DNA of 64,000 bases from Radiobacillus kanasensis (GTDB lineage: Bacteria; Bacillota; Bacilli; Bacillales; Amphibacillaceae): assembly GCF_021049245.1 (NCBI RefSeq), contig NZ_CP088020.1:1742001-1806000 (forward strand), read 5' to 3'. The notes beneath the pieces were generated by a model, which made no database searches, had not been told where the DNA came from, and saw only the letters and a program-made list of their open reading frames with translations. This document shows, in pieces, positions 1 to 64,000 of the stretch (the stretch's first letter is position 1; every line of letters starts with the position of its first letter). A program made the translations under genes and the position numbers.

Positions 1-1
1 A

Positions 2-142
2 AATGCACGTCTAGCTGCTAAGCTAACTGGATGGAAAATTGATATTAAGAGTGAATCGGAAGCTCGTGAAGAAGGCATTTTGTCTGAATCCACAGGGGAT
101 TCCGAATCTTATTCTGAAATGGATGAAGATCTTTTCGAATAG
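2..142 (+). CDS. nusA: Transcription termination/antitermination factor NusA, C-terminal end (partial)
   Basis: The reading frame is open from the left edge and ends with TAG at 140-142; the last 46 residues are visible. They start [18 protein letters not shown], which matches the end of the second KH domain of NusA, and finish in an acidic tail ending EMDEDLFE, as in Bacillus NusA. NusA binds RNA polymerase and nascent RNA and modulates pausing and termination. The assignment is supported by position: the next genes are ylxR, ylxQ and infB, the standard nusA-infB operon order in Firmicutes. The ylxR Shine-Dalgarno AGGAGG begins inside the stop codon, so the two are co-transcribed. Only the end is present, so nothing can be said of the start or promoter. 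Confidence 0.93.
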
Positions 143-154
143 GAGGTTCGTTTC

Positions 155-433
155 ATGGCAGGTCCGAGAAAAGTACCATTAAGAAAATGTGTTGTGACAC
201 AGGAAATGAAGCCAAAAAAAGAACTAATTCGGATTGTTCGTAATAAAGAAGGCGAAGTCTTTGTCGATCCAACAGGTAAGAAGAATGGAAGAGGTGCATA
301 CATCTCTAAGAATTTGGAAACCGTTGAAAGCGCAAAGAAAACGGGGATTCTTAAACGTCATTTGAATGCAGAAGTGCCAGACACTATTTATGAACAATTA
401 TTACTGGTTATAGAAGGTAAGAAAATTGAGTAA
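155..433 (+). CDS. ylxR: YlxR/RnpM family RNA-binding protein (RNase P modulator)
   Basis: 92 residues with the YlxR fold signature: an N-terminal PLRKCVVTQEMKPKKELIRI stretch, then a PTGKKNGRGAYISKN motif with the conserved GRGAY. The protein is small and basic. B. subtilis YlxR (renamed RnpM) binds RNase P RNA and lowers RNase P activity; that role is known of the family and inferred here. The start ATG has AGGAGG 8 nt upstream, which overlaps the nusA stop. The end overlaps the TTG start of ylxQ by 8 nt, so translation is coupled. It lies second or third in the nusA-infB operon as in other Bacilli. Confidence 0.93.
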   Translation: MAGPRKVPLRKCVVTQEMKPKKELIRIVRNKEGEVFVDPTGKKNGRGAYISKNLETVESAKKTGILKRHLNAEVPDTIYEQLLLVIEGKKIE

Positions 434-743
434 AGATTATCTGAACTTATTAGGGCTCGCTTATCGTGCGAAGAAGTGTACGTTGGGAGAGGAGTCTATC
501 ATTCGTGATATTCAGAGAAATAAGGCGAAGTTAGTGCTCTTGGCCAGTGATATCGGGCAACAAACCAGGAAAAAAATTACGGACAAATGTACGTATTATA
601 AGATTCCTTGGCAAGTTGTAGATGATCGTGATACGTTATCTCATGCCTTAGGGAAGTCCTCAGGTAGAGTGGCGGTCGCTATATTAGATCAAGGGTTCGC
701 CAATAAGTTAACATCGTTACTCGATGAATCTATTCGGGGGTGA
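426..743 (+). CDS. ylxQ: L7Ae-family ribosomal protein YlxQ
   Basis: 105 residues of the L7Ae/L30e/S12e fold, starting [22 protein letters not shown] and with the [16 protein letters not shown] and [14 protein letters not shown] segments typical of YlxQ-type proteins, which bind kink-turn RNA. In B. subtilis this is a ribosome-associated K-turn protein of unclear function. The likely start is TTG at 426, inside the 3' end of ylxR; there is no ATG in a better position. The end runs to the ribosome-binding site of infB. Same operon as nusA, ylxR and infB. Confidence 0.9.
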
Positions 744-747
744 ACGT

Positions 748-2892
748 ATGAGTAAAATGCGCGTATATGAATATGCCAAAGAAGTTAATGCATCAAGCAA
801 ACAAATTATAAATAAATTGAAAGAGTTGAATGTGGAAGTTACGAACCACATGTCTACGATTTCCGATCATACGAAAGTAGAGTTGGATAAGGTGTTTAAT
901 CCGCCTAAAGGGGCAAATAAACCTCAATCGGAAAAAGCTGCGAAAGCTCCAGCAAACGATAGTAAAAAGGATAAGAAACCGGCAGCTAAACAACAACCTA
1001 ACAAACCAAATCCAAATAATAAGGCTTCAAACAATCAAAAGCCTAAAGGGAAAAATAATAAGAATCGTAACAAAGGGAATCAGCAAGGACATAATCAAGG
1101 GAAGAAAGAAGCAACACAGAACCAAAAAGCCCAAGAAACACCAGAGAAGATTACGTATTCCGATACGTTAACCGTGGATGAACTTGCACAAAAGCTAAAC
1201 AAAGAAGCGACTGAATTAATTAAAAAGCTTATGTTCCTTGGTGTTATGGCTACGAAAAACCAGGATTTAGATGAAGCTTCTGTTGAATTAATTTGTGAGG
1301 AATATGGAGTAGAAGTCGAGAAGGTTGTCGAGCTAGACGAGATGGACCTTGATAACTTCAAAGAAGAAGATAAAGTAGAAGACTTAGAGGAACGTCCAGC
1401 TGTCGTAACCATTATGGGTCACGTTGACCATGGTAAAACGACACTCCTTGACTCCATTCGAAACACAAAAGTTACCGAAGGAGAAGCTGGCGGAATTACA
1501 CAGCACATCGGGGCTTATCAAATCGAGGAAAAAGGCAAAAGAATTACGTTCCTAGATACTCCAGGACACGCCGCTTTTACAAGTATGCGTTCACGTGGAG
1601 CTCAAGTTACAGATATCGCGATTCTAGTCGTTGCTGCTGATGATGGAGTCATGCCACAAACAATTGAAGCCATTAACCACGCAAAAGCTGCGGAGGTACC
1701 GATTATCATTGCGGTGAACAAAATGGATAAAGAGGGCGCCAATCCGGACCGTGTCATGCAAGAACTTACTGAGCATGGACTTGTACCGGAAGATTGGGGC
1801 GGAGAAACCATCTTCGTTCAGCTATCTGCTATTAAACGCGAAGGAATTGATGATTTGTTAGAAATGATTCTACTTGTATCCGAAGTAGAAGAATTAAAAG
1901 CAAATCCGAATCGGAATGCTACAGGTACAGTAATTGAAGCCCAATTAGATAAAGGTCGAGGCTCTGTAGCCACGTTACTCGTGCAAAACGGTACGCTTCA
2001 TGTAGGGGATCCAATTGTTGTTGGAAACACCTTTGGTAGAGTCCGTGCGATGGTGAACGATTTAGGTCGTCGAGTGAAAACAGCAGGACCTTCTACTCCA
2101 GTTGAGGTTACGGGATTAAACGAAGTACCTCATGCCGGAGATCAATTCATCGTATTCGATGACGAGAAGAAAGCACGACAAGTTGGGGAAGCCCGTCAGC
2201 AAAAGCAAATCGTGGCAAACCGTAGCGATAAGGTAAAAGTAAGCCTTGATGACTTGTTTGAACAAATCAAACAAGGTGAAGTGAAGGACATTAATTTAAT
2301 CGTTAAAGCGGACGTTCAAGGTTCCGTAGAAGCGATGGCGTCTTCCTTAGAAAAAATTGAAGTAGAAGGTGTGAAAGTACGGATCATTCACACAGGCGTT
2401 GGTGCGATCACGGAATCAGATATTATTTTAGCCTCCGCTTCAAATGCCATTGTGATCGGATTTAACGTACGACCAGACGTTAATGCGAAAAAAGCCGCTG
2501 AGTCCGAGAAAGTAGACGTTCGACTACACCGGGTTATCTATAAAGTGATTGAAGAAATCGAATCTGCTATGAAAGGGATGCTTGACCCTGAGTTTGAAGA
2601 GAAAGTTATCGGGCAAGCGGAAGTTCGTGAAATTTTCAAAGTTTCACGCATCGGTACCATTGCTGGTTCTTATGTAACCGAAGGTAAAATTACACGTGAA
2701 TCCGGAGTACGTGTCATCCGTGATGGCATTGTGATCTACGAAGGTGAAATTGATACACTAAAACGTTTCAAGGATGACGTGAAAGAAGTTGCACAAGGAT
2801 ACGAATGTGGTATTACTGTAGAAAAGTTTAACGATATCAAAGAAGGCGACGTATTCGAAGCATACGTCATGGAAGAAATCAAACGAGTATGA
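748..2892 (+). CDS. infB: Translation initiation factor IF-2
   Basis: 714 residues. IF-2 is the GTPase that brings formyl-Met-tRNA to the 30S subunit and promotes subunit joining. The N-terminal IF2N domain ([20 protein letters not shown]) is followed by a low-complexity Lys/Asn/Gln/Pro linker at about residues 55-140, a second IF2N-like segment, then the G domain: G1 GHVDHGKTT near residue 223, G3 DTPGH near 270, G4 NKMD near 323. The C-terminal half carries domain II, III and the fMet-tRNA-binding domain. ATG 748 is preferred over an in-frame upstream ATG at 724 because GGGGGTGA lies just before it and the protein then begins [10 protein letters not shown] as usual. The stop TGA overlaps the ATG of ylxP (ATGA). 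Confidence 0.97.
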
Positions 2893-3167
2893 TTGCCTAT
2901 GCAGAGGTAGAGTGTCACATTTATGACACTCAATCCTTGAAACAAAAACGATCTGTCTTAAAGCGGATAATAGCAAGGCTGAAAAATGACTATAATATAG
3001 CTGTAAGCGAAATGGACCACCAAGACCTTTGGCAACGTACAGGTCTTGGTTTGGTCACTATTTCTTCGGACCGAGTCACGGCAGAGCGCACCATACAGCA
3101 AGCACTTGCCTTGATTGATTCCTTTCCGGAAATAGAGAGAGCGACGACAAATGTTGAATGGCTTTAG
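2889..3167 (+). CDS. ylxP: DUF503 family protein YlxP
   Basis: 92 residues with the DUF503 pattern: an N-terminal beta strand [20 protein letters not shown], the segment [20 protein letters not shown], and the typical W(Q/N)[12 protein letters not shown] motif. The biochemical role is unknown; the fold is a small ferredoxin-like dimer in related structures. The position between infB and rbfA is strictly conserved in Bacilli and points to a link with ribosome assembly or initiation. The start overlaps the infB stop codon by four bases, so it is translationally coupled. Confidence 0.92.
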
Positions 3168-3203
3168 CAGATAGCGATACAATAAGGGTATCGATTTTCT
3201 GCA
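3168..3203 (+). other. Intercistronic hairpin between ylxP and rbfA
   Basis: GCAGATAGCGATAC pairs imperfectly with GTATCGATTTTCTGC around a short loop. There is no U-tract after it, so it is not a normal terminator. It may protect or process the polycistronic mRNA; this is inference only. Confidence 0.4.
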
Positions 3204-3237
3204 AGCATTCCCTCATGATAGAGAGAGGTGATCGTTT

Positions 3238-3588
3238 ATGAGCGATTTGCGTGCAAGTCGAGTTGGAGAGCAGATGAAAAAAGAGCTTGGAGATATTATC
3301 GGTCGTAAGATTAAGGATCCAAGAGTCGGATTCGTTACCGTAACGGACGTAGAAGTCTCCGGGGATCTCCAACAGGCTAAAGTGTTTATCTCTGTTTTAG
3401 GTGAGAGCAAGCAAAAACAAGATACACTTGTAGGACTAGCAAAAGCAAAAGGGTTTATCCGATCCGAAATTGGAAAAAGGATTCGCCTTCGTAAAACACC
3501 AGAATTAATATTTGAGTTTGACGAAGCGATTGAACAAGGAAATCGTATTGAGCATATCCTGCGCGAGTTAAACGACAATAAGGAATAG
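3238..3588 (+). CDS. rbfA: 30S ribosome-binding factor A
   Basis: 116 residues, a single KH-type RbfA domain. It starts [20 protein letters not shown] and contains [19 protein letters not shown], the best conserved RbfA block. RbfA binds the 30S subunit late in assembly, near the 5' helix of 16S rRNA, and is needed for 16S maturation. The start ATG follows AGAGAGGTGATCG. Length is normal for the family. It lies between ylxP and truB, as in B. subtilis, and a hairpin separates it from truB. Confidence 0.96.
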
Positions 3589-3600
3589 GAAATACTAGAT

Positions 3601-3633
3601 AAAACCCTTGTCCCAATTGTAACAAGGGTTTTA
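3601..3633 (+). terminator. Hairpin between rbfA and truB, possible partial terminator
   Basis: AAAACCCTTG pairs exactly with CAAGGGTTTT, a 10-bp stem with a 13-nt loop. Only the stem's own four T residues and a short TAT follow, so read-through into truB is expected. Three other gaps in this window carry hairpins with the same ACCCTT/AAGGGT core. Confidence 0.45.
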
Positions 3634-3665
3634 TCTATGTCATTTTTTGTAGGAGGAACTTTTCA

Positions 3666-4586
3666 ATGGATGGAATTTTGCCGTTATGGAAGCCTAAAGG
3701 CTGGACATCACATGATTGCGTCATGAAAGTCCGTAGACTTTTCAAGACTAAAAAAGTAGGTCATACCGGAACACTAGATCCGGATGTGGAGGGTGTTCTA
3801 CCTATTTGTATCGGTCGAGCTACTAAGATTGTTCCATTTCTAACCGACACAACGAAAACGTACCAAGCAGAATTATTACTTGGATATTCTACAGAGACAG
3901 AAGATAGTTCTGGTACAATAATCGAGAAAAAAGAGTTATCAAAGCCAGTATCGGATGAAGAGATAGCTCAAACCTTATCCTCCTTTATAGGAGAAATTGC
4001 ACAAATCCCTCCCATGTATTCAGCGGTGAAAGTAAATGGGAAAAAGCTTTACGAATATGCGAGGGAAGGGAAAACCATCGAGCGTCCTGTTAGACATGTA
4101 CAGATCTTTGACATAAAGTATAAAAGGGAACATACTTCCTTTGATGAAACAGAACACATCCAACGTATTTCTTTGGAAGTCATTTGCTCGAAAGGGACGT
4201 ACATTCGTACCCTCTGTGTAGATATCGGAAAAGCTCATGGGTTTCCGGCACATATGTCTCACTTAATTCGAACCGCAACAGGTTCCTTTTCCGAACAGGA
4301 TACATTTACGCTAGAACAATGTGAACAAGAAATCACAGCAGGAAGAAGAGAGTATTTGTTAGCTCCCATCCAAAAAGGGGTGGACCATTTACCTGTCTTG
4401 GAAATAAAGGAACATGAAGTAGGAAAGGTGTTAACCGGACAAAAGTTGAAAAGGCCGGAACAGATACAAGACAATCAGCCTTTTCGTGTCGAGCACAAGG
4501 GAGAATTATTAGCCATTTATCATATCCACCCAGAAAAGCGGGAAGAAATAAAACCTGTACGTGTCTTAAAACAGGATGAAAAGTAG
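3666..4586 (+). CDS. truB: tRNA pseudouridine(55) synthase TruB
   Basis: 306 residues. TruB converts U55 in the T-loop of tRNA to pseudouridine. The start MDGILPLWKPKGWTSHDCV and the catalytic motif GHTGTLDPDVEGVLPI, with the nucleophilic Asp at residue 38, are diagnostic. The segments PPMYSAVKVNGKKLYEYAREG and SKGTYIRTL are the usual motifs II and III. A C-terminal region of about 70 residues corresponds to the PUA-like tail. The start ATG has GGAGGAAC upstream. ribF follows after 8 nt with its GTGAA site in the gap, so the two form one operon. Confidence 0.97.
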   Translation: MDGILPLWKPKGWTSHDCVMKVRRLFKTKKVGHTGTLDPDVEGVLPICIGRATKIVPFLTDTTKTYQAELLLGYSTETEDSSGTIIEKKELSKPVSDEEIAQTLSSFIGEIAQIPPMYSAVKVNGKKLYEYAREGKTIERPVRHVQIFDIKYKREHTSFDETEHIQRISLEVICSKGTYIRTLCVDIGKAHGFPAHMSHLIRTATGSFSEQDTFTLEQCEQEITAGRREYLLAPIQKGVDHLPVLEIKEHEVGKVLTGQKLKRPEQIQDNQPFRVEHKGELLAIYHIHPEKREEIKPVRVLKQDEK

Positions 4587-4594
4587 GTGAAACC

Positions 4595-5536
4595 ATGAAG
4601 ACCGTAAGATTGTCTTATGCACAAACATTAGAACTCAATGCGTGTCCAGAAACAGTTGCAGCCATCGGTTTTTTCGATGGCATTCATAAGGGCCACCAAA
4701 AATTGATTCATACCGCTGTACATACAGCAAAAGAAAAAGGGATGAAGAGTGCCGTCATTACGTTTTATCCACACCCCAAAGTCATTTTAAAGAAAGATAC
4801 ACAAGCCGTACGTTATTTGACACCTGTTGAGGAGAAAGAAGCGATATTGGCAGAGTTAGACGTGGACTATTTATATATTATTGATTTTACAAAAGAGCTT
4901 TCCCAATTATCGCCACAGGGTTTTATTGATCATTTTATAAAAGGGCTCAACATCCAACATCTAGTAGCAGGCTTTGACTTCAGTTACGGACATATGGGCA
5001 AAGGCTCCATGGAAACTATGGAAGAGCATGCAGCCGGGGCTTTTACCTACAACGTGATTGAAAAAGTCGAACAAGATGGTGACAAGATTAGCTCGACGAG
5101 AATTCGGCATCTATTAGCAGAAGGAAAAGTAGAAGAAGCGAATGATCTTCTTGGAAGACCTTTAATAGCACGAGGAGTCGTAGTAGATGGGGAAAGAAGA
5201 GGGCGTCAGCTCGGTTTTCCAACAGCAAATATTAATGTTTCGGATGAATATTTACTACCTAAAACGGGGGTCTATGCAGTAACTGTTCTACATAACGGAA
5301 AAAGAGTAAAGGGAATGGCAAGCCTTGGCTACAATCCAACTTTTGATACCGTTCATGAGAAACCTCGGATAGAAGTTCACATTTTTGATTTTAATCAAGA
5401 GATTTATGGGCAAGAATTAGGAATAGAGTGGCGATTTTTTCTTCGCGAAGAAGAAAAGTATGATCATATCGACGATTTAATCGCGCAAATTCACAACGAT
5501 GAGGAAGTAAGTAGGAAGCTTCTATCATCCACCTAA
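4595..5536 (+). CDS. ribF: Bifunctional riboflavin kinase / FAD synthetase
   Basis: 313 residues. The N-terminal half is the FMN adenylyltransferase, with GFFDGIHKGHQKLI (HxGH-like nucleotide-binding motif) near residue 26 and ISSTRIRHLL near 167. The C-terminal half is the flavokinase, with GERRGRQLGFPTANI, where PTAN binds ATP-Mg. It makes FMN and then FAD from riboflavin in the cytoplasm. B. subtilis calls the same gene ribC. It follows truB directly, and a 283-nt gap separates it from rpsO. No FMN riboswitch is seen near it, which is normal for this gene. Confidence 0.96.
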   Translation: MKTVRLSYAQTLELNACPETVAAIGFFDGIHKGHQKLIHTAVHTAKEKGMKSAVITFYPHPKVILKKDTQAVRYLTPVEEKEAILAELDVDYLYIIDFTKELSQLSPQGFIDHFIKGLNIQHLVAGFDFSYGHMGKGSMETMEEHAAGAFTYNVIEKVEQDGDKISSTRIRHLLAEGKVEEANDLLGRPLIARGVVVDGERRGRQLGFPTANINVSDEYLLPKTGVYAVTVLHNGKRVKGMASLGYNPTFDTVHEKPRIEVHIFDFNQEIYGQELGIEWRFFLREEEKYDHIDDLIAQIHNDEEVSRKLLSST

Positions 5537-5819
5537 TAGTGCGTGTTCAAAAAGGACCGATTCGGCGACATACTCCTTTGCTACACCGAGAAATCTTGCA
5601 TCTTTGAAAACTAGAAGAAACAGGTGTACCGGTTTTGAGAAGCAAGGAAACGCAGAAGTTAAAAGCGATTTTACAGCACTCTTTGTACAACATCTAGTAG
5701 AAAAACTTGCTTTTTTTCATAAAAAGAGTTAATCTGAAATACGGAAACCTACTCTTGGCAATACGAAACTCCGACGATTGCTAGGGGATAGGGGATTATC
5801 AAAATAGGAGGTGAACAGG
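5537..5819 (+). repeat. rpsO leader with a repeat-like segment starting TGTTCAAAAAGG
   Basis: This 283-nt gap holds no gene. Just after the ribF stop, GTGTTCAAAAAGG matches the left end of the palindromic element in the dpaB-asd gap (around 14226), but the mirrored right end seen there is missing here. The remainder to about 5700 does not fold obviously by eye. From memory, similar 150-nt blocks occur in intergenic regions of other Bacillus genomes; I could not check this. The last 60 nt form the rpsO 5' leader with TAGGAGGTGAAC before the start. S15 often autoregulates through its leader, but I could not identify a pseudoknot. Confidence 0.4.
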
Positions 5820-6089
5820 ATGGCACTTACACAAGAGCGTAAGAACGAGATTATCAATGAGTACAAAACACACGATAATGACACTGGTTCTCCAGAAGTT
5901 CAAATCGCTGTCCTAACTGAAGAGATTACTAGCTTAAACGAGCATCTACGTGTTCACAAGAAAGATCACCACTCTCGTCGTGGTCTTTTGAAAATGGTAG
6001 GGAAACGTCGTAACTTGTTAAACTACCTACGTAATAAAGACGTAACACGTTATCGCGAGTTAATTCAAAAACTTGGCTTACGTCGTTAA
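5820..6089 (+). CDS. rpsO: 30S ribosomal protein S15
   Basis: 89 residues including Met. S15 binds the 16S rRNA central domain early in assembly. The sequence [20 protein letters not shown], then [14 protein letters not shown] and [20 protein letters not shown], is the universal S15 signature. The start ATG at 5820 lies 7 nt after AGGAGGTGA; an in-frame upstream start at 5811 falls within the ribosome-binding site and is rejected. A clean terminator follows. It sits upstream of pnp, as in most bacteria. Confidence 0.97.
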
Positions 6090-6100
6090 GTTTTGTAAGA

Positions 6101-6125
6101 AAAGCGGGATTATTCCCGCTTTTTC
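6101..6125 (+). terminator. Rho-independent terminator after rpsO
   Basis: AAAGCGGGA pairs with TCCCGCTTT around TTAT, followed by TTTCT. A classic terminator 12 nt past the rpsO stop. pnp therefore either has its own promoter in 6126-6246 or depends on read-through. Confidence 0.85.
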
Positions 6126-6246
6126 TATACGTAAAATTATACATAGCTCTCTTACAAGTTGGTAGCATAGAAGGTTGTAATTTTCACCTTTTAGTACAAC
6201 CTACTGTCAGAGCACTTAATTTTGATTGAGAGGAGTACTAAACAAT

Positions 6247-8367
6247 ATGGCAGAAGACAAGAAAATATTCTCCACGGAAATTTCCGGAAAGCCTTTTTCC
6301 GTTGAAATTGGAGAGCTTGCAAAACAGGCTAATGGAGCTTGTATGGTGCAATATGGAGACACCTCCGTATTAGCAACTGCAACGGGTTCTAAAGAACCGA
6401 AAGACTTGCCTTTCTTCCCCCTAACTGTGAACTATGAAGAACGTTTGTACGCAGTAGGGAAGATACCAGGTGGATTCATTAAGAGAGAAGGTCGACCAAG
6501 TGAAAAAGCCGTTTTGACCTCTCGTCTAATTGACCGTCCGATTCGCCCGCTGTTCCCTGACGGGTATCGTAATGATGTCCAAGTAATCAGTACCGTAATG
6601 AGTGTGGATCAGGATTGTTCATCAGTGATTGCCGCAATGGTAGGGTCTTCACTAGCACTAGGAATTTCTGACATTCCATTTGGTGGTCCAATTGCTGGTG
6701 TAATCGTAGGAAGAATAGATGGGGAGTTCATCGTTAACCCTTCTATTGATGAAGAGGAAAAGAGTGATCTTCACTTAACCGTTGCTGGAACAAAAGATGC
6801 GATTAACATGGTAGAAGCCGGTGCAGAGGAAGTTCCAGAAGAAATCATGTTAGAAGCCATCATGTTCGGTCATGAAGAAATCAAGCGATTAGTGGCATTC
6901 CAAGAGGAAGTAATCGCTGCTGTTGGAAAAGAAAAAATGGAAGTGAAGCTTTTCGAACTAGATGAAGAACTTCTACAAGAAGTAAAAGCGAAAGCAGAAT
7001 CTAGTTTAATCCAAGCAATTCAAGTTCAAGAAAAGCACGCAAGAGAAGAAGCGATTAATCTTGCGAAACAAGCGATTGTTGAACAATATGAAGAACATGA
7101 AGCAGAAGAAGATACGCTCAAGCAAGTGAAAGCGATTCTTGACAAAATGGTCAAAGAAGAAGTTCGTCGTTTAATTACCAAAGAAAAAATTCGACCAGAT
7201 GGACGTAAGATTGATGAAATCCGCCCATTATCTTCACGTATTGGTGCATTACCTAGAACACACGGTTCTGGTCTATTCACTCGTGGTCAAACCCAAGCTC
7301 TAAGTGTTTGTACGTTAGGTGCGCTAGGAGATGTTCAAATATTAGATGGGTTGGACTTAGAAGAATCAAAGCGCTTCATGCACCATTATAACTTCCCTTC
7401 CTTTAGTGTGGGTGAAACTGGACCAATTAGAGGACCGGGACGTCGTGAAATTGGACATGGTGCACTTGGTGAGCGTGCTTTAGAGGTAGTGATTCCTTCT
7501 GAAAAAGAATTCCCGTACACCATTCGACTTGTGTCTGAAGTACTAGAATCAAATGGATCTACTTCTCAAGCTAGTATTTGTGCAAGTACGTTAGCGATGA
7601 TGGATGCTGGTGTTCCAATCAAAGCTCCAGTAGCAGGTATCGCGATGGGACTTGTCAAATCAGGTGAAGATTATACAATTCTTACTGATATTCAAGGTAT
7701 GGAAGACTTCCTAGGAGACATGGATTTCAAAGTAGCTGGAACAGAAAAAGGTGTTACAGCCCTTCAAATGGATATTAAAATTGAAGGATTATCTAGAGAA
7801 ATTCTAGAAGAAGCCTTAACTCAAGCGAAAAAAGGTCGTATGGAAATTCTTAAGCATATGCTTGAGACAATTGGTGCACCGAAAGAAGAGCTTTCCAAAT
7901 ATGCTCCTAAGATTCTTACCATGCACATTAAACCAGATAAAATTCGTGATGTTATTGGACCAAGTGGAAAACAGATCAATAAAATCATCGAAGATACTGG
8001 TGTTAAAATTGACATCGAGCAAGACGGAACAGTCTTTATTTCTTCCACAGAAATGGAAATGAACAAGAAAGCTCAAAAAATCATCGAGGATATCGTTCGT
8101 GAAGTAGAAGTTGGCGAAATGTACCTCGGTACTGTGAAACGCATTGAGAAATTCGGTGCCTTTGTTGAATTGTTCAAAGGAAAAGAAGGACTTGTTCATA
8201 TTTCGGAAATGGCAGAAGAAAGAATCAATAAAGTCGAAGACGTTGTAAAACTCGGAGACAAGATCATGGTTAAGGTAAAAGAGATTGATAACCAAGGTCG
8301 TGTAAATCTTTCTCGTAAAGCTGTTTTGAAAGAGGAAAAAGAAAAAGCAGAAAAAGCTAAATCGTAA
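6247..8367 (+). CDS. pnp: Polyribonucleotide nucleotidyltransferase (PNPase)
   Basis: 706 residues. PNPase degrades RNA 3' to 5' using phosphate and is part of the RNA degradation machinery. Domain order: first RNase PH-like domain, an all-helical linker, the second catalytic RNase PH domain ([33 protein letters not shown]), a KH domain with [15 protein letters not shown] (GPSG loop), and a C-terminal S1 domain ([16 protein letters not shown]). ATG 6247 fits GAGAGGAG upstream; an upstream in-frame TTG at 6226 lies before that site. It follows rpsO. RNase Y is encoded at 40747 in this window. A strong terminator follows. Confidence 0.97.
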
Positions 8368-8375
8368 CAAAAAGC

Positions 8376-8405
8376 AAGAAGCTGGCATGCCAGTTTCTTT
8401 TTTAT
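8376..8405 (+). terminator. Rho-independent terminator after pnp
   Basis: AAGAAGCTGG pairs with CCAGTTTCTT around CATG, then a run of T residues. It lies 9 nt after the pnp stop and ends the rpsO-pnp transcript before the repeat element. Confidence 0.8.
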
Positions 8406-8462
8406 TTTGTCCGTGATTCAAAAGGTTGTTTTTCCAAGTATTGAACTTTAACTAGAAAGTTG

Positions 8463-9312
8463 ATATAAAATGCGACATTACGAAATAATAAAACTTAATA
8501 CAAAACCATCGGTTTAGTGACTGCGCGGTGTGTGTACGATGCTGATTTCCGTTGCGGGTAATCGCTTTCCGCGGGCACGGTCTCAGCCAGGCCACTACAT
8601 CGAATAATCATCTTCGTAGCCTTGCACCGAGGAAGCTTACTTCAAAGCGTTACTAGAAGACGCAGGTGCATCTTTCGGGGGCTTCACCTCGTGCTGTTCC
8701 CACAGGACAAGGAAATTTTCTTAGAATAGACATCGCACGAAGAAAATTGGGCTTTATTTTCGAGGAGTCGATTACCCTCCACTCCAATCATCATGCCGTA
8801 AGTAGCTGACAAAGAAAGTTTCGAGGTATAAAGTAACTTTTAATAATATTATAAGTAAGTGAATCTTATTAGCTTATTATAGTTATCAGACTTATAATTT
8901 TTGAATAGGGTTTCCAATTATTTAGAGGATTAATTAGCTGCTCCCGGCTACAAAGTTTACCAAATTAGAAAGTAGTAACTTAGCGTAGGCAGAATACGGA
9001 GACTCCTCGAAAATAAAAATCCATTTTCTTCGTGCGATGTAATGCTGCCGAAGCACTTCTTGTCCTACGGGAACAGCACGAGGTGAAAGCCCCGCAGGAA
9101 GTGAACTGTGCAAGCGAGGAGGGGGATGTCCCTGCGTCTACTAGTGTTGCTTCGAAGTAGGCTTCCTCGGGACAAGGCAGCGAAGAAGTAAACTCGCAGT
9201 AGTCGCCTGGCCGTGCCCGTGGAAAGCGGAGTGTTCTGCCGAAGCGTGGCATCAAGCTTCACTTTTCATTCTTTTAATAAATTTTTAATCAGAGTTACGT
9301 CGCGGCCTATAT
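8463..9312. repeat. MITE-like palindromic repeat element, copy 1
   Basis: An 850-bp gene-free element. The ends are imperfect terminal inverted repeats: ATATAAAATGCGACATTACG on the left and, read on the minus strand, ATATAGGCCGCGACGTAACT on the right. Inside are two long arms in opposite orientation, about 8550-8800 and 8990-9255. They share blocks such as CTTTCCGCGGGCACGG (right arm: CTTTCCACGGGCACGG), GACGCAGG, CACCTCGTGCTGTTCCC, CGCACGAAGAAAAT and TTTTCGAGGAGTC. The spacer between them is AT-rich. The whole can fold into a very long hairpin. The second copy lies at 52157-52725. No transposase is present. Open frames inside it are products of the repeat and not genes. Confidence 0.75.
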
Positions 9313-9541
9313 AAATAGTAACAAAGTATGCGGAAGTTTCTGATTTTAATAAGATCTGATCCGAAGTAAGGAGTGCAATAGGAAATACTTTTGTTTTCCT
9401 CAGTCAACCTAGTCTCCGTATCATAAATTAAGATAAGAAAAGATAAATTGGACTAATTTCATACCCGCAATCACGATTCCATCATTCTTCGTTCTACCTT
9501 GTCCTTCCGTATCATATCGTAAAAACGAGGAGGGAACGAAG

Positions 9542-10498
9542 ATGAACCGTTGGAATCGTTTTTTTATACAATTATTAACTTTTTTGATTATTGTAGCGAT
9601 TGGTTATCAGGTTGAACCGAATCCATTTGCCTTAAATGACTTATCGAACATAGATCAGGCAATACCTGTGAGCGAAAATGACACGCTCATGCAAACGATT
9701 AAAGAAAAACGGAAAGAATATGAAAAGGCACCAGAAAATGCCCAAATCCATGAAGTTTGGAAAAAGACGCCTGGACGAAACGGCTTAAAAGTGAACGTGG
9801 AGAAATCCTATAAGAAGATGAAAGAAGAGGGGAAGTTTGATGAATCCCTCCTTGTATATGACCAAGTAAAGCCAGAAGTCACGTTAGAGGATTTGCCGCC
9901 ATCCCCAATATACCGAGGGCATCCTGAAAAGCAGATGGTATCGTTATTAATAAATGTTGCATGGGGTGAGGATAATATTCCAAGTATCCTGAATACGTTG
10001 AAAAAGCAAAAAGTAAAAGCCACCTTTTTTATTGAAGGAAAGTGGGCGTCCAAAAATTCGGATCTCGTAAAGATGATCCGGGAAGAGGGTCACCTTATTG
10101 GAAATCACGCTTACGACCATCCGGATATGAGTCGCTTAAGTGGTGCTGAAAATCGCGAACAAATTGTGAAGACAAACGAAATATTAGAAGGCATTTTAGG
10201 AAAAAGACCGCTGTGGTTTGCGCCACCGAGTGGGAGCATGAATAAAGAGGTTGTCAAAATCGCAGCAGAGGAAGGGATGGAAACTATCCTTTGGACGGTA
10301 GATACAGTTGATTGGAAGAAGCCTACGACAGAAGTTATGGTTAATCGGGTGATGGGCAAACTACATCCTGGTGCTATGATTCTCATGCACCCAACGGATG
10401 TCATAGAAAGAGGGTTAGAAGACTTAATTTTGAATATTAAAGAGAAAAAGTATAAACTAGGTACTGTTGAACGATTACTAAGTGAGAAGAGATTTTAA
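9542..10498 (+). CDS. ylxY: Polysaccharide deacetylase family protein YlxY
   Basis: 318 residues. An N-terminal membrane anchor or uncleaved signal (residues 7-22) is followed by a linker and a NodB-like domain from about 135 on. Visible NodB motifs are ATFFIEGKWA and the metal-site motif GHLIGNHAYDHPDM (HxxxH). The first NodB motif, normally TFDDG with the catalytic Asp, reads LLINVAWGED here, so the usual catalytic base is absent; the same replacement is typical of YlxY as I recall it. The domain may bind rather than cleave sugar, or use different chemistry. The position between pnp and mlpA is the same as in B. subtilis. ATG has GAGGAGGG upstream. Confidence 0.88.
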   Translation: MNRWNRFFIQLLTFLIIVAIGYQVEPNPFALNDLSNIDQAIPVSENDTLMQTIKEKRKEYEKAPENAQIHEVWKKTPGRNGLKVNVEKSYKKMKEEGKFDESLLVYDQVKPEVTLEDLPPSPIYRGHPEKQMVSLLINVAWGEDNIPSILNTLKKQKVKATFFIEGKWASKNSDLVKMIREEGHLIGNHAYDHPDMSRLSGAENREQIVKTNEILEGILGKRPLWFAPPSGSMNKEVVKIAAEEGMETILWTVDTVDWKKPTTEVMVNRVMGKLHPGAMILMHPTDVIERGLEDLILNIKEKKYKLGTVERLLSEKRF

Positions 10499-10529
10499 TC
10501 TGCGTGCTTATTAAGTAGGAGGAAATAGT

Positions 10530-11747
10530 TTGCTACAAAGACATACTTGTCAAAATGGATTAAGAATTGTTCAAGAACACATTCCAGCTGTACGCTCTGT
10601 GACGATTGGCGTATGGGTATTAACTGGTTCAAGGAATGAAGCAGCTCCCATAAATGGAATCTCTCATTTTATCGAGCATATGTTTTTTAAAGGAACGAAA
10701 AAACGAACCGCTCTTGACATTGCCGAAGCATTTGATGCGATTGGAGGACAGGTGAATGCATTCACCTCCAAAGAGTATACGTGCTATTATGCAAAGGTCT
10801 TAGATACGCATAAGGAATTTGCTTTGGAAGTTTTAGCGGATATGTTTTTTCATTCCACATTTGATTCCGAAGAAATGGAACGTGAAAAGAAAGTAGTGTT
10901 AGAAGAAATAAAAATGGCAGAAGACACACCAGACGATATTGTTCATGATCTACTTTCCCAAGCTTCCTATGGAAAACATCCTTTAGGCTACCCGATATTG
11001 GGCTCACAAGAAACACTACAGTCCTTTCAAGCCGACGACTTACGATCTTACATAGATGATCGATATCGACCTGATAATGTCGTTATTTCCGTTGCTGGTA
11101 ATGTTGACGCAAGCTTCTTAGAAAAAATTGAAAGCTATTTTGGTAATTATGAAGGGGTCGATAGTCAAAAAGAACTGGAGAGTCCTGCCTTTTTGACGAA
11201 TCAAATCGTACGCAAGAAAGAGACCGAACAAGCCCACCTATGCTTAGGGTACAACGGATTACCACTCGCGCATGAGAATATGTATAGTCTTATTGTGATG
11301 AACAATGTGTTAGGTGGGAGTATGAGCTCTCGCTTGTTCCAAGAAATTCGCGAGAAAAAAGGGTTAGCATACTCGGTGTTTTCTTACCATAGTACGTTTG
11401 TGGATAGCGGTCTTCTAACCATATATGCAGGAACAGGGAATGAACAACTACCGCTTCTTAGAGAGACAATTGATGAGACAATAGCCAACTTCATACAGAA
11501 CGGCTTAACGGAGAAAGAGCTAAGAAATAGTAAAGAACAGCTTAAAGGTAGCTTAATGCTTAGCCTAGAGAGTACGAATAGTAGAATGAGTCGAAACGGA
11601 AAAAATGAATTGATTTTAGGACGTCATCGCACGTTAGATGAAATGATTGAGGAAATAGATGCGGTGACCATGGAAAGTACGAATCAAATCATCCAAGACG
11701 TCTTTTCTCAGCCTTTTTCAAGTGCGTTAGTTTCTTCCAACGCATAA
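10530..11747 (+). CDS. mlpA: M16 family zinc peptidase MlpA (YmxG)
   Basis: 405 residues, an M16B insulinase/processing-peptidase-like protein. The inverted zinc motif HxxEH is intact (HFIEH, residues 46-50), with the downstream Glu in the EREKKVVLEEIKMAED stretch. The C-terminal half is the second, non-catalytic M16 domain (LGYNGLPLAHENMYSLIVMN, SSRLFQEIREKKGLAYSVFS). In B. subtilis MlpA affects extracellular protease expression. The start is TTG with AGGAGGAA 6 nt upstream; LQRHTCQNGLRIV then matches the family start. A terminator follows at once. Its neighbours ylxY and ymxH match B. subtilis. Confidence 0.94.
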   Translation: MLQRHTCQNGLRIVQEHIPAVRSVTIGVWVLTGSRNEAAPINGISHFIEHMFFKGTKKRTALDIAEAFDAIGGQVNAFTSKEYTCYYAKVLDTHKEFALEVLADMFFHSTFDSEEMEREKKVVLEEIKMAEDTPDDIVHDLLSQASYGKHPLGYPILGSQETLQSFQADDLRSYIDDRYRPDNVVISVAGNVDASFLEKIESYFGNYEGVDSQKELESPAFLTNQIVRKKETEQAHLCLGYNGLPLAHENMYSLIVMNNVLGGSMSSRLFQEIREKKGLAYSVFSYHSTFVDSGLLTIYAGTGNEQLPLLRETIDETIANFIQNGLTEKELRNSKEQLKGSLMLSLESTNSRMSRNGKNELILGRHRTLDEMIEEIDAVTMESTNQIIQDVFSQPFSSALVSSNA

Positions 11748-11753
11748 ATTCTT

Positions 11754-11790
11754 AAAGCACACCTTCGTTTTTCGAATGGTGTGCTTTTTA
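11754..11790 (+). terminator. Rho-independent terminator after mlpA
   Basis: AAAGCACACC-TTCG pairs with CGAA-(T)-GGTGTGCTTT, then TTTA. The 3' edge touches the ribosome-binding site AGGAG of the next gene, so the hairpin could also affect expression of that gene. Confidence 0.8.
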
Positions 11791-11801
11791 GGAGTATTTC
11801 G

Positions 11802-12203
11802 ATGTTTGGAATCATTACACTCATTTTGTATATTCTCGCTGTTTTTGCCTTGTTAAGAAACGAAAGGAGAAGCCTGAAGTGGATTGGGGTAGGCTATTAT
11901 ATTCTGTTATCCATTGTTTTCCTAATCGGTGATTTGTATATAACGGACAAATACCACTTGCACGAAGGGCCAGTTCCAGAACAAGGATTCGCCACACACA
12001 TAGACTGGGTAAGTATTTTCGGATACTTCTTTATTATTCCGATGATATTCCTAATCGCCTACACGGGTTGGAAATGGTTGAAGTCCATCCGTTCAATAGG
12101 GTTGAGAATCTTTCTTAGGGTGTTGCTTATTACCCTACTATTAGGGATGGGGTACATATCTTTGTTTATATTTGTACTTATTTTTTATGGTTTTGCCCCG
12201 TAA
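11802..12203 (+). CDS. Four-helix small membrane protein, unknown function
   Basis: 133 residues, hydrophobic, with about four predicted membrane segments: IITLILYILAVFALL near the start, YYILLSIVFLIGDLY, VSIFGYFFIIPMIFLIAY, and LLITLLLGMGYISLFIFVLI near the end. A short outside or inside loop carries DKYHLHEGPVPEQG. I do not recognise a family. ATG 11802 is chosen because AGGAG lies 7 nt before it; the frame also extends to a GTG at 11781 inside the mlpA terminator, which is less likely. It is inserted between mlpA and ymxH, genes adjacent in B. subtilis. Confidence 0.75.
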   Translation: MFGIITLILYILAVFALLRNERRSLKWIGVGYYILLSIVFLIGDLYITDKYHLHEGPVPEQGFATHIDWVSIFGYFFIIPMIFLIAYTGWKWLKSIRSIGLRIFLRVLLITLLLGMGYISLFIFVLIFYGFAP

Positions 12204-12261
12204 TCCGGCATAGGACTCGCTCTTTTGAATACATTTAGTAGGAGAAAGAGGAGGCGATGGA

Positions 12262-12501
12262 ATGAGGTATCGTGACTTAAGCGGGAAAGAAATAGTCGAC
12301 GTTCGCAACGGTTCCAGATTAGGAATGTTAGGTCAAACAGATTTGGAATTAAACGAGAAGACAGGGGAAATTGAATCGTTTATCGTTCCCAACTATAAAT
12401 GGTTTGGGATGAAAAAAGAAGGCGATAACGTGCGGATGCATTGGAAAGATATTAATAAAATTGGGGACGACATGATTATCATTGATCCTAAAAATTCATA
12501 A
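12262..12501 (+). CDS. ymxH: YlmC/YmxH family PRC-barrel sporulation protein
   Basis: 79 residues forming a PRC-barrel-like domain: MRYRDLSGKEIVDVRNGSRLG, then the LELNEKTGEIESFIVPNYK strand pair and DDMIIIDPK at the end. This matches the YlmC/YmxH family, conserved in spore formers and placed just before the spoVF operon. The molecular role is not established. The start has AGAGGAGGCGATGGA upstream. A terminator follows. Confidence 0.88.
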   Translation: MRYRDLSGKEIVDVRNGSRLGMLGQTDLELNEKTGEIESFIVPNYKWFGMKKEGDNVRMHWKDINKIGDDMIIIDPKNS

Positions 12502-12512
12502 GGTACAAACAC

Positions 12513-12557
12513 AAAAAGGAGTACATCTGCCTATACTAGGTAGTGTACTTCTTTTTC
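12513..12557 (+). terminator. Rho-independent terminator after ymxH
   Basis: GAAAAAG-type stem: AAAAAGGAGTACA on the left pairs with TGTACTTCTTTTT on the right; the inner part CTGCCTA/TAGGTAG extends it. It isolates the dpaAB operon downstream, which has its own sporulation promoter. Confidence 0.75.
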
Positions 12558-12615
12558 TTTCGATAAAAAGACAGGGTAAGCATCCATTTTTCATGCATCA
12601 AGGACACTTGCAATT

Positions 12616-12643
12616 CACTTCATGCGATATCCTTCATATTATA
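12616..12643 (+). promoter_or_regulatory. Candidate SigK promoter for dpaAB
   Basis: CACT at 12616 and CATATTATA at 12635-12643 match the mother-cell SigK consensus (mACm, about 16 nt, CATAnnnTA); the spacer here is 15 nt. The -10 is a perfect match. In B. subtilis spoVF is transcribed by SigK. The start codon of dpaA lies 35 nt downstream with GGTGAGGTG before it. Confidence 0.6.
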
Positions 12644-12677
12644 AATTGTAAAGTTTAACTCCAGGTGAGGTGAAAAC

Positions 12678-13574
12678 ATGAAATCAGCCAAAAACATCGC
12701 AATTTTAGGCGGTGATGCAAGATATCTACAAATGATTAAACAATTATCCAAATCAGAGGATATACACATACAAGTAGTTGGGTTTGATCATTTAAACCAA
12801 GGATACACCGGTGTTAACCAGGTGGAAATGGAAGATTTACGTGTTTCTGAATTAGACGCGGTTATTCTTCCTATTCCGGGAACAGATGATCAAGGATTTA
12901 TCGAAACCACTTTTTCGGATCAAAAGATTCAAATTACTCCAGAGTGGCTAAACCAGTTATCGAAGCATTGCGTTGTATTTAGTGGAATTGCTAATGATTA
13001 TCTAATTGTAAATGTAAAAAAAGCTGGAGTTCGTCTTGTCCCACTAATGAAGCGAAATGATGTTGCCATCTACAATTCTATTCCAACTGTCGAAGGAACG
13101 ATTATGATGGCAATTCAACACACAGACTTTACCATCCACAGTTCCAATGTTGTAGTTTTAGGTTTAGGAAGAGTTGGGATGAGTGTTGCAAGTAAGTTTT
13201 CAGCATTAGGTGCCAAAGTATTTGTTGGTTCGAGGAAGAAAGAAGATATCGCACGAAGTACCGAAATGGGATTAGAAGGTTTTCACATGAATCAGCTTTC
13301 TTCATATACTCCTAATTGTGACATTCTTATTAATACAGTACCGGCCAAAATAGTGACCGATGATGTCATTAAACCGATGATGGCACATGCTTTGATCATT
13401 GACCTAGCCTCAAAGCCTGGTGGAACCGATTTTGAGTATGCTGATAAAAGAGGAATTAAGGCCATTCATGCATTAGGCTTACCAGGCATTGTGGCTGCGA
13501 AAACAGCAGGGGAAATACTTGGTACAGTAATTGAGCAGGTCTTAAAGGAACATCAAGAAGAAAGGGGTCTTTAA
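12678..13574 (+). CDS. dpaA: Dipicolinate synthase subunit A
   Basis: 298 residues (SpoVFA). With DpaB it oxidises dihydrodipicolinate to dipicolinic acid, which accumulates in the spore core with calcium. N-terminal IAILGGDARYLQMI and a second Rossmann nucleotide-binding motif VVVLGLGRVGMSVASKFSALGA near residue 160 are typical of DpaA. The GLPGIVAAKTAGEILG segment near the C-terminus is also conserved. dpaB follows after 3 nt. A SigK-like promoter lies upstream. The enzyme acts in the mother cell; that is known for the family. Confidence 0.96.
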   Translation: MKSAKNIAILGGDARYLQMIKQLSKSEDIHIQVVGFDHLNQGYTGVNQVEMEDLRVSELDAVILPIPGTDDQGFIETTFSDQKIQITPEWLNQLSKHCVVFSGIANDYLIVNVKKAGVRLVPLMKRNDVAIYNSIPTVEGTIMMAIQHTDFTIHSSNVVVLGLGRVGMSVASKFSALGAKVFVGSRKKEDIARSTEMGLEGFHMNQLSSYTPNCDILINTVPAKIVTDDVIKPMMAHALIIDLASKPGGTDFEYADKRGIKAIHALGLPGIVAAKTAGEILGTVIEQVLKEHQEERGL

Positions 13575-13577
13575 GAT

Positions 13578-14165
13578 ATGTCGTTAAAAGGGAAACGTAT
13601 TGGTTTTGGGTTAACAGGATCTCATTGCACGTATGAAGCAGTGTTTCCACAAATTGAAAAGTTAGTGGAACAAGGTGCAGATGTGGTCCCAGTTGTGTCT
13701 TATACGGTACAGAACACAGACACGAAATTTGGAAAGGCAAAAGATCACCTTCAACGAATAAGAGAGATTACTGGTAAGGATTTAATTACGGCCATTCCGG
13801 AAGCAGAGCCTTTAGGTCCTGCAGCTCCGTTAGATTGCATGGTTATCGCTCCATTGACTGGAAATTCGATGAGTAAATTGGCAAATGGTCTAACCGATAA
13901 TCCAGTTTTAATGGCAGCAAAGGCTACCATTCGTAATGGGAATCCGGTGGTATTAGGCATTTCAACGAACGATGCACTAGGTTTAAACGGGGTAAACTTA
14001 ATGAGACTTATGGCAACGAAATTAATTTATTTCATTCCGTACGGTCAAGATGATTATATTAAAAAACCGAATTCCATGGTGTCTGACATGGAATTGTTAT
14101 CCGACTCAGTCGAAGAAGCTCTAGAATTCAAGCAAATTCAACCCGTTATTATCGAGAGAATGTAA
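13578..14165 (+). CDS. dpaB: Dipicolinate synthase subunit B
   Basis: 195 residues (SpoVFB), a flavoprotein-like fold related to Dfp/UbiX. Recognisable segments are MSLKGKRIGFGLTGSHCTYE, APLTGNSMSKLANGLTDNPV and FIPYGQDDYIKKPNSMVSDM. It is the small subunit of dipicolinate synthase. It starts 3 nt past dpaA and is co-transcribed. The gap to asd contains a nested inverted repeat rather than a simple terminator, so the sporulation transcript could in principle enter asd. Confidence 0.96.
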   Translation: MSLKGKRIGFGLTGSHCTYEAVFPQIEKLVEQGADVVPVVSYTVQNTDTKFGKAKDHLQRIREITGKDLITAIPEAEPLGPAAPLDCMVIAPLTGNSMSKLANGLTDNPVLMAAKATIRNGNPVVLGISTNDALGLNGVNLMRLMATKLIYFIPYGQDDYIKKPNSMVSDMELLSDSVEEALEFKQIQPVIIERM

Positions 14166-14185
14166 TCAAAATGACCCTTTCTGTA

Positions 14186-14320
14186 CCTTACTAGTGTAAG
14201 AGTATGTTAGAATATATTATTATTACGTGTTCAAAAGGAAGATAAAAGCGGGGAATCGTTTCAAGCGATTTTCCCGGACTTTTTGAACATCCTTTATTTA
14301 TGAAACTATTACACTAGTAA
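14186..14320 (+). repeat. Nested inverted repeat in the dpaB-asd gap
   Basis: CTTACTAGTGTAA (14186-14198) is repeated exactly inverted as TTACACTAGTAAG (14308-14320). Between them is a second, inner palindrome: GTGTTCAAAAGG near 14228 facing GGACTTTTTGAAC near 14278, with an apical CGGGGAATCG/CGATTTTCCCG stem. The 135-bp unit resembles a tiny mobile palindromic element or a structured leader. A TGTTAGAAT sequence at 14205-14213 (extended -10 type) lies within it and could start the asd transcript. The inner left end recurs after ribF at about 5541. Confidence 0.65.
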
Positions 14321-14344
14321 GAAAAAAGAGAGGAGAAATTTTTA

Positions 14345-15391
14345 GTGGAAAATCAAAATGGCTATCATGTTGCCGTTGTTGGCGCAACAGGAGCAGTTGG
14401 ACAAAAAATGTTGGAAACATTAGAGAAAAAGAACTTCCCAATGGAAAGCTTAACTTTACTTTCATCCAGCCGTTCCGCTGGTAAAAAAATAAATTTTAAA
14501 GGTGAGGAGTATGTCGTACAAGAAGCGAAACCAGAAAGCTTTGAAGGCATACAAATTGCTTTATTCTCAGCAGGAGGCTCTGTATCGAAACAGCTTGCTC
14601 ACGAAGCGGTAAAAAGAGGCGCAGTTGTTATCGATAACACAAGTGCGTTCCGTATGGATAAAGATGTTCCATTAGTTGTTCCAGAAGTCAACGAAGAGGA
14701 CTTGAAAAATCATAATGGAATCATTGCAAATCCAAACTGTTCTACGATTCAAATGGTAGCAGCATTAAAACCGTTACAAGATGCATATGGTCTTTCAAGA
14801 ATCATTGTGTCTACGTATCAAGCGGTTTCAGGTGCAGGTACGATTGCAACTGATGAATTACACAACCAATCACGCGATATGTTAGAAGGAAAAGAAGCAA
14901 AAGCGGAAATCCTTCCTGTTAAAGGCGATAAAAGGCATTTTCCAATTGCTTTTAACGCACTTCCTCAGATCGATGTATTCCAAGATAACGGATATACGTT
15001 TGAGGAAATGAAAATGATTAATGAGACGAAGAAAATTATGCACGCGCCAGAGCTTCAGGTTTCAGCTACGTGTGTTCGTCTTCCGATTGTTACTTCTCAT
15101 GCAGAAAGTGTCTATATTGAATTGGATCAAGAGGGTTTAGAGGTTGCAGATTTACACAAAGCACTACAATCAGCAGACGGTGTCGTATTAGAGGATAATC
15201 CTTCTGAGCAAGTATATCCGACTCCACTTAGTGCAGCTAATAAGAGCGACGTGTTCGTTGGACGTGTTCGAAAAGATTTAGATAACCCGAAAGGTTTCCA
15301 TTTATGGGTAGTATCCGACAACCTTCTAAAGGGAGCAGCGTGGAATTCTGTACAAATCGCAGAAAGTCTTATCAAAAATAATTTGCTGTGA
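14345..15391 (+). CDS. asd: Aspartate-semialdehyde dehydrogenase
   Basis: 348 residues. It reduces aspartyl phosphate to aspartate semialdehyde with NADPH, the branch point to lysine/DAP and to homoserine. The N-terminal VAVVGATGAVGQKMLETLE is the Rossmann motif, and the catalytic Cys lies in NPNCSTIQMV near residue 132. The substrate-binding stretch VSTYQAVSGAGTIATDEL is present. The start is GTG with AGAGGAG upstream. dapG follows after 19 nt. With dapG and dapA it forms the aspartate-to-DAP gene group adjacent to dipicolinate synthase. Confidence 0.97.
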   Translation: MENQNGYHVAVVGATGAVGQKMLETLEKKNFPMESLTLLSSSRSAGKKINFKGEEYVVQEAKPESFEGIQIALFSAGGSVSKQLAHEAVKRGAVVIDNTSAFRMDKDVPLVVPEVNEEDLKNHNGIIANPNCSTIQMVAALKPLQDAYGLSRIIVSTYQAVSGAGTIATDELHNQSRDMLEGKEAKAEILPVKGDKRHFPIAFNALPQIDVFQDNGYTFEEMKMINETKKIMHAPELQVSATCVRLPIVTSHAESVYIELDQEGLEVADLHKALQSADGVVLEDNPSEQVYPTPLSAANKSDVFVGRVRKDLDNPKGFHLWVVSDNLLKGAAWNSVQIAESLIKNNLL

Positions 15392-15410
15392 AATTAGAGG
15401 TGTCTTATAA

Positions 15411-16628
15411 ATGAAATTATTAGTACAAAAATTTGGTGGAACGTCCGTTCAAAATACAGAAACACGCGCGAATGCGATTGAGCATATAAAATCAGCCGTT
15501 TTAGAAGGCTATAAAGTGGTTGTTGTGGTATCTGCCATTGGTAGACATCCACAGCCTTACGCAACAGACTCCTTACTGGAGCTTGTTGGATTTCCGAACA
15601 CGAATATTAGCAAACGCGAACAGGATTTACTTTTGTCCTGTGGAGAAACGATTTCGTCCGTCGTTTTTTCTAATGAATTAAAAGAACAAAGCTTGTCATC
15701 GATAGCATTAACAGGTGCGCAAGCAGGATTTGTTACGAGTAAAGACTTCACAGAAGCAAAAATTAAAGCGATGGAAGTCGGCAGGGTACGAAAAGAATTA
15801 AAAGAACATGATGTGGTAGTCGTGGCTGGATTCCAAGGTGCCACCGAAGATGGAGAAATCACGACAATTGGTAGAGGCGGTAGTGATACTTCTGCAGCTG
15901 CACTGGGCGCGGCCCTCGACGCAGACTATATTGATATCTTTACCGATGTAGAAGGTATTATGACCGCGGATCCAAGAGTGGTTGAAGATGCACAGACATT
16001 GGATGTTGTGACATATTCAGAAATCTGTAACTTAGCTTATCAAGGGGCTAAGGTCGTGCATCCACGTGCAGTAGAAATTGCAATGCAGGCGGAAGTGCCA
16101 ATGCGTGTAAGGTCTACCCATTCGAAGGATACTGGTACTTTGGTTACTTCTTCAAGAGATGATGTGAAAGGAAAAGACATTCCTGACCGTCTTGTAACTG
16201 GTATTGCCCATATGTCAGGTATCACACAAATCAAAGTGGAAGCCAATGAAGAACCATATCACCTACAGTCCGAGGTATTTAAAGTGATGGCGGAAGCAGG
16301 TATTTCTGTTGACTTTATTAACATCTCTCCAACTGGAGTGGTGTACACCATCCCAGAAATTTATACAGAAGATGCAGTTGAGCTATTAGATAAGTTAGGA
16401 TACAAGCCATTTCTAGAGAAGAATTGTGCAAAAGTATCTGTTGTTGGTGCAGGAATGACAGGAGTGCCAGGGGTAACGGCTAGAATCGTGCAAACCCTAA
16501 CAGATGCCGGCGTGCAGATTTTACAATCCGCAGATAGTCACACCACGATTTGGGTCCTTATTCGTCAGGATGACCTTGTTCCAGCTGTCAATGCCCTTCA
16601 TCAAACATTTGAATTAAATGTTCAATAA
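15411..16628 (+). CDS. dapG: Aspartokinase I
   Basis: 405 residues. It phosphorylates aspartate. The N-terminal kinase motif KFGGTSVQNTE, GFQGATEDGEITTIGRGGSDT and a C-terminal pair of ACT domains (GITQIKVEAN, VVGAGMTGVPGVTARIVQTL) are present. Position between asd and dapA identifies it as the DapG isozyme, which in B. subtilis is the DAP-inhibited, sporulation-linked aspartokinase. No lysine riboswitch is seen upstream, consistent with DapG rather than LysC. A hairpin without a U-tract (GAGGATAC at 16656 facing GTATCCTC at 16675) sits in the gap to dapA. Confidence 0.95.
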   Translation: MKLLVQKFGGTSVQNTETRANAIEHIKSAVLEGYKVVVVVSAIGRHPQPYATDSLLELVGFPNTNISKREQDLLLSCGETISSVVFSNELKEQSLSSIALTGAQAGFVTSKDFTEAKIKAMEVGRVRKELKEHDVVVVAGFQGATEDGEITTIGRGGSDTSAAALGAALDADYIDIFTDVEGIMTADPRVVEDAQTLDVVTYSEICNLAYQGAKVVHPRAVEIAMQAEVPMRVRSTHSKDTGTLVTSSRDDVKGKDIPDRLVTGIAHMSGITQIKVEANEEPYHLQSEVFKVMAEAGISVDFINISPTGVVYTIPEIYTEDAVELLDKLGYKPFLEKNCAKVSVVGAGMTGVPGVTARIVQTLTDAGVQILQSADSHTTIWVLIRQDDLVPAVNALHQTFELNVQ

Positions 16629-16727
16629 ATGAAAAGATAATAGTTAGATAAGAAAGAGGATACGGTCTAATACTGTATCCTCGTATCTACCTACCCTGCA
16701 TGAAGCGTATGAAAGGGGAACAGAAGA

Positions 16728-17597
16728 ATGTACTTTGGTAAGGTTTTAACAGCGATGGTTACCCCGTTTGATGGCGAGGGGAACCTAGATTTAGATCGAA
16801 CAACAGAATTGGTGAACTACCTTTTAGATAATGGCACAGATGGATTGGTTGTTGCGGGGACGACTGGAGAATCTCCAACGTTATCCCACGCCGAGAAATT
16901 ATCCTTATTTAAGCATGTAGTGGAAGTGGTTGACAAACGGGTTCCGGTCATAGCGGGTACTGGTAGTAACAATACAGAGGCTAGTATAAAGCTTACGAAG
17001 GAAGCAGAGGCTGTTGGGATTGACGCTGCTTTACTAGTGACACCATACTACAATAAACCAAGTCAGCAGGGTCTTATTCAGCATTTTAATGAAGTGGCCA
17101 ATCAAACGACATTACCAATCATGCTTTATAACATTCCAGGTCGATCCGTTGTTCGCATACAGCCAGAAACGGTGATAGAGCTTGCCCAGACTTCAAATAT
17201 TGTCTCCATTAAAGATTCGACTGGTGACTTAGATGCTATTTCTTCTATAATTGAAAGTACTCCAGACGATTTTTCTTTATATAGTGGGGACGATAGTTTA
17301 ACCTTACCAATCTTATCGATTGGAGGAGAAGGTATTGTATCCGTTGCTTCTCATGTCATTGGCCAACAATTGCAAGAGATGGTAACGGCTTATGAACAAG
17401 GAAATGTAAAAGAAGCGGCTAACATGCACCGTAAACTTCAACCGATTATGAAAGGCATGTTTATTGCACCATCGCCAACCCCTGTGAAAGCTGCATTAAA
17501 AGCAAAAGGCTTGGATGTAGGTAATGTTCGATTACCGCTTATTGATCTATCTTCCGAGGAACAAAAGCAATTATTTGAGATACTATCATGGATATGA
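16728..17597 (+). CDS. dapA: 4-hydroxy-tetrahydrodipicolinate synthase
   Basis: 289 residues, TIM-barrel class I aldolase. It condenses pyruvate with aspartate semialdehyde. Diagnostic motifs are VVAGTTGESPTLS, MLYNIPGRSVV (catalytic Tyr) and VSIKDSTGD with the Schiff-base Lys near residue 162. Its product feeds both DAP for peptidoglycan and dipicolinate made by DpaAB, so its location next to dpaAB is functional. The start ATG has AGGGGAACAG upstream. A terminator follows. In B. subtilis rnjB comes next; here it does not. Confidence 0.97.
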   Translation: MYFGKVLTAMVTPFDGEGNLDLDRTTELVNYLLDNGTDGLVVAGTTGESPTLSHAEKLSLFKHVVEVVDKRVPVIAGTGSNNTEASIKLTKEAEAVGIDAALLVTPYYNKPSQQGLIQHFNEVANQTTLPIMLYNIPGRSVVRIQPETVIELAQTSNIVSIKDSTGDLDAISSIIESTPDDFSLYSGDDSLTLPILSIGGEGIVSVASHVIGQQLQEMVTAYEQGNVKEAANMHRKLQPIMKGMFIAPSPTPVKAALKAKGLDVGNVRLPLIDLSSEEQKQLFEILSWI

Positions 17598-17608
17598 TGG
17601 AGAATTAG

Positions 17609-17645
17609 AAACGATGACTTTTTTAGAGAAGTCATCGTTTTTGTT
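17609..17645 (+). terminator. Rho-independent terminator after dapA
   Basis: AAACGATGACT pairs with AGTCATCGTTT around a TTTTTAGAGA loop, followed by TTG then TTT. It closes the asd-dapG-dapA transcript and marks the left edge of the accessory block. Confidence 0.8.
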
Positions 17646-17700
17646 TATTAAAAGGAAAGTGCTGGTAAGTATCGAAATGGATAGGGAGGAGGAATGCAAT

Positions 17701-18321
17701 ATGGTTAAATATGTGTTATTTGATTTTGACGGAACGTTAGCAGATTCTAGAAATGTATTCATTTCAGCATGGAATCAATTGTCTGATGAATATCGTTTCA
17801 AAAAAATACGACATGAGGACCTAGATGAACTACGAGGAATGACGATTAAGGAAAGAAGTAAACGATTGAACTTTCCGATGGTAAAAATGCCTGTTGTTCT
17901 CTCAAAACTTTATCAATGTTATCAGAAATCCATTGATGACATTCTTTTATACGATGGTGTTAAAGAGTTGTTAGAGACATTAGAGAAGGAAGGGTATCAG
18001 CTTGCGGTCTTATCTTCTAATAAAGAAGATGTGATTAAAGCTTTTTTACAAAAACACCAGATTAATTCAATTCCAACCATAGTGTGTTCCAGTAAAATAT
18101 TCGGAAAAGACAGGTTGATGAAGAAATTTATGCGAGATCATAAGGTTCGTGCTTCTCAGATTCTATACATAGGCGATGAGCATAGGGATATTGTTGCTTG
18201 TCGAAAGACTGGAATAAAAGTAGCTTGGGTGAGCTGGGGCTATGATTCCATGGAAGTTGTCAAACGAGAGAAACCAGATTTCATTGTAAACAAGCCGGAA
18301 GATATTTTACAAATAATCTAA
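17701..18321 (+). CDS. HAD-superfamily hydrolase (phosphoglycolate phosphatase-like)
   Basis: 206 residues. The catalytic HAD motif I is FDFDGTLADS with nucleophile Asp at residue 8; motif II is AVLSSNKEDV, and motif IV is YIGDEHRDIVACRKTGIKVAWVSWG. The helical cap lies between, around residues 15-80. Members of this subgroup dephosphorylate small metabolites such as phosphoglycolate; the substrate here cannot be read from sequence. The frame is open further upstream, but ATG 17701 is preferred because GGGAGGAGGAA precedes it. It is the first gene in the block that replaces rnjB. Confidence 0.85.
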   Translation: MVKYVLFDFDGTLADSRNVFISAWNQLSDEYRFKKIRHEDLDELRGMTIKERSKRLNFPMVKMPVVLSKLYQCYQKSIDDILLYDGVKELLETLEKEGYQLAVLSSNKEDVIKAFLQKHQINSIPTIVCSSKIFGKDRLMKKFMRDHKVRASQILYIGDEHRDIVACRKTGIKVAWVSWGYDSMEVVKREKPDFIVNKPEDILQII

Positions 18322-18434
18322 TATCGTTCATGGTTGGTAGTATAAATTCTGGAAATAACCTTTCATTTATTACATAATACGATACAATAAGAAAGGGAAA
18401 ATATCCCATTAAAGAAAAGCCGAGGAGGATTTGG

Positions 18435-18683
18435 ATGAGCAAATATAGTTGGTTATCACTCATTCTATTCATAGGTAGTGTCTTTTTCTTTTTTCTATTT
18501 AAAGGACCGAATGCCGATCTTTTATTAGGTGTTATTGTATTTGGTGTATTATCAATTGCTGGAATCATTTGTTCCATCTTGACAAAGCGCTGGGCTTGGA
18601 TTATCGGAGGAGGTTTAGTGCATGGAGGAGTATTAGGCTTTTCTTACACCCTTTTATTAGCTGGTGGAATTGCTGGTTTCTAA
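18435..18683 (+). CDS. Small membrane protein, unknown function
   Basis: 82 residues, almost wholly hydrophobic, with about three membrane segments (LSLILFIGSVFFFFLF, DLLLGVIVFGVLSIAGIIC, VHGGVLGFSYTLLLAGGIAG) separated by short basic or polar turns such as LTKRWAW. I recognise no family. ATG follows GAGGAGGATTTGG. The next gene begins 8 nt after its stop, so the membrane genes 18435-19168 are probably co-transcribed. Confidence 0.7.
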   Translation: MSKYSWLSLILFIGSVFFFFLFKGPNADLLLGVIVFGVLSIAGIICSILTKRWAWIIGGGLVHGGVLGFSYTLLLAGGIAGF

Positions 18684-18691
18684 GGAGATGA

Positions 18692-19168
18692 ATGTACATG
18701 AAATATATGTTCTCATACGGTTTAGCAACCATTGTTTTTGTATTGTCAACGTTCGTAAGCTGGTATGAAGGAAGTGCGATAAGATCAGACCCATGGGAAT
18801 GGACATATACGGCACTTTTTTCAAAGTGGTGGAATGGAGAAATCACGAGTAGTGCAGATATCGTGCAGCTGGATCACTTTCTTTATGCAGCTAAGTTTAC
18901 GCCTATTTTTCCCTTCCTCATGTTCATCAGTTTCAGCTTTATTGTGGCTATGACTACCTATTTATCTCTGAAAGGGAGACGTAGAGGCTTGATAGGGAGC
19001 TTTATATGTATCGGTTTGGCGTATATGTTTATCGGCATTATGCTTACAAATGCAACGACAGATGGTGGCCAATTATTCCAGTATGGTTCTTTTAGTATGG
19101 GCTTTATATATTTGTTAAGTTTGGTCCTTTTTAAAAGACATAATAGGGAGTCTATTCCCGTTCATTAA
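18692..19168 (+). CDS. Multi-pass membrane protein, unknown function
   Basis: 158 residues with four predicted membrane helices: near residues 3-20, 68-90 (FTPIFPFLMFISFSFIVAM), 103-122 (SFICIGLAYMFIGIML) and 132-150. Between the first and second helix is a Trp-rich loop (SWYEGSAIRSDPWEWTYT). The start is either ATG 18692 or ATG 18698; AAGGAG at 18682-18687 is 4 or 10 nt away, so both are possible. I recognise no family. It lies in the accessory block upstream of the fused permease. Confidence 0.68.
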   Translation: MYMKYMFSYGLATIVFVLSTFVSWYEGSAIRSDPWEWTYTALFSKWWNGEITSSADIVQLDHFLYAAKFTPIFPFLMFISFSFIVAMTTYLSLKGRRRGLIGSFICIGLAYMFIGIMLTNATTDGGQLFQYGSFSMGFIYLLSLVLFKRHNRESIPVH

Positions 19169-19203
19169 TTATTTCCTATTTAATATATGGAAGGGTGAAT
19201 TTG

Positions 19204-19851
19204 GTGAAGGAACAAAGAATGTTCTGGTTTTCAGTTGCGGTCTGTTTGACCTTGTTTATCGTTATCGGATTTAGCTCTCAAATTCTTCCAGCAAACTCTT
19301 CAGATTCACTTGCAATAATTTCAGCGAAGCCAAACTCAGACTATAATCAAACATTTGAAGAACTGGGAATGGGGGTGGTTTATGATTTTCAGATGACTCT
19401 TCCACAGGCCGATGAAACATGGGTAAAGATTTGGGTTGACGCGTATCAAAGTGGTAAGGAAATACAGTCCAATCCTGTTGGAGTATTGTCTTACGGATTA
19501 AGCCCAAATGAATATGAAGAAGGGCACATAGGTTTAGCCCTTGTAGAGGAAGAAGGGGGAAATCCGTTGCTGGTTCTTTATGCGCCTGGAGTAAAAACGT
19601 TACCTAGTCAGCTTTCCATTCCTTTGGATATTGTAGCTGGGGGAAACATAACCGATTATGCTATTGGCATGGAGGACATTCATCTAACGGAAGGAGAAAC
19701 GAAGTTATTAGCTGTCCATAGAACCGTTAAGGATTCTGCTCATCTTATGGATTGGAATGATGCCACGGCTAGGCAGACCATGATTCAAGAGTCAGAGACC
19801 GCCCTTCTTCTAAAAATAAAAGTAGCTAAAGAAATGCCTGAAACAAAATAA
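19204..19851 (+). CDS. Membrane-anchored or exported protein, unknown function
   Basis: 215 residues. A short basic start (KEQRMFWF) and one hydrophobic segment (SVAVCLTLFIVIGFSS) indicate a signal anchor; the rest (about 185 residues) is soluble, acidic and probably extracytoplasmic. A stretch of beta-rich sequence (YDFQMTLPQADETWVKIWVD) is visible but matches no family I know. It has no lipobox, so it is not an obvious substrate-binding lipoprotein, although its position just before an ABC permease makes an accessory role possible. GTG 19204 is preferred because AAGGGTGA lies just upstream; GTG 19195 overlaps that site. Confidence 0.65.
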   Translation: MKEQRMFWFSVAVCLTLFIVIGFSSQILPANSSDSLAIISAKPNSDYNQTFEELGMGVVYDFQMTLPQADETWVKIWVDAYQSGKEIQSNPVGVLSYGLSPNEYEEGHIGLALVEEEGGNPLLVLYAPGVKTLPSQLSIPLDIVAGGNITDYAIGMEDIHLTEGETKLLAVHRTVKDSAHLMDWNDATARQTMIQESETALLLKIKVAKEMPETK

Positions 19852-19875
19852 ATATTGTTAAAAGTGGTGTAGTAC

Positions 19876-21864
19876 ATGAGGTTTTTAAGTATTTTTATTC
19901 ATTATATACTTAGTATCTTTGGTCTCGTTGTTGTAAGCTGTCTTCCTGTATTTTTTAAGAATTCTTTTCCGGAAAGTTTAACGGTTTTTGCAGAGAATGT
20001 TAGTACTGTCATTTCTTCTTTCTTTCAACCATCTGAATGGTACTATCATCAAAGAATTAATTACATGGAAATAGTGGAGCGACCGATCTTTTCTTTCTTG
20101 ATGGAACATTATCTTTATTCGATGACGATTCTTTTATCCGCACTTTTTATCGCATTAGCAGTAGGATTTTTGTTAGCAATTGCTAGCTTTCAAGCTCCGG
20201 CAAGATGGAAACGATTTATTCAAAATCTATTGAATAGTCTAGAAGCGTTACCTGATGTACTGTTTCTATTCCTTCTGCAGATGCTAGTCGTTTGGGTTTA
20301 CAAATGGTCTGGTCTTCTTCTTTTTCCATTTGTGGAATTAGGAGATGAACGTATTTATTTATCTCCGATACTTTCATTGGCCATATTACCATCGGTCTTA
20401 TTTTTTAAAGTTATTTTCCTTTTGTTAGAGGAAGAATGGGGAAAGGATTATGTAGTGCTTGCTCGAAGCAAAGGACTATCTAATTTTAAGATCATAACCT
20501 TGCATTGTATTCGTAACATCAAACAAAGGTTACTTATACAATCTAAACCAATCATTTGGGCCACTTTATCTAGCCTACTCGTTATTGAATATTTACATGG
20601 AATATATGGGATTGTAAATTTTGTCTTTTACGATTCCCGCCCGTTTACGATGTCCATAGCACTTCTTATGATTTTTACTCCGTTTTTCCTTATATACCGC
20701 ACGCTAGAATGGGTAGTTGCTTTGGATGGAGATAAGCTAGATGATCATTATGCGAAAATGTACCGGAGGATTGCGGTTACATCAGGAACATCCCCACTGC
20801 AGATAAATGGGAAAAAACACCTTGTTTCCATAAAAAATATGTGTAAAGACCTATCTAAAAAGCCAAAATTTTGGTTTGGAATCACCTTTATGTTATCCGT
20901 TACGGCCTGGAGCTTTATACACAGTGCAACGCACCATCCAGATGTTGAATTGTTTGGGATTTTCCACGATGAGACTGGTCAATTACAAGCACCGCCGCAT
21001 CCACCAGGTGCTCTATTATTAGGGTCAGACCCCTACGGTTACCCAATCTTAGATATGTTAATTAAGGGTGCAAAATATACGGTTCTCGTATCTGTCTTCA
21101 TTGCTTTCTGCAGAGTAGGGATTGCCTACTTATTAACAATACCTTATATGTTTTGGTTTGGGAAAAGAGTAAAACAAGCCATTAATAGACTCGCTGATGG
21201 AATGCAGTTCCTACCTTTAACATTGATTGCCTATATTTTGTTATTTCCTGTTGTTATTTTTTCTGATGGACAAAAAGAGCTTGCTGAAAGTCTGATGATA
21301 CCGAATATGATATTAGAAATAGTCATCTTAATCCTTTTTGTTATCCCAGTTTTGCTGAATACATTAGGGAGAGAAGCTACTCAACTATTGAAGAGTGAAT
21401 CCATTCAAGCAGCAGTTCTCTTAGGCGCTAGTAAGAGTCGAATTTTCTTCACTCATATCACTTCTCACCTATTGCCTCGGATGGTCTATTTAATGGGACA
21501 GCAAATGATTCAAGTGTTACAGGTATTGGTACATCTAGGTGTATTAGGTATTTTCTTAGGTGGGACTATATTAGGAGATCGAGCCGCACAATCCTTAACT
21601 AATGAGTGGACCTCGATGTTTGAATTATTGAGGGTAGGAATAGTGACGAAGCAGTACTGGTTTGTTGTGCCTGTACTTATGCTTTATGCTTTACTCATAT
21701 ACTCCATCCAAGCAGTCACTAGGAGCGCCCTTGATGTTCAACAAGCTAAAGTTGGCTTGGTAGCCAAATATTCGTCACACAAAAAGTTTCAAGGATGGAA
21801 TACAGAAAAAGATACAGTATCAATGGAACGAAGCCCGGATGCCTTTACGTTCATGAATCGCTAA
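19876..21864 (+). CDS. Fused two-domain ABC transporter permease (OppB/OppC-like)
   Basis: 662 residues, two permease halves in one chain. The first half (about 1-290) has an N-terminal helix, several further helices and an EAA-type cytoplasmic loop near residues 185-215 (EEEWGKDYVVLARSKGL). A basic linker (about 290-325) leads to the second half, which begins with a helix followed by an OppC-like external segment with LLGSDPYGYPILDMLI. A second EAA loop lies near 497-530 (SIQAAVLLGASKSRIFFTH). OppB and OppC are normally separate subunits of peptide or nickel importers. No ATPase or solute-binding protein adjoins it. The ribosome site is weak. Both EAA loops look usable, so an intact double permease is plausible; the substrate is unknown. 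Confidence 0.75.
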   Translation: MRFLSIFIHYILSIFGLVVVSCLPVFFKNSFPESLTVFAENVSTVISSFFQPSEWYYHQRINYMEIVERPIFSFLMEHYLYSMTILLSALFIALAVGFLLAIASFQAPARWKRFIQNLLNSLEALPDVLFLFLLQMLVVWVYKWSGLLLFPFVELGDERIYLSPILSLAILPSVLFFKVIFLLLEEEWGKDYVVLARSKGLSNFKIITLHCIRNIKQRLLIQSKPIIWATLSSLLVIEYLHGIYGIVNFVFYDSRPFTMSIALLMIFTPFFLIYRTLEWVVALDGDKLDDHYAKMYRRIAVTSGTSPLQINGKKHLVSIKNMCKDLSKKPKFWFGITFMLSVTAWSFIHSATHHPDVELFGIFHDETGQLQAPPHPPGALLLGSDPYGYPILDMLIKGAKYTVLVSVFIAFCRVGIAYLLTIPYMFWFGKRVKQAINRLADGMQFLPLTLIAYILLFPVVIFSDGQKELAESLMIPNMILEIVILILFVIPVLLNTLGREATQLLKSESIQAAVLLGASKSRIFFTHITSHLLPRMVYLMGQQMIQVLQVLVHLGVLGIFLGGTILGDRAAQSLTNEWTSMFELLRVGIVTKQYWFVVPVLMLYALLIYSIQAVTRSALDVQQAKVGLVAKYSSHKKFQGWNTEKDTVSMERSPDAFTFMNR

Positions 21865-21945
21865 ATCCTTCCATCTATCCTTTGTATGTAACCGGTATGG
21901 CTTGTTCATACTAACAAGTAAGTTCAAGAAAGGAGCGTGCAAAGG

Positions 21946-22674
21946 ATGGAGAAAGAAAATCAAAATCCGGAAGAACAAAATCAGGATTCTCCACAAGGAT
22001 CATCACTTGTTCAAAAAATTCAACAGCTGGGGCAGTCGAACGTGGCGCAAGCTCCAGAGTCTAATATTCATGTATTATCGATTATTGGTCAAATTGAAGG
22101 GCATGTCCAATTACCACCCCAAAATAAAACGACGAAATACGAGCACTTAATTCCACAAATTATCGCGATCGAGCAAAATCCAAAAATTGAAGGATTGCTC
22201 GTCATTTTGAATACTGTTGGTGGGGATGTAGAAGCAGGACTTGCCTTATCTGAGATGATTGCATCGATATCGAAACCCACTGTGTCGATTGTTTTAGGGG
22301 GAGGTCACTCGATCGGTGTCCCAATTGCAGTATCCACGGATTATTCGTATATTGCACCAACCGCTACAATGACCATTCATCCGATTCGATTAACAGGACT
22401 CGTAATTGGGGTTCCACAAACATTTGAGTACTTAGATAAAATGCAGGAGCGGGTCATTCAGTTTGTAATGAATCACTCCAATATTTCTGAAGAGAAATTT
22501 AAAGAGTTGATGTTCGAAAAAGGAAATTTAACGAGAGATATCGGAACCAATGTAGTCGGTACAGATGCTGTACAATACGGTTTAATTGATTCCATCGGCG
22601 GAGTAAAAGAAGCGATGGCAAAGTTAAATGAGATGATTGAATCCGAGCAAGAAGGAGATGAACTCATTCAATGA
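21946..22674 (+). CDS. tepA: Translocation-enhancing protein TepA (ClpP-like serine protease)
   Basis: 242 residues of the S14/ClpP-TepA fold. A charged Gln/Asn-rich start is followed by [38 protein letters not shown], the active-site region [15 protein letters not shown] (Ser), and [13 protein letters not shown] (His). In B. subtilis TepA (YmfB) is a cytoplasmic protease reported to aid preprotein translocation and to degrade small acid-soluble spore proteins. ATG 21946 fits AAGGAG at spacing 10; a GTG at 21937 would overlap the site. ylzJ overlaps its stop. It lies just before spoIIIE as in B. subtilis. Confidence 0.92.
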
Positions 22675-22892
22675 TTTTGTACACGCCTTTAAGTCAGGAA
22701 GACATTTTCCCTGAAGATCAGAAGTCGTACCTAGGTCAAGAAATTGTTCAAGTAGATGGAAAAGCGGTATGTGCGAAGAAGCGTGAAGATGGAAGCTATG
22801 AGGTCATTCAGCTTTTATCGACGAATCCGAATGATTTTCTTGTGCAAAATTTTCAGCCAGGCTCTATTTTTACGACAAATGATGCTAGATAA
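22671..22892 (+). CDS. ylzJ: YlzJ-like small protein
   Basis: 73 residues starting [20 protein letters not shown], the YlzJ family pattern. The function is unknown. ATG overlaps the tepA stop (ATGA), so expression is coupled to tepA. The same gene pair precedes spoIIIE in other Bacillaceae. No membrane segment or known catalytic motif is visible. Confidence 0.85.
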
Positions 22893-22958
22893 GCCCTCAC
22901 CAAATGGTAAAAATATGATATAATAAACTCGTCTTATATAGTCGACGTTTAATTCTAT

Positions 22959-22987
22959 AACCCTTGTCAGCGCATATGGCAAGGGTT
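22959..22987 (+). other. Hairpin in the spoIIIE leader
   Basis: AACCCTTG pairs with CAAGGGTT across a 13-nt loop; no U-tract follows. It lies between a TATAAT-like sequence (around 22916) and the spoIIIE start at 23042, so it would be in the 5' untranslated leader. It shares the ACCCTT/AAGGGT core with hairpins before truB and pgsA. Confidence 0.4.
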
Positions 22988-23041
22988 TATCATATGGCAG
23001 GAAATGAAAGCAGCAAGGACATTAGCTTAGGGGTGAAGGGC

Positions 23042-25342
23042 ATGGCGAAAAGAAGAAAAAGTAAAAAGAAGCAACCCCAAATAAAACAACAGATAAAGTT
23101 TGAATTACTTGGGATCTTATTTGTGTTTCTTGCTATCTTTGGGAGTGGGGCAAGTACGATAAGCTCTGGACTTATTCCATCAGGATTAGAAAATGTGTTT
23201 CGCTTTTTATTCGGGATATGGTATTTTGTAGCGTCCTTGTTTTTAACATGGGTGGGATTGTATTTCATGATTAAGCGAAAATCTCCTTTCTTTTTACATA
23301 AAAAAATGACAGGGTTTTATTTTATTTTTTTAGGGATTCTGTTACTAACACATATTCAGTCGTTTGAAGCGTTATTGTTGGAATCTGTAGAACCTTCGAT
23401 TATAAAAACGACATGGGGCCAGTACTCCGCATTCTTGGATGGGGAAGTTCCTTCTACGAATCTAGGAGGAGGCATGGCAGGCGCTATTTTATTTGCTTTT
23501 AGTTATTATTTATTTTCTTCCGCAGGAGCCAAGATCGTCTCCGTGTTTTCCATCTTCATTGGCGGCTTGTTCATGACAGAATTCTCAATTGGCGATTTCC
23601 TTGTGAAACGTTGGACAGGCTTAAAAGAAGGAATAAAAAAAGCGAAGGAATCCATTCAAAATAGTTTAGCCAACAAGAAAGAAAAACGAAAAGAAAAGAA
23701 AAACGAAGAGTCCAAGGTGGAGATTGAAACACAGCAGCCTACTCCAGATGAAATACCTGTGGAAACATTTAATGTAGATGTCCAAGAACCGGATTATCCG
23801 GACATTGCTTATTCTACAGATGTAACAAAGCAAACGCGAACGAAGAGTTCAAAAGAGGTAAAGAAGGAAGAGGATGATGACATCGGGACATCCCTACCGA
23901 TGGCGGAGACGGAGAATTTTGATTATAAACTGCCTTCGATGGAATTGTTGTCTGAGCCGGTTCATAATACGCAACATCAAGAAAGATCACAAATTCAGGC
24001 AATTGTTAAGAAGCTAGAGAGAACCTTTCATAGTTTTGGAGTTAAAGCAAAAGTAACCAAGGTACACGTTGGACCGGCGGTTACGAAGTATGAAGTGTAC
24101 CCAGATGTTGGGGTAAAGGTAAGTAAAATTGTGAATCTACATGATGACTTAGCTCTAGCACTTGCAGCAAAAGATATTCGGATAGAAGCACCCATTCCAG
24201 GAAAATCCGCAGTAGGGATTGAAGTTCCGAATCAGGAAGTAGCAACGGTATCAATGCGAGAGGTATTGGAAACGAAGCAGACACACCAAGGGTCTAAGCT
24301 CTCCTTCGTGTTAGGTCGTGATATCTCTGGGGAAGCTGTGATGGCAGAGCTGAATAAAATGCCACACCTTCTGGTAGCCGGGGCAACGGGAAGTGGGAAA
24401 AGTGTCTGTATTAATGGCATTATTACGAGTATCTTAATGCGAGCTAAACCTCACGAAGTCAAAATGATGATGATTGATCCGAAAAAAGTAGAATTGAATG
24501 TGTACAATGGAATTCCTCATTTATTGGCACCAGTTGTCACGGATGCGAAGAAAGCTTCGAGGGCACTAAAAAAGGTTGTTTCCGAGATGGAAAGGCGATA
24601 TGAGTTGTTTTCCGATACCGGTACGAGAAATATCGAAGGATACAACGAATACATCAAAAAACATAATCAACGCGAAGGGGATACCCAGCCTTTGCTTCCA
24701 TACATTGTAGTTCTTGTCGATGAGCTAGCAGACTTAATGATGGTAGCTTCCGGTGATGTAGAGGATGCGATTACGAGACTAGCACAAATGGCAAGAGCAG
24801 CAGGAATACATCTTATTATCGCGACCCAAAGACCATCTGTTGATGTTATAACAGGGGTCATTAAAGCAAATATTCCATCAAGAATTGCCTTTAGCGTCTC
24901 CTCCGCAACAGACTCTAGAACGATTCTAGACTCTGGTGGAGCAGAAAAACTTTTGGGTAGAGGGGATATGTTATTTATTCCAGTCGGATCCTCGAAGCCA
25001 ACGAGAATTCAAGGCGCTTTTCTGTCAGATGAAGAGGTGGAACGTATTGTTGACCACTGTATTGATCAACAGAAAGCTCAATATCAGGAAGACATGATTC
25101 CTGAGGAAACAAGTGAAGTTCAACAAGAGGTGGAAGACGAGTTGTTCGATGATGCGGTTCAAATGATCGTAGAGATGCAGAGTGCTAGTGTATCGATGTT
25201 GCAACGAAGATTCCGTATTGGTTATACGAGAGCTGCACGATTAATTGACGCTATGGAAGACAGAGGAATTATCGGTCCATATGAAGGAAGTAAACCAAGA
25301 ACGGTACTCGTGTCAGATGTATCTGAAGAAAAATCCTCTTAA
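23042..25342 (+). CDS. spoIIIE: DNA translocase SpoIIIE/FtsK
   Basis: 766 residues. Four membrane helices occupy about residues 20-175, followed by a charged Lys/Glu linker, then the RecA-like motor: alpha domain, Walker [14 protein letters not shown] near residue 447, Walker [14 protein letters not shown], and the C-terminal gamma winged helix ([20 protein letters not shown]) that reads oriented SRS sequences. In B. subtilis SpoIIIE pumps the chromosome into the forespore at the septum. An in-frame extension upstream exists, but ATG 23042 with GGGGTGAAGGG matches the [10 protein letters not shown] start. It lies between ylzJ and ymfC as in B. subtilis. Confidence 0.95.
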
Positions 25343-25364
25343 TGGATTATAAACGAACAATCAG

Positions 25365-25393
25365 GACAACCCTATGGAGGGTTGTCTTTTTTG
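25365..25393 (+). terminator. Rho-independent terminator after spoIIIE
   Basis: GACAACCCT pairs exactly with AGGGTTGTC around ATGG, followed by TTTTTTG. It lies 22 nt past the stop. Confidence 0.85.
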
Positions 25394-25403
25394 TTGCTTA
25401 GCA

Positions 25404-25482
25404 GGAAATTATAAAATTGGCTATGTGTGGATAACATATATCGACAGCCACGTCCAGCTCCAGCGCCCCGAGCTTTTGTTCT
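25404..25482 (-). repeat. Short dispersed repeat, copy 1 (minus orientation)
   Basis: Read on the minus strand this begins ACAAAAGCTCGGGGCGCTGG and continues through GAGCTGGACGTGGCTGT and GTTATCCACACATAGCCAAT to an AATTTC end. Nearly the same sequence follows mutS on the plus strand at 50076-50160, and a shorter relative follows recA at 40447. The family resembles the ACAAAAGCGGAAGCGCC class of intergenic repeats I recall from Bacillus genomes. Confidence 0.7.
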
Positions 25483-25844
25483 TAACGTGGTTCTAGTGGT
25501 ACTCTTTTTGGAATCTTAAGGTAAGTAGATTTAGGGAATGGATTTCGGAACACGGTTATCTTTTACCTGCGGTGGAAGTTAACTTAGTCTGCGCTTCCTT
25601 TTTAAAATCTATAAAGAAAAAGTGGTTTTCTTGGCTGTTCTTACTCGTTCTTCTCGGTCTCTGTTACTCTAATGGAGTAAAGGGAATGGGAATAGTGTAA
25701 CACTATGGACAAAAAGTCTTACATCTATTCCAATATTTTTCCCTAATTTCTATTTATTTATGACAGTAAAAGTGTTATATTTATTTCGGACAATCAGTCA
25801 TACGTCAGAGGTCAGTTCTCTCGAGCAAACGTAGGAGGAACAGC
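25483..25844. other. Gene-free gap before ymfC
   Basis: 362 nt without a supported gene. It is AT-rich towards the ymfC start. A segment around 25538-25612 ending near TTAGTCTGCGCTTCC resembles a stretch near 46784 (CTAGTCTGCATTTC), perhaps decayed relatives of one repeat. A convincing promoter for ymfC was not found by eye; AGGAGGAAC before the ymfC ATG is clear. Confidence 0.5.
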
Positions 25845-26570
25845 ATGTCAATAAAAGCCGATACTCGTCATTTGTACTTACAGGTCATTGATCAAATGAA
25901 AAAAGACATTGAAGCTGGAGTTTATGGGGAAAAAGAAAAACTTCCTTCCGAATTTGAACTCTCAAAAAAGCTCGGTGTCTCTAGAGCAACTTTGCGTGAA
26001 GCATTACGACTGCTAGAAGAAGATAATATCGTAACGCGTCGACACGGAGTTGGTACGTTTGTGAACTCAAAACCTATCTTTTCCTCAGGGATTGAGCAAT
26101 TAAACAGTGTAACGGATATGATTATTCGTTCAGGACGTAAACCTGGGTCTCAATATTTATCCACAGAAGTTGTTAGTCCAACCGAGGATGATAGAGAACG
26201 ATTTTCTCCAAAACATGTTGACTCCTTAGCCAAAATAGAAAGAGTTCGAACAGCAGATGGACAACCAGTCGTCTATTGTATCGATAAAGTGGACGAATCA
26301 TTGATTCCATTGGATCAAGTCCACAACCAAGACTCCATATTTCAAATACTAGAGGATTATAGTAACAAAGAAATAAGTTATGCAGTAACGTACATAGAAC
26401 CAGTAGGCTATCATGAGATTATTTCACCTGTACTAAATTGTGAGCCGGACCAGTCGTTGCTTTTATTGAAGCAAATGCACTATACAGATGATGATGAACC
26501 TGTTCTTTATTCATCCAATTATTTTAGGTCCGATGTGTTCAGTTTTTATGTTTTAAGAAAAAGACCTTAA
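25845..26570 (+). CDS. ymfC: GntR family transcriptional regulator YmfC
   Basis: 241 residues. The N-terminal winged helix-turn-helix (residues 8-75: [41 protein letters not shown]) is followed by a UTRA effector domain (about 90-240), so it belongs to the HutC subfamily. The ligand is unknown. B. subtilis has ymfC directly after spoIIIE; here a nucleoside-type ABC importer follows it immediately, so it may control that importer. The stop overlaps a possible terminator stem. Confidence 0.9.
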
Positions 26571-26602
26571 AGAGCTGGACATAATAAAAAAGGGTCTTTT
26601 TA
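26558..26602 (+). terminator. Possible terminator overlapping the ymfC stop
   Basis: AAAAAGACC, which includes codons at the end of ymfC, can pair with GGTCTTTTT around a 26-nt loop, with T residues at the end. The loop is long, so the call is tentative. Confidence 0.4.
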
Positions 26603-26686
26603 GGAGGTGATTAATACATAACGTTTGTATGAAAATCTGCAAGAAATTCCACACTAGTTCTAAATAACATTATGGGGGTTTTAGTT

Positions 26687-27808
26687 ATGAAAAAGAATCG
26701 TTTTCTATTAGTTTTAGCGATGCTATTGGCTGTTGGATTATTTTTAGCAGCTTGTGGTTCTTCTGATGATAAGGAAGAATCAACTGGTAACGAAGGTGGA
26801 TCTGATAACGGAGGAGAAGGTACGGAAGAAGCTAGCTCCGATTTCAGTGTAGCAATGGTTACGGACGTAGGTGGGGTAGATGATAAATCATTTAACCAAT
26901 CTGCGTGGGAAGGTATTAAAGCTTTCGGTAGTGAACATGGATTTGAAAAAGGTGCTGGGTTTGATTACGCACAATCTTCACAAGATGCAGATTATCTTCC
27001 AAACCTTAACCGTCTTGTTCAACAAGACTATAACCTAATTTATGGAATTGGTTACAAACTTGCAGAAGCACTAAGTGAAGTTGCAAAGCAAAATCCTGAA
27101 ACAAACTTCGCTATTGTTGACTCTGTAGTAGAAGGCGACAATGTTGCAAGTATTACTTTTAAAGAACACCAAGGATCTTTCCTAGCAGGTGTTGCTGCAG
27201 CAATGAAAACTACATCTAACAAAGTAGGATTCGTTGGTGGGGAAGAAAGCCCACTTATTAAAAAATTCGAAGTCGGATTCCGTGCAGGTGTTCAATCTGT
27301 AAATCCTGATATCGAAGTAGAGGTTCAATATGCGGAATCATTCGCAGATGCTACAAAAGGAAAAGCGATTGCAGCAAACATGTATGATAATGGTATAGAC
27401 GTAATTTACCACGCTTCTGGTGCTACTGGTAACGGTGTGTTCGCGGAAGCTAAAGATATCAAAAACAATGATCCAGATGCTCAAGTATGGGTAATCGGTG
27501 TAGACCGTGACCAATACGAAGAAGGACAAATTGGTGATCACAACGTCACCCTAACTTCTATGGTTAAGCGTGTTGACGTTGCTGTACAAGACGTTGCTCA
27601 AAGAGCAATGGATGGAGACTTCCCAGGTGGAGAAGTGCTTGAGTACGGTATTAAAGAAGATGGTGTTGGTGTAGCAACTACAAACGAAGAAGCTTTCACA
27701 GAGGAAATTGCAACTTCTGTAGATGAGTGGAAACAAAAAATCCTTGATGGGGATGTTGAAGTACCTGCTACAGAAGATGAATTAAAAACATACCTTGATT
27801 CACTTTAA
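26687..27808 (+). CDS. BMP family ABC transporter lipoprotein (nucleoside-binding, NupN-like)
   Basis: 373 residues. A lipoprotein signal ends in the lipobox LAAC with the lipidated Cys at residue 23, then a Ser/Gly/Glu linker and a BMP/Med domain: [59 protein letters not shown]. It captures nucleosides outside the membrane and hands them to the permeases encoded downstream. B. subtilis NupN (guanosine uptake) is the nearest family I know. ATG 26687 with GGGGGT upstream is chosen over an in-frame ATG at 26672 that is part of that site. It ends in a strong terminator, which allows higher expression than its operon partners. Confidence 0.92.
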
Positions 27809-27814
27809 TGATTA

Positions 27815-27848
27815 GGAAAAAGGCTAGAGTTATCTAGCCTTTTTCCAT
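27815..27848 (+). terminator. Terminator after the BMP lipoprotein gene
   Basis: GGAAAAAGGCTAG pairs with CTAGCCTTTTTCC around AGTTAT, a 13-bp stem. It lies between the binding protein and the ATPase genes; partial read-through at such a site is common in ABC operons and gives more binding protein than transporter. Confidence 0.85.
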
Positions 27849-28030
27849 CAACTCAAAAATCTGCAAATGAAGAGTTAGTTCCGGCCTTTTCATTTGGTGA
27901 TTTTTTGGTCTCCTTACAAGGGTGAAGGGAATTGCCAGAGAAAAGCAAGGTGCAATTATTCATTTTTATTAAAGTTTGAAAAGAATGGATTAACTCATAA
28001 AAGAGATGGGACAAGTTAGGAGTGAGAGCT

Positions 28031-29560
28031 TTGGAAAACTATGTGATAGAGATGTTGAATATCCGTAAAGAATTTCCAGGCATTGTAGCCAATGACAATA
28101 TAACCATTCAACTTAAGCAAGGCGAAATTCATGCTTTGTTAGGAGAGAATGGGGCAGGAAAATCAACACTCATGAACGTTTTATTTGGCCTTTATCAGCC
28201 GGAAAAAGGGGAAATGCGTGTCCGTGGGGAAAAAGTAAACATTACAGATCCGAACGTTGCAAACGACTTAGGGATCGGGATGGTACACCAACACTTTATG
28301 CTTGTCGATACCTTTACGGTTACGCAAAACATTATCTTAGGTAGCGAGCCGAAAAAAATGGGTACAATCGACATGAAGAAAGCAGAAAAAGATGTAGCAG
28401 AGCTTTCAGAGCGTTATGGATTAAAGGTGGATCCAACTGCCAAGATTCGTGATATTTCTGTTGGAATGCAGCAACGTGTGGAAATTTTGAAAACGCTATA
28501 TCGTGGTGCGGAAGTGCTTATTTTGGATGAACCGACAGCAGTTCTTACACCACAAGAAATTAAAGAGCTCATGGAAATCATGAAATCTTTAGTCAGTGAA
28601 GGTATTTCTATTATCCTCATTACTCATAAACTAAAAGAAATTTTGGAATCATGCGACCGTTGTACTGTAATCCGTAAAGGACAAGGGATTGGAACGGTAG
28701 ATGTTTCGGAGACCGATGAAAATGAATTGGCATCTCTCATGGTAGGAAGAGAAGTAAGCTTTAAAACCGAAAAGGCACCGGCAAATCCAAAGGAAGCTGT
28801 GTTGAAAGTTGAAGGCCTTTGGGTGAAAGACGCTCGTACCGTGGATATGGTTAAAGGACTTAACCTTGAAGTAAAAGCAGGTGAAATAGTTGGGATTGCT
28901 GGGGTAGATGGAAATGGTCAAACCGAGTTAATCGAAGCTATTACAGGGCTAACAAAAGTTCAGTCAGGTGACGTAACATTAAATGGGAAAAACATTACGA
29001 ATTTATCCCCAAGAAAAGTGACTGAGTCTGGTGTTGCGCACATCCCGCAAGATAGACATAAATTTGGTTTAGTACTTGATTTTCCAATTGGAGAGAACAT
29101 GGTGCTTCAAACCTATTACCAAAAGCCGTTTGCTAAAACTGGGGTTCTTTCGTTTGCGAACATTTATGACCATGCTAGGAAATTGATTAGTGAATATGAT
29201 GTTCGTACACCTAGTGAATACACACAAGCAAGAGCGTTATCTGGTGGGAATCAGCAAAAAGCGATTATTGCTCGTGAGGTAGATCGCTCACCAGATCTAT
29301 TAATCGCTGCACAACCAACTAGAGGTTTGGATGTAGGGGCGATTGAATTTATTCATAAAAAATTAATCGAAGAAAGAGATAAAGGGAAAGCCGTTCTACT
29401 TGTCTCTTTTGAATTAGATGAAATCATGAATGTGAGTGACAAGATTGCAGTAATGTTTGACGGACAAATCGTGGCAAACGTGAAGCCAGAAGAGACAAAT
29501 GAACAAGAATTAGGTCTCTTGATGGCTGGTAGTAGGCAAGTGAAAGAAGGTGGCAACTAA
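28031..29560 (+). CDS. Nucleoside ABC transporter ATP-binding protein (NupO-like, two ABC domains)
   Basis: 509 residues with two ABC cassettes, as in sugar and BMP-type nucleoside importers. Domain 1 has Walker A GENGAGKST near residue 40, a non-standard signature ISVGMQQRVEIL and Walker B VLILDEPTAVLTP. Domain 2 has a degenerate Walker A (GVDGNGQTEL) and a normal signature LSGGNQQK. This asymmetry is usual for the family. The start is TTG 28031, 8 nt after AGGAG; a GTG at 28022 overlaps that site. Its stop overlaps the ATG of the first permease by one base. Confidence 0.93.
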   Translation: MENYVIEMLNIRKEFPGIVANDNITIQLKQGEIHALLGENGAGKSTLMNVLFGLYQPEKGEMRVRGEKVNITDPNVANDLGIGMVHQHFMLVDTFTVTQNIILGSEPKKMGTIDMKKAEKDVAELSERYGLKVDPTAKIRDISVGMQQRVEILKTLYRGAEVLILDEPTAVLTPQEIKELMEIMKSLVSEGISIILITHKLKEILESCDRCTVIRKGQGIGTVDVSETDENELASLMVGREVSFKTEKAPANPKEAVLKVEGLWVKDARTVDMVKGLNLEVKAGEIVGIAGVDGNGQTELIEAITGLTKVQSGDVTLNGKNITNLSPRKVTESGVAHIPQDRHKFGLVLDFPIGENMVLQTYYQKPFAKTGVLSFANIYDHARKLISEYDVRTPSEYTQARALSGGNQQKAIIAREVDRSPDLLIAAQPTRGLDVGAIEFIHKKLIEERDKGKAVLLVSFELDEIMNVSDKIAVMFDGQIVANVKPEETNEQELGLLMAGSRQVKEGGN

Positions 29561-30606
29561 TGTTTTCTAACAAAACATTTAATCTAATTGTTCCAATTAT
29601 ATCCGTATTACTTGGGCTACTTGCTGGTGCAATTATCATGCTTGTATTTGGTTATAACCCTGTTGAAGGGTATATTGCACTATGGAATGGTGCTTTTGGC
29701 AGCAACTACTTCTTTGGGGAAACGATTCGTCAAGTTACCCCATACATTTTTACAGGTTTATCGATAGCTTTTGCCTTTCGTGCTGGTTTGTTTAACATTG
29801 GTGCTGAAGGACAAGTAATTGTTGGTTGGTTGGCTTCTGTTTGGGTAGGGGCCGCATTTGATGCACCAATGATTATCCATCTTCCACTTGCTATTATTGC
29901 GGCGGCATTGGCAGGAGCGCTTTGGGGATTTGTCCCAGGTTTATTAAAAGCAAAGCTTGGTGTTCATGAAGTTATTATTACAATTATGATGAACTACATT
30001 GCGTTACATGTTTCCAATGCTCTGATTCGAGATGTGCTAACGGACAGTGGAGACAGTACCGATCAAATTAAAGAATCTGCTTCCTTAGCATCCAATTGGT
30101 TAATGGAGCTGACTGGTTATTCTCGTCTTCATTATGGAATTATTTTGGCACTTTTTGCTGCCTTCTTTGTATGGTTCTTGCTTGAGAAAACGACTCGAGG
30201 CTATGAGCTACGATCTGTAGGTTATAACCAACATGCCTCCGAATACGCGGGTATGAACGTAGGAAGAAATATTATTTTATCTATGGTCATTTCCGGTGGT
30301 ATAGCAGGACTAGCTGGTGCAATGGAAGGATTAGGAACGTTTGGCTATATGCCAACACACTCTGCCTTTACGAACTTAGGTTTTGACGGTATCGCCGTAG
30401 CCTTATTAGGTGGTAACAACGCCTTTGGGGTTGTTATAGCTGCTTTCTTATTCGGGGTTTTAAAAATTGGTGCTTTGAATATGCCAACAGCTGCGGAAGT
30501 CCCATCTGAGCTGGTAGAAATCGTAATTGCATTGATTATTTTCTTTGTAGCTTCTAGCTACATTATTCGTTGGACATTACTTAAGTTTAAAAAGGAGGGG
30601 AAATAA
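29560..30606 (+). CDS. Nucleoside ABC transporter permease (NupP-like)
   Basis: 348 residues, a BPD_transp_2 permease with about nine or ten membrane helices. Typical segments are FAFRAGLFNIGAEGQVIVGW, GVHEVIITIMMNYIAL and YAGMNVGRNIILSMVISGG, the last being the EAA-like coupling region. It overlaps the ATPase stop by one base (TAATG) and is followed directly by the second permease. The heterodimer forms the membrane pore of the importer. Confidence 0.92.
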   Translation: MFSNKTFNLIVPIISVLLGLLAGAIIMLVFGYNPVEGYIALWNGAFGSNYFFGETIRQVTPYIFTGLSIAFAFRAGLFNIGAEGQVIVGWLASVWVGAAFDAPMIIHLPLAIIAAALAGALWGFVPGLLKAKLGVHEVIITIMMNYIALHVSNALIRDVLTDSGDSTDQIKESASLASNWLMELTGYSRLHYGIILALFAAFFVWFLLEKTTRGYELRSVGYNQHASEYAGMNVGRNIILSMVISGGIAGLAGAMEGLGTFGYMPTHSAFTNLGFDGIAVALLGGNNAFGVVIAAFLFGVLKIGALNMPTAAEVPSELVEIVIALIIFFVASSYIIRWTLLKFKKEGK

Positions 30607-31566
30607 ATGGCTTTCTTTGACGTCTTACAATCGATAATCCCAATTGCCTTATTCTATTCCGCCCCTCTTATTTTCACCGCGTTAGGTGGAGTATTTAGTG
30701 AAAGATCTGGTGTTGTTAATATTGGGTTAGAAGGGTTAATGGTTGCCGGAGCATTTGTTGGAATCGTCTTTAATCTTACCTTCGATGAAACCTTTGGAAG
30801 TGCAACTCCATGGATTTCCATTTTTGTAGCGATGATAGTGGGAGCTATCTTTTCCCTTGTACACGCTGTGGCATCTGTTTCATTCCGTGCCGATCAAGTA
30901 GTAAGTGGGGTAGCTATTAACTTTTTAGCACTAGGGTTAGGGGTATTCCTAACGAAACAATGGTATGGAAAAGGGCAAACCGATATGGTAGACGAACCTT
31001 TCTATTCCACAGATATTCCAATATTAGCGGATATTCCAATTCTGGGCCCACTTTTCTTTAATGGTATTTATGTCACGTCTTATGTCGCCATTGCCTTTGC
31101 CTTTTTAGGCTGGTTTGTTCTTTACAAAACTCCATTCGGTTTAAGACTTCGTTCGGTTGGGGAGCACCCTATGGCAGCTGATACGAATGGAATTAACGTT
31201 AATCGCATGCGTTATATCGCTGTTATGATTTCCGGAGCGTTAGGTGGATTAGGTGGGGCCGTGTTCGCGTTAACGATTGCTTTTAACTTCTCACAAGCAA
31301 CGATTGTTGGACAAGGGTTCATGTCTTTAGCTGCTGTAATTTTTGGAAAGTGGCATCCGCTTGGTGCTATGGGAGCAGCATTATTCTTTGGTTTCGCACA
31401 AAGCTTGAGTGTAATCGGGTCAGGAATTCCACTATTGGAAAATGTTCCTGCCGTTTATTTAACAATTGCGCCATATGTATTAACGATTTTAGCGTTAGCT
31501 GGATTCATTGGCCGTGCGGAAGCACCTAAAGCGAACGGACAGCCATATATAAAAGGAAGTCGCTAA
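30607..31566 (+). CDS. Nucleoside ABC transporter permease (NupQ-like)
   Basis: 319 residues, second BPD_transp_2 permease. Key segments are FSERSGVVNIGLEGLMVAG near the start, FRADQVVSGVAINFLALGLG and the C-terminal GQGFMSLAAVIFGKWHPLGA. It begins at the base after the stop of the first permease, with AGGAGGGGAAATAA carrying the ribosome site. Together with the lipoprotein, ATPase and first permease it completes a four-gene importer. A terminator follows. Confidence 0.92.
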   Translation: MAFFDVLQSIIPIALFYSAPLIFTALGGVFSERSGVVNIGLEGLMVAGAFVGIVFNLTFDETFGSATPWISIFVAMIVGAIFSLVHAVASVSFRADQVVSGVAINFLALGLGVFLTKQWYGKGQTDMVDEPFYSTDIPILADIPILGPLFFNGIYVTSYVAIAFAFLGWFVLYKTPFGLRLRSVGEHPMAADTNGINVNRMRYIAVMISGALGGLGGAVFALTIAFNFSQATIVGQGFMSLAAVIFGKWHPLGAMGAALFFGFAQSLSVIGSGIPLLENVPAVYLTIAPYVLTILALAGFIGRAEAPKANGQPYIKGSR

Positions 31567-31578
31567 CCTTCCTATTAA

Positions 31579-31611
31579 GGGACTCGGTATTTGTTACCGG
31601 GTCTCTTTTTC
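31579..31611 (+). terminator. Terminator of the nucleoside importer operon
   Basis: GGGACTCGGTA pairs over 11 positions (two G-U pairs) with TACCGGGTCTC, followed by TTTTT. Confidence 0.8.
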
Positions 31612-31723
31612 GTTAAAATGGCAATAGGTGCAAATGTTTCCAACTTCTCATCTACAATCATGGGATAGATTTACTTATAATTTAAATACTAAGAAGTATA
31701 TGTGACTTAAGGGAGGATTTATA

Positions 31724-33013
31724 ATGCAGGAAGTGCAAGAGAAAACCACTACAGGCCAGGGTTATAACTTACACGTTATTCAAAGCACGAAATATAAAAC
31801 CGTTAATATCGTCGTAAAATTTAAAGCACCATTAGAAAGGGAGACGATCACGAAACGAGCGATCCTTCCTTATGTGCTTCAGCAGGGCACGGAGAAAAAT
31901 CCGAATGCTAGAAGCTTGCGCCAAGCTTTGGATGCCTTATATGGTGCTGTTCTAAGTATTGATGGTTCCAAAAAAGGAGAGCAGCACATCTTGACTGCTC
32001 GCTTAGAGGTTGCGAATGAAGCGTACTTAACTAATGAATCAAAGTTGTTAGATCAAGCGGTCCAACTTTTAAGTGAAATCGTCTTTAAACCGAAGACGGA
32101 TGGGCAAGCTTTTGACACAAAGATTGTCAATAGGGAAAAAGAAACTTTAAAACAAAAGATGGAAGCCATTAAGGATGACAAGATGAGCTATGCGAATATG
32201 CGGTTAATGGATGAGATGTGTAAAGAGGAGCCTTACCACTTACACGTGCATGGTTATCAAGAAGATCTAAATTCTTTAGATGAATCCTCTCTGTATCAGT
32301 ATTATCACCAGCTTCTACAAGAGGATCAAATGGATATTTATCTACTTGGTGATTTTTCAAACAAACAAGTGGAAGATATTGTACATCGTCACTTTGATCG
32401 AAAGGATACGGCCAGTCAACGGGAGCAAACAGCTCCAAAACAAAAAGATATTACAAAAGTGCAAGAGATCGTCGACCAAGAGGATGTGCAGCAAGGAAAG
32501 CTCCACCTCGGTTACCGGACTAACATCACGTACAATGATTCTGATTATGCAGCTTTGCAAGTGTTTAATGGAATATTCGGAGGGTTTCCGAGTTCCAAGT
32601 TATTTATTAATGTTCGTGAAAAAAATAGTTTAGCTTATTATGCAGCATCTAGAGTGGAGAGCCATAAAGGATTATTACTCGTATTTAGTGGTATCAATCC
32701 AGCTGATTATCAAAAAGCGAAAGACATTATGCTTGAGCAGATGGAAGCTATGAAGCAAGGAGAATTTACAGAACAGCAAGTAGAGGAAGTGAAAAGTCTC
32801 GTAGTCAGTCAATTCTTAGAAACGATGGATCATCCTGTAGGTTTGATTGAAGTCATGTATCATCAGGTCATTGCAGGATCAGACATAAATCCGAACGAAT
32901 TGTTAGAACAAGTGAAGCAAGTGAAGAAGGAAGACGTCGTTCGCGCTGCAAACAAAGTGGATTTGGATACGGTGTATTTCTTAACAAGCAAAGGGGGATG
33001 TGTTGATGCATAA
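31724..33013 (+). CDS. ymfF: EF-P modification-associated M16-like protein YmfF
   Basis: 429 residues, M16 peptidase fold but with no HxxEH zinc motif: the place where it is expected reads PYVLQQGTEKNPNARSLRQA. The C-terminal half (KLHLGYRTNITYNDSDYAAL, SSKLFINVREKNSLAYY) is well conserved. It is probably the inactive half of a heterodimer with YmfH, which keeps the motif. Database names also use YfmF. The family is associated with 5-aminopentanol modification of elongation factor P with YmfI. The YmfH start overlaps its end. Confidence 0.92.
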   Translation: MQEVQEKTTTGQGYNLHVIQSTKYKTVNIVVKFKAPLERETITKRAILPYVLQQGTEKNPNARSLRQALDALYGAVLSIDGSKKGEQHILTARLEVANEAYLTNESKLLDQAVQLLSEIVFKPKTDGQAFDTKIVNREKETLKQKMEAIKDDKMSYANMRLMDEMCKEEPYHLHVHGYQEDLNSLDESSLYQYYHQLLQEDQMDIYLLGDFSNKQVEDIVHRHFDRKDTASQREQTAPKQKDITKVQEIVDQEDVQQGKLHLGYRTNITYNDSDYAALQVFNGIFGGFPSSKLFINVREKNSLAYYAASRVESHKGLLLVFSGINPADYQKAKDIMLEQMEAMKQGEFTEQQVEEVKSLVVSQFLETMDHPVGLIEVMYHQVIAGSDINPNELLEQVKQVKKEDVVRAANKVDLDTVYFLTSKGGCVDA

Positions 33014-34295
33014 GACAACATACGAGCAATTAAAAGAGACCATTTACTCCGAGAAATTAGACAATGGACTACAAGTCTTTTTGCTTCCAAAACCAGAAAT
33101 GGCAAAAACATATGGCATCTTCTCAACTAATTACGGATCGATTGACCAAACCTTCGTACCTCTTGGAAAAGAAGAGATGATTACCGTTCCGGATGGAATT
33201 GCCCATTTTTTAGAGCATAAATTGTTTGAAAAAGAAGATCGAGACGTATTTCAGGATTTCACGAAGCAAGGTGCTTCTGCGAATGCTTATACGTCCTTCA
33301 CGAAAACAGCTTACTTGTTCTCCGCAACCAGCAATATTGATAAAAACGTGGAGACCTTGTTAAATTTTGTGCAAGAACCGTATTTCTCTGAAAAGTCCGT
33401 AGAGAAGGAAAAAGGTATCATTGGTCAAGAGATTACGATGTATGATGACCAGCCGGACTGGCGTTCTTTTTTTGGTACAATTCAAAGTCTTTACCATCAT
33501 CACCCCGTTCAAATTGATATTGCTGGTACGATTGATTCCATCGCGAAAATCACAAAAGAAGACTTATATACGTGCTATGAAACGTTCTACCATCCATCCA
33601 ATATGACGTTCTTTGTAGCTGGAAACTTTGATCCGGAGTCTATGATGGCTTTGATTAAAGATAATCAGTCGAAAAAAAGCTTTACGGACCAAGATCCAGT
33701 GAAAAGAAGCTTTCCAGAGGAACCGAATACGGTTGCAAAAGAAAAACACGTGATTGAAATGCCTGTTTCCGTATCCAAATGCCTGGTTGGGATTAAAGAA
33801 GAAATGAATCATAAAGATGCTGATGATTTCTTAACCTCTGATTTGTTAACAGAAATGTTATTGGATCACTATTTTTCAAAAAGTGGTGCGTATTATCAAG
33901 AATTGTACGAACTCGATTTAATCGATAATAGCTTCCAATTCGAAACGAATTTGGAGAAGAACTTTGGATTTAGCATTGTAGGTGGAAATACGAAAAAGCC
34001 TGATCAATTAGCGGACAAATTACAAGAAATGTTATTAAATATGAGGAACCAACCATTAACGGAAGAAGAGTTTGATATTATGAAGCGAAAACAAATTGGT
34101 CATTTCTTTAGAGCTATGAATTCTTTGGAGTTTATCTCGAGTCAATTCATTCACTACCATTTGTCAGGCATAGACTTTTTCGAGATTTTACCACGAATCG
34201 AGGCTTTGACTGTACAAGAAGCCAATGAGTTTTTAAACCATTGGGTATCGGAGGAACGAATTGCGGTCTGCCAGGTAGTTCCAGCAAAGGGGTAA
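33006..34295 (+). CDS. ymfH: EF-P modification-associated M16 zinc peptidase YmfH
   Basis: 429 residues, M16 family with intact zinc motif HFLEH in GIAHFLEHKLFEKE. The later Glu is in the EKEKGIIGQEITMYDD stretch. It overlaps the 3' end of ymfF by 8 nt; ATG 33006 is chosen because GGGGG lies 8 nt upstream, although GTG and TTG codons precede it in frame. With YmfF it is likely a two-chain M16 peptidase. Its target is unknown; the genetic link to EF-P modification is known from B. subtilis for the locus. Confidence 0.93.
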   Translation: MHKTTYEQLKETIYSEKLDNGLQVFLLPKPEMAKTYGIFSTNYGSIDQTFVPLGKEEMITVPDGIAHFLEHKLFEKEDRDVFQDFTKQGASANAYTSFTKTAYLFSATSNIDKNVETLLNFVQEPYFSEKSVEKEKGIIGQEITMYDDQPDWRSFFGTIQSLYHHHPVQIDIAGTIDSIAKITKEDLYTCYETFYHPSNMTFFVAGNFDPESMMALIKDNQSKKSFTDQDPVKRSFPEEPNTVAKEKHVIEMPVSVSKCLVGIKEEMNHKDADDFLTSDLLTEMLLDHYFSKSGAYYQELYELDLIDNSFQFETNLEKNFGFSIVGGNTKKPDQLADKLQEMLLNMRNQPLTEEEFDIMKRKQIGHFFRAMNSLEFISSQFIHYHLSGIDFFEILPRIEALTVQEANEFLNHWVSEERIAVCQVVPAKG

Positions 34296-34299
34296 CAGA

Positions 34300-35013
34300 A
34301 TGGGGAACGTGCTTATTATTGGTGCAAGTGGGGATATTGGAGCAGCAATTGCAACACGATTGGCGGAAAATGGGCATCAATTAATATTACATTATAATCG
34401 AGGTCGTGAAAGAGTAGAACAATTAGTATCTACTCTTCCTGAACATTGTGTATTAAAGGTCATTAACGCTGATTTGCAAAAAGATGAAGGGATTAATAAC
34501 TTTTTAAAAGAAATACAAATGTCTGTTCATTCCATCGTTTTTTCAAGTGGAAGCAGCCATTTTGGCATGTTTCAGGATACTACAGAGGAAGAAATGGACC
34601 AGATGCTCACTCTTCATGTAAAGGCGCCTTGGCAAATTACGAAACATTTTCTACCAGACATGGTGAAAATAAAATCTGGTCATATTGTTATGATCTCGTC
34701 GATTTGGGGCGAGGTAGGGGCAAGCTTTGAGGTCATTTACTCGACCGTTAAGGGAGCGCAGAACAGCTTTGTGAAAGCATTAGCCAAAGAAGTCGCCATG
34801 TCGGGCGTTTCGGTCAATGGTATAAGCCCAGGCTTTATTGACACGAAAATGAACCAACATTTATCGGAAGAAGAGCGGCAAGAAATTATCCAAAACATTC
34901 CGATAAATCGCCCAGGGAAACCGGATGAAGTTGCCCATGTCACAGCCTTCTTATTAGACGGTCGTTCGAGTTATATCCAAGGCGAAATCATTCGGGTAAG
35001 TGGGGCATGGTAG
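34300..35013 (+). CDS. ymfI: Elongation factor P 5-aminopentanone reductase
   Basis: 237 residues, short-chain dehydrogenase/reductase. The cofactor motif is GASGDIGAAIATRLA; the catalytic Ser lies in MISSIWGEVGASFEV and Tyr-Lys in YSTVKGAQNSF. In B. subtilis YmfI reduces the 5-aminopentanone on Lys32 of EF-P to 5-aminopentanol, which helps EF-P relieve polyproline stalling. It starts 4 nt after ymfH and is surely co-transcribed with ymfF and ymfH. Confidence 0.92.
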   Translation: MGNVLIIGASGDIGAAIATRLAENGHQLILHYNRGRERVEQLVSTLPEHCVLKVINADLQKDEGINNFLKEIQMSVHSIVFSSGSSHFGMFQDTTEEEMDQMLTLHVKAPWQITKHFLPDMVKIKSGHIVMISSIWGEVGASFEVIYSTVKGAQNSFVKALAKEVAMSGVSVNGISPGFIDTKMNQHLSEEERQEIIQNIPINRPGKPDEVAHVTAFLLDGRSSYIQGEIIRVSGAW

Positions 35014-35113
35014 TTCGCTCTTACTTTTTAAAAATTACAACCTCCCTCATGTATAAGGATCTTATTATGTCACATCCTATGGATGAACGTTCAACTACAA
35101 GGAGGGGTCATGA

Positions 35114-35374
35114 ATGTCTGTACTAGACAACTTTGAATCTTGGAAGGACTTTCTTGGTGATCGTTTACACCAAGCTGAAGGTCAAGGAATGAACCAGAAC
35201 ACGATTGGTGATATTGCTTACGAAATTGGTGACTACCTTGCAAAGCAAGTAGATGCCAAAAACGACCAAGAAGCTGTTCTTCGAGATCTTTGGAATGCTG
35301 CTTCTAAAGAAGAGCAACATTCTATCGCGAATATCATGGTCAAAATGGTTCAAAACGACGGAACTGGCAGATAA
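35114..35374 (+). CDS. ymfJ: DUF3243 family protein YmfJ
   Basis: 86 residues, small helical acidic protein: MSVLDNFESWKDFLGDRL, then NTIGDIAYEIGDYLAKQVD and EQHSIANIMVKMVQND. This is the DUF3243 pattern. Its function is unknown. The position after ymfI and before ymfK is as in B. subtilis. The start follows AAGGAGGGGTC. A terminator closes it. Confidence 0.9.
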   Translation: MSVLDNFESWKDFLGDRLHQAEGQGMNQNTIGDIAYEIGDYLAKQVDAKNDQEAVLRDLWNAASKEEQHSIANIMVKMVQNDGTGR

Positions 35375-35384
35375 TAGAAACAGG

Positions 35385-35418
35385 AGAACCCTTGTTTAGA
35401 TACAGGGGTTCTTCTTTT
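35385..35418 (+). terminator. Terminator after ymfJ
   Basis: AGAACCCTTGT pairs with ACAGGGGTTCT (one G-U) around a 6-nt loop, followed by TCTTTTAT. Confidence 0.75.
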
Positions 35419-35595
35419 ATACGGAACAAATTCATTTGCTAAGTCTACTTAATCATGCATTTTTTGTTCATCGTCATCTATTCCTGTAGAAAAATGCGAA
35501 TAATGTCCTTTTCTTATGTGATATAATCATTTATGATGAAAAGGGAGCATAAATTTTCCAATATGAACGAATGATGAAAGGAAGGAGTTTTCTTA

Positions 35596-36387
35596 ATGGA
35601 GAAAACAGAATGGTATCTCGAGTACGAAATTCAACATAATCGACCAGGCCTGCTTGGGGATATCTCTTCCTTATTAGGGATGCTTTCCATTAATATCATT
35701 ACGATCAATGGTGTGGAAAATTCGCGAAGAGGGATGCTACTTTTATCTCGCAAAGATGAGCAAATTACACGCTTAAAATCCATCTTAGATACGATGGATA
35801 CCATAAATGTAATTAAGTTGCGGAAACCAAAGCTACGAGATCGATTAGCTGTTCGGCATGGACGTTATATACATAGTGATGTAGACGATAAAAAGACTTT
35901 TCGATTTGTGCGAAGTGAATTGGGACTTTTGGTTGATTTTATGGCTGAATTATTTAAGAAAGATGGGCACAAACTAATTGGTATTAGAGGAATGCCTAGA
36001 GTTGGAAAGACCGAGTCTATCGTTGCCTCCAGTGTCTGTGCTAACAAACGATGGTTGTTCGTATCTAGTACGTTGTTAAAGCAGACTATTCGTAATCAAT
36101 TGATTGAAGACGAATATAACGATGATAATTTATACATCATTGATGGGATTGTATCCACACGTCGAGCTAGTGAAAAACATTGGGAGCTTGTGCGTGAGAT
36201 TATGCGATTGCCATCTACAAAAGTTGTAGAGCACCCGGACATTTTTGTCCAACAAACGGAGTATAAATTAGATGATTTCGATTATATTATCGAATTGAGA
36301 AACGAGGAAGACGAAGAGATAAAATATGATTCCATTGAGAAACCAAGTGTTGAACAACAAGATGGCTTTTCAATGTTTGATTTTTAA
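35596..36387 (+). CDS. ymfK: DUF3388 family protein YmfK
   Basis: 263 residues. The N-terminal 75 residues look like an ACT domain (EYEIQHNRPGLLGDISSLLG, INIITINGVENSRRGM). The C-terminal part has a Walker A-like GMPRVGKTES near residue 133 and a possible Walker B stretch NLYIIDGIV. This is the DUF3388 architecture known as YmfK. Its job is unknown; the ACT plus P-loop design suggests ligand-controlled nucleotide binding. ymfM follows after a short gap. Confidence 0.88.
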   Translation: MEKTEWYLEYEIQHNRPGLLGDISSLLGMLSINIITINGVENSRRGMLLLSRKDEQITRLKSILDTMDTINVIKLRKPKLRDRLAVRHGRYIHSDVDDKKTFRFVRSELGLLVDFMAELFKKDGHKLIGIRGMPRVGKTESIVASSVCANKRWLFVSSTLLKQTIRNQLIEDEYNDDNLYIIDGIVSTRRASEKHWELVREIMRLPSTKVVEHPDIFVQQTEYKLDDFDYIIELRNEEDEEIKYDSIEKPSVEQQDGFSMFDF

Positions 36388-36404
36388 AATGGACGGTGTT
36401 TAGT

Positions 36405-37322
36405 ATGGAAATAGGAGCAAAGCTGAAAGAAGCTAGAGAAGCGAAAAATTTATCCTTAGATGATATCCAGAAAGTGACTAAGATTCAAACTCGCTACTTG
36501 CAGGCGATAGAAAAAGGGAATTTTAGTGCCATGCCTGGTAGTTTTTACGTTCGTGCTTTTGTAAAAGAATATGCGACTGCTGTTGGGCTCGATGCAGAGG
36601 TCTTCATGGAGGAACATGCCTCAGAGTTACCGAAGGCTACTAATGAAAGCTCCGTTCAGTATTCGAGAGTGCGTAGTAGGGGGGAAGCAACCTCTTCCAA
36701 GAGTCCGGCCATTTTTTCATTTTTACCGACTGTTATAGTCGTATTGCTAATCCTTGGTATATTGTTTCTCGTCTGGTTCTTCAGATCTAATGGTAATGGC
36801 GATGCAGATCCAGAACAAGTGGATACTGGGGGGCCAGATGAGGTATTAGTAGAGGACACGGGCTCTGATTCAGAAGAACAACCAGAAGAGGCACCGGACG
36901 AAGCCACAGAAGGTGACGAAGGTGGAGAAACTACCGACGGGGAAACGAATCAATCGGAGGAGCCAGCGAACGAACCACAATTAAAACTTGTTGAAGAAAC
37001 AACGGATGATGGGGAAGGCGTCTCAACCTACGACTTAATAAATGCGGATGATACTATTCAACTTGTATTAAATACCGATAAAGAACATTGGCTGGAAGTA
37101 GAAAATGATAAAGGGAAAAGCTTTTATAACGCGATGTTTGCATCGAACAATGCTCCGCTTGAATTGGATGTAACGGGAGAACAAAGAGTGCATCTTCGAT
37201 TTGGTAATCCGAGAGACTTGCAAATAACCGTAAATGGCGTTTCCTTACAACTTCCAGAGACTGTCGAGAATGGACAAATCCATCAAGTTTGGATTAATCT
37301 TAATGGAAGTGCAGCTGAATAA
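36405..37322 (+). CDS. ymfM: RodZ-like helix-turn-helix membrane protein YmfM
   Basis: 305 residues. A cytoplasmic HTH_25 domain (residues 1-70: GAKLKEAREAKNLSLDDIQ, YLQAIEKGNFSAMPG) is followed by a single membrane helix near residues 105-125 (TVIVVLLILGILFLVWFF), a very acidic Glu/Thr/Gly linker, and a C-terminal beta domain (DUF4115). This is the RodZ layout, and RodZ links MreB to the cell wall machine. The position upstream of pgsA agrees. ATG 36405 gives the usual MEIGAKL start; the ribosome site is weak. Confidence 0.9.
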   Translation: MEIGAKLKEAREAKNLSLDDIQKVTKIQTRYLQAIEKGNFSAMPGSFYVRAFVKEYATAVGLDAEVFMEEHASELPKATNESSVQYSRVRSRGEATSSKSPAIFSFLPTVIVVLLILGILFLVWFFRSNGNGDADPEQVDTGGPDEVLVEDTGSDSEEQPEEAPDEATEGDEGGETTDGETNQSEEPANEPQLKLVEETTDDGEGVSTYDLINADDTIQLVLNTDKEHWLEVENDKGKSFYNAMFASNNAPLELDVTGEQRVHLRFGNPRDLQITVNGVSLQLPETVENGQIHQVWINLNGSAAE

Positions 37323-37333
37323 ATATTAGTAGC

Positions 37334-37363
37334 AAACCCTTTCCGCTGAAATGGAAAGGGTTT
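37334..37363 (+). other. Hairpin between ymfM and pgsA
   Basis: AAACCCTTTCC pairs exactly with GGAAAGGGTTT, an 11-bp stem with an 8-nt loop. There is only TTTGACTT after it, so it may act as a partial terminator or mRNA stabiliser before pgsA. Confidence 0.5.
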
Positions 37364-37399
37364 GACTTACGTACATATGTTGACAGGAGGAAATAACAA

Positions 37400-37978
37400 A
37401 TGAATATACCTAATAAAATTACGATGTCACGAATTTTTATGATTCCAATTTTTATCTTACTTTTAAGTATTCCGCTGGATTGGGGAGTTATTGATATTGG
37501 AAACGAAAGTCTTCCGGTAGTAGATCTCGTTGCGGCCCTTATTTTTATTGTTGCCTCCACAACCGACTGGGTAGATGGATACTATGCTCGAAAATATAAT
37601 TTAGTTACGAATTTAGGGAAATTCCTAGATCCCCTTGCAGATAAATTATTAGTCTCTGCTGCATTAATCTTGTTAGTCGAAATGGGGCAAGCTCCGGCCT
37701 GGATTGTTATTACCATCATTAGTAGAGAGTTTGCAGTGACAGGACTTCGACAGGTTGCAGCTGGAGAAGGGATCATTCTTGCTGCTGGACAAATGGGTAA
37801 ATTAAAAACGTGGATTCAAATTATTGCGATTTCTGTATTGCTTTTGCATAATTTCCCATTCTCCTATACGACGATTCCGTTCGGAACGATCGCTTTGTAT
37901 GCTGCCTTAATCATTACCGTTGTTTCAGGTGTGGATTACTTTGTAAAGAATTGGCATGTCATGAGGGATTCTAAATGA
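37400..37978 (+). CDS. pgsA: CDP-diacylglycerol-glycerol-3-phosphate 3-phosphatidyltransferase
   Basis: 192 residues, integral membrane enzyme that makes phosphatidylglycerol phosphate. The CDP-alcohol phosphotransferase motif D-x2-DG-x2-AR-x8-G-x3-D-x3-D is intact (TDWVDGYYARKYN, then LGKFLDPLADKLL). The start MNIPNKITMSRIFMIPIF is typical. ATG follows AGGAGG. cinA overlaps its stop codon (ATGA). Confidence 0.96.
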   Translation: MNIPNKITMSRIFMIPIFILLLSIPLDWGVIDIGNESLPVVDLVAALIFIVASTTDWVDGYYARKYNLVTNLGKFLDPLADKLLVSAALILLVEMGQAPAWIVITIISREFAVTGLRQVAAGEGIILAAGQMGKLKTWIQIIAISVLLLHNFPFSYTTIPFGTIALYAALIITVVSGVDYFVKNWHVMRDSK

Positions 37979-39219
37979 GTGTGAAAGCAGAAATAATTGC
38001 AGTAGGTACGGAACTCCTATTAGGACAAATTTCCAATACGAATGCGCAATGGTTGTCCGAACAGCTCGCGAAACGTGGCGTGTATGTGTATCATCATAGT
38101 GTCGTGGGCGACAATTTAGACCGTGTAAAAGAAACGTTTGAACAAGCTGGTAAACGTGCTGATATAGTGATTGTAACTGGTGGACTAGGTCCAACCGATG
38201 ATGACTTAACGAGAGAAGCGTTTCAAGCTTTATCTGGTTACGGATTAATAGAAGATAAGGAAACAATGAAAAAGATTGAATCCTATTTTGAAAAAGCGAA
38301 CAGAGTGATGACCCCGAACAACAGAAAGCAAGCACGAGTGTTTGAAAATAGTACCGTTTTTCAAAATAGTGCTGGCATGGCTCCAGGAATTGTAGTGGAG
38401 TATCAGGATACCGTATGGATTTTTATGCCGGGGGTCCCTAGAGAAATGAAAGCTATTTCTACGGAACAGGCTTTTCCATATCTAGAAGAGCATTTTCAAT
38501 TAAGGTCGATTATTCGCTCTAAAATGTTACGATTTATCGGCATTGGAGAATCTCAGCTAGAGCATGATCTTTATGATTTGATACAGAATCAAACGAATCC
38601 AACAATCGCTCCATTAGCCTCCGAAGGGGAGGTAGGTCTGAGGCTGACTGCACAATCTGAATCAGAGCAAGAGGCGGAAGAGCTCATTGTTTCTACTGAA
38701 TCCTTGATTCGAGAAAAAGTAGGCGCTTATATGTATGGAACGGATGATCAAACACTAGAACAATCTGTCAAAGAACTACTAAATCAACAAGGCAAGACGT
38801 TAGCAGCGGCGGAAAGCTTAACTGGTGGTATGTTTGCGAGCACGTTGGTATCAGTAGAAGGGGCTTCCTCTGTCTTTAAAGGCGGGGTGGTAAGCTACGC
38901 TTCGTCCGTTAAAAGTGGTCTCCTACAAGTATCTGAACAAACGATTGTGGAACACGGAACCGTCAGTGATCAAACAGCGAAAGAAATGGCTAGAAATGTT
39001 CGAGAGTTAACCGGTGCAGAGATTGGCATCAGTTTTACTGGCATAGCAGGCCCGGATGCAGTGGAAGGTAAGCCAGTTGGAACCGTTGTGATAGGTATCG
39101 ATCAGAACAAAGAAGATTCGGTAACGAAGACTTATCAATTTACTGGAGATCGCTCGTCCATTCGGAGAAGAACGGTGAAAAAAGGATATGAACTCCTTTT
39201 CCATTTGCTTACTAACTAA
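37975..39219 (+). CDS. cinA: CinA family protein (competence/damage-inducible)
   Basis: 414 residues. The N-terminal half is a MoCF-like domain (AEIIAVGTELLLGQISNTNA, TGGLGPTDDDLTREAF). The C-terminal half is the CinA nicotinamide-nucleotide amidase-like domain (LAAAESLTGGMFASTL, GISFTGIAGPDA). In B. subtilis it is induced with competence and sits upstream of recA. Translation is coupled to pgsA by an ATGA overlap. A weak terminator-like hairpin at 39236-39263 separates it from recA, which also has its own promoter. Confidence 0.95.
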   Translation: MSVKAEIIAVGTELLLGQISNTNAQWLSEQLAKRGVYVYHHSVVGDNLDRVKETFEQAGKRADIVIVTGGLGPTDDDLTREAFQALSGYGLIEDKETMKKIESYFEKANRVMTPNNRKQARVFENSTVFQNSAGMAPGIVVEYQDTVWIFMPGVPREMKAISTEQAFPYLEEHFQLRSIIRSKMLRFIGIGESQLEHDLYDLIQNQTNPTIAPLASEGEVGLRLTAQSESEQEAEELIVSTESLIREKVGAYMYGTDDQTLEQSVKELLNQQGKTLAAAESLTGGMFASTLVSVEGASSVFKGGVVSYASSVKSGLLQVSEQTIVEHGTVSDQTAKEMARNVRELTGAEIGISFTGIAGPDAVEGKPVGTVVIGIDQNKEDSVTKTYQFTGDRSSIRRRTVKKGYELLFHLLTN

Positions 39220-39235
39220 ATAGCTAAAAAAGAAG

Positions 39236-39264
39236 AATGCGATGCAGTCTGAGCATCATTTTTA
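39236..39264 (+). terminator. Weak terminator after cinA
   Basis: AATG and ATGC pair with GCAT and CATT with a 2-nt bulge, followed by TTTTT. The stem is short, so some read-through to recA is likely. Confidence 0.4.
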
Positions 39265-39316
39265 AAAAATTATCTTATGAATCTATTATTTTCCAAAAAA
39301 TCTCTTATTAAAAAAG

Positions 39317-39330
39317 GGAACATTTATTCG
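39317..39330 (+). promoter_or_regulatory. Candidate LexA (SOS) box upstream of recA
   Basis: GGAACATTTATTCG matches 11 of 14 positions of the Gram-positive SOS box CGAACRNRYGTTYG. It lies 9 nt before the -35 of the recA promoter. SOS control of recA by LexA is established in B. subtilis. Confidence 0.6.
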
Positions 39331-39339
39331 TATTTTTGC

Positions 39340-39368
39340 TTGTTAAATCTCAAAAAACAAGTTATGAT
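39340..39368 (+). promoter_or_regulatory. SigA promoter of recA
   Basis: TTGTTA, 17-nt spacer, TATGAT. The -10 is 30 nt before the TTG start of recA. The adjacent LexA box supports it. Confidence 0.7.
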
Positions 39369-39398
39369 AGAGATAGATTAATTGAAGGAGGAAATAAG

Positions 39399-40445
39399 TT
39401 GAGCGATCGTAAACAAGCCTTAGATATGGCGTTAAAACAAATAGAAAAGCAGTTCGGAAAAGGTTCTATCATGAAATTAGGAGAACGAGGAGAGCAAAAA
39501 GTCGCAACCGTTCCGAGTGGTTCATTGGCATTGGATGTTGCACTTGGAGTTGGAGGGTACCCTAGAGGTCGTGTTATTGAAATTTACGGTCCAGAGTCCT
39601 CTGGTAAAACAACGGTTTCGTTACATGCGATTGCGGAAGCTCAACGTCAAGGTGGACAGGCTGCATTTATTGATGCGGAGCATGCTTTAGATCCTGTCTA
39701 CGCTAGAAAATTAGGAGTTAATGTAGATGAACTTCTTCTTTCACAACCGGATACAGGAGAACAAGCTCTTGAAATCGCAGAAGCACTAGTTCGAAGTGGT
39801 GCAGTAGACATGATTGTTATTGACTCTGTTGCTGCGTTAGTACCAAAGGCAGAGATTGAAGGGGAGATGGGAGATTCTCACGTAGGTCTGCAAGCTCGTC
39901 TTATGTCTCAAGCATTACGAAAGCTTTCTGGTGCAATTAACAAGTCGAAAACAACTGCAATCTTTATCAACCAAATCCGTGAAAAGGTTGGTGTCATGTT
40001 CGGAAATCCTGAAACGACACCTGGTGGGCGTGCTCTTAAATTCTACTCATCTGTGCGTTTAGAAGTACGTCGTGCAGAAACGCTAAAGCAAGGAAATGAT
40101 TTTGTCGGTAACAAAACGAGAATCAAAGTGGTTAAAAATAAAGTTGCTCCACCTTTCCGCACCGCTGAAGTAGATATTATGTATGGGGAAGGTATTTCAA
40201 GACAAGGGGAGCTTCTCGATATTGGTTCGGACTTGGATATCGTTTTAAAAAGTGGTGCTTGGTATTCCTATAATGAAGAACGACTTGGCCAAGGAAGAGA
40301 AAATGCGAAGCAGTTCTTAAAAGAAAACGAAGATATCGCTATGGAGATTTATCAAGCCATTCGTGATCATTACGAAATGGATACACTAGCACCAGAAGCT
40401 ACAGAAGAAAGCAAGGAAGGGCAAGAAGTATTAGATTTTGAGTGA
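39399..40445 (+). CDS. recA: Recombinase RecA
   Basis: 348 residues. Walker [10 protein letters not shown], the segment [18 protein letters not shown] and the [22 protein letters not shown] stretch (L2 loop region) are universal RecA motifs. It carries out strand exchange and stimulates LexA cleavage. The start is TTG 39399, 6 nt after [27 protein letters not shown] is the usual Bacillus start, and the longer in-frame extension to 39336 would include the promoter. A short repeat follows within 2 nt of the stop, then a terminator. Confidence 0.97.
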
Positions 40446-40446
40446 G

Positions 40447-40492
40447 GAAACAAAAGCGGAAGCGCCTGGTAGCTAGACTAGGTTGGATGTAA
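40447..40492 (+). repeat. Short dispersed repeat, copy 2 (truncated)
   Basis: Starts 2 nt after the recA stop: GAAACAAAAGCGGAAGCGCC, then GGTAGCTAGACTAGGTTGGA. Its first part matches the start of the repeat that follows mutS (AAACAAAAGCGCAGGAAGCG). The second half seen in the other copies (GTTATCCACAC) is missing. Confidence 0.55.
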
Positions 40493-40493
40493 C

Positions 40494-40530
40494 AAAAAAG
40501 TCGAGTGGAGAAGATCCATTCGACTTTTTT
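40494..40530 (+). terminator. Rho-independent terminator after recA
   Basis: AAAAAAGTCGAGTGGA pairs over 16 positions with TCCATTCGACTTTTTT (one G-U) around GAAGA. It is a strong terminator placed just past the repeat. Confidence 0.85.
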
Positions 40531-40594
40531 CGCATTTTCCTCGGATGTAAAAATACTAGATTTATAGGATTGCTTCACTTTATTGGTCAGTACC

Positions 40595-40623
40595 TTGACA
40601 TTAGTTTTCGTCAAGATTAAAAT
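40595..40623 (+). promoter_or_regulatory. SigA-type promoter upstream of rny
   Basis: TTGACA, 17-nt spacer, TAAAAT: a near-consensus promoter 123 nt upstream of the rny start, leaving a leader of about 115 nt. A second TATAAT lies at 40631 without a matching -35. Confidence 0.6.
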
Positions 40624-40746
40624 TAATATGTATAATTATCATTTTTATTATACAATTTTGTTAAAAAATGATTACTTTAAAAGTTTTCTACTGTACATGC
40701 CGACCAATTATGTTTGTACAAGTTTATAGCAAGAGGAGGTGAAATT

Positions 40747-42303
40747 ATGGTGACAATAATCATCTCCATTTTGCTTGCCCTTATCGTCGGTATTGTTGTT
40801 GGTTATCTGATTCGGAAGTCAATTGCAGAACAGAAGATTAAAAGTGCTGAAGATTTGGCGAAGCAGATTGTAGAAGAGGGGCACCGTAATGCCGAAGTAG
40901 CCAAGAAAGAAGCACTTCTTGAAGCCAAGGACGAAAATCATAGGCTTCGTCAACAGGCTGACCATGAGCTCAGAGACAGAAGATCAGAGCTTCAAAAGCA
41001 GGAAAGCCGGTTGATGCAGAAAGAAGAAAATCTGGACCGTAAAGGTGAAATGCTGGATAAGCGGGAGCTTATGTTGGAGAGAAAAGAAGGTTCTCTGACG
41101 GAAAAACAACAACAAATTGAAGAAATGGAAAGCAAAGTGGAAGCCTTGTTGAGTGAACAGCAAGCTGAACTTGAACGCATTTCCGGCTATACATCTGACC
41201 AAGCGAAGCAAGTTATTTTAGAACGGGTTGAGAAAGAAGTTTCCCACGAAACAGCCATTATGATTAAAGAGGCAGAAAATCGAGCCAAAGAAGAAGGGGA
41301 CAAGAAAGCAAAAGACATTCTTTCCCTAGCACTTCAACGCTGTGCTGCCGATCATGTTGCTGAAACAACGGTTTCAGTCGTTAACCTTCCAAATGATGAA
41401 ATGAAAGGTCGTATAATTGGACGAGAAGGCCGAAATATTCGAACGTTAGAAACTCTTACTGGAATCGACTTAATCATAGACGACACTCCAGAAGCTGTAA
41501 TCCTATCTGGCTTTGATCCTATCCGTAGGGAAACAGCTCGTATAGCATTAGAGAAGCTTGTTCAGGATGGACGTATCCACCCGGCTCGTATTGAGGAAAT
41601 GGTTGACAAATCAAGACGAGAAGTGGATGAGTATATCCGAGAAGTAGGAGAGCAAACAACGTTTGAAGTTGGTGTTCACGGTTTACACCCAGACCTTATT
41701 AAGATTCTAGGAAGACTAAAATATCGTACAAGCTATGGTCAAAATGTGTTAAAACACTCTACGGAAGTTGCGTACTTGTCCGGATTGCTTGCAGCTGAAC
41801 TAGGTGAGGATGAAACACTCGCACGAAGAGCAGGACTGCTGCATGATATCGGGAAAGCAATTGACCATGAAGTGGAAGGAAGCCACGTTGAGATCGGGAA
41901 GGAACTTGCTACGAAGTACAAGGAAAACCAAACGGTCATTAACGCCATTGCTTCTCACCATGGTGATGAAGAAGCGACATCTGTGATTGCAGTGTTAGTT
42001 GCGGCAGCCGATGCATTATCAGCTGCTAGACCAGGCGCGCGTAGTGAGACATTAGAAAATTATATCAAGCGTCTTGAAAAGCTTGAAGAAATTTCAGAGT
42101 CTTACTCCGGTGTTGAAAAATCCTTTGCAATTCAAGCTGGTAGAGAAATCCGTATCATGGTAAAACCAGATGAAATCGATGATCTAGAAGCTCTACGAAT
42201 TGCTAGAGATATACGAAAACGTATCGAGGGTGAATTAGATTATCCTGGTCATATTAAAGTAACGGTTATTAGAGAAACAAGAGCAGTTGAATATGCAAAA
42301 TAA
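40747..42303 (+). CDS. rny: Ribonuclease Y
   Basis: 518 residues. An N-terminal membrane helix (residues 3-22) is followed by a long coiled coil (to about 200, rich in Glu/Lys/Gln), a KH domain ([20 protein letters not shown]) and an HD domain ([24 protein letters not shown]). RNase Y is the membrane-bound endonuclease that starts mRNA decay in Bacilli. ATG 40747 has GAGGAGGTGAA upstream. YmdB and the Ric proteins, both functionally linked to RNase Y or biofilm control, are encoded close by. Confidence 0.97.
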
Positions 42304-42331
42304 AACGACCATTTTGGTCGTTTTATTTTTT
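42302..42331 (+). terminator. Rho-independent terminator after rny
   Basis: AAAACGACC pairs with GGTCGTTTT around ATTTT, followed by ATTTTTTT. It overlaps the final base of the rny stop. Confidence 0.85.
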
Positions 42332-42425
42332 TGGAAATCAAGTAAGAAATGATTGGTTTTGACTTTTATTCTCCTGTGTGTGACACTTAAATGAAAAATA
42401 GCAGATAGATAGGACGGTAGGTATC

Positions 42426-43223
42426 ATGCGTTTACTTTTTATCGGTGACGTTGTAGGCTCACCAGGAAGAAACATGGTTCAGGAGTATTTACCAAAATTA
42501 AAACAAAAATTTCAACCTCAAATTACAATTCTGAATGGCGAAAACGCTGCTGCAGGAAAAGGGATTACGGAGGATATATATAAGCGATTCCTCGAGTGGG
42601 GTGCCCAAGCTATTACGATGGGGAATCACACGTGGGATAAAAAAGAGATCTTCGAATTTATTGATAAGGCAGATTATATGGTCCGCCCAGCAAACTTCCC
42701 AGAAGGAACGCCTGGCAAAGGCTTATTGTTCTTAAAATATAACAATGTAGAGATTGCCATTATAAATTTACAAGGGCGTACATTTTTACCACCTATTGAC
42801 GATCCGTTTACGAAAGCAGATCAATTGGTGGAGGAAGCAAAAAAACGTACCAATCTTATTTTTGTTGATTTCCATGCAGAAGCAACGAGTGAAAAACAAG
42901 CATTAGCTTGGTATTTAGACGGACGAGTAACGGCAGTGGTTGGGACTCATACTCATACCCAAACAGCAGATGAGCGAATTTTACCGAAAGGGACCGCTTA
43001 TATCACCGATGTTGGAATGACTGGTCCTTATGATGCCATTCTGGGGACCAACAAAGACCCTGTTATTAAAAAGTTTCTGTCAAGCTTACCTGTTCGATTC
43101 GAAGTAGATAAGCAAGGGCGTAATCAATTAAACGGTGTTTTGATTGATATTGATCCAAACACAGCTACCTCCAAGAAAGTCCAACGTATTCTTATAAACG
43201 ATGATCATCCCTTCTTTGGCTAA
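42426..43223 (+). CDS. ymdB: Metallophosphoesterase YmdB
   Basis: 265 residues. Calcineurin-like phosphodiesterase of the TIGR00282/YmdB group. Metal-binding motifs are FIGDVVGSPGR, LNGENAAAGKGI, MGNHTWDKKE and GTHTHTQTADE. B. subtilis YmdB hydrolyses cyclic nucleotides and affects the choice between motility and biofilm formation. The start ATG is preceded only by a weak GGTAGG. rny lies upstream and spoVS downstream, as in B. subtilis. Confidence 0.95.
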   Translation: MRLLFIGDVVGSPGRNMVQEYLPKLKQKFQPQITILNGENAAAGKGITEDIYKRFLEWGAQAITMGNHTWDKKEIFEFIDKADYMVRPANFPEGTPGKGLLFLKYNNVEIAIINLQGRTFLPPIDDPFTKADQLVEEAKKRTNLIFVDFHAEATSEKQALAWYLDGRVTAVVGTHTHTQTADERILPKGTAYITDVGMTGPYDAILGTNKDPVIKKFLSSLPVRFEVDKQGRNQLNGVLIDIDPNTATSKKVQRILINDDHPFFG

Positions 43224-43257
43224 TATTTGAATTTTTTGAAAAATTGATTCATAATAA

Positions 43258-43286
43258 AAAGGAATATCTATCAATTATAGGAATAT
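43258..43286 (+). promoter_or_regulatory. Candidate SigH promoter of spoVS
   Basis: AAAGGAATA matches the SigH -35 RnAGGAwWW exactly, then 11 nt, then TAGGAATAT for the -10 RnnGAATww (one mismatch). It lies about 43 nt before the spoVS start. SigH control of spoVS is known from B. subtilis. Confidence 0.6.
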
Positions 43287-43329
43287 AGTAAAAGTGGAAC
43301 AAGTTTAGTAAACTAAGGAGGTACTAGGA

Positions 43330-43590
43330 ATGGAAATATTAAAAGTTTCAGCTAAATCTAATCCTAATTCAGTAGCAGGAGCACTTGCGAACGTGTTAAG
43401 AGAACGTGGCTCAGCGGAAATTCAAGCGATTGGCGCTGGTGCATTAAACCAGGCCGTCAAAGCAGTAGCAATTGCCCGAGGATTTGTTGCCCCAAGTGGA
43501 GTTGACCTAATTTGTATCCCAGCTTTTACAGATATTATGATTGATAATGAAGAACGGACAGCCATTAAGTTGATTGTGGAACCTCGATAA
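43330..43590 (+). CDS. spoVS: Stage V sporulation protein S
   Basis: 86 residues, nearly invariant in Bacilli: MEILKVSAKSNPNSVAGALA, then LRERGSAEIQAIGAGALNQA and IMIDNEERTAIKLIVEPR. The fold is Alba-like and may bind nucleic acid. It affects sporulation progress and septation. The start has AAGGAGGTAC upstream. A SigH-like promoter precedes it and a strong terminator follows, so it is a single-gene unit. Confidence 0.97.
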   Translation: MEILKVSAKSNPNSVAGALANVLRERGSAEIQAIGAGALNQAVKAVAIARGFVAPSGVDLICIPAFTDIMIDNEERTAIKLIVEPR

Positions 43591-43600
43591 CTAGTAAACT

Positions 43601-43630
43601 ACCTGTTTGCCCGGCAAGCAGGTTTTTTTC
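43601..43630 (+). terminator. Rho-independent terminator after spoVS
   Basis: ACCTGTTTGC pairs with GCAAGCAGGT (one G-U) around CCG, followed by seven T residues. Confidence 0.85.
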
Positions 43631-43827
43631 TGTATGAAACGTTTAAGCCTTCCGCGTTTCTGAGTTCGTTTTCATGACAAATGTGATAGAATAAGTGCGG
43701 AGTAGCTTTGATACCATTCTGAAAACGAATAGGCTTTATTTTTGGACACGCTTCTTGATATAATATGTAAATTAGGGTTGTTTTATTTACCTGAAGAGTT
43801 AGGGAAGATAGGAAAGGAGTTTCCGTA

Positions 43828-45408
43828 ATGAACGAACAGCAACGGAAGGAATTAGACAGAATAAAACAGGTGGATCCATCGGACATAAAATCCGACCAGG
43901 ATAAAAACCTGGAACGACTTAAAAACACGTCATCGGACGAAATCATTAGCAAGTATTTTCAAGCTACTTATGAACCGCCTAACTTGAAAAAAGCTAAAAA
44001 ACGCCGAAGAGAGGATATTCAAATTCATTACGATTTTGGTATCCCAGAGGATATGAAAGAGATCGGGAGAGGCAAGAAATTCCTCATTCGTACGTATGGC
44101 TGCCAAATGAACGAGCATGATACCGAAGTAATGGCTGGACTATTAACGGATATGGGCTATGAATCTACAAATGAAACAACAGAAGCAGATATCATTTTGT
44201 TGAATACATGTGCCATTCGTGAAAATGCGGAAAATAAAGTGTTTGGTGAAATCGGCCACTTGAAACCACTCAAACAAGAAAATCCAGATGTCATCATCGG
44301 CGTGTGTGGATGTATGTCTCAAGAGGAGTCGGTCGTCAACCGTATTTTGAAGAAGCATCCGTTTATCGACCTTATCTTTGGTACACACAATATTCATCGC
44401 TTGCCGCAATTGCTGAAAGAAGCGATGTTCAGTAAAGCGATGGTTGTGGAAGTGTGGTCGAAGGAAGGGGACATTATTGAAAACCTTCCGAAAGTAAGAA
44501 AAGGTAAAATTAAAGGCTGGGTTAACATTATGTACGGCTGTGACAAATTCTGTACGTATTGTATCGTCCCTTATACACGCGGAAAAGAACGAAGTCGTCT
44601 TCCTGAGGATATTATTCAAGAGGTTCGTCATTTAGCAGCACAAGGCTACAAGGAAATTACGCTGTTAGGACAAAACGTGAATGCTTATGGAAAAGATTTC
44701 ACAGATATGGAATATGGTTTAGGAGACTTAATGGAAGAAATCAGTAAAATTGACATTCCTAGAGTTCGTTTTACAACCTCCCATCCAAGAGATTTCGATG
44801 ACCGTCTAATCGAAGTACTTGCAAAAGGTGGAAACCTTCTCGACCATATCCACTTGCCAGTTCAATCCGGGAGCTCTGAAGTGCTTCGCGTAATGGCAAG
44901 AAGATATACGAGAGAGCGTTATCTAGAGCTTGTGGACAAAATCAGAAAAGCGATGCCAAACGCAACCTTAACAACGGATATTATCGTTGGCTTCCCGAAC
45001 GAAACGGATGAACAGTTTGAAGAAACACTTAGCTTAGTAGAAGAAGTTGGTTTTGAAAGTGCCTATACGTTTATTTACTCTCCAAGGGAAGGAACTCCTG
45101 CTGCAAGATGGGAAGACAACATCCCGATGGAAGTGAAAAAAGAGCGTCTACAACGGTTAAATGCCTTGATTAACAAACAATCTGCGGAAGCAATGAAAAA
45201 ATATCACGGACAAACAGTTAAGGTACTTGTCGAAGGGGAAAGCAAGAAAAATCCAGATGTGCTGTCTGGGTACACAGAGCGAAACAAGCTTGTTAACTTC
45301 AGAGGTCCGAATTCCGTAATCGGACAAATTGTTGAAGTGAAAATAACGGAAGCAAAAACTTGGTCTTTAGATGGAGAATTAGTAGAAGAAGCGGTAGAGG
45401 TGAACTAA
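43828..45408 (+). CDS. miaB: tRNA-2-methylthio-N6-dimethylallyladenosine synthase MiaB
   Basis: 526 residues. It adds a methylthio group to i6A37 made by MiaA, which is encoded at 54487. An N-terminal extension of about 60 charged residues, common in Bacilli, precedes the MTTase domain ([36 protein letters not shown]). The radical-SAM motif CxxxCxxC is in [17 protein letters not shown], and a TRAM domain ends the protein. ATG follows GGAAAGGAG. ricA begins at the next base after the stop, so the two are coupled. Confidence 0.96.
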
Positions 45409-45837
45409 ATGACACAGTACACACGTAAGCAAATCATTGAAGAAGCGGAAAAACTAGCCAGAATGATGGCCAGCACAGAAGAAATTGATCGTTTTAAACA
45501 GCTCGAGGCTAAACTAAACGAAAACCAAAAGATTCGTGAAACGATTGAACGCATTAAAAAACTACAAAAGCAAGCTGTAAACTTCCAAGCCTATGGAAAA
45601 ACGGAAGCTTTAAATCGAGTGGAAAAAGAAATTGATCGCCTTCAAGGTGAAATTGATTCCATTCCAATTGTTCAGGAATTTAAAGAAACACAAGTTATGA
45701 TTAATGATATTCTTCAGTTAGTATCCAACACGATTTCTCGTGAGGTGACGAATGAAGTTATTCGCTCTACAGAAGGGGACGTACTTCGTGGAGAAACAGG
45801 ATCCAAATTGAAATACAGTGGTGGACACCACCATTAA
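45409..45837 (+). CDS. ricA: RicA family developmental regulator (YmcA)
   Basis: 142 residues of mostly helical protein: MTQYTRKQIIEEAEKLARMM, RIKKLQKQAVNFQAYGKTEA and IPIVQEFKETQVMINDILQL. RicA, with RicF and RicT, promotes RNase Y-dependent mRNA processing, competence, sporulation and biofilm formation in B. subtilis. The protein here contains no cysteine and ends SGGHHH. In B. subtilis the Ric complex carries iron-sulfur clusters, and I recall RicA contributing a Cys near its C-terminus. It abuts miaB without a gap. A terminator follows. Confidence 0.92.
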   Translation: MTQYTRKQIIEEAEKLARMMASTEEIDRFKQLEAKLNENQKIRETIERIKKLQKQAVNFQAYGKTEALNRVEKEIDRLQGEIDSIPIVQEFKETQVMINDILQLVSNTISREVTNEVIRSTEGDVLRGETGSKLKYSGGHHH

Positions 45838-45844
45838 AAAGCAA

Positions 45845-45880
45845 AGACCTTTGCTCAGTTGGAGCAGGGGTCTTTTTTTC
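45845..45880 (+). terminator. Rho-independent terminator after ricA
   Basis: AGACCTTTGCTC pairs with GAGCAGGGGTCT (G-U pairs inside) around AGTTG, followed by TTTTTTT. Confidence 0.8.
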
Positions 45881-45988
45881 TACCTCCACTTTTATCCCAA
45901 CATAGGCGTACACATCTATAGGCCATTGCATAGGATGAATTAGAACCTTACAAGTCATACTTACCTGTGATTAGTCATTGGTGGGTAT

Positions 45989-46017
45989 GCACTTTAGGTG
46001 AACACCCTGCATACAAT
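45989..46017 (+). promoter_or_regulatory. Candidate SigE promoter of cotE, within a large dyad
   Basis: The -10 CATACAAT (46010-46017) is a perfect SigE match; 14 nt upstream GCACTTT is a fair -35 (consensus kmATATT). The promoter lies in an inverted repeat: TAGTCATTG (45972-45980) faces CAATGACTA (46014-46022), extended by TATGC/GCATA. B. subtilis cotE has a SigE promoter and a later SigK one. Confidence 0.6.
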
Positions 46018-46048
46018 GACTATGAAAAAAGAGGAGGTTTTAGTTCTT

Positions 46049-46612
46049 ATGTCATTTCTTGATCAAGAATATCGGGAAATTATAACAAAAGCTGTTATAG
46101 GTAAGGGTCGAAAGTTTGTTCAGGACACAAATACGATTTCCCCGTCACATAGACCAACTAGTATTTTAGGGTGCTGGGTGATTAATCATCTCTACAATGC
46201 TAAGAAAAAAGGGGAAAACATCGTAGAAATCAATGGAAGCTATGATGTGAACATCTGGTATTCCTACAATGACAACACGAAAACAGAGGTTGTAACAGAA
46301 CGCGTTAACTATTGTGATCATATTAAGCTATCTGTTAAAGATGAAAATACAGTTAGCGATGATTACGAAGTATTTGCAAAAGTCATTCAACAGCCTAATT
46401 GCTTGGATTGCAAGATTTCTACTCAAGACCACAAGATTGTCGTAGAAGTAGAACGGGAATTCCTAGTAGAGGTTGTTGGTGAAACGAAAGTCTGTGTGCG
46501 TGTCGATCCAAACGGATATGTTAGCGATGATGATGACTGGGATTTCGAATTAACCGACGATGAATTTGAAAGTGTAGACCCAGACTTTCTAGCCGTAAAT
46601 GAAGAAGAATAG
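46049..46612 (+). CDS. cotE: Outer spore coat assembly protein CotE
   Basis: 187 residues. CotE is the morphogenetic protein that organises the outer coat around the forespore. Typical segments are [40 protein letters not shown] and the very acidic C-terminus ([17 protein letters not shown]). ATG 46049 gives [22 protein letters not shown] is 11 nt upstream. The frame is open to 45998, but that start would lie inside the promoter dyad. It precedes mutS as in B. subtilis. A terminator follows. Confidence 0.95.
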
Positions 46613-46624
46613 TAAAAAGCTTGG

Positions 46625-46652
46625 ACGGGAGACAATTGTCTCCCGTTTTCTT
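46625..46652 (+). terminator. Rho-independent terminator after cotE
   Basis: ACGGGAGACAA and TTGTCTCCCGT form a perfect 11-bp inverted repeat, followed by TTTC. The small central loop is formed by opening the AATT pairs. Confidence 0.8.
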
Positions 46653-46961
46653 TATAACACCAGGATTTATATGTCGGTCCCTTTTTGAAAGAAAAGAAAG
46701 AGAAAGCATACAATTCAATTCGAGACTAGGAAATGAATTCCACCGCTCCCGAAAGCGACTATCCATAGTGACAATAAACCTAGTCTGCATTTCTTTTCTT
46801 ATGTCGTATTGATAAAACAAACAGCTAGTTACTTAACGTAATAGAAAATTCCCATAAGATATAAAAAGCCAAGAGCAAGGCTCCTGGCAATGAAGCTTTT
46901 CCTATTGTGGTGGAAGGAGTCAATGAACGAAGGGAAGAGTAAAGCCGATACAAACTTTGTA
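46653..46961. other. Gene-free gap after cotE
   Basis: 309 nt with no supported gene. It includes GCCAAGAGC facing GCTCCTGGC near 46867 (an imperfect hairpin) and a segment around 46725-46800 ending ACCTAGTCTGCATTTC that resembles parts of the gaps near 9404 and 25590. These may be decayed intergenic repeats. Confidence 0.4.
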
Positions 46962-47277
46962 CTAGAGAGATTTCCATTTTGGTGTTATAAAATAGGAAAT
47001 GGTGGAAAATTGGATGTGATAGTTAAAATCGCCAATAGTTAGTTGAAGGTGATCAATCGCAACTCCAGTTAGTTCCCCTTCTAACTTTTCGTTAACTGTT
47101 TACAACTTGGATGGTTTTATTCAAATACATTAACAAATGATCGACATAGACAGGTTTTGTCGGAATCGTGTATGTCGGTGAAATTTGATTCATCATGGAA
47201 GGGAAATTAGTTGAATACATGTAGTAGCCCGGAGGTAACGGGACTTGGTGATTCATTTGAGGATAGTTTTCTAACAT
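46962..47277 (-). pseudogene. DUF2642-like spore coat-type protein, frameshifted
   Basis: On the minus strand, ATG 47277 (8 nt after AAAGGAG) opens MLENYPQMNHQVPLPPGYYM, then VYVDHLLMYLNKTIQVV, and stops at TAA soon after. Shifting the frame by one base at about 47096-47100 continues with TVNEKLEGELTGVAIDHLQL and runs on to a TAG at 46962-46964. The two parts together read as one DUF2642-type domain (KT-QV, then EGKL-GVAIDHLQL) behind a Pro/Tyr-rich leader, total about 105 residues. The family is common in Bacillus spore coat or surface proteins. The break is either a real inactivating indel or a sequencing error. Confidence 0.7.
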
Positions 47278-47436
47278 GAGAAACACTCCTTTATGATTGC
47301 TATCTTTTTAATATATGACTATGAATACAGGAGTGTCACCCAAAAGTTAAATAGTCTTTACAGACAAATCGTCGAGCTGGATAAATATACTCTTTCATTA
47401 TGGTAGTAATATCCTGTCTAATCTTAGCTAGATTCG

Positions 47437-47466
47437 TCGACCCTAGAGATTTTCCTATGATATAAT
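47437..47466 (+). promoter_or_regulatory. Candidate SigA promoter of mutS
   Basis: TCGACC, 18-nt spacer, TATAAT; the -10 is perfect, the -35 moderate. It lies 38 nt before the mutS start. Confidence 0.5.
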
Positions 47467-47503
47467 ACGGGATATAGCAAGGTCACGATTTGGGGGAAGT
47501 ATA

Positions 47504-50074
47504 ATGGCAACTTACACACCGATGATACAGCAATATTTAAAAATAAAAGCAGATTATAAGGATTGTTTTCTTTTTTTCCGTTTAGGAGATTTTTATGAAA
47601 TGTTTTTCCAGGATGCCTTGGAAGCATCCAGAGAATTAGAAATTACGCTAACGAGTAGGGATGGAGGCGGAGATGAAAGAATTCCAATGTGCGGTATTCC
47701 CTACCATTCAGCAGAAAACTACATAAAAAATCTTGTGGAAAAAGGCTATAAAGTAGCGATTTGTGAGCAAGTCGAAGATCCTAAAGTGGCAAAAGGGGTC
47801 GTGAAACGAGAAGTAGTCCAGTTAATTACCCCGGGTACGGTGATGGAAGGCAATATGCTCGATGAGAAAGAAAACAATTATTTAGCGAGTATTAGTCAGT
47901 GGACCAATGATACATTTTCCATTGCGTACTCAGACCTCTCAACAGGTGAGAATACCGTTGCTTTAATGGATAATGGCTGGCAAGCTGTTTTAAGCGAATT
48001 GTATAATCGACCGGTTAAAGAAATTGTCGTTGCATCTGATTTACCAGAAGCTTTTCAAACGGATTTAGTAGAAAAGCTTCAGCTAACCGTTTCTTATCAA
48101 GATGATGCCCAAGTTTCTGATAGTATGAGGAATTTAGTCTTCAGTTTAGTAAATGATAAATTAGAGCAAACGGTGGGAAGACTACTAAACTATTTAGAAC
48201 GGACACAAAAACGTTCGCTCGACCATCTCAAGCAAGCACAAGTGATTGAGCTACAACAGTTTATGTCATTAGATATGTATTCGAAAAGGAATCTCGAGCT
48301 GACAGAAACGATTTTACGGAAAGGAAAGCAAGGCAGCTTGCTATGGGTTCTCGATAAGACGGTGACCGCAATGGGGGCACGGAAATTAAAAAAATGGATG
48401 GAACGTCCGTTGCTACAGCCTTCTGCTATTGAACGCCGTTTTGATATTGTTGATGGATTTCTGCAGCAATTCTTAGAGCGGGAATCGTTACGCGACCTGC
48501 TAAAGAGTGTTTACGACTTAGAGCGACTCTCCGGCCGAATCTCCTTTGGAAATGTGAATGGAAGAGATTTAATCCAACTGAAGCATTCCTTAGAAAGAAT
48601 ACCCGCTATAAAGGACGTCTTTAGTCAATTTGATAATCAAACAATCCAAGCCTTAGGAGAAGGCTTAGACCCATTACAAGATTTACAGCAACTCCTAGAA
48701 AAAAGTTTAATAGAAGATCCACCGATTTCGATTAAAGACGGTGATTTAATGAAGGATGGATTTCACCCTAAGCTGGACGAATATCGAGATGCTTCCAAAA
48801 ACGGCAAGAGGTGGATTGCGGAATTAGAGCGGAAAGAGAAAGAAGAAACGAATATTAAATCTCTGAAAATCGGGTATAATCGAGTGTTTGGCTACTATAT
48901 TGAAGTAACAAAAGCAAACCTTCAGCTATTACCAGAGGGGAAGTATGAACGCAAGCAGACATTAACAAATGCGGAGCGTTTTATTACTCCAGAATTAAAG
49001 GAAAAAGAAACGCTCATCCTTGAAGCGGAAGAAAAAAGTGTGGAACTAGAATATCAGCTGTTTGTAGAGCTTAGAGAACAAGTGAAAGCCTATATTCCAA
49101 AACTTCAACAGCTTGCCGAGAAAATTAGTGAAATTGATGTTTTACAAGGCTATGCCACGATTAGTGAACAAAATGATTATCGTCGTCCAACCTTCAATAC
49201 CAATAACAACGTTTCCATAGAACAGGGTCGACATCCAGTCGTCGAACAGGTTATGAAGGATGGAACGTTTGTCCCAAACGATATTCGCATGGATGAACAA
49301 ACAAATATGTTACTTATAACCGGTCCAAACATGTCTGGGAAGAGTACGTACATGCGACAGCTTGCCTTGACGACGATTATGGCACAAATTGGTTGTTTCG
49401 TTCCGGCATCGAAAGCGTCCTTACCAATATTTGATCAAATTTTCACTCGTATTGGTGCAGCGGATGATTTAGTTTCGGGTCAAAGTACGTTTATGGTGGA
49501 AATGCTAGAAGCGAATCACGCGATACAACATGCAACCGATAAAAGTCTAATCCTTCTAGATGAAATTGGAAGAGGAACAAGCACGTATGATGGGATGGCG
49601 TTGGCGCAAGCGATTATTGAACATTTGCATGAGCATGTTCAGGCGAAAACGTTATTCTCTACTCACTATCATGAATTAACAAGCTTAGAGGAAAGTTTAG
49701 AGCAGCTAAAGAACATTCATGTCCGTGCCGAGGAATATGAAGGAAATGTTATTTTTCTTCACCAAATTCAGGACGGTCCTGCGGATGAAAGCTACGGGAT
49801 TCATGTGGCGAAGCTGGCCAACATGCCACAGAATTTGATTTCGAGAGCTTCTGAAATCCTAAAACAACTAGAGGACAAGCCAGTTGAAGTTTCAAAAGAT
49901 GAACACGATGACGAGCAATTGTCATTTTTCATTGCAGAGAAACAAAAGCAAACAGACCCAAAACCGCTAGATGATTTTGTGGAAGAGATTAAGGGGTTAA
50001 ACATTATGGATATGACTCCACTTGAAGCGATGAATCAGCTATATCATCTTCAGAAGAAAGCGAATAGAAAGTAG
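47504..50074 (+). CDS. mutS: DNA mismatch repair protein MutS
   Basis: 856 residues. MutS recognises mismatches and recruits MutL. The N-terminal mismatch-binding motif is [15 protein letters not shown] (Phe-x-Glu related, residues about 26-40); the ATPase has Walker [12 protein letters not shown], Walker [17 protein letters not shown], and the STHYHELT switch. The C-terminus ends with the helix-turn-helix dimerisation region and a short tail. ATG has GGGGGAAG upstream. mutL follows after a 111-nt gap that contains a copy of a short repeat. Confidence 0.97.
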
Positions 50075-50075
50075 A

Positions 50076-50160
50076 AACAAAAGCGCAGGAAGCGTATGGA
50101 ACTAGAGCTGGACGTGACTGTTACTGCAAGTTATCCACACTAAGCCAATTTTTAAATTTC
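50076..50160 (+). repeat. Short dispersed repeat, copy 3
   Basis: Starts just past the mutS stop. AAACAAAAGCGCAGGAAGCG, AGAGCTGGACGTGACTGT, GTTATCCACACTAAGCCAAT and AAATTTC follow in the same order as in the inverted copy at 25404-25482. It fills most of the mutS-mutL gap without interrupting either gene. Confidence 0.7.
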
Positions 50161-50185
50161 TTAAGTTGCGGGAGAGGATTATCGT

Positions 50186-52042
50186 ATGAAAATATTTCAA
50201 ATGCCAGACTCCCTTGCCAATAAAATTGCGGCAGGGGAAGTAGTGGAACGGCCTGCTTCCGTCGTAAAGGAACTCGTAGAAAACTGCATCGATGCGAACA
50301 GCACTTGGATTAAGGTGGAAGTTGCCGAGGCAGGATTAGATCGTATTAAAATCACCGATGATGGAGATGGAATGACAGAAGAAGATTGTGCATTAGCGTT
50401 CTCTCGTCACGCTACGAGTAAGATTCGGAATGAAGATGATCTGTTTCATGTCCGAACGCTCGGGTTTCGTGGTGAAGCGCTTGCCAGTATCGCTGCAGTA
50501 AGTAAGTTAACAATTAAGACTTCCACTGGGGAAGAAGCGGGTACGGAAATGCAATTCGAGGGTGGCATATTGAAGCAAAAGTCCAAGAGTGAGGCTCGGA
50601 AAGGGACCGAAATCACTATTGACCAGTTGTTTTACAATACACCTGCTCGTTTAAAATATATGAAAACCATCCATACAGAGCTTGGACATATTACCGATGT
50701 GATGAACCGAATGGCTTTATCTCACCCGGACATCCGCTTTGAAGTGACGCACAATGATCGGACCTTATTTCGATCTCCTGGCCGTGATGATATACTCCAA
50801 GTCATTGCGCAAGTGTATGGTGTAAGCATTGCGAAAAAAATGATAAAAGTAGAGCATGAAACGTTAGACTTTCGTATATCAGGATATATAGCAAAACCTG
50901 AAATTACAAGAGCTTCCCGAAACTATATGTCTACCATTATTAATGGTCGTTATATTCGAAGCATTCCGTTATCAAAAGCTATTTTAAAAGGCTACCACAC
51001 CTTGCTTCCAATCGGCAGAAATCCATTAGTCATTTTAAAAATAGACATGGATCCAATTTTGGTTGATGTGAACGTGCATCCAGCCAAGCTAGAAGTGCGC
51101 TTTAGTAAAGAAAAAGAGCTGTTTGAAGCAGTGGAACAAACGATTCAGCAAGCGTTTCGAAAACAAAGTTTAATTCCAGATGTTCCACAGCCGAAAAAAA
51201 GACGAGAAGAAGAAGCTAGTGAGCAAGGAATGCTTGATTTATACCAATCACCAGTAGGACGGAGTGAACCAACTGCTTCGTTTGGACAATCAACAATAAA
51301 TCATCAGGAAGATGTTGAAAAAGATAAGTTTGAAGACACGCAACAATCGGTTGCTGAAAAGATGCTTCAGGCTGACTATGAAGAACTTTCTACTTCTGGG
51401 CAAGAGCAACCCTCCGTGGAACTTTCTTTCCAGCAGCCAGAAAAGGAAGCACCAAAAAGTAGGGTTCCCGTAATGTATCCAATTGGCCAACATCACGGAA
51501 CGTATATTTTAGCTCAAAACGAACAAGGGCTTTACTTAATCGATCAGCATGCGGCACAGGAACGAATTAAATACGAATTTTTTAAAGAAAAAATTGGAGA
51601 AGTGGCCAACGAAGTACAAGAGCTACTCATTCCGATTACTTTTGACTTTTCTAGACAAGAAGCACTCCTTATCGAACAACATCAAGTAGAGCTACAACGA
51701 GTCGGTTTATTTTTTGAGTCGTTCGGGGAACAAAGCTATATTATTCGTTCCCATCCACAGTGGTTTCCGAAAGGGTTTGAAGAGGAAACGATTCGAGAAA
51801 TTGTGGACCAAGTCATGGAGGAAGGTAAGGTTGACTTATATAAACTGAGAGAAGATGCTGCTATCTTAATGTCTTGTAAACGATCGATTAAAGCCAATCA
51901 TCACTTAAATTATAATGACATGTTTCAATTGCTAGAGGATTTACGGGCTTCTACGGATCCTTTTACATGTCCACACGGTCGACCCATTATCATTCACTTT
52001 TCTAGCTATGAATTAGAAAAGATGTTTAAACGAGTTATGTAA
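50186..52042 (+). CDS. mutL: DNA mismatch repair protein MutL
   Basis: 618 residues. The N-terminal GHKL ATPase has [26 protein letters not shown] and [17 protein letters not shown] variable linker (about 340-420) precedes the C-terminal domain, which holds the endonuclease metal motif [12 protein letters not shown]. This motif marks a MutL with strand-nicking activity, as expected for a species without MutH. The gene follows mutS. A very strong terminator closes it, and the second palindromic element lies beyond. Confidence 0.97.
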
Positions 52043-52076
52043 AGAAAGCTGGGAAAGAAGTGTTCTAATCCTAATA

Positions 52077-52133
52077 AAATCCGAACTGATTCGAAATCTC
52101 TCATTAGAATTCGAATCAGTTCGGATTTTTCTT
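52077..52133 (+). terminator. Strong terminator after mutL
   Basis: AAATCCGAACTGATTCGAA pairs with TTCGAATCAGTTCGGATTT over 19 bp around a 14-nt loop, followed by TTCTTTTG. It is one of the longest terminator stems in the window. Confidence 0.85.
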
Positions 52134-52156
52134 TTGTTAATTTTGTTGCAAATAAT

Positions 52157-52725
52157 ATATAAATTGCGACGTAACGAAATAGTGATTCTTTTATTTTCTT
52201 TAACAAGTTGACTGCTAATCCGGCGCTGCGGAAAAATACTCGCTTTCCGTGGGGAACGCCTCAGCCAGGCTACTTCAGCGAGTAATCTACTTCGCTGCCT
52301 TGCACCGAGGAACTTTACCACGAAGCATAACTAGAAGACGCAGGTGCATCCCTTCGGGGTCTTCAACTGTTCCTTTCCCAGACAAGGAATACTGCGGAAG
52401 CTTAACCTCGCACGCAGAAAATTGGGGTTTATTTTCAAGGAGTCTCGCATTTTTCCGCAGCTTAGTACGGAGTTCTTTTCAAGTCAGAGGTGTTTCCGGC
52501 CTTCTCATTTTATAGGTATTAATAACCCATTATATTAGAAAATACCTACAAGCGTAGGCAGATTACGTAGACTCCAGCGGGAACAGCGCGAGGTTGACAG
52601 TTTCGTTCATATCAGGAAGCTGAGGCCGTGCCCGCGGAAAGCGAAGTATTCTGCCGGAACGTGGCATTTAGGCTAAACTTGACTTTTTAGTAAATATTCA
52701 AAAATCCTTACGTCGCATTTTCTAT
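52157..52725. repeat. MITE-like palindromic repeat element, copy 2
   Basis: A 569-bp relative of the element at 8463-9312. The terminal inverted repeats match at 17 of 20 positions: ATATAAATTGCGACGTAACG on the left and, on the minus strand, ATAGAAAATGCGACGTAAGG on the right. The left arm (about 52220-52465) contains CTTTCCGTGGGGAACG, CTCAGCCAGGC, CTTGCACCGAGGAAC, TAGAAGACGCAGGTGCATC and GCAGAAAATTGGGGTTTATT in the same order as copy 1. The right arm (about 52555-52670) is shorter than in copy 1, but keeps GGCCGTGCCCGCGGAAAGCG. It carries no gene; the open frames seen inside are spurious. Confidence 0.78.
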
Positions 52726-53056
52726 CAAATATGAATGAATTCCAGAAATTGAAAAGTAACATTCTAATTATTCTGTAATCATTCGTCTGTAAAGTGGGAA
52801 GTTAACACTTTTCCAACCTATTTTGTGCAAAAAAAAGCCGGCTTATAACCGGCTTAAGAAGGGGGAAATCATGTTTCTATTTTAGCACTAAAATAGCCAT
52901 AAAATGGATAATATTTAGAAATTTGTTGAAAAGGGTAAAATAGGCGCATATGCTGCAAGGTAAGCAGGTCTAATGCCCTAATAAGTTCTGTCATAATTTT
53001 GGTTGTTTCGTAAAAAATAGAACCTAGTCAATGAATCAGAGGGGAAGGACGATGGT
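52726..53056. other. Gap before the AbiGi-like gene, with two hairpins
   Basis: No supported gene. AAGCCGG (52835) pairs with CCGGCTT (52849); on the minus strand this is followed by eight T residues and would be a canonical terminator, although no minus-strand gene lies upstream of it. Next, AAGGGGGAAATC stands before ATG TTT CTA TTT TAG, a five-codon minigene with a good ribosome site, whose end is part of a second hairpin (CTATTTTAG facing CTAAAATAG). Confidence 0.45.
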
Positions 53057-53806
53057 ATGACGAGACAAAGTTATGTGTCAAGAGAACTCATGCATTTTGT
53101 TGGAAGACATGAGGAGGAAGAGGAAAGATTTCAATTACTCGTTCAAATATTAAGGTCGGGCTGGCTCCTTCATGAACCATTTAATCCAGCTAGATCCAGC
53201 CGAATACAAATACATACAGAAGCTCGAACCTTAGAAGACATCATCTCACCTGAGATGACTTGTTTTGCCGATATTCCTATCGATGATTTATCTTTACATA
53301 TGGAAAAGTACAGCTCTTTTGGGATTTCATTTTCGAAAGAGTTTTTAGTACGACTAGGTGCTAATCCCGTCTTCTACATTGTGAAAAACGGTTCTGTCGT
53401 AGAGAGTATTAAGCGGGAAAAAGTCATTCAAGATGGGGAAGAATTGCAATCTCCTTCCTATCAAGAGAAAGAAACAAGAGATCAATTTTTTCATCATAAG
53501 ATTATCGAGTATTTTTATACGATGGAACGGTTAAAGAAAAAGGTAGGAAACGATGACCAGCTTACTCACCTGTTACAAGAGATGGATGATTTTTTAGTGA
53601 AAAACATTTTCGCGTTTTTGAAGCCATTTGATGCCTCTAAAGCAGACGGAGATAAAAATAATTACTATATGGAAAGAGAGTGGCGATTAGTAGGAAATGT
53701 AAAATTTTCGTTGTCGGATGTACGAAGAGTGTTGTTGCCGGAAAAATATGCCAAAGATTTTCGGAAAGAACTACCGGACTTTTACGGGCAAATATCTTTT
53801 ACATAA
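53057..53806 (+). CDS. AbiGi-family abortive infection antitoxin homologue
   Basis: 249 residues. The layout fits the AbiGi family (putative antitoxin of the AbiG phage-resistance system): SRELMHFVGRHEEEEERFQL, a CFADIPIDDLSLHMEKYSSF block, and GISFSKEFLVRLGANPVFYI, plus a C-terminal MEREWRLVGNVKF. The proteins are cytoplasmic; the enzymatic role is not established. In lactococcal AbiG the partner AbiGii is encoded next to AbiGi; here dps follows and no toxin gene is seen. The start ATG has GGAAGGA upstream. It lies beside the palindromic element, at a spot that is likely variable between strains. Confidence 0.7.
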   Translation: MTRQSYVSRELMHFVGRHEEEEERFQLLVQILRSGWLLHEPFNPARSSRIQIHTEARTLEDIISPEMTCFADIPIDDLSLHMEKYSSFGISFSKEFLVRLGANPVFYIVKNGSVVESIKREKVIQDGEELQSPSYQEKETRDQFFHHKIIEYFYTMERLKKKVGNDDQLTHLLQEMDDFLVKNIFAFLKPFDASKADGDKNNYYMEREWRLVGNVKFSLSDVRRVLLPEKYAKDFRKELPDFYGQISFT

Positions 53807-53879
53807 AGTCCAGTAATCTGAATAAATTGGCGCTTCCTACCTAAAATAAGAGCAGCAACTGAGAAAGGAAAGATGCGGG

Positions 53880-54332
53880 ATGCAAGAAAATCAAAAATTA
53901 ATTAACTTTCTAAATCAAGAGCTTTCAAACTTCGCTGTCCTTTACGTAAAACTTCACCGCTATCACTGGTTTGTTCAAGGGAGACACTTTTTTAAACTAC
54001 ATGAAGTGTTTGAAGAGCTTTATAACGAAACGGCAAGTGACTTGGATAATGTAGCGGAACGAATTTTGGCTATTGGAGGAAAACCATTAGCAACGATGCA
54101 CAAGTATATTAAAGAGGCCACACTACAAGAAGCACAAGCAGATGATAAGGAAAATGAAATTATCCATCAGCTCTCAGAAGATTATCGGACAATTATTAAA
54201 GAGATTAAGGAAATTGGTTTTCCGTTGGCGGAGGAACAAAAGGACCAACCAACAGTTGACATTTTAAATGAATTGCAAGGTAGATTTGAGAAGCATGTCT
54301 GGATGTTACAAGCTTATACCGCCTATGAATAA
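53880..54332 (+). CDS. dps: Dps-family DNA-protecting ferritin-like protein
   Basis: 150 residues, four-helix bundle of the Dps/MrgA type. The ferroxidase signature KLHRYHWFVQGRHFFKLHE, then TASDLDNVAERILAIGG, is intact. Dps dodecamers oxidise and store iron and protect DNA from peroxide. The length and lack of a long basic tail suggest a MrgA-like protein with little direct DNA binding. AAAGGAAAG precedes the ATG. No clear PerR box was found in the 73-nt gap upstream. A terminator-like hairpin follows. Confidence 0.92.
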   Translation: MQENQKLINFLNQELSNFAVLYVKLHRYHWFVQGRHFFKLHEVFEELYNETASDLDNVAERILAIGGKPLATMHKYIKEATLQEAQADDKENEIIHQLSEDYRTIIKEIKEIGFPLAEEQKDQPTVDILNELQGRFEKHVWMLQAYTAYE

Positions 54333-54337
54333 GTGGG

Positions 54338-54375
54338 AATGGAGATATTCTTGAAAGGATATCTCCATTGTTGTA
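54338..54375 (+). terminator. Likely terminator after dps
   Basis: AATGGAGATAT pairs exactly with ATATCTCCATT around TCTTGAAAGG; the following tract GTTGTAG is poor in T. Confidence 0.55.
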
Positions 54376-54415
54376 GATTCGTCTATAACTTTTCGACTAT
54401 TTCTTGAAAAGCAAA

Positions 54416-54443
54416 TTGCCAAATCAGATTGTTGCTGTATAAT
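54416..54443 (+). promoter_or_regulatory. SigA-type promoter of miaA-hfq
   Basis: TTGCCA, 16-nt spacer, TATAAT, 44 nt before the miaA start. Confidence 0.6.
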
Positions 54444-54486
54444 GAGAAAACAAAAAGGTAGAAATTCATAAATTAGGTGAAAAACG

Positions 54487-55416
54487 ATGAAACAACAGGT
54501 GGTAGTCATTGTAGGACCGACGGCAGTAGGGAAAACAGCATTAAGTGTCGAGATTGCGAAAGCGTTTCAAGGTGAAATCATTAGTGGGGATTCGATGCAG
54601 ATTTATAAAGGGATGGACATTGGAACAGCAAAAGTGACGGAGGAAGAACGTCAAGGTATCCCACACTATTTGATTGACTTCAAACAACCAGATGAATCCT
54701 TTTCAGTCGCGGAATTTCAAAACCTTGTGGAGCATTCGATTCTAGAGATCTCTCAAAAAGGCAAATTACCGATCATAGCTGGTGGAACAGGTCTATACAT
54801 ACAAGCTGCATTGTACGGTTATGAGTTCTCAGAGACCAAACGAAATGATACGTATCAAAAGAAAATTGAAAAAGAAATTGAGCTCCAGGGAACTAATGCG
54901 GTTTACGAACGATTAAAAAAGGTTGATCCAATTCAAGCAGAAAAGGTACACCCTAACAATACGAGAAGGTTAGTCCGAGCGCTGGAGGTCTATGACCGAA
55001 CTGGCCAAACGATGACAGAGAATCATGAAAAACAATTGGAAGAGTCTAAATATGAACCTATATTAATTGGATTAGAAATGGAACGTTCTAGGCTTTATGA
55101 ACGTATAAACTTACGAGTCGATCAAATGATCGAACAAGGATTGATGAAAGAGGTGGAATACTTTTATACGAAAGGATTAACAGATAGTCAATCGATGAAA
55201 GCAATTGGTTATAAAGAGTTTATTCCTTATTTTGAGGGTGAGCAGTCCGAGGAGAAATCGATTGAGCTATTGAAGCGAAATTCGCGGCGGTATGCGAAAC
55301 GACAAATGACGTGGTTCAAAAATAAAATGAACGTGGATTGGTATTCCATACTTCCAGAAACAAAGGAAACTGTATTTCAAAATATTTTATCCGATCTTGC
55401 AGGAAAGATTAGATAA
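54487..55416 (+). CDS. miaA: tRNA dimethylallyltransferase MiaA
   Basis: 309 residues. It transfers the dimethylallyl group to A37 of tRNAs reading UNN codons; MiaB, encoded at 43828, acts next. P-loop IVGPTAVGKTALSVEIA, SGDSMQIYKGMDIGTAK and the RRYAKRQMTWFKNK segment are diagnostic. The start has AGGTGAAAAACG upstream. hfq follows after 43 nt, giving the conserved miaA-hfq pair. Confidence 0.97.
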   Translation: MKQQVVVIVGPTAVGKTALSVEIAKAFQGEIISGDSMQIYKGMDIGTAKVTEEERQGIPHYLIDFKQPDESFSVAEFQNLVEHSILEISQKGKLPIIAGGTGLYIQAALYGYEFSETKRNDTYQKKIEKEIELQGTNAVYERLKKVDPIQAEKVHPNNTRRLVRALEVYDRTGQTMTENHEKQLEESKYEPILIGLEMERSRLYERINLRVDQMIEQGLMKEVEYFYTKGLTDSQSMKAIGYKEFIPYFEGEQSEEKSIELLKRNSRRYAKRQMTWFKNKMNVDWYSILPETKETVFQNILSDLAGKIR

Positions 55417-55459
55417 AAATAGAAATAAACAATACAGATAAAAAGAGGAGGAACACAAA

Positions 55460-55684
55460 ATGTCTCAATCGGTTATGATTCAGGATCAATACTTAAATCA
55501 GCTTCGTAAAGAACGTATTCAGGTTACTGTTTTCTTAACTAATGGCTTTCAGCTTCGTGGAGTTGTAAAAGCTTTCGATAATTTCACTGTTCTACTAGAG
55601 ACAGATGGGAAGCAACAACTAATTTTCAAACATGCTATTTCGACTTTCGCGCCTGCTAAAAATGTAACATTAGATAAAGAGTAA
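55460..55684 (+). CDS. hfq: RNA chaperone Hfq
   Basis: 74 residues, Sm fold. Sm1 is [20 protein letters not shown] and Sm2 is [13 protein letters not shown], where the KH pair lines the uridine-binding proximal site. Hfq forms a hexamer that binds small RNAs and mRNAs. The Bacillus-type short C-terminus is present. AGAGGAGGAACAC precedes the ATG. A terminator follows. Confidence 0.97.
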
Positions 55685-55687
55685 AGG

Positions 55688-55717
55688 AAGGACGCTATAC
55701 GCGTCTTTTTCTTTTTG
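55688..55717 (+). terminator. Rho-independent terminator after hfq
   Basis: AAGGACGC pairs with GCGTCTTT around a TATAC loop, followed by a T-rich tract (TTCTTTTTG). Confidence 0.7.
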
Positions 55718-55911
55718 TCTGAGGTTAGACAACTATTTGGTTCATATGGTTTACCTAATTGTAAATTTTACTGCCTGTTTCTGAAATGAAAAATTAACTT
55801 GCATTACTTTTATTCATTGAATAGAATAAGTAATCAACTACAATGGCGTAAAAAAATCTTATCAGTTGAAATCAGGCGAGGCTTTTAATTACGGTAAAGG
55901 GTGATAGAAGA

Positions 55912-56130
55912 TTGAATCCAAATAGTTTTTATAATGAACTACCAATTGAGTTTTTAGGTGTTTTTTATTATTACGTGTTTGAAAAGTTTGAAGAATATTT
56001 AGCGCCTGATGAATACATAAAAGAAATTAAAATAATTGAAAGTGTGGCTCAGGCACGGGGCTTGAGCCAAAAGGAATTATATAAAATTGGTCGAGAAATA
56101 AGCATGGCAAATCATAACCAAACTCTCTAA
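55912..56130 (+). CDS. Small hypothetical protein downstream of hfq
   Basis: 72 residues, AT-rich gene. It begins with TTG at 55912, after AAGGGTGATAG. The first half is aromatic and acidic (FLGVFYYYVFEKFEEYL), the second a possible helical pair (IKEIKIIESVAQARGLSQKE). I recognise no family. A strong terminator 24 nt past the stop supports a real transcript. It lies in the region between hfq and spoVK, which holds unrelated genes in other Bacilli. Confidence 0.6.
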   Translation: MNPNSFYNELPIEFLGVFYYYVFEKFEEYLAPDEYIKEIKIIESVAQARGLSQKELYKIGREISMANHNQTL

Positions 56131-56154
56131 GACATTATAAATGGCTTAAATCTG

Positions 56155-56190
56155 AGAGGATTTGACGGAGGTCAAATCCTCTTTTTTTTG
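56155..56190 (+). terminator. Strong terminator after the small gene
   Basis: AGAGGATTTGAC pairs exactly with GTCAAATCCTCT around GGAG, followed by TTTTTTT. It is a textbook terminator. Confidence 0.9.
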
Positions 56191-56261
56191 GAGTTTGGGG
56201 TCTCCCCCAGTATTGTATCTGACACAAATACACAAGTAACTATTGGAGTTAGAATCCTGGA

Positions 56262-56417
56262 TTATCTATTGTTTCTAATGTTAATTTCTTCAACTATTAA
56301 AAACAAAAGGTTTTTCAGATCTCTGAATCGGATATCTTTTGTATATTGCTCTAGACGTTCTCTAATGACCTTCAATTCAAAATCGGAAAACCTTCTTAAA
56401 ACATCTTTTTCATCCAC
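56262..56417 (-). CDS. Tiny hypothetical protein (51 aa), minus strand
   Basis: On the minus strand, AAAGGGGG stands 8 nt before GTG 56417, which opens a 51-residue frame: MDEKDVLRRFSDFELKVIRE, then a TKDIRFRDLKNLLFLIVEE stretch, ending IRNNR. The composition (amphipathic, charged, one hydrophobic patch) is that of a real small helical protein, while the overlapping plus-strand frame looks random. I recognise no family. The gene is flanked by a 10-bp inverted repeat, GTCTCCCCCA (56210) and TGGGGGAGAC (about 56437). Confidence 0.55.
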   Translation of the reverse strand: MDEKDVLRRFSDFELKVIRERLEQYTKDIRFRDLKNLLFLIVEEINIRNNR

Positions 56418-56446
56418 TAATCTCACCCCCTTTCATTGGGGGAGAC

Positions 56447-56948
56447 ATTTGCATTTTACATGATGGGTAAAGTTGGTAGAATATAATTAGGTAATTTCAC
56501 ATAGCAATTTATGAAAAAATAGGTCAAAAGACATGCTTTTTGATTATTATGGAAAATATGATTCTGAGGGAGTCGTTTGATGCTTATATTATTGGAATGT
56601 TTGTTAGAGGTCGTTATATTATTTTGACTAAGATGGATTGATTAACAAGGGCATACGAAAAGTGATTTTATCCCGTATGAAGCAGATTTTTTTCTTTGAT
56701 AGTATTGGGTTCCGTCAATTATTCAGTAGTGGGACAACGATTGGCAGCAATGACTAATGAACTTGAGTATATATGATAAACGACGCAAGCCTCTAACACC
56801 CGAGCTATTCCAACACTTGTTTGCGCAAGTTCAAGATTGTTCTAATTGGCAAATTTCGAAGGTGTTGTCCTTACATTAAAGCGCATGAAATGCTAGGTAA
56901 TATCACTTAACATGCCTTATAGTGAATAGTGAGAGGAAGGTGATAGGA
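56447..56948. other. Gap between the tiny minus-strand gene and the AraC regulator
   Basis: About 500 nt with no supported gene. A 39-residue frame near 56760-56880 (segments KRRKPLTPELFQHLFAQV and NWQISKVLSL) and a shorter one before it (QIFFFDSIGFRQLFSSG) have protein-like composition but no ribosome site and several breaks, so this may be the remains of a lost gene. GGAAGGTGATAGG before 56949 is the ribosome site of the AraC gene. Confidence 0.4.
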
Positions 56949-57824
56949 ATGGAGTGGACTACCAGAATGAATGCGGCCATTGCCTATATTGAAGAACACA
57001 TTATGGACGAAATAACTTACGAGGAAGTTGCGAGAATTGCCTGTTGTTCCGCGCATCACTTTCAACGGATGTTTTCCTTTATCACCCAGGTATCCTTGTC
57101 TGAGTATATTAGACGGCGACGACTTTCGTTAGCGGCTATGGATCTGCAGAATAGCAATGAGAAAGTGATTGATCTCGCACTCAAGTATGGCTATGATTCC
57201 CCTGAGGCGTTTGCACGCGCGTTCCAACATTTACATGGGATCACACCGACTACCGCTCGTAACGCGGGGTCGAGGTTGAAAGTGTATCCCCGACTAACCT
57301 TCCAACTTACAATACAAGGGGTTGAGGAAATGTACTATAGAATTGAGGAAATGAGTAGTTTTAGGATTGTGGGTATTAAGGAGCGTATTTACACGAAGGG
57401 GGTTCATGATCTCAAGGATGTTTATGACAGGATGTTCCAAATAAAGGGCGCTGCGGAAGCGGGAGGGAATAAAGAAAGGTTATGGGAGATTCATAATACA
57501 GACAAAGCCAAAGGTATAATGGGGGTTTGGTATAGTGAACTTGTTGGGGACAGGGAGGAATTTTACTACATGTTGTCTGCTGTTTCCGACGAAGAGACGC
57601 CAGAAGGAATGGAATCCAAGGAAATGGAAGCAGCCACTTGGGCCGTATTTGAAGTACCCGGCCCTCCAGAACGGATTGTAGATTTTTGGCAGCGTCTATA
57701 TAAAGAATGGCTCCCGACTTCGAATTATGAGTTTGCCCATTCACCTAGTCTGGAATGTTATTTGCCAGCGGAGGAGAATAAAAACGAATTATGGGTCGCA
57801 GTAATAAAAAAACAGCAGCGGTAA
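56949..57824 (+). CDS. AraC family regulator with GyrI-like effector domain
   Basis: 291 residues. The N-terminal AraC domain (residues 8-105) has two helix-turn-helix motifs: YEEVARIACCSAHHFQRMFS, and VIDLALKYGYDSPEAFARAF with the classic PEAFARAFQHLHGITP ending. The C-terminal half (about 130-290) is a GyrI-like/Rob-type ligand domain (FRIVGIKERIYTKG, WAVFEVPG, YEFAHSPSLECYLP). Such proteins bind hydrophobic drugs or metabolites. ATG 56949 is chosen over an upstream in-frame codon by the site AGGAAGGTGATAGG. It stands alone; the terminator at 58057 lies 230 nt past its stop. Confidence 0.88.
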   Translation: MEWTTRMNAAIAYIEEHIMDEITYEEVARIACCSAHHFQRMFSFITQVSLSEYIRRRRLSLAAMDLQNSNEKVIDLALKYGYDSPEAFARAFQHLHGITPTTARNAGSRLKVYPRLTFQLTIQGVEEMYYRIEEMSSFRIVGIKERIYTKGVHDLKDVYDRMFQIKGAAEAGGNKERLWEIHNTDKAKGIMGVWYSELVGDREEFYYMLSAVSDEETPEGMESKEMEAATWAVFEVPGPPERIVDFWQRLYKEWLPTSNYEFAHSPSLECYLPAEENKNELWVAVIKKQQR

Positions 57825-58056
57825 TGGCAGAAAGTCGAGCAGATGCAGGATGATGGACGATATTTGCCCGGCTTGTGTATTTCTAACATTACATGAAATT
57901 AGCCTCTTCTTGATCATCGTGTATTACCCCATAAAATTAAGAACGGGTGCTTATTTTGAAGAAGAACAATCTACAAAACAAATTCATTTACTGCGCATTA
58001 CAAATATACTATTCAATAGAAAAAGGTTATTCTACAATCGGGTGCGATTGATCATT

Positions 58057-58102
58057 AGTCTAATACTTCGGTAAAAATGCGGAGGTATTAGACTTTTTTT
58101 CT
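58057..58102 (+). terminator. Strong terminator in the AraC-cheW gap
   Basis: AGTCTAATACTT pairs with AGGTATTAGACT (one G-U) around a 14-nt loop that adds TCGG/GCGG pairs, then seven T residues. It may serve the AraC gene 230 nt upstream. Confidence 0.8.
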
Positions 58103-58301
58103 CTTAAAATTCTTTAAGTTATAAATCATATTTACTTGGTATTACTATATTAGTAAATGTGTCGGCAACAGGTGGTAAATCCTGTAACAATCACTGGTAA
58201 GAAACATGGCAAAATAGTACTTTTTGATGGCCATAATCATTTTCTACATAGTTTTTCAAAACACTCCGAAAAAAACTATTCGTTTAGTAGAAATCAGGTC
58301 T

Positions 58302-58328
58302 TCAATACATAAAGGAAAGAACCGATAT
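58302..58328 (+). promoter_or_regulatory. Candidate SigD (flagellar sigma) promoter of cheW-MCP
   Basis: ACCGATAT at 58321-58328 contains the full SigD -10 core CCGATAT; 15 nt upstream TCAA is one base from the -35 TAAA. It lies 47 nt before the cheW start. SigD controls motility and chemotaxis genes in Bacilli. Confidence 0.6.
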
Positions 58329-58375
58329 TATGTTGAGTATTACTTTTTACCTATTGAAAGGAGGGATTTTAATAT

Positions 58376-58828
58376 ATGAAAGTAATAGTTATTCATTTGG
58401 ACAATCAAGAATATGCACTGGATATCCAGAAAGTAGTATCCATAGAAACAATAAAAGAACTAACAAGAATTCCTGGAACACCTTCTTATTTAAAAGGGGT
58501 ATTAAACTTAAGAGGGCATATTTCTCCTATTATTGATTTGAAAGAAATATTAAATATGGGAGAGGCTGCGAAAACGGAATTATCAAGAATAGTAATTGTC
58601 TACGTTAATGGTACGCAATATGGGTTTATAGTAGATGCTGCTACGGATGTGATCGACATTCACCCAGACTCCGTGCAACAAACAAATAGTCTACATGTGA
58701 AAGAAAACTTAGACTTTTTGGATGGAGTTGCAACTATAGAAAATAGACTACTGTTACTCATTAATCCTGATAAGATTTTAAAAGAAGAGCAGATAGAAGT
58801 TATTAATCAGCAAGTGAATTCTAAATAG
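58376..58828 (+). CDS. cheW: CheW-family chemotaxis coupling protein
   Basis: 150 residues, a single CheW domain: VIHLDNQEYALDIQKVVSIE, then IPGTPSYLKGVLNLRGHISP (the conserved NLRG turn) and IVYVNGTQYGFIVDAATDVI. CheW links chemoreceptors to the kinase CheA. The gene lies next to a single chemoreceptor gene, away from any che operon in view. The chromosome probably has a second cheW in the flagellar operon; that cannot be seen here. AAAGGAGGG precedes the ATG. Confidence 0.92.
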   Translation: MKVIVIHLDNQEYALDIQKVVSIETIKELTRIPGTPSYLKGVLNLRGHISPIIDLKEILNMGEAAKTELSRIVIVYVNGTQYGFIVDAATDVIDIHPDSVQQTNSLHVKENLDFLDGVATIENRLLLLINPDKILKEEQIEVINQQVNSK

Positions 58829-58888
58829 GTTGTAGTGGTTATATTAAATCGAAAAGAACAGAAATCCAAAACAGCAGGAGTGTAGAAC

Positions 58889-60586
58889 TTGAAAGTTATA
58901 AACCGACTTAAGATTGGAACAAAAATTAATTTAATTGTATTAATCATTATATTAACATTCTCAGCTATTATTTCTTATGTAGTCATGAACAACATGTCCC
59001 GGGGATTGAAAGACATTGCATTAGAGAAAGCGAAATCAGACTTAACTCTTGCTTACGAATACATCGACGCTAAATATCCAGGATCATGGAAAGTCGAGGA
59101 TGGGTCTCTCTATAAGGGCGATACCGAAATGAATGAGAATTATGAATTAGTGGATGCCATCGGGGAAATGACAGGTGATACAGTAACCATTTTCCAAGGA
59201 GATACTCGGATCGCTACCAATGTTATGATAGAGGGCGAACGGGCAATTGGAACTCAAGTATCGGCAGAAGTGAAAGCAAAGGTAATGGACGAAGAAGAGA
59301 TTTATTACGGAGAAGCGGAAGTTGTTGGGAACATGTACCAATCAGCTTATTCACCAATTATAAATGACTCAGGAGAGGTTATTGGAATTTGGTATGTTGG
59401 AGCTTCTGAAGCAATGATAGATAATACCATTTATAGTTTTATGAGGATTTTCTTTATTGTTCTAGTAATCATAGTTATCCTATCTATTATCAGTGTTTTA
59501 CTTTTCTCCAGAAGTATTCGAAGTAGACTCGTGAAAATTTCACAGGCGATGAGTAATGCTGGTGATGGAGACTTCACATATGTAGTCGAGGATAAATCCA
59601 AAGACGAAATTGGAGAGCTAGTGGTTAGTTTAGGACAAATGAGAGAGAACTTGTCGGATCTCTTACAGACTATCTCCCACACATCAGAACAAGTGGCGGC
59701 ATCTTCTGAAGAATTGTCTGCAAGCGCAGAAGAAAGCTCAAAGTCATCAGAGGTGGTTGCTCAGTCTACTCAAAAATCAGCAGAAGGAACGGAATTAACC
59801 CTAAATCATGTGGAACAAGTTGTTAGTTCCGTGGAAAATATGAAATCTGGAGTTCAGGTGGCCCTGACTAATAGTAAAGAGGTTTTATCTCTTTCTAGTC
59901 GTGCGTCCGATAACTCAAACGAAGGTTCAGTTGCGGTTGAAGCCGTGGTAAAACAAATGAATGAAATCAGTATGTCTGTAAATGAAATTAGCGGAGTTGT
60001 AACTGATTTAGGTGAAAAGTCTAAAGAGATTGGTACCATTGTTGGCTTAATTCGAGAAATATCAGAACAAACAAACCTTCTTGCTTTAAATGCAGCTATA
60101 GAAGCGGCGCGTGCAGGAGAACATGGTAAGGGTTTTGCTGTCGTTGCTTCGGAAGTTAGGAAATTGGCAGAGCAGTCATCCAAGTCTACCGAACATATTT
60201 CAAGACTTATAGAAGATATACAAAATGAAACCAATAAAGCAGTAGAAGCGATGAATCAAGGAACTGTTAAAGTAGAAGAGGGAATTAATAAAACGGGAAA
60301 CGTTAGTGAATCCTTCCAATCTATCCAAGATGTAATTGGGGATGTAACAGCTAATGTACGTGAAGTTTCTTCTACAATAGAAGACATTTCTAGTAAGAGT
60401 CAGCAAATAGTCGAAGCTATGGCTCATGTAAGAACAGCGGCGAGGGATAGTGTTGAATCTAATGAAACAAACGCTTCTGCAACACAACAGCAACTTGCAA
60501 CAATGGAAGAAATCTCTGCATCATCCGAAACGTTGTCTGATATGGCTCAAAATCTACAAGCTGCATTATCCAAGTTTAAGTTTTAA
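58889..60586 (+). CDS. Methyl-accepting chemotaxis protein with a Cache sensor
   Basis: 565 residues. Membrane helix 1 at about 12-34, an extracellular single-Cache domain at about 38-180 ([38 protein letters not shown]), membrane helix 2 at about 183-208, HAMP to about 260, and the signalling domain with the hairpin tip [18 protein letters not shown]. Many Ser/Glu/Gln repeats flank the tip as methylation helices. The ligand is unknown; single-Cache domains of this kind often bind small organic acids. The start is TTG with CAGGAGTG upstream. It follows cheW by 60 nt and likely shares its SigD-type promoter. Confidence 0.92.
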
Positions 60587-60709
60587 GTAGTTCCTTATAA
60601 TAGCTTTTATCCTTTAGTCGGACTTTTATGTAATTAAATAATTTGTCCATAGGCTGATGTCACATACTAACCAGCTACGACGTATAATGAAGTAGTAAGG
60701 GGTGGTGAC

Positions 60710-61624
60710 GTGGAATCTCAAGTATCATTTAACAAACATGGTCAAATCAATATCGTATTACATGATCGCGAAAAAATTGTCATGGAGCATCATGAACAAT
60801 CTGACCGTATAGATCCATTCAATCGAATTGAAAAAGATTTTTCTTCTTTTATAGGGATGAGCCGCCTAAAAGAAACGGTAAAAGAAATCTACGCCAACAT
60901 TCAAATCAATCAAATGAGAGAGCATGTTGGCTTAAAAGCTCAAAAACAAGTATTGCACATGTTGTTCAAAGGGAACCCTGGAACTGGAAAAACTACGGTC
61001 GCTCGTAAGCTAGCAAATGCCTTTTATGAAATGGATGTATTAGAAAAAGGGCATTTTATAGAAGCGGAACGGGCAGATTTAGTTGGTGAGTATATCGGTC
61101 ACACGGCCCAAAAGACGAGAGACCTCGTCGAGAAAGCGATGGGTGGCATCCTGTTTATTGATGAAGCATACTCATTAGCTAGAGGTGGAGAGAAGGACTT
61201 TGGAAAAGAAGCGATAGATACGTTAGTGAAGCACATGGAAGATAACCAAAACGATTTTATCCTCATTCTTGCTGGCTATCCAGAGGAAATGGACCATTTC
61301 TTATCTTTAAATCCAGGTCTAGAGTCCCGTTTTCCTATCGTTCTAGATTTTGACGATTACTCTGTAGATGAGTTACTGCTCATCGCCAAACAAATGACGG
61401 CAGAGCGTGAATATCGGCTATCGAAAGAAACAGAGTGGAAGCTACGTGACTACTTAAGCAAGCAAAAAAGAGCTCAAGATAATAAAGGGTTCTCGAACGC
61501 AAGATTCGTGCGAAATGCCATTGAAAAAGCGATTCGAAAACACGCGGTACGAATTGTACAAAAGCGTCATTACAGTACAGAAGACTTAATGTTGATTACA
61601 AAGCATGACCTTATATTAGAATGA
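60710..61624 (+). CDS. spoVK: Stage V sporulation protein K (AAA+ ATPase)
   Basis: 304 residues, CbxX/CfqX-type AAA+ ATPase. Walker A is GNPGTGKTTVARKLA, Walker B GGILFIDEAYSLARGG, with arginine-finger region NPGLESRFPIVLDF. SpoVK is needed for spore maturation in B. subtilis. The start is GTG 60710, after AAGGGGTGGTGAC. CGTATAATG at 60681 with ACA 17 nt upstream is a poor SigK-like match and is not counted as a promoter. hflX and ynbB follow as in B. subtilis. Confidence 0.95.
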   Translation: MESQVSFNKHGQINIVLHDREKIVMEHHEQSDRIDPFNRIEKDFSSFIGMSRLKETVKEIYANIQINQMREHVGLKAQKQVLHMLFKGNPGTGKTTVARKLANAFYEMDVLEKGHFIEAERADLVGEYIGHTAQKTRDLVEKAMGGILFIDEAYSLARGGEKDFGKEAIDTLVKHMEDNQNDFILILAGYPEEMDHFLSLNPGLESRFPIVLDFDDYSVDELLLIAKQMTAEREYRLSKETEWKLRDYLSKQKRAQDNKGFSNARFVRNAIEKAIRKHAVRIVQKRHYSTEDLMLITKHDLILE

Positions 61625-61627
61625 GTC

Positions 61628-61654
61628 GGTCCTTCCTTCTTGGGAGGGCCTTTT
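61628..61654 (+). terminator. Terminator after spoVK
   Basis: GGTCCTTCC pairs with GGGAGGGCC (G-U pairs) around TTCTT, followed by TTTTG, 4 nt past the stop. Confidence 0.65.
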
Positions 61655-61770
61655 GATTTCATAGAAAGCCTTTTTTAGCAAATACTAATCACCTTCCTTA
61701 CAACGAATTTTTCAATCAAATCACTCTTTGATATGATAAAGGTAACTTATGAAAAGAGGTCGGTACGTAT

Positions 61771-63006
61771 ATGCAGGAAAATGTCTTAATAATTGCGGTT
61801 CAACATCCTAATCAAGATGAAGAACGGTTTCAATCCTCCTTGGAGGAATTACAGTCTTTAACGGAAACAGCACAAGGGGATGTCTTGAAAATTGTCACAC
61901 AAAAAAGGGATCGCATTCACCCCGCCTTATACTTAGGCGAAGGAAAAGCACAAGAAATTGCGGAGCTGGTGGAAGAGTTCGACATTGAATTAGTCATCTC
62001 TAATGATGAGTTATCTCCTGGACAATCGAAAAATTTGTCTGATCGCTTTGGGGTGCGTGTTATTGATCGAAGTCAGCTTATTCTCGATATTTTTGCACAA
62101 AGGGCAAACACGAAGGAAGGGAAACTTCAAGTCGAGCTTGCCCAATATCAATATTTATTACCAAGGTTATACGGTCAAGGGCTTGCTTTATCTCGTTTAG
62201 GTGGTGGGATCGGAACAAGAGGTCCCGGGGAAACCAAGCTTGAGTCTGATCGTCGTCACATTCAGAGACGAATCGATGATCTGAAACGCCGCTTAAATAC
62301 AGTAGTAAATCAACGTTCGCAATACCGAAAAAGAAGAAAAGAAAACAAAGCCTTTCAGATTGCTATCGTAGGCTATACGAACGCTGGAAAATCGACGATA
62401 TTTAACCGATTAACGAAAAGTCAATCTTTAGAAGAGGACCAATTGTTTGCGACACTAGACCCGCTTACACGGCAAATCGCTTTGCCATCTGGTTTTCAAA
62501 CACTTCTAACGGATACGGTTGGATTTATTCAAGACTTACCAACTACTTTGATTGCAGCATTTCGATCTACCTTGGAGGAAGTAACGGAGGCGGATTTTAT
62601 TATCCATATGGTGGATGCCTCTCATCCAGATCAGGAACAGCATCAAAAGACGGTCAATCGTTTATTGGGAGAATTAGGCGCAGACCAATTACCAATGTTA
62701 ACGGTTTACAATAAAAAGGATATGTTAACAGAGGCGTTTATCCCTAGCGTGCAACCATCCATTACGATAAGCGCTCATGATCCAATCGACTTAAGAAGAG
62801 TGCTACACAAAGTAGAAGAAGTGATGATGGATCAGTGGGAACCATACCGAGTGGAAGTCGACTCTGGAGATGGAAATTTTCTTCAGCTATTAGAGCGAAA
62901 AACGATTGTACAAAATAAATCGTTTAAAGAAGAAATAGAATCTTATGTTTATAACGGGTATGCCGATCCAAATCATCCGTTGAGCTATAAATTAAAGGAG
63001 AACTAA
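61771..63006 (+). CDS. hflX: GTPase HflX
   Basis: 411 residues. The N-terminal HflX domain (ALYLGEGKAQEIAELVEEFD, VIDRSQLILDIFAQRANTKE, GPGETKLESDRRHI) precedes a TRAFAC G domain: G1 GYTNAGKSTIFN near residue 200, DTVGFIQDLPTTLI, and G4 YNKKD. HflX binds the 50S subunit and rescues stalled or heat-damaged ribosomes. It is called ynbA in B. subtilis. ATG follows AAGAGGTCGG. ynbB starts 6 nt past the stop. Confidence 0.95.
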   Translation: MQENVLIIAVQHPNQDEERFQSSLEELQSLTETAQGDVLKIVTQKRDRIHPALYLGEGKAQEIAELVEEFDIELVISNDELSPGQSKNLSDRFGVRVIDRSQLILDIFAQRANTKEGKLQVELAQYQYLLPRLYGQGLALSRLGGGIGTRGPGETKLESDRRHIQRRIDDLKRRLNTVVNQRSQYRKRRKENKAFQIAIVGYTNAGKSTIFNRLTKSQSLEEDQLFATLDPLTRQIALPSGFQTLLTDTVGFIQDLPTTLIAAFRSTLEEVTEADFIIHMVDASHPDQEQHQKTVNRLLGELGADQLPMLTVYNKKDMLTEAFIPSVQPSITISAHDPIDLRRVLHKVEEVMMDQWEPYRVEVDSGDGNFLQLLERKTIVQNKSFKEEIESYVYNGYADPNHPLSYKLKEN

Positions 63007-63012
63007 GAAAAT

Positions 63013-64000
63013 ATGAACCAATCGCAAATTGATACACTAGAATCCGAACTATGGCCACTCTTTCAACAGACAGACAAAATCGTGGAACATAATCAGAGAA
63101 AAGTGTTAGAAGCATTTAGAAATCAAAAAGTAAGTGACAGTCATTTTAATCCGACAACGGGATATGGCTATGATGATTATGGCCGCGATACGCTAGAAGC
63201 GGTTTATGCGGAAGTATTCCGTGCCGAGGATGCCTTAGTTCGACCTCAACTCATTTCTGGTACCCATGCGATATCGACAGCTTTGTTCGGCGTATTGCGT
63301 CCTGGAGATGAGCTGTTATACATAACTGGACAACCTTATGACACACTAGAAGGCATTTTGGAAAAAGGTGAAGGGTCCTTAAAGGAGTTTCAAATTGATT
63401 ACAACTCGGTAGCTTTACTAGAGGATGGATCTATTGATTATGTCCAGGTTCAAAAAGCTATTCAACCAAAAACCAAGGTAATTGGAATTCAGCGATCAAG
63501 AGGCTACGATGATCGGCCATCTTTCACTATTGAGCAAATAAGGGAAATGATTCAATTTGTGAAAGAAGTAAAACGAGATGTCCTTGTATTTGTGGATAAT
63601 TGTTATGGAGAATTCGTTGAAGTACAAGAACCGATTGAAGTGGGAGCAGATATCATCGCTGGCTCTCTAATCAAAAATCCGGGAGGTGGAATCGCAAGAA
63701 TAGGAGGCTATATCGCAGGTCGTAAGGACTTAATAGAAAAAGCAGCCAATCGGTTAACAGCGCCAGGATTAGGAAAAGAAATTGGGGCATCTCTAGGAAT
63801 GCTTCAGGAAATGTACCAAGGTTTTTTCCTTGCACCACATGTCGTTGGAGAAGCGCTTAAAGGGGCGATTTTTTCTTCGAAGCTTCTTTCCGAACTGGGC
63901 TTTCAAACTCATCCAACGTTTGATGCAACACGTACAGATTTAATACAAGCAGTTAACTTCCAAACCGCGGATCAAATGGTGGCATTTTGCCAGGCCATTC
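63013..64000 (+). CDS. ynbB: Aminotransferase-like PLP enzyme YnbB (methionine gamma-lyase-like), 3' truncated by window
   Basis: 329 codons are visible and the frame is open at the right edge. The fold is the PLP type I (Cys/Met metabolism) family: RPQLISGTHAISTALFGVLR, YDDRPSFTIEQIREM, VDNCYGEFVE, and GSLIKNPGGGIARIGGYIAG with the likely PLP Lys. Database entries call this group methionine gamma-lyase family or aluminium resistance protein; the true reaction is uncertain. ATG 63013 lacks a strong ribosome site, consistent with coupling to hflX 6 nt upstream. The usual length is about 420 residues, so roughly 90 are missing. Confidence 0.92.
   Translation, partial: MNQSQIDTLESELWPLFQQTDKIVEHNQRKVLEAFRNQKVSDSHFNPTTGYGYDDYGRDTLEAVYAEVFRAEDALVRPQLISGTHAISTALFGVLRPGDELLYITGQPYDTLEGILEKGEGSLKEFQIDYNSVALLEDGSIDYVQVQKAIQPKTKVIGIQRSRGYDDRPSFTIEQIREMIQFVKEVKRDVLVFVDNCYGEFVEVQEPIEVGADIIAGSLIKNPGGGIARIGGYIAGRKDLIEKAANRLTAPGLGKEIGASLGMLQEMYQGFFLAPHVVGEALKGAIFSSKLLSELGFQTHPTFDATRTDLIQAVNFQTADQMVAFCQAI

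Follow-up and report, generated by a model that had tools for sequence, protein, structure and literature searches.

The closest described systems are IS1272 and TnSha1 of staphylococci, members of the IS1182 family that insert at stem-loops, often terminators, and delete all or part of the hairpin without target duplication (PMC4923244, PMC5678879; the word "terminator" has 0 occurrences in the latter). As far as the accessible parts of those papers describe them, they share with the system reported here an IS1182-family transposase, a stem-loop target that is often a terminator, and apparent hairpin deletion, whereas the ends found here are common to a large non-coding MITE family and carry terminators of their own. 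The bcr1 repeats of the Bacillus cereus group measure ~150-170 bp and have a conserved stem-loop (PMC2267715), and bcr1 is classed among bacterial MITEs (PMC3733652); it is much shorter than the family here and is set apart from it by description, not by sequence. SPRITE, BOX and RUP of Streptococcus pneumoniae are small repeats, SPRITE terminator-like, that insert into each other (PMC10969869); they belong to another genus, their sequences are compared by description only, and the part of that paper available mentions no IS1182 partner. REP and BIME elements with RAYT are palindromic intergenic modules like those here, and differ both in their ends and in the transposase likely to move them. 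That IS1182-family elements replace stem-loops is already published. In the open-licence literature searched, neither MITEs driven by IS1182 in Bacillaceae nor terminator-carrying IS1182 ends came up, and nor did the nested family.

The window is a stretch of 64,000 nucleotides from the chromosome of Radiobacillus kanasensis (NZ_CP088020.1, positions 1,742,001 to 1,806,000). The feature under study within it is, by a reading to which we assign a probability of about 0.7, a diverged copy of a large, non-coding, nested mobile family, in which an IS1182 element would move a main subfamily (C/G, after two outer end types given below) by stem-loop replacement, with ends that would bring in a new terminator. 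An earlier note had marked 8463-9312 as a MITE-like element that follows the pnp terminator directly and holds no gene, and much of that description is borne out. The pnp intrinsic terminator, a hairpin followed by a T-run with a counterpart in the same-genus relative G001, begins just upstream, at 8372-8405 on the plus strand, and the only open reading frames inside the element are two short minus-strand ones, of 91 aa and 65 aa. The two 20-base repeats the note took for its ends, 8463-8482 on the plus strand (ATATAAAWTGCGACGTAAC) and 9293-9312 on the minus strand, do agree at 13 of 20 bases after reverse complementation, far beyond chance (2 of 20000 composition shuffles equal that).

The long imperfect inverted arms between these repeats are likewise real. 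Three pairs of blocks align in inverted orientation, 8576-8672 with 9125-9221 (76%), 8730-8769 with 9001-9040 (90%) and 8671-8711 with 9059-9099 (85%), for a local alignment score of 79 against a maximum of 15 in 60 shuffles. An AT-rich centre (8812-8963) separates the left arm, at 8539-8794 on the plus strand, from the right arm, identified by inverted-repeat and copy alignments as an inverted relative of it at 8964-9262 on the minus strand. The left arm is a complete GC-rich unit (TGATTTCCG...CCAATCA). Judged from these alignments, the composite is one of nested modules, because the left arm has inverted ends of its own and occurs alone, with near-identical limits, in another genus (several G021 matches run from query 78/81 to 328/331, that is, window 8540-8793).

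The boundaries did not survive. The earlier note had itself named copies aligning beyond its ends as grounds for moving them, and such copies exist at both sides: L034 and L058 align from 8413, while L039, L043, L050, L057, L061, L064 and L065 run on to 9324-9325. Moreover, blastn homology with G001 stops at 8407 and restarts at 9475, with ~21 nt between in that genome, giving 8408-9474 as the maximum extent of the insert that G001 lacks. Because copies align past both ends and homology breaks off this far out, the ATATAAAWTGCGACGTAAC repeat is an inner layer and not the true end of the element. Outside it lie a left outer end of a type we call D (AAAGGCTGTGTTTTA..TTGTTRCTTTTCC type), at 8413-8462 on the plus strand, where L034 and L058 align from the first base, L049 aligns from 8418, and the first bases of the window copy are degenerate or missing, and a right outer end of type E (AAAGCTGTTTTCGCATAGTTTGTTGCTATTT type), at 9313-9345 on the minus strand, placed by eye against L049, L058 and L220. 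As a target duplication, GTGATTC and CACGATTCC near the two edges are similar but unconvincing. The classification as MITE-like mobile DNA stands: element and family are short and non-coding, with inverted ends, multiple copies and sites that are empty in the relative.

Searching the host's own genome (G000; 4.03 Mb, two contigs) with 8463-9312 returned 182 matches, which were grouped by hand into at least 39 places, the window plus L031-L068, among the matches listed. Queries with the C and G outer ends gave 78 and 26 matches and yielded 20 further places, L158-L177, so that family members or remnants occupy at least 59 places, some of them on the 66.6-kb contig. That contig carries at least four, at about 20, 30, 48 and 55 kb. 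The earlier note had also pointed to a likeness with GC-rich repeats that lie between genes in other Bacillaceae, and the comparison bears this out, with the window element matched in 28 of 41 genomes, the host's included, when at most 12 candidates were scored per genome; it has no match in the plasmids searched. C ends occur in 13 of the 41, again including the host. In G007, which belongs to another genus, there are 33 C-end matches together with six near-full-length IS copies of ~80% protein identity, two with an internal stop, and in one G007 MITE, L114, the outer ends, the C hairpin and the arms are all the same as here.

Comparison of flanks shows that conserved sequence of a few types lies outside the ATATAAAWTGCGACGTAAC repeats, which most scanned loci carry, inverted at two sides. 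The C type reads AGAGGCTGGGACAAAAGTGTTTTAATCC..AAAATCCGAACT..AGTTCGGATTTTTC..TTGTTGCTAATTTT and the G type AGAGGCTGGGACAAAACTATAACTTCCCACTC..TTTTCATTCATAGTTG, while the window's own subfamily has D (AAAGGCTGTGTTTTA..TTGTTRCTTTTCCAAG..GTAGTTG) and E (AAAGCTGTTTTCGCATA..TTGTTGCTATTT). From the outside in, members of the main subfamily consist of a 16-bp AGAGGCTGGGACAAAA, a C end with a terminator-like hairpin or a G end, ATATAAAWTGCGACGTAAC, and GC-rich inverted modules around an AT-rich core. Across 58 loci (L031-L068 and L158-L177, leaving the window out of the count), 44 have a C end, making this the commonest subfamily, and 12 have neither C nor G. The distance from C to G end is ~450-1070 bp except at L044, which holds two elements; judged by length, not by copy-by-copy ORF lists, this is too short for a 600-aa gene. 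The window holds a second copy, of the C/G subfamily, at 52045-52824 on the plus strand (L064, 546-1325), with its C-end terminator hairpin (AAAATCCGAACTGATTCGAA...AGTTCGGATTTT) at 52076-52129 on the plus strand and a scanner score of 52. Its interior belongs to a different subfamily from that of the first copy, and G001 carries a simple terminator at the site, the hairpin GAGCATCAATTTATTTTGATGCTC.

A candidate for the enzyme that moves the C/G elements is present in the same genome. Eight PF05598 genes lie in eight copies of one ~1.84-kb insertion sequence, 99-100% identical to the first copy. All eight copies have terminal inverted repeats (AGGCTGGGACAAAA and AGGCTGGGACATAA, one per end), with AGGCTGGGACAWAA at both ends. 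The 600-aa protein, taken from the L208 copy, has domains PF13751, PF01609 and PF05598 and scores 439.3 bits against NCBIfam model NF033551 (IS1182), where the cutoff is 270; with this score and inverted repeats at both ends, the eight full-length copies belong to the IS1182 family. If up to 4 mismatches in 16 are allowed, the 16-bp AGAGGCTGGGACAAAA is found at 35 of the 44 C edges and at 19 of the 28 G edges, compared with 25 of 1440 random windows from the same loci, and at both edges in 15 of the 26 loci that have both C and G. The C/G subfamily, then, has ends like those of an IS of the same genome, with 9 of the 44 C edges and 9 of the 28 G edges lying beyond 4 mismatches from the IS ends. 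An IS1182 element with AGAGGCTGGGACAAAA ends is, on this likeness, the likely motor of the main C/G subfamily. The MITE copies are ~75-93% identical, against 99-100% for the IS copies, and are therefore older, so the IS now present need not have been the one that spread them.

GC-rich palindromes can also be mobilized by an IS200/IS605-like Y1 transposase, as in REP/RAYT systems, and the elements here are indeed palindromic and intergenic; Y1_Tnp is found in 34 of the 41 genomes, and at one locus (L206, in G027) a Y1 transposase gene is preceded, at a distance of about 240-360 nt, by a GC-rich unit (1146-1265). Yet G015 and G016 have 0 Y1_Tnp matches despite 24 and 15 matches to the arm, a loose scan of the other Y1 loci (L178-L207) turned up no more than isolated motif hits, and the outer ends match the IS1182 element rather than a Y1 partner. 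A Y1 enzyme as motor seems to us barely credible. We rejected it in view of the two genomes that have arm matches and no Y1_Tnp, the unit near the L206 gene notwithstanding.

The sites of insertion were compared with G001, the only same-genus genome, whose DNA differs by about 20%; the MITE sites counted are those in the ~0.8 of its 3.6 Mb that the comparison covered. Both flanks align at 13 MITE sites (L034, L040, L059 and L067, with one flank aligned, were left out), and all of these except L031, where the scanner finds none, have a terminator-like hairpin in G001, which leaves 12. The hairpin is gone from the host at nine of the twelve: L033, L041, L046, L055, L057, L060, L064, L066 and L063. 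At L063 one of two G001 hairpins was lost, the G001 hairpin at L066 is at the scoring limit, and at L055 and L064 a hairpin that persists in the right flank was judged to be other than the missing one. The loss at L060 is doubtful in that the hairpin G001 has at this site looks like the C hairpin that the element itself carries, and counting L060 as retained gives 8 of 12. The hairpin is retained at L042, at L053 (read by eye, outside the 120-nt flank used) and at the window, where it is the pnp terminator; two of these three, the window and L053, have neither a C nor a G end, a regularity noticed post hoc. The L060 site in G001, at about 1471411-1471504, carries a hairpin AAAATCCGAACT..AGTTCGGATTTT like that of the C end, perhaps a relic C end in that genome.

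Element-free terminators behave otherwise. The part of G001 syntenic with the window has 23 hairpins, from which two in a 4.2-kb gap and one at an element site were removed; all 20 remaining have a counterpart in the host, a loss of 0 of 20 obtained with scanner thresholds (22 in G001, 19 in G000) that favour finding retention. Two of these 20 map to one host hairpin, and the pnp terminator serves both as a control and as the window's retained site. The Fisher p for 9 of 12 is 8e-6, or 5e-5 with L060 retained; it is 8e-5 when the two control double counts are also removed, and 1e-4 when L060 and L066 are left out. Confined to C/G sites with a G001 hairpin, eight or nine of 10 show the hairpin replaced by the element (L042 retained, L060 doubtful) against 0 of 20 controls, the pattern that stem-loop replacement predicts. 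The IS itself leaves the same trace: at L210, with both flanks aligned, and at L211, with the right flank only, the G001 hairpin is absent.

Could these losses be ordinary turnover between two species, with the elements merely landing in free intergenic space? The comparison depends on one same-genus relative, the species are ~20% apart in DNA, several junctions are inexact, and some sites lost extra bases beyond the hairpin. Against this stand the 0 of 20 losses among element-free terminators, the same absence at the two IS sites, and the position of the element edges. A C edge faces the 3' end of an open frame in 39 of 44 cases, and 35 of those 39 lie at -5 to +12 nt from the stop codon, with a median of 4, where frames are those of >=60 codons in the 530-nt flank, not annotated genes, edges are set by alignment, and a stop codon created at the junction could shorten some distances. 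Ordinary terminators in the G001 segment start a median of 8 nt past the stop, with 18 of 20 facing a 3' end. Because the two sets of distances to the stop are alike, the element edge sits where the foot of a hairpin would be. We regard turnover as an unlikely account of these sites, and stem-loop replacement as the better one. Deletion of the hairpin is not the sole outcome, as the direct repeat of a palindrome at L208 implies: the IS copy there is flanked on both sides, at about 158-180 and 2015-2040, by the near-palindromic TTTTTTATCAATAAAAGAG, as if the hairpin had been duplicated and not deleted.

The element ends carry hairpins of their own. The consensus fold of 43 of the 44 C ends (L036 was dropped) is a stem followed by a T-run, with 96.4% of cells paired and eight double-change cells in five pairs, a result that 0 of 500 shuffles match, the shuffles ignoring relatedness. 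Of 12 listed MITEs, the scanner, which allows loops of at most 10, picks up the C hairpin in just 3; most copies have longer loops, so the stem rests on the consensus fold. The G ends have no obvious terminator by eye. The observation extends to the presumptive motor in a survey that took a single IS1182 element from each of nine sources, namely G000, G002, G007, G010 and G016 and plasmids of Terribacillus, Cytobacillus, Kurthia and Mesobacillus (L258-L260, additional copies from the same genomes, were unused). Sixteen of the 18 expected ends were found, excepting the second ends of L239 and L278 and with two motif hits inside L237 set aside, and in 14 of the 16 a strong hairpin, pointing inward and accompanied by a T-run, lies no more than 100 nt from the terminal repeat; the remaining two, in L237 and L238, have by eye a hairpin with a longer loop or a bulge. 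These hairpins fall into about five groups of unlike sequence, and within a group both sides of the stem change together by eye (CCC/GGG in G000, CCG/CGG in G002, CTG/CAG in G007). Since L278, from Terribacillus, and L239, from G016, have an identical hairpin, G016 may be a close relative of the former, and we do not claim nine genera.

The following course of events would account for these patterns. An IS1182-type transposase, we infer, acts on C/G elements by stem-loop replacement: a gene would lose its terminator hairpin and have the element inserted at that spot, the mechanism published for IS1272, whereupon the C end would supply a new terminator facing the gene, a role whose sequence pattern is observed and whose function is deduced from it. 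The end hairpins would then stop transcription where the lost terminator had done so, and with the gene still terminated the insertion would be tolerated and the neighbouring gene would probably keep working. That the IS1182 group and its MITEs together are terminator-exchanging, with the terminator serving as landing structure, being deleted and being replaced by one borne on the element end, so that the 3' ends of dozens of genes have been rewritten, strikes us as somewhat more probable than the contrary. If true, tens of copies of a terminator-destroying IS could be tolerated because each restores what was removed; the reading would also offer a testable rule for landing sites and required end content, account for a class of long nested GC-rich intergenic repeats of Bacillaceae that have no Rfam match and did not turn up in the literature searched, and suggest a source of new gene terminators.

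The window copy itself stands at some distance from the C/G subfamily. It has D/E ends (AAAGGCTGTTTT type) and not AGAGGCTGGGACAAAA, for which the scanned stretch has just two hits, each with 4 mismatches and away from any inward-facing edge, and its site shows no stem-loop replacement, with the pnp terminator intact and no other hairpin in the G001 interval. Such ends (AAAGGCTGTTTT...TTGTTGCTTTT) might define a transposon family apart, moved by a transposase of its own, and the window copy would belong to that family alone, the IS1182 ends having nested later around some of its members. D or E ends occur without GGGACAAAA at the window and at L034, L049, L058, L218, L219 and L220, and of these L220, a D/E copy reduced to about 190 bp, favours a D/E-specific transposase; by eye, the C end is similar to the E end in its inner part, and retention of the terminator at both the window and L053 also fits. 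No transposase gene with D/E ends was seen, however, in a motif scan of the IS1182 loci or by eye in the D/E loci, nor did the loci read include a transposase sharing the TGCGACGTAA ends, which the earlier note had proposed as a thing to look for. The window interior, moreover, is common to L031 and L032, ~85% identical over nearly full length, and both of these have IS1182-type outer ends at 0-3 mismatches, which favours a shared history. A separate D/E family is a serious alternative that we hold at a little under even odds. On the preferred reading, that of one nested family with IS1182 as the motor of its C/G subfamily, the window copy would be either a bare inner-layer element moved by another transposase or a composite stripped of its outer layer.

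The earlier note had further suggested that the nested symmetry would yield a giant hairpin RNA or cruciform. Such a fold is predicted and very stable, lying 21-23 sd below the mean of 20 shuffles on each strand (z about -21 to -23); that it is functional and kept for its structure is a highly improbable reading. Of 181 long-range pairs in the window copy, 27 are broken in each of the full-length homologues L031 and L032, about 3 sd fewer than the ~32 and 31 (sd 1.6 and 1.5) expected at random, which speaks for maintenance. Neither homologue has a compensatory change (0 and 0), one-sided changes are mostly pair-breaking (26 of 36 in each copy), and Rfam gives a single match only, with an E-value of 0.57. 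The hairpin as a maintained structure is unsupported, because these two full-length homologues show no compensation. It is more likely a by-product of the nested inverted modules, of which it would be a consequence, than a functional RNA.

Two of the C ends, L169 and L176, are solitary and suggest that the host has retained some of these terminators while the remainder of the element decayed; they consist of a remnant of the terminal repeat and the terminator hairpin with no further element, and possibly represent domesticated terminators.
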